DNA from: a virus
DNA: 27,995 nt
Virus record (IMG/VR): IMGVR_UViG_3300044639_000521
Span: 1 to 27,995 of that record
Reading direction: 5' to 3' (one strand)
The translations under genes were made by a program, and so were the position numbers. Below are positions 1-27,995 of the stretch, piece by piece; the first letter of the stretch is position 1, and each line of letters opens with the position of its first letter. The notes beneath the pieces are model-generated. The model saw nothing but the letters and a program-made list of their open reading frames with translations, was not told the DNA's origin and did not search any database.

Positions 1-92
1 GTCCCACCTGTCGCTCCCGTTCCGCCCGTTGCTCCCGTACCACCTGTCGCTCCCGTTGGTCCCGCAGGACCCGCAGGACCCCTCGGTCCAAC
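1..92 (-). repeat. Collagen-like Gly-X-Y coding repeat
   Basis: On the minus strand this stretch encodes consecutive GPR/GPA/GPT/GAT/GGT triplets. The DNA is a degenerate 9-base repeat built on the units GGAGCGACA and GGTGGTACG and their variants. Such regions form triple-helical stalks in phage fibres and readily change length by recombination. The repeat continues past the left edge, so its full length is unknown. Confidence 0.85.
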
Positions 93-1424
93 CTCGACAC
101 CAGGTCCCTCAAAGGGAAGGTGTCGGATGATCCAATTGGTCACGACATGGGGAGGAAGGAGGTTGATTGCCTCGTTGTCTGCCGTGAAGGAGGAGTCGTG
201 GACGATTGCCTGAGCGATGTCGCAGTTGTCCCTGTTGGCGATGACCGCCATGACATTCGTGCCGCCGCCAGCCGCATCGGGAGCGGGGTTGCTCGGGTAG
301 GTGTAGACCTTGTTGATGTGGTCGGGGATGTCATCCGTGGTCAAGAGATACAGGTCATTGCCCTTGATCTCGCCACGGTTTGTTCCCGTCAGACCCACCG
401 AGTATCCCGCACCGAAGATCGTCCTCGCACGGAGATCGGGGATGAAGAACCTCTGCGAGGTGTATCCCGCAACCTCGCCATCCGAAAGCGATTGGATCGT
501 GATCGGCGAGTTGACCGAAACGCCGCTGAAGTTGACAACGCTCGTACCCGTGTACGGTGCGAGGAAGTGGAACCTAGCAGTTTTGGATGCCGAGCCCGAT
601 GCGGCGGTCAGGGCTGCGACGGCGAAGTCGTTGGTGCCTCCCCAACCGATCTTGTATTGCTTGTAGGTGTCGGAGCCGTTCGCATCCACGAAACCGTGGG
701 TGGTGGTTCCTGGGTAGTCCTCATGCCCCTCGCCATCGAATGAGATGATGACATCCCTGTAGATGTTGCTGACGGGTCCCGTGACCTCCGAGGCGAGACC
801 CATGACCCTGTACTTGTCTCCGATCACTCCGTAGAGAGTCGAGTAGTCAACGCCATCCATCGGCGTGTTGCCCGACTTCCTCACCGCTGCGCCGTCGCAG
901 ATGCGCCAAGTCTGCGGGATCTCGCTGTAGGGTCCTGCGAAGGGAACGATGGACCCAACGGGGGTGTAGAGGGATGCCGTGGTCGGTGCCTGAGGCAGCG
1001 AGTTGATGACGATGCCTTCCTTGGTGTCGGTGGCTACGAGGACACCTTGGACGAAGGATGCGCCGTCAAGCGGTCTGACAGGGGTGAGGTACCCGCTGTT
1101 CGTGGGAGACAGGTAGTAGACGAGACCCGCAGTCAGGCTCGTAGTACCGTCATCTATCAGGAGCGAAGATCCTGCGAAGTCGATCTCGCCCTGATAGACA
1201 ACGGTAATTGATTCGGTCGTGGTTGCCTCGACGATGCCGACAGTCTGAGCCGTGTCGAGATCGTCTGCGATGCCTAGTTGAAATCCCGTGGTCCCTGCGG
1301 TGTAGATGACCACATGACCCGCATCGAATGGATGCCCCGAGGGGACCGTCCAAGTGTTGAGGATCCTGCGTCCATCCCCGCCGCCTCCGCTGCTAGGGAA
1401 AATTGGGATTGCGCTGTATGCCAT
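1..1424 (-). CDS. Tail fibre protein with phage tail-collar domain and collagen-like region (3' end outside window)
   Basis: Begins at ATG 1424 (MAYSAIPIFPSSGGGG) and stays open to the left edge, so at least 474 residues are present and the C-terminus is missing. From about residue 158 it reads PVGSIVPFAG...WRICDGAA, then FFIPDLRARTIFGAGY near residue 325 and NLLPPHVVTNWIIRH near 420. This is the arrangement of phage tail-collar (gp12-type) domains, which end in a trimeric fibre part. From about residue 444 it becomes Gly-X-Y repeats rich in GPA, GPT and GAT, a collagen-like triple-helical stalk. The missing C-terminus is probably the receptor-binding head (inference). The gene follows the glycosyltransferase after 49 bases containing a late-promoter-like box. 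No strong Shine-Dalgarno is visible; AGGA lies about 12 bases before the ATG. The module closely parallels the middle of the 1181-residue fibre at 3974-7519. It could be a short tail fibre or an accessory fibre. Confidence 0.82.
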   Translation of the reverse strand, partial: MAYSAIPIFPSSGGGGDGRRILNTWTVPSGHPFDAGHVVIYTAGTTGFQLGIADDLDTAQTVGIVEATTTESITVVYQGEIDFAGSSLLIDDGTTSLTAGLVYYLSPTNSGYLTPVRPLDGASFVQGVLVATDTKEGIVINSLPQAPTTASLYTPVGSIVPFAGPYSEIPQTWRICDGAAVRKSGNTPMDGVDYSTLYGVIGDKYRVMGLASEVTGPVSNIYRDVIISFDGEGHEDYPGTTTHGFVDANGSDTYKQYKIGWGGTNDFAVAALTAASGSASKTARFHFLAPYTGTSVVNFSGVSVNSPITIQSLSDGEVAGYTSQRFFIPDLRARTIFGAGYSVGLTGTNRGEIKGNDLYLLTTDDIPDHINKVYTYPSNPAPDAAGGGTNVMAVIANRDNCDIAQAIVHDSSFTADNEAINLLPPHVVTNWIIRHLPFEGPGVEVGPRGPAGPAGPTGATGGTGATGGTGATGG

Positions 1425-1460
1425 CGGTGGTAGTTCCTGACTGTTTGCTGAACTGCCACC

Positions 1461-1467
1461 TATTTAG
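1461..1467 (-). promoter_or_regulatory. Late-promoter-like box CTAAATA upstream of collar fibre gene
   Basis: The minus strand reads GCGCTAAATAGG, 37 bases before the fibre start at 1424, in the gap after the glycosyltransferase stop. It resembles the T4 late promoter TATAAATA and recurs before several other genes here. Assignment rests on similarity and position only. Confidence 0.5.
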
Positions 1468-1473
1468 CGCATG

Positions 1474-2676
1474 TCACTCGGCTTCGTTGAGGAGCGACTC
1501 CGATGCAAACTTGAGGTTTGCTTCGATGCGATCCTTCTGATCGGGAGGGAACTTGCCTTCCTTGAGCAGTTGGATCGAAGCGATCCTCGACTCACGGTGG
1601 TTCCCCGTCCAATATGCGGCGATGGCGAACTCGTCAAGGAGTGCCCAATCGTAGATCCCCTGACCGACGAAGAGGGCACCCTCGGGATAGCGGATCTTGA
1701 GACCTTGCTTGACGAACCTGTAGCCTTGGTCGAATCGGCTGAACGAACGGCAGAGTCGTGCCGCAGCCCACAGGCTCTCTGCCCTCCAAGGGGCGGTTTG
1801 GTACGCCTTGAAGTAGACTTGGATGATGTTGTCCACAGGCTTCTCAAGGATCTCCATGATCCGACCCGCCTGATAAAGCGAGTAGAAGACCTCCTCGTTC
1901 CAACCGCCGAGGTCAGCCCTCCTGAGGTAAGCCTCAAGGGACTTCTCCCATTGCTGCGAGTCACGGTACGACTGCGCCATGTAGAAGTGATAGCGGTTGA
2001 AGTCCTTCTCCTCGACCTTGCCCGATGCGAGGGCTTCCTCAAACTTCACCGCATCCTTGGCGTACTTCTGCGGGTCGGACGAACGGGCACCGTCTTGGAT
2101 CGGCGTGTTCATAAACCCACGAGCAAAATCACGGGTTCCAATCGGGTCGTGGCAATCCACATACTCATGGAGAACGCCACGGTAGTAGAACCGCTTCTTG
2201 TTGCTCGTCAACTGAGGACGGTGGTATCGGGTCTGACCGAACTGTGCGAAAATGTTGTACAGGTCGGCGGTGAGGCTGTCCTTGAACGCCACGGGATCAA
2301 AACCTGGATCGAAGACGAGGATCTCGTCCGCATCGATCATCAGGGCGTAGTCCGTGTCGGTCTTCTGTGCGAGTTCAAGAGCCTCGCTGCGGTTGTGACC
2401 GAAGTCGATCCACGGTCGGTTGTGGATTTCGCCATCGATGCCGTTTCGGTCGAAGAAGTCTTGGATCTTCTGCTGAGTTCCATCAGTCGATCCCGTATCC
2501 ACGATGACCCAGTAGTCGATGACGGGCAGGACCGAGGCGAGGCACCTTTCGATGACATGCGCCTCGTTCTTCACGATCATGCAGAGGGTGAGCCTCTTGT
2601 GCTTGTTGGGTGCGGTGACTGAGGTTTCTGCCGAAACAGGGGCAGCGGGTGCTTCAATCGTCAATGCTTCGCTCAT
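1474..2676 (-). CDS. Family 2 glycosyltransferase with C-terminal helical (TPR-like) repeats
   Basis: 400 residues; ATG at 2676 with GGAGA seven bases upstream. The N-terminal half is a GT-A fold of family GT2: LCMIVKNE at 30-37, DTGSTDGT at 59-66 (nucleotide-sugar binding) and DADE at 114-117, the DxD-type metal and sugar-phosphate motif. YYRGVLHEYVD near 163-173 matches the W/Y-x-x-x-x-HE segment typical of the SunS-like branch of GT2. From about residue 205 to 345 the chain is helical with paired-helix character (for example YHFYMAQSYRDSQQWEKSL), consistent with TPR-like repeats that may bind an acceptor protein. It is predicted to act in the host cytoplasm, transferring a sugar to a protein or glycan; donor and acceptor cannot be read. 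Its position between fibre genes suggests fibre glycosylation or host surface modification (inference). All visible catalytic motifs are intact. Confidence 0.88.
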   Translation of the reverse strand: MSEALTIEAPAAPVSAETSVTAPNKHKRLTLCMIVKNEAHVIERCLASVLPVIDYWVIVDTGSTDGTQQKIQDFFDRNGIDGEIHNRPWIDFGHNRSEALELAQKTDTDYALMIDADEILVFDPGFDPVAFKDSLTADLYNIFAQFGQTRYHRPQLTSNKKRFYYRGVLHEYVDCHDPIGTRDFARGFMNTPIQDGARSSDPQKYAKDAVKFEEALASGKVEEKDFNRYHFYMAQSYRDSQQWEKSLEAYLRRADLGGWNEEVFYSLYQAGRIMEILEKPVDNIIQVYFKAYQTAPWRAESLWAAARLCRSFSRFDQGYRFVKQGLKIRYPEGALFVGQGIYDWALLDEFAIAAYWTGNHRESRIASIQLLKEGKFPPDQKDRIEANLKFASESLLNEAE

Positions 2677-2707
2677 TTCAGATCTCCATTACAAATCGGG
2701 TTGTGCC

Positions 2708-2715
2708 CGTATCTA
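2708..2715 (-). promoter_or_regulatory. Late-promoter-like box CATAGATA upstream of glycosyltransferase
   Basis: The minus strand reads CTCCATAGATACGGGC about 32 bases before the ATG at 2676, leaving room for a short leader with a Shine-Dalgarno. It differs from TATAAATA at two positions. Its spacing and intergenic position (2677-2753) favour a real late promoter. Confidence 0.42.
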
Positions 2716-2753
2716 TGGAGTCTCTGACGGGGATCCTCCGAAAACCCTATGAA

Positions 2754-3095
2754 TCAAGGAATTTTCGTGATCTCGGGATAGACGGTGACCATGCCCTGAA
2801 CGACACGATTCACGGTGCTGCTTCCGTTGGAGTGAAGTTCGACATCGTAGTACCAGATGCCCGCCTTGACCGCCGCAGTCCCCGTGGGACCGAGCGAGAC
2901 ACGGATGTTCCCCGTGCTTCCTGTGATCGATGCGGTGAGGTTGACAGCAGAGGTGGAGGAGTAGAACTTCCTCATCTGCGCATACGCCGTGTGACCCGTG
3001 GATATGTTGGTGGGCTGACCGTTGGTCCCCTTGACCACATAGTCGAACGAGAAGTTCGACCCCTGATCCATGTCCCTGTTGATCGTGTCAGCCAT
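2754..3095 (-). CDS. Small beta-rich putative virion protein
   Basis: 113 residues, starting MADTINRDMDQGSNFSF at ATG 3095. The sequence alternates polar and hydrophobic residues with many Ser, Thr and Gly (AYAQMRKFYSSTSAVNLT, then GIWYYDVELHSN near the end), which suggests a small beta-sandwich. Proteins of this look occur beside fibre and baseplate genes in T4-like environmental phages and in baseplate-upper-protein N-terminal domains, but I cannot name a family with confidence. There are no Cys residues, membrane segments or signal peptide. A CTAAATA box ends five bases before the ATG. The only Shine-Dalgarno-like sequence (GAGGT) is 12 bases upstream, on the far side of that box. A structural role is inferred from context. 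Confidence 0.68.
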   Translation of the reverse strand: MADTINRDMDQGSNFSFDYVVKGTNGQPTNISTGHTAYAQMRKFYSSTSAVNLTASITGSTGNIRVSLGPTGTAAVKAGIWYYDVELHSNGSSTVNRVVQGMVTVYPEITKIP

Positions 3096-3100
3096 GACCG

Positions 3101-3107
3101 TATTTAG
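3101..3107 (-). promoter_or_regulatory. Late-promoter-like box CTAAATA immediately before the 113-residue gene
   Basis: The minus strand reads GGTCTAAATACGGTCATG. Only five bases separate the box from the ATG at 3095. A T4-type late start site about 5-7 bases downstream would fall at or beside the start codon, giving a leaderless or nearly leaderless mRNA. The same octamer CTAAATAC occurs before gp48. Confidence 0.5.
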
Positions 3108-3110
3108 ACC

Positions 3111-3956
3111 TCACGGTTCCTCTAGGACAAGAGTTTGCACGAAGAAGTAGTGATTGAGCGTGTCGCCAGGATTACCACCCGTCTTGACCGAGACAAGCCT
3201 GTTCATGTCAACGGGAATACCCGTTGTCTCATGGGCATCGCCCAAGAAGACATACCGTGTGCAGCCGTCCGAGCCGCATCCGCCACCTGCTTCACCCGTA
3301 GTCATAATGTAGGGGCAGTACCAATTGCTGCATGCGCTAGTCCGTAGACCCCCCGAAGCAAACGGAGCATCGATGGTGAAGTCGGGGATGCTTACCCATT
3401 GGTAGTCGGTGAAGTCCCATCCGTTCTTGAACCTGCCGACCCAAGTCGAAGGTTCCTTGCGAGCGAGGACGAATGCGCTTTCGACACCGCCCCTGTACAT
3501 GAAGATGCCGTCCAAGAGATCGTCGTAGATGCCGTGCAGATAGCAACGGACGATCTTCCAACCTGCGGGGACATATGGATTGTCTCCCGCAGCGGTCGGA
3601 GTGATTCCGTAGTTTGCGATGGAAGGTTCCGCATAGGGGTTCTGCTCTCCCGTATTCGCTGTGGAAAATTTCACTCGCTTCTTCGTCACGGTCCTGACCA
3701 CGGTGGGGGATGTGTCCACCCAAGACCCTTGGCTGACTATCTTGGAGTCTCCGACCTGCTTCCATGATTCATCGTGGACAATGCTTGCGGCATAACCCGT
3801 GTTCCATGCACCTTGGTTCACGACATTGAAGCCCGAAAGGGTGACCTGCCTCTGCACGGAGGTCACCTCCCACGCCATGAGAACGCCTCCACCTGACGCT
3901 GTGGTCTGTGGTCTGCTTGTACCAACGGCGATGTCGGCGAATGATATTGCTGCCAT
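3111..3956 (-). CDS. Unrecognised protein in tail-fibre cluster
   Basis: 281 residues; ATG at 3956 preceded by CGGTAAAAGAC, a weak ribosome site. I do not recognise a family. The N-terminus is Ala/Ser/Thr-rich (MAAISFADIAVGTSRPQTT). The centre is rich in aromatic residues (WKIVRCYLHGIYDDLL, then GWDFTDYQWVSIPDF). A Cys-containing Gly-rich loop near 208-232 holds CSNWYC and GGGCGSDGC, possibly disulphides or a metal site. The C-terminal segment GDTLNHYFFVQTLVLEEP looks like a closing beta strand. There is no signal peptide or membrane segment. It lies 17 bases after the large fibre and 15 before the small beta protein, so it is probably co-expressed and part of, or an accessory to, the fibre system (inference). 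A fibre-tip adhesin or a fibre-assembly chaperone is possible. Confidence 0.72.
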   Translation of the reverse strand: MAAISFADIAVGTSRPQTTASGGGVLMAWEVTSVQRQVTLSGFNVVNQGAWNTGYAASIVHDESWKQVGDSKIVSQGSWVDTSPTVVRTVTKKRVKFSTANTGEQNPYAEPSIANYGITPTAAGDNPYVPAGWKIVRCYLHGIYDDLLDGIFMYRGGVESAFVLARKEPSTWVGRFKNGWDFTDYQWVSIPDFTIDAPFASGGLRTSACSNWYCPYIMTTGEAGGGCGSDGCTRYVFLGDAHETTGIPVDMNRLVSVKTGGNPGDTLNHYFFVQTLVLEEP

Positions 3957-3973
3957 GTCTTTTACCGATCAGA

Positions 3974-6900
3974 TCAGAAGTAGCCGTCCAAGCGCAAACT
4001 CACTCTGAAGGACACATCATTGTTGGAACCGAGTTCTTGAGTAACCTCTTGGAAGTTGAAGAAGAAACCGATGTTTCCTCCGTTCACCACAAGAGGGACA
4101 AGCACCGAAGGAGAAAGGTAACAATGCCTCTGATTTGAACTGTTTGAATCGTTGGTGGAGTCAACAAAATCAAAGATCAAATGACCCTTGTTCAAGTTTG
4201 CAGGAGTACCATTTCTCCCTGCCCACATCTTGAGGTTTATTGCGCCCGAACGACCGATCATAGTCCCCTCCACCGTGATGTATGCAAACTTGGCGGTAAG
4301 AGGAACATCTTGATCGGTGAGGATCTGAAACCCTCTAGTGGTTGTCGGAGGGGGTGTTCCGCCTCCAGGAAAACCTCCGCTCCATACCCATTCCCTAAAC
4401 GGTGTACTTGCATCGCTGAAATATGTGATGGAATCGGCAATCGATCCACCGCCACCGCCACCCCCACTACTCGCATTACCCGTTCCCGTGGTGTACCAAA
4501 CGAAGCCCTCGGCATATCCAACGGTGGACGCAGGAGGACTGCTTGAGGACACATTGAACATCGGGCGGCATGTCACCTCTCCCGTCTTGTAGTCAACGAC
4601 GAGGTTTCGGCTGTCGGAATCCCTTTGATTCTGATCGTAGAACCTGCTGCCGCCCGTCAAGCCGTAGTTCAATGCGGGGAACATCCTCACGATGCTGTTG
4701 GATGCTCCCGTGATGTTGAGTGCCTGTCCGCTTGCGAGGTCGATGACAGCCGACTCGTTGATGAACGCACGGTTGGCGTTCACGAAGTCCGCACTCATTC
4801 CTCCGCTGACGATCAGGTCCACGCTGTCCGTGCCACCGAGACCACCAACGACGAGATCTCCCGTGACCGTGAGTTTCCCGCCGAACACATCGTCCCCATC
4901 GTTCCGAAGCACCTTGGCGTTCGCTCGGAACTGAGTCCTGTCCGCATCGGTGAGGGTCCTGCTTGCACCCGCAGCCAATGTGTGAGCCTTGTCGTACCTG
5001 ATGTAGAAGTTGTCGTGGTCGTGCCCCGTGAGGACCGTGGCTGATGTTCCCTTCTTCGCACGGATGATGTAGTGCATCACCAAGTGCGGGGGGAGGATGC
5101 TGAACGGGCTCGGCGAGACACCCGTCTCCACCAAGCCGCCCGTCTCGTTCGTGGAGGATCCGTATGCGTTGCTGAACGGATTGTTCGTGACGAGGGTGTC
5201 GAGCGTGTGCGTGTGCGGGGGGATGTTGCTTGCGCCAAGGGTGACTTGGCTCTCGCCTCCGATGGTTCCCTGTGCGAGGGCGGGAGTGATCGTCTCGCTA
5301 CCTGCGATGCCTTCGCCCGAGGAGGTGCCGAAGACCGTGCGCCGCCTGAGATCGGGGATGAAGAAGATTGATCGTCCCGAGGTGGACGGGATGGTCCTTC
5401 CGTAGACCTTGAGGTCGGTCCCTTCAGCCAACGAGGAGAAGGAACTTGAGGAGACCTCGACCCTCCTGTTGACGCTGTTGACGCTTGTGATCAGGACATT
5501 CGCACTACCCGTCGCCCAAACGACACGGAGTCCGTCGCCGATTGCGAGTCCCCTCGTATCCGCATCCAATGTGAAGGTCGAGGAGTTGTAGACCTCAGCC
5601 TCGGCGTAGTAGTTGTTTTCAATCGCTGCGAAGAGATCGGGCTCCTCGTTCTGCGAGATGGCGGCACCGTCGCAGATGAGCCATCCATCGGGAATGGCGG
5701 CTGTAACTCCCGAGAACGGATGCACCGTTCCCACGGGGACCACACGGTTGAGGTAGATCAGGTCCGTGGGATCGCTGCCGACAACCACGCCCGTGTAGTT
5801 TACGACATATCCCTTGTCAATGCCCGATGCGATGAACATCGCCTTTCGGACCTGACCTGCCGTGATCTCGTATGCGCCCGAGTCGGGATTAGCGATCATG
5901 CCTCCACCAACAGACTGACTGAGGTAGTAGGCGTTGCCCGTGACGAGAGGCTTGAGTGCGTTGATCCTCGTACCCGTGAGCCCCGAGATGAAGCCCTTAG
6001 TGACGAGGGTGAGGGTGCTACCCGAGGCGACCTCGACCATGCCGAGTGCCTCGGCGGTGGGGATGGTATCGGCACGGGCGAAGGTCAGCGATCCGTTCGT
6101 GTCGAACCGCAGGATGTCACCCATGACGAACGAGTGACCCGTCTGCGAGAAGGTCTTGCGGATCGCATCGGAGTTGACCCAATCCTCATGGATCTTACCG
6201 TTGGCGAGTGCCACGGGGATCGACCATGCAGTCGAGGTGGTGAGTGCGTGGGCACCGTCGAGTTGGTCGGCGTTGAGGTACTTGGACCAGTTGGTCGCCG
6301 TGACCCCAGGATAGACTGCGGGTCCCGTGCTTCCCGAGAACACCTGTGCGAAGGTGATTCCCGCTGCACCCGTTGCGCTGTGCTGAAGGACGAATTCCGT
6401 TCCGACCGCAGCCTTGGTGAACGAGTCGCCCGAGCCATAGAAGGTGTAGGTGTCATCCGTACCTGCGCCGTATCCGAACGATGCGAACTTGGACGAGATG
6501 ATGTAGTTGTCCGCACCCGTCACGCCGAGGTTGGTGTTCGCAACGAAGGCGTTCCATGTCGAGAGCGTGTCGGGGGTCTTGAGGTTCCAAAGGAATGTCT
6601 TGTCGCCTGATGCGCCCTTGATGTCGATTCCTGCGGGGGTCAGGAGCGTATCGTTGTAGAACGCCGTGTCGGTGACGGGTGTGGAAACGACACCGAAGGT
6701 CAGCGATGCACCGTCCACATAGAGACTGCCGCCGTTGACGATGTCGGACACCCCGCCCTCGTTGAACGAGTGCATCTGCACCGAACCCGTGGTGCTTCCC
6801 GAGTAGGTGAACGCTCGGATGTAGCCGATGGTGGTCGAGTTCGCCGTGAGGGTGGCGGATCCAGGGTCAATGTAGTAGGCGGTCGCACCGACATCGACAG

Positions 6901-7519
6901 ATCCCGCAGTCATTCCCGTCTTTTGGATGGTGAACTGCGAGTACCTGTTGTATGCGAGTTCGATGATCTTGTCTTCGATCCGCAAGTCGTTCGCATCGAT
7001 GTACGACTGATCGCCTTCGATGTTGATGTCGCCGTGGATGGTGACATCGCCGTAGATCTCAAATGTGCCTTCACCCGCATCGCCGAAGTAGACTGCGGGG
7101 GGAAGCATCCTGCTCGCCACCGTCCTCTTCGGGGTTCCCGCCGATCCCTGCCTTGTGTCGCTGATGTCGCTGACGATGATGTAGTCGCCGACAGCAGGAT
7201 TCGCCGTCGCACCCGTCCCGAGGTTCTCAAGTTGAACCGCATCGATCACCACCTTGTTGAAGTTGGTGCCGAAAGCAACATTGCCGATGCCGATTCCCGC
7301 TCCAGGATTGACGGACAGAGTCACAACGCCGTTGTAGTACCCCGCCGAGCATCCCGTCTCACGGAGAAGACCACCTGCCGTGCCTCCGACCGCCACATCA
7401 AGGATGTTGATCCCATTCGCAGCGGAGATGACCTCATTCGTCCTGTCGAACCATGTGTTGAAGGTGTCCGACAGGGTCAGAGGTTGGATGTTGACGAAGT
7501 CTGAGGCTGTACAAGACAT
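3974..7519 (-). CDS. Large tail fibre with tail-collar domain
   Basis: 1181 residues. The N-terminus carries LSDTFNTWFDRTNEVIS near 17-33, an attachment segment common in cyanophage-type fibres. Near 150-190 is the beta repeat GDVTIHGDINIEGDQ with IDANDLRIEDKIIELA, also common in such fibres. From about 590 to 825 lies a tail-collar unit: PVGTVHPFSG, WLICDGAA, FFIPDLRRRTVFG, NIPPHTHTL and LPPHLVMHYIIRAKKG. After a Gly7 linker around 1017-1024, the last 115 or so residues form a beta-rich tip (KFAYITVEGTMIGRSG ... VSLRLDGYF) with visibly lower G+C. It is an adsorption protein of the tail, with the tip probably contacting the receptor (inference). No autocleaving chaperone domain is obvious. 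The start has GGTAAACGCAG upstream, and a GATAAATA box lies about 70 bases upstream inside the preceding small gene. Confidence 0.88.
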   Translation of the reverse strand: MSCTASDFVNIQPLTLSDTFNTWFDRTNEVISAANGINILDVAVGGTAGGLLRETGCSAGYYNGVVTLSVNPGAGIGIGNVAFGTNFNKVVIDAVQLENLGTGATANPAVGDYIIVSDISDTRQGSAGTPKRTVASRMLPPAVYFGDAGEGTFEIYGDVTIHGDINIEGDQSYIDANDLRIEDKIIELAYNRYSQFTIQKTGMTAGSVDVGATAYYIDPGSATLTANSTTIGYIRAFTYSGSTTGSVQMHSFNEGGVSDIVNGGSLYVDGASLTFGVVSTPVTDTAFYNDTLLTPAGIDIKGASGDKTFLWNLKTPDTLSTWNAFVANTNLGVTGADNYIISSKFASFGYGAGTDDTYTFYGSGDSFTKAAVGTEFVLQHSATGAAGITFAQVFSGSTGPAVYPGVTATNWSKYLNADQLDGAHALTTSTAWSIPVALANGKIHEDWVNSDAIRKTFSQTGHSFVMGDILRFDTNGSLTFARADTIPTAEALGMVEVASGSTLTLVTKGFISGLTGTRINALKPLVTGNAYYLSQSVGGGMIANPDSGAYEITAGQVRKAMFIASGIDKGYVVNYTGVVVGSDPTDLIYLNRVVPVGTVHPFSGVTAAIPDGWLICDGAAISQNEEPDLFAAIENNYYAEAEVYNSSTFTLDADTRGLAIGDGLRVVWATGSANVLITSVNSVNRRVEVSSSSFSSLAEGTDLKVYGRTIPSTSGRSIFFIPDLRRRTVFGTSSGEGIAGSETITPALAQGTIGGESQVTLGASNIPPHTHTLDTLVTNNPFSNAYGSSTNETGGLVETGVSPSPFSILPPHLVMHYIIRAKKGTSATVLTGHDHDNFYIRYDKAHTLAAGASRTLTDADRTQFRANAKVLRNDGDDVFGGKLTVTGDLVVGGLGGTDSVDLIVSGGMSADFVNANRAFINESAVIDLASGQALNITGASNSIVRMFPALNYGLTGGSRFYDQNQRDSDSRNLVVDYKTGEVTCRPMFNVSSSSPPASTVGYAEGFVWYTTGTGNASSGGGGGGGSIADSITYFSDASTPFREWVWSGGFPGGGTPPPTTTRGFQILTDQDVPLTAKFAYITVEGTMIGRSGAINLKMWAGRNGTPANLNKGHLIFDFVDSTNDSNSSNQRHCYLSPSVLVPLVVNGGNIGFFFNFQEVTQELGSNNDVSFRVSLRLDGYF

Positions 7520-7525
7520 CTGCGT

Positions 7526-7732
7526 TTACCGTTTCCCTATGATCTCGGCGAGGATCCGTTGCAACTCGGCAACCTTCTCCTCAAGGGTATTTATCCTGTC
7601 CCTTTGAGCCTGACGCTCCCGCTTCCTGTCCTCGTATGCTCGGAAAGCATCCCTGTCCGTGAACAGGAGGGCACCCGTCTTCATGTCACGGACCATCGGT
7701 TCGTTTTGGACGGGCACCTTGTCCTTGCTCAT
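7526..7732 (-). CDS. Small conserved coiled-coil phage protein
   Basis: 68 residues; its ATG overlaps the stop of the DUF4815 gene as ATGA (7729-7732), indicating translational coupling. The first half contains MVRDMKTGALLFTDRDAF, matching a small family seen next to fibre genes in T4-like marine phages. The second half (about 38-66) is a charged helix with heptad pattern, RINTLEEKVAELQRILAEI, a predicted coiled coil. It has no Cys and no membrane segment. The function is unknown. A fibre-assembly cofactor or a trimerising linker between the DUF4815 protein and the fibre is a guess from position and coiled coil alone. It ends six bases before the fibre gene. Confidence 0.8.
   Translation of the reverse strand: MSKDKVPVQNEPMVRDMKTGALLFTDRDAFRAYEDRKRERQAQRDRINTLEEKVAELQRILAEIIGKR
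7588..7594 (-). promoter_or_regulatory. Late-promoter-like box GATAAATA upstream of large fibre
   Basis: The minus strand reads AGGATAAATACCC, inside the small coiled-coil gene and about 70 bases before the fibre start at 7519. It matches seven of eight positions of T4 TATAAATA, the best match in the window. It could give separate late expression of the fibre. Confidence 0.55.
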
Positions 7733-10700
7733 GTAGCGATGACCCTCAAGTTCCTGATCCTCGGGATTGCGGAGCCGTTGGTCTCGCCGTACATGACGAT
7801 CTTGATGGAGAAGGTCTTGAACTTGCTCAAGGTGCTGCTGCCGATGTTCGTGAAGGTGACCTCACGGAAGTCATCGTCGGAGGTGGACACCCCCGTATCC
7901 GTGGTGGTCAACTTGACATAGTTGGTGTTGTCGAAATCGACCTCGCCGACAGGAATCGGACGGACAAAGACCTGCACACTCGCAGCGGTGGAGTTGCCCT
8001 TCCTCGGATTGCAGAGGGAGAGCGTCACCGTGATGTTCTCGGCTTCGGCACCCTCCTCAAGCGTCACCTTCTTCGTGATGTACCTAGCCTTTGTCTTGTA
8101 GGCTTCACCCGCAGCGGAGTTCGTGGGTTCGATCTCGCCGTTGTACGCCGAGTCCCCGATGGTGGTGATGATGCTGTTGTTGACGAGGTTGGTAGCCGAG
8201 ATGACGCTCGACCTTTCCATGTCGAACACGGGAGAGACATATCCGTCCGTGCTTGCGGACATGGAAACAGTAAAGGTTCCGAATCCTGCTTCCGCATTCG
8301 CACCGAGAAGGTCGAGATACCCATTGCTCGGCACGATGTTCTTACCAACGGGGATCTCCGTGTATATCGTCGGAGAACTGGTGGCTATGGATGCCGAGTA
8401 CGAGATGTCCGATCCCTCGGGCACGAAGTCGGTAGCGTTGAACCTGAACTCGTTCACGGTCATCGTCGCAGAGCCCGAGTATGCCTCGTTCTCGACCGTC
8501 ATGTTTCCCGACGAGGTGAACTTGCACAGGTTGAGCCTGACGGCAAGAGTCTGATTGTCGTTCCTGACGAGGTTGCCGCTGTTGCTAGCCTTGAACAGGG
8601 AGCGCATCATCGGCTGCTTGGTCACGGAGACCTTGTCATCCTCCTCGGACTGCCTGAGAATCGTGCTACCGATGGTGCCCGTGAACACCGAGTAATTCGG
8701 ACTGTTCGTAGACAGGCAGATGGCATATTCACGGGCGGGTAGGAGATACACGGGGGTGGTGAACGGGAAGTTGGTCTCGTTATCGTTACCTGCCGTGATC
8801 AGGTCGGCGGTGGAGACATCGTCCGAGTAGAGCGTGGAGGTGGCGAAAGGAAGGACCTTCGACGGGTGGGGGTATCCCGAGATCGTCGGACGGATCTGAA
8901 CGGTCACGGGGACCGTGGTGAGGGATTCCTTATCCGAGAAGTAAAGGTCCACCGACTTGACGAACACGCCCCTCGGATACTTGACGGGATCGATGTAGAT
9001 CGTTTGGCTGAGGGGGTCGTTGTAGCCTCGGATCTCGCCCGAACTCGTAAGCACCTCCGAGAGGTTCGACACGATCTTGTCCGACTTCACCGACTTGCGA
9101 CGGGTCTCGGGCACACGGGTGGAGAGGATTCCTTCCTCGCTCACCGAGTCGTATGCGCCCTCGACGGTGTAGGTCGCCTCCGCAAGCATGGTCCAAGCCG
9201 AGGGATCCTCGGCATTGGTACCGTCAGTCACCCTGATCGTGTGCCGTCCGATGAGGAAGTTCTGATCGGCGTATGGCAGCACTTGCGCTGCGTTGAACGA
9301 GAAGAAGATGGTCGCCCGTCCCTTGGTGTCGGTGGACGCACTTGCAGAGGTGCAGTAAGCGGTCACATCGACATCGTCGCAGTAGACACGGTAGGCGGTG
9401 CTTGGCTTGAGACCCGTTGCGCTGAGGGTCAGCGTCCTCCGACGAGCGACAGGGAGGACATCCCTAGCCACGGTCTTGTTCCGCACGACCTTCTTCATGC
9501 TCTCGGGGGTCACCGACGAGTTGATGCTCGACAGGGAGATCCCCTCCACCTTGGCGGTGAGGAGCCTGTTGCGGACGAGGTTCGGCTTGGTGTTTTTCTC
9601 GTTGGCGTTCTCACGCCCGAACCAAATAGCCTCCCAATCGTTGTAGCGGGTGCCGAAACCGTAGTTCGGGTTCTGCTCCCAATTGTCGTTCTCTCCCTCG
9701 ACATTCACCCTGACCTTGGGCTGCTTCTCCGTGTCGAACCAAGTGTCGGTGGAGGGAGAGACCTTCAGAGTGCCGAGGAAGGAGATGATCGTGGACGGAT
9801 TGACCACCACGGACTCGCTCGACAGGAGATGGGAGATCTCGGGAGATTGGGTGAAGTTGAGCGTGTAGACCCCGTCCGTGAGGTTGCCCACCACATTCGA
9901 CAGAGATCCTGCCGTGAGTCCATAGGACCTGATCGTGAACGGAGGACGGAGTTCGTTCCTCTCGTAGTCGATGCTTGCGGCGAACATGGGATCGGTGTTG
10001 TCGGCGACGGTGTGTCCCTTGAACTGATCAACGAGGATGCCCTTCTTCGGCATCTCGTCACCCGCATCGTCAAGGACTTTCTTCGCCTTCGCCTCCTGCT
10101 CAAGGAGGCTGAGGGTGGTGTAGTACTCGACTGCTTCGATCCTCTTCTCAAGGTCGCCGATGTCACGCATCGTGTACCTCTTGTTCTCGACATAACGAAT
10201 GGAGGCATCGTCAGCCGAGAAGGTGTACGGATTCATCCGCACGATGTAGAGCGACATGGCGTTCGGATCGTCGGCGGGGATGTCCGCATTCAGCGACGGA
10301 ACGCCCGAGAGGACGGAGAACCTCCTGTCCCGTGTGAGGACGATCTTGTCCGTCCTCGGGAGGTGGTGGGTGTACTCAAAGTTGTTGTCGTTGGCGGCGG
10401 TGTTCGTCGGGACCCATGTGTTAGTCTTGATCGTGCCGTCCGTGTTCCTCACGGGACGGAAGTCGATGCAGTCACGGAGGCTGTAGACGGTTCCCGTGGT
10501 GCGGCTGGTGTACGAGGGGATGTCCTCGTAGTTGGGATACGACTTGACCGTGAACGGACCATCGGTTGCGCTGTGGCTGTAGTGGCGGAAGGTGGCATAG
10601 AACGGACCCGTGATACCCGTGACACCCGCCGTCATCCACATCCTCGACCAGTCATAGAGGGCATCACGCTGACCGTCATCGAAGTTCATAAAGGGCAGGA

Positions 10701-12672
10701 TGCTGATGCCGCTGCTTGCACCCTTCGTTCCCGTGAGGGAAAGGACTTGGAGGACATCGGTGTATCCATTCAGATACAGGGTGTCAGCCGTGGTTCCACG
10801 ACCGTCTCCCGTCAACGAGGATCCCCATTGACCCGTGAGCGTGAGGCTCACCGTCTGCAAAGTCTTCGTGCGGCTCGTCATCGGCGACTGCGAGACATCC
10901 TCGGTGGAGATGATGTGCAGTTTCTTGCCGCTGCTCGTATTCGATGAGACCGTGATTGAGAGGACTGCGGGATTGCTGCCGTCCCTCGCCGCCGTGCCAC
11001 CCACGACCTTGCCGTCCTGATCGAAGACCAAGATGTTCTCGTTGGGAAGGCTGACCTCCGAGGTTCCAACGGCGAACTCAAGACCCGAGACGGCGTTGAC
11101 CGTGAACGAGTGAGGCAGGGAGGATGCGGTCTGCGTCTTGTATGTCGTGATTGCGTAGTTGGCATCCGTAAATGCCGTCACGCCCGAACCCTCGGGCACC
11201 TGATAGAGAAGGAGCCCTTGGCTTTCGCTCTGTAGACCTGCGCTTCCCGTGATCGCAAACGCATGCTTACCCGCAGCCGTGAGGCTCGGGAAGAAGATGC
11301 GCTTGACATCCGTGAACTCGGCGGTCGGTCCCGTGATGTTGATGTCGTACAGCGAGAGGTTGTAGACGGGAGGGGAGTACGGCTCCAACCAACGGACCCT
11401 CGCCGTTCCGATTGATGCGAAAGCGGCACCGCTCTCTCCCGTCGAGAGATGCACGGTCGGATGCTTGGCGAAGTCGGTGGTCGCACCGATGGAGTCTGCC
11501 ACGCCCGAGAACACGACTCGGGTGTATGGACCGACCGAGCGGTTGAAGTCACGCTCGACCGTGCGCAGGTGCGCACCCCCACGGGCGCACGGGAGGTTCA
11601 ACTTGGTCTTGCTCTGCGTCTCAAACTCATATCCGAAGACATAAGCCTTGCCCGTGGACAGTTCAGCCTTCAGGACAGCGGTCCCGCTGACGGCGGTCGG
11701 ACCCTTGAGGTTGAGTTCAAACGGAACCACCGTGTAGTTCCCCGACTCGTCGTAGGTGCGCCTTGCGAGGGTATCCTCAAGCATGGCGTAGTCGGGATAC
11801 CTCTCGACCTTGACGATGTCGCCGTCATCGATCCGCATGAACTCAATGAAGCCGACTCGGCTGAAGTTGTCGATGGACGAGGTGTCGCTCGGTGAGAAGT
11901 TCTTCTGCGAGAGGGTGAGGTCGATCTTGAATCGGTCGCTGCCAGGTGCGGCGTAGTTGTAGAAGCCGAAAGCAGGATCGTTGAGGGTGGTGTCATCCTC
12001 GGCGGTGACGAAGGTCTTGTCCACCGAGAAGCCGATGCTCGTAGTCGGGGAGTTGTAGAGCCTCACCTGCGAACCCGTGGCTCCCGTGAGGGTGTAGGCA
12101 CCGAGAGACTGCGCCGTGTTGAGTACGAAGTACCCCTCCACGAAGCGAACGCCACGCTCTACCGAGACAACGATTGCGTCTCCGACAACACCGCCGATTG
12201 CGGGACCCGTGATACCTGCGGTGATCCCCGTTCCGTTCGCAGCCGTAGCCGTGATCGTGTCGTTGATCCCGAAAGTCGTGCCGCCGTCCATGTAGTCGAA
12301 GAACAGGACGCTGTACTCGTCTCCCGAGTCCTCAAGGATGTCCTCGGCGTGGATGATCCTCGCATTCGCCTTGCCCGAGACCTGCGCCACCGTGCCGATG
12401 AAGTCCGTGTGATCGACCGTGGTGCCGAGGGCTACCTTGGCATACTTGACCCTGTTCTCGCTGATCCTTCCGTCGAGAACGATGCTTCCCTCATCGAAGA
12501 TGTGAGACCCAAAACGCTCAATCTGATTCTGTAGGATCGTCTGAACCTGAGTCAGTTCCCTCGCTTGGACTCCGTAGCCTGGACGAAACATGAGTCGGAG
12601 GAACTTCTTGTCCTCCGAGAAATCGTCGTAGTACGGATCGACATTGAAGATGCTTGAGTCGTATGAGCCCAT
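7729..12672 (-). CDS. Giant DUF4815-type virion structural protein
   Basis: 1647 residues; ATG at 12672 with AGGTG six bases upstream. The N-terminal 70 residues contain PYYDDFSEDKKFLRLMF and PGYGVQARELTQVQTILQ followed by FDEGSIVLDG, the hallmark of the DUF4815 family found in large structural proteins of T4-like cyanophages. The remainder is Ser/Thr/Gly-rich and beta-rich. One short helical stretch lies near 840-880 (MRDIGDLEKRIEAVEYYTT, then LLEQEAKAKKVLDD). Beta-sandwich segments follow to the C-terminus (FKTFSIKIVMYGETNG). There is no signal or membrane segment. It occupies the place of T4 gp9-gp11, so a role connecting wedge to fibre is likely (inference from position). It overlaps the 68-residue gene by four bases and follows gp8 after nine. 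Family membership is firm; the function is not. Confidence 0.88.
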   Translation of the reverse strand: MGSYDSSIFNVDPYYDDFSEDKKFLRLMFRPGYGVQARELTQVQTILQNQIERFGSHIFDEGSIVLDGRISENRVKYAKVALGTTVDHTDFIGTVAQVSGKANARIIHAEDILEDSGDEYSVLFFDYMDGGTTFGINDTITATAANGTGITAGITGPAIGGVVGDAIVVSVERGVRFVEGYFVLNTAQSLGAYTLTGATGSQVRLYNSPTTSIGFSVDKTFVTAEDDTTLNDPAFGFYNYAAPGSDRFKIDLTLSQKNFSPSDTSSIDNFSRVGFIEFMRIDDGDIVKVERYPDYAMLEDTLARRTYDESGNYTVVPFELNLKGPTAVSGTAVLKAELSTGKAYVFGYEFETQSKTKLNLPCARGGAHLRTVERDFNRSVGPYTRVVFSGVADSIGATTDFAKHPTVHLSTGESGAAFASIGTARVRWLEPYSPPVYNLSLYDINITGPTAEFTDVKRIFFPSLTAAGKHAFAITGSAGLQSESQGLLLYQVPEGSGVTAFTDANYAITTYKTQTASSLPHSFTVNAVSGLEFAVGTSEVSLPNENILVFDQDGKVVGGTAARDGSNPAVLSITVSSNTSSGKKLHIISTEDVSQSPMTSRTKTLQTVSLTLTGQWGSSLTGDGRGTTADTLYLNGYTDVLQVLSLTGTKGASSGISILPFMNFDDGQRDALYDWSRMWMTAGVTGITGPFYATFRHYSHSATDGPFTVKSYPNYEDIPSYTSRTTGTVYSLRDCIDFRPVRNTDGTIKTNTWVPTNTAANDNNFEYTHHLPRTDKIVLTRDRRFSVLSGVPSLNADIPADDPNAMSLYIVRMNPYTFSADDASIRYVENKRYTMRDIGDLEKRIEAVEYYTTLSLLEQEAKAKKVLDDAGDEMPKKGILVDQFKGHTVADNTDPMFAASIDYERNELRPPFTIRSYGLTAGSLSNVVGNLTDGVYTLNFTQSPEISHLLSSESVVVNPSTIISFLGTLKVSPSTDTWFDTEKQPKVRVNVEGENDNWEQNPNYGFGTRYNDWEAIWFGRENANEKNTKPNLVRNRLLTAKVEGISLSSINSSVTPESMKKVVRNKTVARDVLPVARRRTLTLSATGLKPSTAYRVYCDDVDVTAYCTSASASTDTKGRATIFFSFNAAQVLPYADQNFLIGRHTIRVTDGTNAEDPSAWTMLAEATYTVEGAYDSVSEEGILSTRVPETRRKSVKSDKIVSNLSEVLTSSGEIRGYNDPLSQTIYIDPVKYPRGVFVKSVDLYFSDKESLTTVPVTVQIRPTISGYPHPSKVLPFATSTLYSDDVSTADLITAGNDNETNFPFTTPVYLLPAREYAICLSTNSPNYSVFTGTIGSTILRQSEEDDKVSVTKQPMMRSLFKASNSGNLVRNDNQTLAVRLNLCKFTSSGNMTVENEAYSGSATMTVNEFRFNATDFVPEGSDISYSASIATSSPTIYTEIPVGKNIVPSNGYLDLLGANAEAGFGTFTVSMSASTDGYVSPVFDMERSSVISATNLVNNSIITTIGDSAYNGEIEPTNSAAGEAYKTKARYITKKVTLEEGAEAENITVTLSLCNPRKGNSTAASVQVFVRPIPVGEVDFDNTNYVKLTTTDTGVSTSDDDFREVTFTNIGSSTLSKFKTFSIKIVMYGETNGSAIPRIRNLRVIAT

Positions 12673-12681
12673 CTGTTCACC

Positions 12682-15027
12682 TTAGAAGTCGATGACGATC
12701 TTGATCTCTTCTCGTTGCTCAAGATCACGCTGAATCGGCTTCATGTTCTGTATGTATAGGACCTCTCCCGAGCGGTACTTCAGTTCGCCTGTGTGTACCA
12801 CTTGGGTGACGGTCGCCGTATTGATGTCCGTGGTCAGTCCGTATGCTGCGGTCATTCCCGTGCGGAAGGTTCCTTGGGTGCCCGAGACCCTGAGAGTTCC
12901 CGTGCTTCCCGTACCCCCGAGGGTCCAATCCATCACATATCCGTTCGCAGAGCCCGTCGCACCGAGTACGAATTCCTCGAACGCATCCTCAAGGAACGAG
13001 GTGGTCTTGAACAGGTTGTTGCCGTCGTAGGACATGACAAGGGTCGTGGTCTGGTCGTATGTGTCCACGCCCTCCCTGATGACTGTGTCGATTGCTTTGA
13101 TCTGACCTATTCCGCTGAGTCCCTTGCTGTAGCCCGAGTAGAAGAGGTCCGTCTGCGAGACACGCTCGTTGACCTTGAAGGATCCCTGAGGATTCTCAAG
13201 GTAGAGGAAGCCGAGGATGTTCGATCCGACCTGCGGCTCCCACGCATGGACCTCACCGACCGCACGGGAAGCGTTGGTCGATGTTGACCAATCCCCGATA
13301 CCGTGGACGAGGTAGCCCTTCGTGAAGTCCGTCGCCGAGCCCGAGAAGGCGGGGTCCGTGGGAGAAAGGGTCAGCCTGAGGAGCCTCCTCGACTCCGTAC
13401 CTGCGATGGTTCGGACATCGACGGACATCGTTGTCAGTCCTCCGACATTGCCGCCATACTCAAAGTCCCCGTTCCTGATCTCCGTGAGTACGAGTTCGTT
13501 CGTGCCGCTGTGACCCGAGGTACCCGCCCTCCATGAGACCACCTCGCCGTATGCACCGCTGAATCCGCCTGTGGTCGATTGCTGCGCCGTCGCCCCGACC
13601 GTGAATGATCCGCTGACACCCGTGGCGAAGAACTTCAGCCTCACCTGCTTCTCGGCGAGGAGCGGGTTGAGGATGACTGAGAACTGACGGTACTCGTTGT
13701 CCGTGCTGACCTTCCCCTCCTCATCCTGAGAGTACTCCTTGGAGATCATTATGGAGGAGCATCCGAGTTCCTTGACGGGGTTCGATCCATGACCCCCAGG
13801 TGGGGACATCACAGCCTCGGCGAGATCGTCAAGGAAGACCTTGTCGGTTGGAACGACGAGTCCCTTGACGAACTCAAGGTCGGCGAATGTGTAGTCCCTT
13901 CCTCCGTCAACGAGTTCGATGGAGTCAACGAGGCGGCGAAGTTCAAAGAAGTCGGCGCAGGAGGTGGCACCAACGACGCTGAAGTCTGCGGTCGCACCGA
14001 AGCGCACCGAGACCTCCGCAGCCTTGGCGTAGGGGTTGTACGAGTTGCTGTAAGAGGTTCCGTCGCCGACCACTCGGATGTTCGGGACGATGGAAAAGGT
14101 GCTTGCGTTGCCTCCACCCGAGACGCTAGTCGAGAAGGGATCCGTCACCGTGACGAATGCCGCACCACCCACACCCGATGGAGTGAAGGTGGAGATCCTT
14201 CTCCTCTGTCCCTGACCCTGTCCGCTGTCGATGGACAGGACCATGTTGTCGTAATAGTTCGGCTTGAGGATGAGATTGGGTGAAGTGAGGGTGATTCCCG
14301 TCGCCCCCAAAGCCACATCCACCACGACCGTGTTGTTGGCACTAGCAAAGACGCAGGTGTCAGACACGACGAAGGGCTTGACATCGGGGCTCACCCTGAC
14401 GAAAGCGATCTCCCCGTCCACAGCCGATTGCTGCGTGTTCCATTGGAGGATGCGCTCGTCATTGAGCCGCAGGTAGTCCACATACTCCACGGGCATGTAG
14501 CCAATGGAGTCGCCTTGGGTCTTCGTCAGGAACTTCCTCTTGGACTCCGATATCTGATAGAGGAACTTCCAACGGTATCCGTCGCCCAACTTGCGGATTT
14601 GGCTGTCGGTGTGCGTCGGTGCGACGAGGGATTGGGCACGGTTGTTGTTGTCGATGCACTTGTACACACGCTCATCGTCAACGAGGACATAGAACGGAGC
14701 GGGGTCGAAGTCATCGAACAGGTCTAGGTCATCCCGATACGCCGTGTAGATGACGCTCGGCTTCCAATCGTACCTTCGCACGACGAGGGACACATCCGAC
14801 CTGTCGATCCTCTTGTGGGCGAAGATGCCCCTCCAAAGTTCGGTATCGTCCTTGACGCTGTCGATGCTCGACGGCGGATCCTCGTCGGTACCGAGACCCG
14901 ACCATTCCGTGATCTTGCCGATGGACAGGAACAGGTTCTTGTCATCGGTGTCGCTGTAGATGGCAAACAGCGCATCGGCGGCGATTCGCTTGTGATTTTG
15001 ACGGAATGGGTCGCAAGACGATGGCAT
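12682..15027 (-). CDS. 8: Baseplate wedge subunit gp8
   Basis: 781 residues. The first 210 resemble the gp8 wedge subunit as found in cyanophage-type T4 relatives: LFLSIGKITEW near 32-42, WRGIFAHKRIDRSDVSLVV near 65-83 followed by RYDW, FYVLVDDERVYKCIDNNN near 110-128, and DGYRWKFLYQIS near 150-161. T4 gp8 has 334 residues, so this version carries a large beta-rich C-terminal extension, like those of environmental relatives. In T4, gp8 dimers join gp7, gp53, gp6 and gp10 in the wedge. The ATG at 15027 has no clear Shine-Dalgarno; a CATAAGTA box lies seven bases upstream and overlaps the stop of the preceding gene. The gene is intact and ends nine bases before the DUF4815 gene. Confidence 0.87.
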   Translation of the reverse strand: MPSSCDPFRQNHKRIAADALFAIYSDTDDKNLFLSIGKITEWSGLGTDEDPPSSIDSVKDDTELWRGIFAHKRIDRSDVSLVVRRYDWKPSVIYTAYRDDLDLFDDFDPAPFYVLVDDERVYKCIDNNNRAQSLVAPTHTDSQIRKLGDGYRWKFLYQISESKRKFLTKTQGDSIGYMPVEYVDYLRLNDERILQWNTQQSAVDGEIAFVRVSPDVKPFVVSDTCVFASANNTVVVDVALGATGITLTSPNLILKPNYYDNMVLSIDSGQGQGQRRRISTFTPSGVGGAAFVTVTDPFSTSVSGGGNASTFSIVPNIRVVGDGTSYSNSYNPYAKAAEVSVRFGATADFSVVGATSCADFFELRRLVDSIELVDGGRDYTFADLEFVKGLVVPTDKVFLDDLAEAVMSPPGGHGSNPVKELGCSSIMISKEYSQDEEGKVSTDNEYRQFSVILNPLLAEKQVRLKFFATGVSGSFTVGATAQQSTTGGFSGAYGEVVSWRAGTSGHSGTNELVLTEIRNGDFEYGGNVGGLTTMSVDVRTIAGTESRRLLRLTLSPTDPAFSGSATDFTKGYLVHGIGDWSTSTNASRAVGEVHAWEPQVGSNILGFLYLENPQGSFKVNERVSQTDLFYSGYSKGLSGIGQIKAIDTVIREGVDTYDQTTTLVMSYDGNNLFKTTSFLEDAFEEFVLGATGSANGYVMDWTLGGTGSTGTLRVSGTQGTFRTGMTAAYGLTTDINTATVTQVVHTGELKYRSGEVLYIQNMKPIQRDLEQREEIKIVIDF
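12751..12758 (-). promoter_or_regulatory. Possible late-promoter box TATACATA upstream of DUF4815 gene
   Basis: The minus strand reads CCTATACATACAG inside the 3' end of gp8, about 80 bases before the start at 12672. It has one mismatch to TATAAATA. Because it lies in coding sequence the match may be chance. Confidence 0.35.
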
Positions 15028-15034
15028 GGCGGTG

Positions 15035-15042
15035 TACTTATG
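15035..15042 (-). promoter_or_regulatory. Possible late-promoter box CATAAGTA immediately before gp8
   Basis: The minus strand reads GGCATAAGTACACCGCCATG. The box is seven bases before the gp8 ATG and shares its TAA with the stop codon of the gp7-position gene. Two mismatches to TATAAATA make it weaker than CTAAATAC, but the short spacing repeats that seen at gp48 and the 113-residue gene. Confidence 0.35.
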
Positions 15043-17211
15043 CCTCTAGTGATGGGAGTTCTGTCTGTGAGGGGGGCACGAACTCATAGGCGAAGATGAC
15101 GATTTCCCTCGTACCTGCGATCAGGCGGTCCTGCGAGTCAAGTATGTCGAGTCGCAGGGAGTGTCTTCCGTCACGCACCTTGTTGAAGCCCACCGTTCGT
15201 GCGTTCAGACCGAGATCGACCGTCTTCCTTCCGTCCAAGACAGCCCTGATCTTCGATGCCCCGATCTGCGCCAACGAGAGGTTGTCGCCGTTGTCGATGT
15301 CGAATCGGACTGTCAGGTTCCTGAAGAAGTCGTAGTCGGCGGGTGATGTTCCAATGGGAGTGGAGGTGTTCCTGACGGTGCCTCCCGAAATCGGTTGGAT
15401 CATCCTGAAACTCGGGGAAGCGGGAGAAACGAATGTCTCGGTGCGGCAGTCGAAGACCTCGCCGATGGGCATGTTGAAGAAAGCCCGAGCGGTGATCTTG
15501 CGGAACTCGCTGTCCTCGCTGTAGTTCAAGAGTGCGTAGTTGAAGTCATACGGCTCCCTGTACAGTTCGCCACGGCAGCAGGACCCCTTGCAGCAGGAGT
15601 TCTGTGTTCCGTCCGAGGCGAACTTGTCGGTGAGTTCCTTGACCCAAGTGTTGACCCGTTCTTGGTTGGCAGGATCCCCCGAAAGGTCCCATTCCCCCCA
15701 TGAGAGGAAATCGCCGAGTTGGGTTGTCCAAATCTTGGCGATGTGCTTCTCGTTGCTCAACTTTCGGTTTGGGTGCGTGTAAACGATCCAGAATGGGTCG
15801 GCATTTTGGAATCCCGTCAGACCCAACGCACCACCCGTGGCGGCGAAGGGGATGTTGTTGCTGATCGGGTTGCCTCCGATCACGATGCCATCGCCCTCTC
15901 CCCTGATGTAGATGTCGTGGAACGACGGTTTGTATCCCGCAGCAGTCATCCCTCCCGTTGTCCCCGTCATAAACCATGCCGAGAGATCGTCAAAGGTATG
16001 GAATGTGTACGGGATGTAGTGCCCGATGATCGGAACCTCGTACCTAGCGACCGAGGATGCGTTGGCGAGATCATCGTGCGAGCAACGCTTGATAAGCACC
16101 GAACCGAACATTGCTGTTCCCACAGGGTGTACGAGGCGGCGAACCACCTCCCTATACCGACTTCGCTCTTGAGGACATACGACCAATTTTGGTAGTACTT
16201 GTTGTCCTGAAGGACCTTGTTCGTGCTGAGGCGACCGTCGTTGTTGGCGTAGAAGCCCGCAGATTGAGCCAATGCCCCCACGGTCACGGTTCCCGAGAAG
16301 CCCGTGCCCCTGCTAGTGGCGATGGAGATCGTGGGTGCAACCTGATAGTTGATGCCGAAGTCATCGATGTTGATCTTGCGGATGCCCCCGAGACTGTCCA
16401 CCTCGGTGATCGTCCCCGTGCCCCGCTGACCGCTGTCGCTCCCCACAGGGACAAAGGTGACTTTCTCCCCGACCTGATAGTCCGAGCCACCGTTCGTCAC
16501 GGAAATGGAAGAGATGACGCTGTAGACCTTCACTTCACGGAGGGTGTCCTCGCCGTCAGTAAACTCAATACCGAGGTTACCCGCTTGGAATGTTCCATTC
16601 CTTCCCGTGATGAGCATCTCGGCGACATCGAAGTTTCCCACCTGATACACGCTGACCTCAACACACCTCGCCGTGGCGAGTATCTGTCCCGAGGAGTTGC
16701 GCTGCACCACGGTGTTACCCGCAGCCCTGTAGATGCCATCACCCAAGGCGTTGGACAGCCTCAGATAGTTGTTCTGCGTCCACCTTCCCGTACTCAGCCT
16801 GAGGATGTCTTTCTTCGGGTAGTAGAACTCGACTGCCGTGTCGTAGAGGATACGGAACAGGAACTCGTATGACTTCTCGGTTCCCTTGGCGAGATAGAAC
16901 TGCTTGATGTTCTTGACGAGCCTCCTCGGGTCTACCAAATACCCCGTGTCGGGATTGATGGCTAGCGACTCGGGGAAGTTGAGCAGGTACTCGTTCTTGA
17001 ACTTGTCAACGAATTGGTCGAGCGTGACATCAATGTCGGGGATGTCCTTCATGTCGAGCGGGGACAGGATCTTGCCCTTGTCCCTGCGGAGACCGAGCCA
17101 CTCGTAGTACGCAGACATGAAGGCGACGAGCGTGGGGTGATCGACCCGCACGAACTCGGGGAGCCTGTCTGACACGAACTGTGATAGTTGACGGTCTCCG
17201 TCGATGCTCAT
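15038..17211 (-). pseudogene. Baseplate wedge protein in gp7 position, split by an apparent -1 frameshift near 16156
   Basis: Frame one starts at ATG 17211 (GGGG just upstream) and reads a typical wedge N-terminus: HPTLVAFMSAYYEWLG near 25-40, then IKQFYLAKGTEKSYEFLFRI near 115-134, a motif conserved in T4-like environmental phages, then Gly-rich beta repeats ending NKYYQNWSYVLKSEVG at 337-352. There it loses sense and runs on without homology to 15967. From 16156 the next frame continues YREVVRRLVHPVGTAMFGSV, the expected continuation of that family, to a stop at 15038. The joined product is about 724 residues, with CCKGSCC near 540-546 and an Ig-like C-terminal domain (VRDGRHSLRLDILD). The second frame has only an internal TTG and no ribosome site. 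One missing base in the assembly, a true mutation, or recoding could explain it. It lies between gp6 and gp8, the position of T4 gp7. Confidence 0.82.
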
Positions 17212-17231
17212 TTTCCCCGTCCTTCACCGCC

Positions 17232-19157
17232 TCAACGAGTGAAGGCGGAATCGCTGGCACCCCTATCTATAACCGTCTTTTCAGCCACCGTCGTGACCGA
17301 AATGCTGTTCGGATCGATGAGGATGATCTGATTCCTTCGGGCAAAGATGTCCCTGTTCTGTGGAACCACGGTGAGCGACAACTCGGTCTTACCATCGTCA
17401 AGATACTCAATCTTGAAGTTCCTCAAGAAGATCTTGCCCGTGGTGTAGTCGATGGTCCCCGTGTTCCTGCTGAGGTAGACCTTGGTGGTGCCGACCTGCT
17501 TGTAGACCCTGATGTTCCCGTATCCGTCATCGTCTACGAACGCATCGACACTCGGCTTGACCACGGCGGTCGATGTCGTATCGGTGTAGCCGAAGATGTC
17601 GCTCGACAGGATCGGGGTGTAGCCGTCCACGGGATGGAGTAGGGCATTATCGAAGTTGACCGTATAGGGAGCAGCCCTGCCGATGTTCGGTTCAAACCTC
17701 TTCGTGAGGGTGATGTCCGTGCTGTTGGAGTTGACGGCGGGTGATGAGCCGTCGATGGTGGACGAGAACTTCGACATGCGGAAGTTCCGCTGAAACAGAC
17801 CGAGGTAAGAGTCTCCGAATGTCTTGATGAGTTCCACGACCCTCGACTCGACACCCGTGCTGTTCAAGGTGGTCTTCGACTCGTCGTAGTAGACCTTGAC
17901 CGATGGGTTGATGTAGAGAAGGTCGGGATCCACGACCTCGGGAGTGATGGTGACTAGGTTCTTCTCGCCGAGGATGGTGTTCTCAATAGCCCTCTTCTCG
18001 GCGGTAGAGAGTCGGGACCCGACCCTCGGCTTGATGCTGATGAAGACCTTGCCGTATTGGGGCGGGTCGTTCTCCTCGCCTCCCCAAATGAAGAAGGATT
18101 CAGCCCTCTGTGCGTACTCACGACCGAGGATCGCCTTGTAGTCATCCGAGGTGACCGCCCTGTCCTGCGCCTGATAGTTCCTCGGCGCATAGAAGCGGAT
18201 GGATTCGGTGTCCTCCGAATCCTCGCCTCCGAAGGAAACCTGCACATCGTCGTTATCGTCAGTTTGAATCCTGACTTCGGTGACTCGACTGTCGTTGCAG
18301 GTGATCGCCCTCTTCACCGAGGTCTCATCGAAGCCGATCCCGTTGCCCTCGCTGCCGTTCGTGACGAGGTAGCGGATCGTGACGATGTTTCCGTTCTCGA
18401 CCGCCTTGCCGACGATCCCGTCGCCGAAGTAGATCTCCCAAAAGCCCTCACGGCTCTCCTGCACGAAGAAGGCGTTGGAGGTCGAGTTGAGCCTGTTGAT
18501 GTCCGTGGACCTGTTCCACAGTTCCTGCGATCCCGTGCTGTCAGTCTGAGACCTCTGCACGAACAGGGAGATGGTGTCTATGTCCACGCTCCTGTCGGGG
18601 ATCGTGAACATAGCATTCGTGCCGCCTTGGGTGTTCGCCACGAAGGACACCTGCTTGAGGTATCCTTGGTAGAGGACGATGTCCCTGACGATGTTGTCGC
18701 CTCCCCTGCGAACCGCCTTGTAGTTGTCGAGGTTGACGAAATTCACGCTCTTGCCGTTTGTGTCCTTGCCACGGAAGATCGTGCCCCTTTCGATGAACTG
18801 CTTGCCTTGGATCACCGTCTGCGTGAACACCGTCTCAACGCCGCCAGGAGTGAGGATCGCATCCACGACGAGCCTAGCCGCCTTCTTGGACCGTGGGGTG
18901 TATCCCAAGTGCTTCGCCAAGGAGACCACCGACTCCCTGATCGCAGCCGAGTCGATGAAGGACTCGTTCGCAGCCATGTTGGCGTAGAAAGCCTGATAGT
19001 GGGTGTTGTATGCGAGGAGGTCGAGGATGATGTTGAGGGCTGAACCCTCAAAGTTGTAGTCCTTGAACTGATCCTGCCCCCTAAGGTATTCCTTGAGGTT
19101 CGACTTGATCTCGTCAAAGCCGAGTGCGTTGATGGGGGTGTTTGAGGTGTTTCTCAT
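17232..19157 (-). CDS. 6: Baseplate wedge subunit gp6
   Basis: 641 residues (T4 gp6 has 660). The N-terminus contains LGFDEIKSNLKEYLRGQDQF near 12-31 and LDLLAYNTHYQAFYANMAAN near 45-64, followed by IRESVVSLAKHLGYTPRSKK, the signature of T4-type gp6 and the wider baseplate-J family. Further on are VTSDDYKAILGREY near 330 and ISIKPRVGSRLSTAEKR near 363, matching the J-family core. In T4, gp6 dimers form the inner ring that holds the wedges around the hub and drives baseplate opening. The start ATG overlaps the gp25 stop by four bases (19154-19157), with GAGG eight bases upstream. The gene is intact. A TATAGATA box lies near its 3' end, upstream of the next gene. Confidence 0.92.
   Translation of the reverse strand: MRNTSNTPINALGFDEIKSNLKEYLRGQDQFKDYNFEGSALNIILDLLAYNTHYQAFYANMAANESFIDSAAIRESVVSLAKHLGYTPRSKKAARLVVDAILTPGGVETVFTQTVIQGKQFIERGTIFRGKDTNGKSVNFVNLDNYKAVRRGGDNIVRDIVLYQGYLKQVSFVANTQGGTNAMFTIPDRSVDIDTISLFVQRSQTDSTGSQELWNRSTDINRLNSTSNAFFVQESREGFWEIYFGDGIVGKAVENGNIVTIRYLVTNGSEGNGIGFDETSVKRAITCNDSRVTEVRIQTDDNDDVQVSFGGEDSEDTESIRFYAPRNYQAQDRAVTSDDYKAILGREYAQRAESFFIWGGEENDPPQYGKVFISIKPRVGSRLSTAEKRAIENTILGEKNLVTITPEVVDPDLLYINPSVKVYYDESKTTLNSTGVESRVVELIKTFGDSYLGLFQRNFRMSKFSSTIDGSSPAVNSNSTDITLTKRFEPNIGRAAPYTVNFDNALLHPVDGYTPILSSDIFGYTDTTSTAVVKPSVDAFVDDDGYGNIRVYKQVGTTKVYLSRNTGTIDYTTGKIFLRNFKIEYLDDGKTELSLTVVPQNRDIFARRNQIILIDPNSISVTTVAEKTVIDRGASDSAFTR
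17264..17271 (-). promoter_or_regulatory. Possible late-promoter box TATAGATA upstream of gp7-position gene
   Basis: The minus strand reads GGTTATAGATAGGGG inside the last codons of gp6, 53 bases before the start at 17211. It has one mismatch to T4 TATAAATA. Confidence 0.42.
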
Positions 19158-19546
19158 CTGAGCCTCGTAACGGCTACGGTGGTCGAGAAGACCCGCTGCA
19201 CATTCTTGATGGTGAAGCGAATCGTGATCCTGATCTCATTCCTATCTATGACATCCGCCACATCAACCACGGCGGTGTTCACACGGGGCTCGTAGTTGCG
19301 GATGGTGTCGGAGATCCTCTTCTTCACCTCAACGACCGTGAGTGGATCCACCAACTCAAAGAGCATGTCCTGTATCCCCGAATAGACCTCGGGGTGGAAC
19401 GGCTTCTCGTTCCTCTTGAGGAGGATCAGGTTCTTCAGCGACCGCTTGATCGCCTCCTCGTCCTTCCTCACAGCCACATCCCCCGACAGAGGGTTGCGGT
19501 CGAAGTTTATGTCGAGGTCGAAGGATGTATTTTCTACCTTAGCCAT
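19154..19546 (-). CDS. 25: Baseplate wedge subunit gp25
   Basis: 130 residues from ATG 19546 (MAKVENTSFDLDINF); T4 gp25 has 132. The alternative GTG at 19552 adds only two residues and lies inside the Shine-Dalgarno GAGGTGAGC, so 19546 is preferred. Conserved features are DRNPLSGDVAVRKDEEAIKR near 16-35, LILLKRNEKPFHPEVYSGI near 41-59, LFELVDPLT near 64-72 and VEVKKRISDTIRNYEPRV near 73-90. These are the gpW/gp25 lysozyme-like fold, which here is structural. In T4, gp25 forms the core bundle with gp6 and gp53 and primes sheath assembly. It starts three bases before the 3' end of the GAF-like gene and overlaps gp6 by four bases. Confidence 0.95.
   Translation of the reverse strand: MAKVENTSFDLDINFDRNPLSGDVAVRKDEEAIKRSLKNLILLKRNEKPFHPEVYSGIQDMLFELVDPLTVVEVKKRISDTIRNYEPRVNTAVVDVADVIDRNEIRITIRFTIKNVQRVFSTTVAVTRLR
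19243..19250 (-). promoter_or_regulatory. Possible late-promoter box CATAGATA upstream of gp6
   Basis: The minus strand reads GTCATAGATAGGAA inside gp25, about 86 bases before the gp6 start. It is the same core as the box before the glycosyltransferase. Coding context makes chance likely enough to keep confidence low. Confidence 0.3.
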
Positions 19547-19548
19547 GC

Positions 19549-20178
19549 TCACCTCAATGCGAGTTCAAGTTCGATGTAGTCCTTTGCCTGTGAGAAGACC
19601 AACTCAAAGGAATCCTGCCTCGACGGTGTCTTCTCCGCACCGAACCATTCCAAGGTGATGAAGCCGATGTACAGGTCGCCTTTCATAATCGGGAGGACGG
19701 AGTACGCCGTGATCCCGTTGGCGTTGTTGTACGAGCGGAAGTAGCCTTCCCTCATGTCCATGGACCAATAGAGGCTCGGCATGTCCATCCGCATGGTCTC
19801 CACCAAGTCCCAAAACATGGTCACCAATATGTTCTGTAGGTTGGCACCGTCATACGGGATGCCACGCTCGCACGACTCATGCGTGATGCTGAACTTCTTC
19901 ATCGGGGTTCCGTCTAGGAACTTGCCTCCGTTGTGGAAGTGACCGATTCTCGCCCTATCGGCACCCGTCTTGATCCGCAGAGCCGTAAGGGTCTCATGCA
20001 CAACGGTGTGCTTGCTCTGAAACGCAGAGTTCTTCGGGCTGATCGATGCCTCCTCGACCGCCTTCCGCTCCTGAGCCTTGATCTTGACCTTGCTGTAGAA
20101 AAGACCCGCAAAAATGCCGCCCAAGCCGCCCGACACCGCAAGTCCGATGTCAAACCAAAGAGACAGGTTTGCCCACAT
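19549..20178 (-). CDS. Membrane-anchored GAF-like protein in baseplate operon
   Basis: 209 residues from ATG 20178, six bases after the PAAR stop with GGGGG nine bases upstream. A longer reading from 20235 would overlap the PAAR gene by 52 bases and is not preferred. Residues about 6-28 (WFDIGLAVSGGLGGIFAGLF) form one hydrophobic Gly-rich membrane segment, followed by the basic KVKIKAQERK, so the bulk should face the cytoplasm by the positive-inside rule. The rest looks like a GAF-type sensor fold: TGADRARIGHFHNGGKFLDG near 71-90, FSITHESCERGI near 96-107 and a final strand YIGFITLEWFG near 176-186. Similar short proteins occur in environmental T4-like phages without known function. Its place between the spike tip and gp25 suggests a role at the membrane during tail attachment or DNA entry, or superinfection exclusion (inference). 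No ligand can be assigned. Confidence 0.72.
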   Translation of the reverse strand: MWANLSLWFDIGLAVSGGLGGIFAGLFYSKVKIKAQERKAVEEASISPKNSAFQSKHTVVHETLTALRIKTGADRARIGHFHNGGKFLDGTPMKKFSITHESCERGIPYDGANLQNILVTMFWDLVETMRMDMPSLYWSMDMREGYFRSYNNANGITAYSVLPIMKGDLYIGFITLEWFGAEKTPSRQDSFELVFSQAKDYIELELALR

Positions 20179-20183
20179 CCTAG

Positions 20184-20471
20184 TCAACCCCCGCAGAACA
20201 CATTGTTGCTTCCCCTTGCACATGCGGATCCGCAATGCACGGGATCTCCGACCCTAGCCGCAGGACGGCTATTGATGAAGACCGAGGAGGAGCCCTCTGC
20301 GGTCTTGCTAGTGTGGCAGGAAGGACCACAGCAATGCGTAGCCCAACCATCACCCTTCCTATGCCACCCAAGGCTGTTCACGAAGACATTGTCCGAGCCT
20401 TGGATGTTGTTCCTCGGCGGGAAGCAGGAGTGACCCGAGCAGATGTCCGTGTGTCGATGTGCGGCTGGCAT
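20184..20471 (-). CDS. PAAR-domain spike-tip protein, Cys-rich
   Basis: 95 residues; ATG at 20471 preceded by GGGGGAAGT. It has the repeated PAAR pattern: HTDICSGHSC near 7-16 with GSDNVFVN near 25-32, then HCCGPSC near 46-52 with GSSSVFIN near 60-67, then SRPAARVGDPVHCGSAC near 68-84 with GSNNVFCGG at the end. PAAR proteins fold into a cone that caps the central spike (T4 gp5.4, VgrG tips) and usually hold a metal through His and Cys. This copy has nine Cys and several His, more than is usual. It follows the Ig-like gene and precedes the GAF-like gene. Its predicted place is the tip of the gp5 beta-helix. Confidence 0.92.
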   Translation of the reverse strand: MPAAHRHTDICSGHSCFPPRNNIQGSDNVFVNSLGWHRKGDGWATHCCGPSCHTSKTAEGSSSVFINSRPAARVGDPVHCGSACARGSNNVFCGG

Positions 20472-20480
20472 ACTTCCCCC

Positions 20481-21272
20481 TCAAGGACAGTTGTCGGAGA
20501 AGTATCCCCTCCCCTTCATCGTGGTGAGGTACTCCTCGTTTGTCACAGGCTTACCATCGATGAAAAACTGATTCCTGATATTTAGGATGAACTCGTCTCT
20601 GTCGGAGGACCAGTTGTTCATCGTCTTGATGGTGAAGATCCCGTCGATGTACCTTGAGGTCAGTTCCGAATCGAAAGCCCTAGCGGTGAACACGATATCC
20701 TTGTCAATACCGAATCCGCCCTTGTGAAGGGATGCAGATCCCCTCTCAGCGTAGTTCTGCTCGGTGAACTTCTTTGGTCCCTGATCCCCATAGTCGAACC
20801 CATAAACTTCCTTAGCCTCTTCAGCCAACGGATCCTCGGGAAGACCTTCGGGGGGCACACCAAACTCTTCAGGAAATATGTCATCAAGGTCATCGACCCT
20901 ACCGAATATGTTTCCCGTATCGATGTTCAAGGTCAGACTTGGTGGGAATGTGCCGCTAACTATGGCGAACTTCAGCGATCCTCCTGTAACTGACGGAGAT
21001 CCTCTCTGCGAGACATATGTCGCTCTCAACCTGATAGACAGGGAGCATGATTGTGTCTCGTCTCCGTCACGCAGGAACCTCTGTTGTTCGTAGATGGGTC
21101 TGTTTGGGAATGTCTCGTTGTAGTCCTTGTTCAGAACCGCAGGTGACAGCCATTCGATCTCGTCGTAGGTTGACGATGTCGAGTTGTCCTGTTCCTTGAT
21201 GTTGAGTTCACCGAAGTTCCTGTCGGGGTAGTAGAACTCAATCGGGTTCTGTCCCGTCATCCCGAAAGGCAT
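20481..21272 (-). CDS. Putative structural protein with Ig/cadherin-like domain
   Basis: 263 residues; start ATG 21272 shares its A with the TGA of the upstream gene, with GGGAGAG as ribosome site. Near 97-127 is FAIVSGTFPPSLTLNIDTGN followed by IFGRVDDLDD, the Gly-x-Leu-Pro-x-x-Leu-x-x-x-x-x-x-Gly-x-Ile-x-Gly pattern of the He_PIG group of Ig-like domains. An acidic Pro-rich loop near 130-155 (PEEFGVPPEGLPEDPLAEEA) interrupts it before further beta strands (FTARAFDSELTSRYIDGIF). The C-terminus is polar (NIRNQFFIDGKPVTNEEYL). Proteins like this accompany hub genes in cyanophage-type T4 relatives. A hub or spike decoration role is inferred from position. Codon use and G+C (about 50%) are lower than in adjacent genes. 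Confidence 0.72.
   Translation of the reverse strand: MPFGMTGQNPIEFYYPDRNFGELNIKEQDNSTSSTYDEIEWLSPAVLNKDYNETFPNRPIYEQQRFLRDGDETQSCSLSIRLRATYVSQRGSPSVTGGSLKFAIVSGTFPPSLTLNIDTGNIFGRVDDLDDIFPEEFGVPPEGLPEDPLAEEAKEVYGFDYGDQGPKKFTEQNYAERGSASLHKGGFGIDKDIVFTARAFDSELTSRYIDGIFTIKTMNNWSSDRDEFILNIRNQFFIDGKPVTNEEYLTTMKGRGYFSDNCP
20579..20585 (-). promoter_or_regulatory. Possible late-promoter box CTAAATA upstream of PAAR gene
   Basis: The minus strand reads ATCCTAAATATCAGG inside the Ig-like gene, 108 bases before the PAAR start at 20471. The core equals the boxes before gp48 and the 113-residue gene. The long distance and coding context lower confidence. Confidence 0.3.
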
Positions 21273-21985
21273 CAGAACTCTCCCGAATCTATGGTGTCAT
21301 CAAGGCTCCTGACCGTGACATCGGGAGATTCGATGACGATGTTCGGATCAGTTCCATACGGAACGGGCTCGGGCGTGGGCGTGGGCGTGGGCGTGGACTC
21401 GGGCGTACGGGCGAGCGCAGCCCCGAGGGCGGGTTCTCCCGCAGCGGAAGCGGCGACCTGCAACGGATCGACCACAGGACGCTTGCCGCAGGTGATCGTC
21501 GGTACGCTCCCTTGGATAGCCGCACCGATGTCCCCGATTGCTCCTCCGATCCTGCCGACGATGTCCGTGATCCCTTGGGAGACCGCTTGAAGCACAGGAA
21601 GGGTGACACCGTTGACGGCGACCATGATGTCGTTGAGCGAGGGAATCCCCTCAAGGCTCGGGAGGTCGATGCCTCCATCGGGCAGATTGCTCATAAAGGC
21701 ACAGATGTCGATGTCGGGAACCTTTGACAGGTCTCCCTTCTGCGCCGTCAACTCGTTCAGCGACTGCTTCGACTCGGTGAAGTCGGTAGCCACGGGAGGG
21801 TTGACCATCCCCTTGATGGACACATCCTCGCTCGTCACGGCGTTCAACTTCTCGTCGGAGCCGAGTTTCATGTAGTTCTCGGTGGCTCCCTCTGTGCCGC
21901 TAGGCATAGCCACAGAACCCTGCGTTCCATCGGACTGCGGGGTTTTCGATATGGGGATCTTGTTAGCGGGAATATGGAAGCACAT
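21272..21985 (-). CDS. Unrecognised hub-cluster protein with Pro-Thr repeat
   Basis: 237 residues; ATG at 21985 with GGGGAGAG six bases upstream. I do not recognise a family. Residues 1-95 are polar and possibly extended. Residues about 113-160 (PSLNDIMVAVNGVTLPVLQA, then GITDIVGRIGGAIGDIGAAI) form an amphipathic Gly/Ala/Ile-rich helix that might touch a membrane or self-associate. Near 200-212 is a TPTPTPTPEP linker, coded by a hexamer DNA repeat, and the C-terminus is acidic. The first residues CFHIPANKIP contain one Cys. Its place between gp5 and the Ig-like protein suggests a hub or spike accessory (inference). The adjacent gp5 also has a TPTPP linker. Confidence 0.68.
   Translation of the reverse strand: MCFHIPANKIPISKTPQSDGTQGSVAMPSGTEGATENYMKLGSDEKLNAVTSEDVSIKGMVNPPVATDFTESKQSLNELTAQKGDLSKVPDIDICAFMSNLPDGGIDLPSLEGIPSLNDIMVAVNGVTLPVLQAVSQGITDIVGRIGGAIGDIGAAIQGSVPTITCGKRPVVDPLQVAASAAGEPALGAALARTPESTPTPTPTPEPVPYGTDPNIVIESPDVTVRSLDDTIDSGEF
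21371..21394. repeat. Hexamer tandem repeat (GGGCGT)x4
   Basis: Four perfect GGGCGT units on the plus strand, followed by an imperfect continuation to about 21406. On the coding (minus) strand the repeat makes Thr-Pro pairs in a linker. Such repeats change length easily by slippage. Confidence 0.9.
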
Positions 21986-21998
21986 TTATGTCTCTCCC

Positions 21999-23489
21999 CT
22001 ACGATTCTCCCCGAGCCTCGTACCTGCCGATTCTTTGCAGCATTTCATTCGTCTGATTGGACGATCTCTGTATCGGTCGGGGGTTGTTCACTAGGTATTC
22101 GATCTCATCGTCGCTGTACCCCAATAGAACATCCACGGTTCTTGCGCTCAAATTCGGATACTTGCGGCTGATCCTGACCCTGTCATCGGTGAATGCGTCC
22201 TCCTCGGCTTCTTCGGCTTGCTGCCTAGTCGGTGCGGGTGGGAGTTCGGGCGGGGTGGGTGTCGGTTCGGTGTTCGTGACCTTCGCATCGGCGGGAGCGA
22301 GGGCGGTGATGATTGAGTTCACGAACCCACGCAACTTGTCCATGAAGGTGCTGACCTCGGAGGCATTCTCCCCCTCGGGATTGAGGTCTATGCGTGGTGC
22401 CATGATGACCATGTTCCCCTCGCTCGACAGGGTGTAGGTGCCGCCGACCTTGTGGAGAGCGTTTCCCTTCACCTCCGTGGTCATGTTTCCCTTGACGAGC
22501 ATCTTGACATCCCCCAAGACCTCAATCTCAAGGTCCTTGCCCATCTTGACCTTTAGGGTCTTGTCGGCGTTGAACGATGCGTTGCCCTTGACGAGGATCA
22601 TCTTGTCGTTGAGCGTGATGTCCCATGCGTTGCCCACGACCTTGTGGACCTCGCTGCCCTTGGGATGGATCTCCGTGAAGGAGCCCGAGCAATGGTAGAA
22701 GTGGAGCCTCTCTGCCTTGGGGGTATCGTCGTATTCGATGATGTGTCCCGCTTGAGACTCGTACACATTGTTGAACGGGTAGACGGCTGCATAGGGTGTC
22801 TTGGGCTCGGACCAAAATCCGTAGAGTGCGGTTTGGCACACCTCAAGGCTCTCGGTCTTCTTCCTGACGATGGTGTTCTCCACCTGCTCGTTCCGTGCGA
22901 GTCGGTTGGTGTCAGCCTCGTCCATGCGTGAGATGAGCGGATAGAGCCCATCGGGATCCGTGAACCCCTTGCTCGGGTTGATGACGGGGTTCTTCGGCAG
23001 TTGATAGGGCTTCATGCCCACATCGTCCTTCGCCTCCTCCAACTGAGCGAGGACCTCCTGCTTCTTGGATTCGATGATCTGCGCCACCAACCTGCGGTTC
23101 GTCTCGGCATCAACGAAGGGGAACCCCGTTTGGCTTATGTTCGGCACGGGGATCGACACCGTGTTGATGCCGCCGAGGGTGCCGAACACCACGGGCTCCT
23201 GTGAGTTGAGCCCGTCCCTAAAGAACCCGATGACCCAAGTGCCTTGGAGGATGCCCGTGGGGGACCAGCCCTTTCCCGACATCGATGCGCTGTTGCTAGG
23301 CATCACGACATGCGCCCACGGCAGGTCCTTGGTAGGTATCTCCGACTTGTCATCCGTGTGCCATCCGAGGATGCGGACACGGACACGCCCGATCTTCAGC
23401 GGGTCGTAGATGTCCTCAACGACACCCTGCCACCACACGAAGCCGTTTTTGCCGAGGAAGTCGGAACGAATGGGTTCGTGGTTGTGCAT
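21999..23489 (-). CDS. 5: Baseplate hub/spike protein gp5 (OB-fold plus beta-helix, no lysozyme domain)
   Basis: 496 residues (T4 gp5 has 575 including its lysozyme). The N-terminus has FVWWQGVVEDIYDPLKIGRV near 17-36 and VRILGWHTDD, then PWAHVVMPSNSA and GWSPTGILQGTWVIGFFRDG near 74-93 and VVFGTLGG, the gp5/VgrG OB fold. A central helical linker contains RRLVAQIIESKKQEVLAQLE near 128-147. From about 250 to 370 the short strands MILVKGNASF, VKMLVKGNMTTEVKGNA and YTLSSEGNMVIMAP form the triple-stranded beta-helix needle. The lysozyme domain is absent, as in cyanophage relatives. A Pro-Thr linker (EPTPTPPELPPAPTRQQ, about 408-424) leads to a C-terminal helical tail unusual for gp5. The start ATG shares its A with the upstream TGA; GGAGA is the ribosome site. 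It is predicted to form the spike that pierces the outer membrane. Confidence 0.88.
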   Translation of the reverse strand: MHNHEPIRSDFLGKNGFVWWQGVVEDIYDPLKIGRVRVRILGWHTDDKSEIPTKDLPWAHVVMPSNSASMSGKGWSPTGILQGTWVIGFFRDGLNSQEPVVFGTLGGINTVSIPVPNISQTGFPFVDAETNRRLVAQIIESKKQEVLAQLEEAKDDVGMKPYQLPKNPVINPSKGFTDPDGLYPLISRMDEADTNRLARNEQVENTIVRKKTESLEVCQTALYGFWSEPKTPYAAVYPFNNVYESQAGHIIEYDDTPKAERLHFYHCSGSFTEIHPKGSEVHKVVGNAWDITLNDKMILVKGNASFNADKTLKVKMGKDLEIEVLGDVKMLVKGNMTTEVKGNALHKVGGTYTLSSEGNMVIMAPRIDLNPEGENASEVSTFMDKLRGFVNSIITALAPADAKVTNTEPTPTPPELPPAPTRQQAEEAEEDAFTDDRVRISRKYPNLSARTVDVLLGYSDDEIEYLVNNPRPIQRSSNQTNEMLQRIGRYEARGES

Positions 23490-24958
23490 CAGATCTCCAT
23501 GGCGAGTTCGGGCTTCTTGAAGTCGGCGATTGCCTCGGGGAGGGAATCACGGGAAAGGGTCATGGTCATGGTGTGGTCCCTGTCCGTCACCGTGTGCTTC
23601 ACGGTCGTTACGAGGTACTTGCCACGCATGTAGTCATCCTCGTACTTGTCAGCCTTCTTGGTGGACTCGGGTGCGGGGATCCTGAGTTCGATGACCTGAC
23701 CGACCTTCACATTCGTGTCCCCGTGGCACTCAACTATGATGTTCACCGAGTTGATCTGATTGAGCAGGGACTGCCTGAGCAGAACCGTCTCCTCGGGCTC
23801 GCTGTTCGACACGATGCCGTTCATGGTGTATGTCGTGTTCGGGTAGTACTTGATGCTCGACTCGACAGCCTTGGAGTAGTCCGTCTTCTCGGCGGGTATG
23901 AGCGGATACTCCTCCACATGCAAACCTTGCCTGTAGAAAGACTCGTCGTAGTTGAAGTGGACCGTCTTCCACGACTTGGTGACCATGTCATGGGCGAGTA
24001 TCGCCGAGGAAAGCATCCCCAAACTCTGCTGCTTGACCCTGTCGGAGATGTCCTCCACGGTCATGGCGATGATGTTCCGAAGTTCGGATTCGATCATCCT
24101 CTCGCCCGACTGACTTCTGAATCCCTGCACATAGTCCGTGTAGGTGAACTTCGGTGACTGCCGCTTCAGCCGTGAGATCGGTATGAAGTGGTGACCATCG
24201 GAGTTCTCGTAGAAGACATAGTCGCAGAGGGATGTGTCGTACTTGGAGCGAGCCTTGTGCGCCAACCAGTTGATCGTGTACAAGGGAGACCAATAGGGTA
24301 TGACATACGAGCGGGTGTCGTAAGTCTCCTCGACAGTCCGCAGCGGGATCCTGTCATCGTCGTTAGCCTCCTTGACCGCACCGATCACGGCACCGAGTGC
24401 TGCGGTGGGAGCGGCGACAATCGGACCCGCAATACCTGCGATCATGCCTCCCGCCACGGCACCTTGCAGCGCAGCCTTGAGGATGCCGCTGTTCTCCTCG
24501 TCGGTCCTTGCGAGGTACTCAAGGAATATGTTCTCGACCATCTTGGAGACAGGCATCCGATTGAACGACTTGGACACCTTCTTCTGCATGCTCTTGAAGG
24601 CGTGGTCGGACATGAATTCGATCCTGACCATCTGCGTGAAGGGCTGCGCCGTGGCGACCTTGACCGAGATCTTGTAGGTTCGGAAAACCAACTTGACCAA
24701 CGGCGACCCCTTGTACGGGGTCTTGTACTTCACGGTCAGGGTCTCGGCACCGATGATCGGGAAGTGCTTGATGAGGTTCATGCTGTCGATCAGCGTGATG
24801 CTTCCCGACATGCAGTTGGAAAAGATGTCCTCGTAGATGGTGAAGTTCTGAAATATGCCCTTGAGGCTGAGGTTGAATCCCGTGTAGGACCGAAGGGTGA
24901 TCTCATCGATCACCACATCGCCAGGTCGCATCATCGTCTCGTCATTGATCTCAGGCAT
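23489..24958 (-). CDS. Baseplate hub protein, gp27-like
   Basis: 489 residues; ATG at 24958 with TGAGGA upstream. It lies just before gp5 with a one-base overlap, the position expected of the gp27-type hub ring that holds the spike. Features are FQNFTIYEDIFSNCMSGSIT near 36-55, IIGAETLTVKYKTP near 68-81 and a C-terminal VKVGQVIELRIPAPE near 432-446 followed by DDYMRGKYLVTTVKHTVT, as in phage hub and late-control-D type proteins. In the middle (about 160-195) is an Ala/Gly-rich hydrophobic insert (LQGAVAGGMIAGIAGPIVAA and onward) long enough to cross a membrane. T4 gp27 has 391 residues, so this insert and nearby sequence account for the extra length. Assignment rests on context and pattern; direct similarity to T4 gp27 is weak. 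Confidence 0.78.
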   Translation of the reverse strand: MPEINDETMMRPGDVVIDEITLRSYTGFNLSLKGIFQNFTIYEDIFSNCMSGSITLIDSMNLIKHFPIIGAETLTVKYKTPYKGSPLVKLVFRTYKISVKVATAQPFTQMVRIEFMSDHAFKSMQKKVSKSFNRMPVSKMVENIFLEYLARTDEENSGILKAALQGAVAGGMIAGIAGPIVAAPTAALGAVIGAVKEANDDDRIPLRTVEETYDTRSYVIPYWSPLYTINWLAHKARSKYDTSLCDYVFYENSDGHHFIPISRLKRQSPKFTYTDYVQGFRSQSGERMIESELRNIIAMTVEDISDRVKQQSLGMLSSAILAHDMVTKSWKTVHFNYDESFYRQGLHVEEYPLIPAEKTDYSKAVESSIKYYPNTTYTMNGIVSNSEPEETVLLRQSLLNQINSVNIIVECHGDTNVKVGQVIELRIPAPESTKKADKYEDDYMRGKYLVTTVKHTVTDRDHTMTMTLSRDSLPEAIADFKKPELAMEI

Positions 24959-24965
24959 GGTTTCC

Positions 24966-25874
24966 TCAGAACAGACTGCGGAAGTCTCTCAAGACCAAGT
25001 CGATGTACTCGGGACGCATGACCTTGATCGTGCGCTTCGCATCGTTGATCCTCTCCTCGTTCTCTATGTTGGTCACGATTGTGGCGTTACCGAGGTCCTC
25101 TCCCACCTCGTTATCCCCCATCGGGAAGACCTCGGACCTGCCTAGCGCATACTTTTCGATGATCGGCGTAGGGTTGCCCTTGGCACGGAACCAAGGGGAT
25201 ATCTCCTCCTGCGAGGAGTTCTCAAACCGCTGCAAGGCATACCTGTTGTCATCGGTGATCCTGACGAGCGGGACGGTGATCGTCTTGCCCGTGGAGTTGA
25301 CCGTGGTGATGTCCCTCGTCAAGGCGGTCCTGTCCGAGATCACGCTCGTATGCCTAGCCGCCTCCCCCACAAGCCTGAACGAGCCGCTGACGGAATCCAC
25401 CACGACCTTGTACAGGTTGGGGTCCCATGAAATCACTTCGGCGGTCGCCACCACCGACCCCAAGACATCCTTCTGTTGGATCAGGTCTCCCTTTGCGAAG
25501 TGGGGGACACGCCTGTCGAGGGGAAGTTCCTTGTCATAGTCCCAAAGACCAACAGGGTCGATGAAGAGTGCCTTGCCCGAGTAGGAAGCCTCCATGTGCT
25601 TCTCCATCTCGTTGATGCTCATCGGCCAAGAGAAGAATGGATCGTGGATCTCGTTGAAGAGAAGAATGAGCCAATGGTAGTCGGCTCTGCCATAGATCCT
25701 GTATGCGAGGGTCTCGGGCTTCTCCTCGTCCTCGACCGTGTACTCAAGTGCCGCCGAGGCGGCTTCACGGAGAGCGTCGATGATCTTGCCACGGACGAGT
25801 ATGTCCTTGACGATGGTCCTGCCGCCTTCGTCATTCGGATAAGCCACGCTCGGGATGAAATCGAAGTATCCCAT
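24966..25874 (-). CDS. 53: Baseplate wedge subunit gp53
   Basis: 302 residues; ATG at 25874 with GAGGTAAAGC upstream. The diagnostic motif is at 58-86: YRIYGRADYHWLILLFNEIH followed by DPFFSWPMS, the LysM-like core of T4 gp53 (Tyr-x-x-Pro/Ala-x-x-His-Trp-Ile-Ile-Leu...Asp-Pro-x-x-x-Trp-Pro). The N-terminus FDFIPSVAYPND is also typical, as is the C-terminal RTIKVMRPEYIDLVLRDF. T4 gp53 has 196 residues; the extra middle region (about 95-270) is beta-rich and typical of environmental relatives. gp53 clamps neighbouring wedges together and closes the baseplate ring. It follows gp48 by eight bases and precedes the hub gene by seven. Trp83-Pro84 encodes the only GGCC noticed in the window. Confidence 0.93.
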   Translation of the reverse strand: MGYFDFIPSVAYPNDEGGRTIVKDILVRGKIIDALREAASAALEYTVEDEEKPETLAYRIYGRADYHWLILLFNEIHDPFFSWPMSINEMEKHMEASYSGKALFIDPVGLWDYDKELPLDRRVPHFAKGDLIQQKDVLGSVVATAEVISWDPNLYKVVVDSVSGSFRLVGEAARHTSVISDRTALTRDITTVNSTGKTITVPLVRITDDNRYALQRFENSSQEEISPWFRAKGNPTPIIEKYALGRSEVFPMGDNEVGEDLGNATIVTNIENEERINDAKRTIKVMRPEYIDLVLRDFRSLF

Positions 25875-25882
25875 GCTTTACC

Positions 25883-27052
25883 TCATGCACTCGGAACGGT
25901 GCCGACATCGATGCCGAACCTATCACGGGTCAGGATCTCAAGTTCGCTGAAGGTGAGATCCAACTTCATCTTGGTCGGAGATGCTCCGAAATCGTCCGAC
26001 TCAAATGTGGAGAACACGGTTTCCTCGCCGTAGGAGACCTTGATGTCCTTCAGCGCACACTTGAAGATGTAGGGCATGTATGCGTTGTTCTTGCCGTCGC
26101 CCTGTAGGAAGTAAATCTGAAACTCTGCGGGGTAGTCGAGGAACCTTCCCTCGCCCTCGGACCTCTTGGGGTGAGCGAAGAACTTGAGGATGTTCACGAT
26201 CTCATGGCAGTTGAGCATCTCCGCACGGCTCTTCGGGAGGAAGGTGTATGCGAATGAGAACTCACGCCTCTTCACCTCCTTGAAGATGTGCAGGTTCATG
26301 GGATTGATGACCTGCCTCTGCTGCGCCGAGAAGAACTTCCCGAGAGTTCCTGCTTCGATACCGACCTTGCTGCCGAGATCGTCAAGGACCTTGAGATTGG
26401 TCATTGCGATTTTCTTTCCTATGTCCTTAGCCACCTCGGCGTTGCCTTGAGCCAAAGCCTTGGGCAACTTGAGGATGTCCATGCCGCTCATGTTGGCATC
26501 CTCGTACTCAAATCCATACCCGAACGACATGTTCGTTGGCATGTACAGGTAGATCCTGTGCATGACGGGGGCTGTGCCACCCGCAAGACCCGTCTGTTCC
26601 TCTGTGTAGGAGTCCCTTCCCGAGCCCTGTCCTTGTAGGTTGCCTCCGACGAAGGCATCCGAAAGCAAACCGACGAAGGCTCCCGCAGCAGCCGCTGCGC
26701 CTTGGATACCAGCACCCACGATGTCCCCGATGTCGGCTGCCGCCTGTCCATTTTGGGCGTTCTGCTGCGAGGCACCCACCGCTCGGGCGGCACTCTCGCC
26801 AAGACGCTTGAATGTCTCACGCTTAGTGGCGAGATATGCGGGATTGTTGTCCCATATCTCAATGCACATAGCGTTCATGTGGTCGGGAGTGCTGAGGATC
26901 TCAAGAGGGTACTTGTAGTGCTTCCTGTCTCGGACATCCTTGCCACGCTCGTAGAGCCGACGCTCAAACGCAGACCTCGACTTATTGAGGAGCATGCCCT
27001 CAATAGCACGAATGTCCCCAAATGTCCCCACGCTGCTGTATTCGTTTGCCAT
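25883..27052 (-). CDS. 48: Baseplate tail-tube cap protein gp48-like
   Basis: 389 residues (T4 gp48 has 364). Matching features are YKYPLEILSTPDHMNAMCIE near 47-66, YLYMPTNMSFGYGFEYEDAN near 168-187 and MNLHIFKEVKRREFSFAYTF near 253-272 followed by LPKSRAEMLNCHEIVNILKFF. FLDYPAEFQIYFLQGDGKNN comes near 302-321, then MKLDLTFSELEILTRDRFG near the end. This is the order seen in gp48 and gp54 proteins of T4-like phages, which cap the hub and start tube polymerisation. gp54 is a related alternative; only one such gene is present here. An Ala/Gly-rich stretch at about 104-137 (GAGIQGAAAAAGAFVGLL) interrupts the first third. ATG 27052 has no Shine-Dalgarno; a CTAAATA box lies eight bases upstream. 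Confidence 0.85.
   Translation of the reverse strand: MANEYSSVGTFGDIRAIEGMLLNKSRSAFERRLYERGKDVRDRKHYKYPLEILSTPDHMNAMCIEIWDNNPAYLATKRETFKRLGESAARAVGASQQNAQNGQAAADIGDIVGAGIQGAAAAAGAFVGLLSDAFVGGNLQGQGSGRDSYTEEQTGLAGGTAPVMHRIYLYMPTNMSFGYGFEYEDANMSGMDILKLPKALAQGNAEVAKDIGKKIAMTNLKVLDDLGSKVGIEAGTLGKFFSAQQRQVINPMNLHIFKEVKRREFSFAYTFLPKSRAEMLNCHEIVNILKFFAHPKRSEGEGRFLDYPAEFQIYFLQGDGKNNAYMPYIFKCALKDIKVSYGEETVFSTFESDDFGASPTKMKLDLTFSELEILTRDRFGIDVGTVPSA
27011..27030. repeat. Perfect 10-base tandem duplication inside gp48
   Basis: The unit AATGTCCCCA occurs twice in a row near the 5' end of gp48. It lies in the codons for the N-terminal Ser-Val-Gly-Thr-Phe-Gly-Asp-Ile segment. It may be chance or a relic of slippage. 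Confidence 0.7.
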
Positions 27053-27060
27053 CGTGATCG

Positions 27061-27067
27061 TATTTAG
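27061..27067 (-). promoter_or_regulatory. Late-promoter-like box CTAAATA immediately before gp48
   Basis: The minus strand reads CGCTAAATACGATCACGATG. The box lies eight bases before the gp48 ATG in the 18-base gap between divergent genes. It is probably the first late promoter of the baseplate operon. A T4-like start site would give a leader of only about 0-3 bases. Confidence 0.52.
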
Positions 27068-27070
27068 CGA

Positions 27071-27568
27071 GTGCCGCTACATAAGGAAGCGGAGGGATCT
27101 GCCATAGCCACGGGCAAGTCTTACAAGGGAAAATTCAAGCCAAAGCAGCCGCAGAAGTACAAAGGGGATGCCAACATGTGCTTCTACCGCTCTCTGTGGG
27201 AGCGCAGGTTTATGACATTCTGCGACGAGAACGACTCCGTGGTCGAGTGGTCATCCGAGGAAGTGATCGTGCCCTACATCTCCCCGCTAGACGGCAGGAG
27301 ACACAGGTACTTCGTGGACTTTTGGGTTCGGATCAGGAAGCCCGATGGAACCGTGGAGGAGTCCCTGATTGAGGTGAAGCCCAAGAAGCAGACGATGAAG
27401 CCCGAGCAACCCACCACCAAGAGGGTGTCCAAGAGCAAGATCACGGAGATCAGGAATTGGATGATCAACTCGGCGAAGTGGTCTGCGGCTAAGGACTACT
27501 GCGAGGACAGGGGTTGGAGTTTCCGCATCCTGACTGAGGAAAACATCTTCGGAAAGGCAAAGGCATGA
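27071..27568 (+). CDS. 4: Head completion protein gp4 with TnsA-like nuclease signature
   Basis: 165 residues (T4 gp4 has 150), starting at GTG 27071; an in-frame TAG at 27065 rules out an earlier start. After a basic N-terminus (KSYKGKFKPKQPQKYKGD) come CFYRSLWERRFMTFCDEN near 37-54, RRHRYFVDFWVRI near 76-88 and SLIEVKPKKQ near 98-107. Glu44, Asp83 and Glu101-x-Lys103 make the PD-(D/E)xK pattern shared with TnsA-type nucleases. The tail RNWMINSAKWSAAKDYCEDR near 127-146 also fits the family. In T4, gp4 (also called gp50) acts on filled heads before tail joining. It diverges from gp48 and overlaps the next gene as ATGA. Nuclease activity is not demonstrated by sequence alone. Confidence 0.93.
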   Translation: MPLHKEAEGSAIATGKSYKGKFKPKQPQKYKGDANMCFYRSLWERRFMTFCDENDSVVEWSSEEVIVPYISPLDGRRHRYFVDFWVRIRKPDGTVEESLIEVKPKKQTMKPEQPTTKRVSKSKITEIRNWMINSAKWSAAKDYCEDRGWSFRILTEENIFGKAKA

Positions 27569-27995
27569 CCAAGAAAGCGGCAGCAAAGGTGGTGCGGGAC
27601 TTCGGTCGCTCGGGACTGAGCCTCAAGGACCCGAAGGCGACGAAATGGCTTGCCACCAACCTCTCCAAGATCAAGACGGGGATGCGGCAGTCCTCGTTCA
27701 TCGACTCGTCAAGGACGATCACCAAGAGGAACCAACTCTCGCCTGGGAGGATGGTCTTCTACGCATACGACCCCAAGACCCAAGACGAACTCCCGTTTTG
27801 GGATGCGTTCCCCGTGGTCATCATCCTCCACCCGAAGCCCAAGGGATTTCTAGGTCTCAACCTTCACTACATCCCGCCGAGCGTTCGGGCTACCTTCCTC
27901 AACAACCTCATCAAGTTGGTGGATGACCCGAATTGGGCTGTCTACAACAACTACAAGGCACTCATCAGGGTCACCTACCCGATACTGAAGGCGAC
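27565..27995 (+). CDS. Conserved T4-like phage protein of unknown function (3' end outside window)
   Basis: ATG at 27565 overlaps the gp4 stop as ATGA; at least 143 residues are present and the frame is open at the right edge. The N-terminus is basic (MTKKAAAKVVRDFGRSG, then WLATNLSKIKTGMRQSS). The core reads GRMVFYAYDPKTQDELPFWD near 63-82, FPVVIILHPKPKGFLGLNLH near 84-103 and YIPPSVRATFLNNLIKL near 104-120. I recognise this pattern (Phe-x-Tyr-x-Pro-Lys ... Leu-Pro-x-x-Asp-x-Phe-Pro ... Gly-Leu-Asn-Leu-His-Tyr-x-Pro) as recurring in T4-like marine phages near head-completion genes, but know of no function. Coupling to gp4 suggests a role in head completion or DNA-end handling (inference). 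Catalytic residues are not evident. Confidence 0.8.
   Translation, partial: MTKKAAAKVVRDFGRSGLSLKDPKATKWLATNLSKIKTGMRQSSFIDSSRTITKRNQLSPGRMVFYAYDPKTQDELPFWDAFPVVIILHPKPKGFLGLNLHYIPPSVRATFLNNLIKLVDDPNWAVYNNYKALIRVTYPILKA

Follow-up and report, generated by a model that had tools for sequence, protein, structure and literature searches.

A membrane-tethered GAF-domain protein from a T4-like baseplate cluster as a possible regulator of phage lysis timing

In phage T4, the timing of lysis is set by the holin together with its antiholins. The holin, T (6PSK), consists of a single membrane helix followed by a GAF-like globular domain, with the N-terminus inside the cell and the globular domain in the periplasm. 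The N-terminal amphipathic helix of T is essential for hole formation; its globular domain has a regulatory role and is not needed to form holes (PMC12162936). In T5-type phages, the gene of a T holin lies directly before the endolysin gene. Domains of the GAF fold are otherwise represented by the bilin-carrying domains of phytochromes and cyanobacteriochromes, by the GAF domains of cellular GAF-GGDEF proteins and, in phages, by uncharacterised "GAF domain-containing" proteins, such as gp129 of the Bacteroides phage BS-TP1 and its counterparts in uncultured Caudovirales. Literature searches did not retrieve any publication that deals with GAF proteins of phages in lysis. Here we describe a phage protein that combines an N-terminal membrane helix with a GAF domain (hereafter TM-GAF) and argue, tentatively, that it is a putative membrane-tethered, ligand-sensing regulator of lysis timing and not a structural part of the baseplate.

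The TM-GAF gene (19549..20178, minus strand; 209 aa) was found in a window of 27,995 nucleotides, namely the whole stretch of the viral record IMGVR_UViG_3300044639_000521 that was analysed, and its surroundings form a T4-like baseplate and tail cluster. The open reading frame starts with an ATG at 20178, which is accompanied by a purine-rich, Shine-Dalgarno-like stretch, and ends with a stop codon at 19549-19551; a TTG at 20235 was rejected as the start since the homologues start at the ATG or close to it and the additional upstream codons show no conservation. Of the two neighbours that flank the gene on the same strand, the upstream one, which encodes the PAAR spike-tip protein (20184..20471, minus strand; PF05488, 4.9e-12), ends 5 nt before the ATG, so that the initial annotation was right in placing PAAR directly before TM-GAF. 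The downstream one encodes the baseplate wedge protein gp25 (19154..19546, minus strand; PF04965, 6.7e-10; phrog_261, 1.2e-39) and is followed by gp6 (phrog_219, 2e-165). An overlap with the gp25 region, also proposed initially, is absent if gp25 starts with the ATG at 19546, which leaves a 2-nt gap after the TM-GAF stop; only a start at the upstream GTG (19552) would produce a 4-nt GTGA overlap. Farther upstream, the window encodes a 263-aa protein (20481-21272) that has no family match and carries a GxFPPSLxLNIDTGxIxG motif; proteins of this type are found between gp5 and PAAR both in relatives that possess the TM-GAF gene and in most of those that lack it, and are probably structural. A glycosyltransferase-like protein (1474-2676; phrog_13126, 1.2e-24) adjoins the tail-fibre genes.

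Scans of IMG/VR returned 33, 44 and 311 relatives of the TM-GAF protein, with at most 80 loci taken per scan, and a further scan led by the Leptospira-phage member returned 187, so that the family is widespread in phages, with hundreds of IMG/VR contigs; the loci fetched contained at least 96 distinct TM-GAF genes. The dN/dS ratios between TM-GAF and relatives at 85-97% identity (0.075-0.12) indicate that the gene is under purifying selection. With homologues in 96 distinct loci and such ratios, the reading frame can be accepted as a real gene, and a chance ORF was rejected. The best conserved part of the protein is the family signature HFHNGGKFLDGTPMKKFSITHESC (FHNGGKFxDGxxMKxxSxTHESC; residues 80-103, 19870..19941, minus strand), which lies on the first beta hairpin in the model described below; H82, N83, G84, G90 and S97 are invariant among 46 TM-GAF sequences. 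Database searches with the TM-GAF protein gave no match in Pfam, NCBIfam or PADLOC and nothing meaningful among PDB sequences, and two pattern scans of 84,980 bacterial and archaeal genomes revealed no relative at that sensitivity. Identity with a known defence protein was dismissed, given the lack of a PADLOC match. The only PHROG matches, phrog_30125 (2.5e-6) and phrog_14038 (9.7e-6), are families of unknown function that align with residues 55-120, i.e. with the N-terminal half of the GAF domain only.

The assignment of residues 52-208 (19555..20025, minus strand) to a GAF domain relies on an AlphaFold2 model, on its structural alignment with VIA-align and on a chain of sequence matches that leads to a cellular GAF-GGDEF protein. 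The model, computed from 46 sequences, has a pLDDT of 90.8 and supersedes a preliminary one that was based on 16 sequences (pLDDT 68.4). It comprises helices at residues 3-44, 48-71, 119-130, 146-153 and 188-208 and strands at 75-86, 92-103, 158-166 and 169-178, which yields the order typical of the GAF fold: a helix, a beta pair, helices, a second beta pair and a C-terminal helix. In VIA-align, residues 49-209 could be superimposed onto bilin-binding GAF domains with Z scores of about 15-17 over 142-146 residues, in particular onto 7lsd_A with a Z of 16.8 and an rmsd of 2.6 over 146 residues; PDB fold families missing from the VIA table were not counted as excluded. The phage "GAF domain-containing" proteins share the fold as well (BFVD, E down to 9.5e-16) and, where checked, the membrane helix, but their gene neighbourhoods, where known, differ from that of TM-GAF. 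Thus, structure prediction and fold search bear out the initial suggestion of a GAF-like domain, for which a structure unlike the GAF and PAS folds would have been fatal. Independently, at the sequence level, tblastn connects TM-GAF with a protein of phage Mel-JY01 (2e-8), the latter with gp12 of the Nonlabens phage P12024S (2e-15), and gp12 with the GAF domain of a bacterial PAS-GAF-GGDEF gene (3e-8). Since P12024S gp12 scores 17.0 bits against the Pfam GAF family PF01590, below the cut-off of 22.4, and TM-GAF itself is unmatched, the membership in the GAF family rests on the fold. Compared with the GAF domains of bilin-binding and GAF-GGDEF proteins, TM-GAF shows a sequence identity of 9-15% and lacks an output domain. 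Two entries of the phage collection, MT837964.1 and MT835688.1 (L258 and L259), look, on visual inspection, like bacterial chromosomal DNA with RNase R-, SmpB- and pyrimidine-type genes; they were rejected as phage contexts and, carrying bacterial PAS-GAF-GGDEF genes, are useful only as the GAF link.

The single N-terminal membrane helix that had been proposed for this protein is supported by hydropathy, which is moderate (1.57) over residues 9-27 (20098..20154, minus strand), by the charge count and by the model, where it is embedded in the helix 3-44. The helix is glycine-rich and is followed by a stretch rich in lysine and arginine: in 24 of 26 family rows, the tail before the helix contains 0-1 K/R residues, and the 15 residues after it contain 3-9, the two exceptions being L145, where the match begins past the helix, and P12024S, which is ambiguous. 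This charge bias predicts that the N-terminus is outside and the GAF domain cytoplasmic, as was assumed in the initial annotation.

The architecture of TM-GAF, a single membrane helix and then a GAF-like globular domain, is that of T4 holin T. Foldseek aligns TM-GAF with the T chain of the T4 structure (6psk_T) at 3.5e-6, which identifies the T globular domain as GAF-like, and T holins in BFVD match TM-GAF at 4.7e-6 to 5.5e-5. The two proteins differ, however, in several respects: TM-GAF has only about 8 residues before the helix and, accordingly, lacks the N-terminal cytoplasmic amphipathic segment of T; its predicted topology is opposite to that of T; and its conserved motif is a different one. 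The T holin family PF11031 was not detected in TM-GAF or in ten long relatives. An hhalign comparison of the TM-GAF family with T holins gave a weak value of 0.026 (reported both as P and as E); the score of 20.9 exceeded those of all 100 column shuffles (maximum 19.0), but the signal is too weak to claim T-holin membership by profile. TM-GAF resembles the regulatory part of T rather than the whole holin.

In the clade of the window, the TM-GAF gene is linked to gp25 and not to an endolysin gene. Among loci that had been picked for carrying the TM-GAF gene, gp25 is visible in 90 distinct ones; TM-GAF is upstream of it in every case, at a median distance of 46 nt, and immediately so in 89, and this linkage spans TM-GAF identities of about 25-100%. 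The gene is thus far from being absent from all related baseplate clusters, and its late, co-directional position, as inferred initially, is corroborated. One rearranged locus (L145, 989-2971) shows the order GAF, 20481-type protein, PAAR and gp25, with about 1.1 kb between GAF and gp25. In the converse test, gp25 alone served to select 54 loci, 52 of which had enough upstream sequence: TM-GAF was present in 35 and absent in 17, these counts referring to loci and not to independent events, as several contigs are closely related. In the 17 GAF-less loci, PAAR mostly abuts gp25, and gp5 does so in two; ten GAF-less records contain no TM-GAF copy elsewhere in the contig (the records may be incomplete), and the GenBank relatives ACP17 and V45v66 also lack the gene. 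Hence TM-GAF is not present in all related baseplate clusters; it is an accessory gene with a preferred place, not an essential baseplate part. In one of the GAF-less loci (L312), the gene directly 5' of PAAR (2067-2675) specifies a protein of 203 aa that combines a membrane helix at its N-terminus, preceded by a tail of the outside type, with a PAS domain (PF08447, 4.1e-12); its architecture matches that of TM-GAF except for the sensor domain. This is a single locus, for which no relatives were found in phages or IMG/VR.

Outside this clade, TM-GAF homologues adjoin or are located near endolysin genes in five lineages, represented by P12024S and L232, P12002L, LE1, L171 and BS-TP1. In P12024S, gp12 directly precedes the peptidase endolysin gp13, which is followed by the holin gp14 (phrog_3427; a weak match to PF11351, the family of ICP1 TeaA). 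The L232 homologue, 87% identical to P12024S gp12, is followed by a gene for a protein with two membrane helices and then by the gene of an unrelated amidase. In Polaribacter phage P12002L, the homologue P12002L_0031, identified via structure (BFVD) and not via sequence, so that its homology is less certain, is sandwiched between a two-helix gene (0030) and the endolysin (0032). In Leptospira phage LE1, LE1-0048 comes directly before an M23 endolysin; in L171, a two-helix gene resembling that of L232 is followed by the homologue and, directly after it, the endolysin; in BS-TP1, gp129 is three genes away from the endolysin gp126. Most of the endolysin-linked homologues are thus accompanied by a separate holin-like membrane gene. 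The similar small two-helix proteins of L171 (4667-4927) and L232 (5677-5931), located beside a GAF gene and an endolysin gene, have no Pfam match and possibly represent an unrecognised holin family. Different endolysin families are involved, which suggests that the linkage evolved, or was retained, on more than one occasion. In three further lineages (Mel-JY01, LMM01 and cr127_1), the homologues show no link to lysis genes. As for the clade of the window, a search of six long relatives for Amidase_2, phage lysozyme and M15 endolysins retrieved none, and SLT domains were seen in four of the six, in two of them above the cut-off. In one of these relatives (G001:C1:132551-133006; L239), a small transglycosylase of the SLT type that has a signal-like helix at its N-terminus is encoded near a dUTPase gene; this SLT-type protein, the only endolysin candidate found in the clade, is about 80 kb away from the GAF gene and has no holin-like gene adjacent to it.

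How should these contexts be reconciled? The near-perfect linkage to gp25 over such a wide range of identities could also mean a baseplate role, with the protein serving as a membrane anchor or adaptor for baseplate assembly, or recruiting gp25 and gp6 to the inner membrane, and being kept near gp25 by this interaction. We regard such a helper function as unlikely: about a third of the gp25-selected relatives (17/52) manage without the gene, mostly with PAAR abutting gp25, no copy is found elsewhere in the ten GAF-less records, and the homologues in other phages adjoin endolysin genes instead of baseplate genes. The same accessory pattern disfavours the initial idea that the protein provides a site at the membrane where baseplates assemble, and the existence of relatives with an otherwise equivalent cluster minus this gene, along with the homologues in lysis cassettes of other phages, speaks against a required role in the virion or in baseplate assembly. 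The initial proposal that TM-GAF belongs to the virion and is ejected from it into the inner membrane when a cell is infected is suggested by its position among virion genes only; with the gene being accessory in otherwise equivalent clusters, this appears very improbable.

A small inner-membrane protein of accessory occurrence might also act in superinfection exclusion, another of the initial ideas, or in immunity, i.e. as a late product that blocks DNA entry of later phages, with GAF as an effector or oligomerisation module, and P12002L_0031 does match the SieA-like phrog_7745 (E 0.0014). This match, however, is a weak one confined to the globular part, the GAF domain is predicted to be cytoplasmic, and the repeated linkage to endolysins would be left unexplained, so that we consider exclusion rather improbable. 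A true T-like (class III) holin, where TM-GAF itself would make the lethal hole, would fit both the architecture and the gene order before the endolysin seen in T5-type phages, but it is a still more doubtful option in view of the missing PF11031 match, the short segment before the helix (the amphipathic helix being essential in T; PMC12162936), the opposite predicted topology and the separate holin-like gene beside most of the endolysin-linked homologues.

The lysis-timing reading is favoured by the linkage to non-homologous endolysins in separate lineages, by the regulatory nature of the GAF-like domain of T and the placement of T before the endolysin in T5-type phages, and by the accessory status of the gene combined with the TM-PAS protein beside PAAR in the GAF-less L312. 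It is weakened by the linkage to gp25 in the window's own clade, by the three lineages without a lysis link, by the TM-PAS protein being known from a single locus and by the weak profile similarity to T. Mainly because the SLT-type endolysin candidate of the clade is so distant and has no holin-like neighbour, we hold our preferred reading with somewhat less than even confidence. Under the scenario of lysis timing, TM-GAF would oligomerise in the inner membrane via its glycine-rich helix, the GAF domain would bind a ligand or a partner protein inside the infected cell, and the bound state would delay or trigger hole formation by a separate holin, thereby tuning the timing of lysis; in this clade, the late baseplate operon that carries the gene would provide for its late expression. 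The ligand-gated step envisaged initially would persist in this scenario, with lysis as its target.

A broader and more speculative extension, to which we assign a low likelihood, is that in many tailed phages a membrane-tethered GAF (once PAS) sensor reads a cytoplasmic small molecule and, through a holin encoded separately, sets lysis timing; the regulatory domain of T4 T would then be a distant relative that became fused to a hole-former. The TM-GAF family has no assigned function, and its cultivated members include those of P12024S, P12002L, LE1 and Mel-JY01. Should other phages rely on a domain that senses a ligand and is anchored in the inner membrane, the lysis decision would have an input of a new kind.
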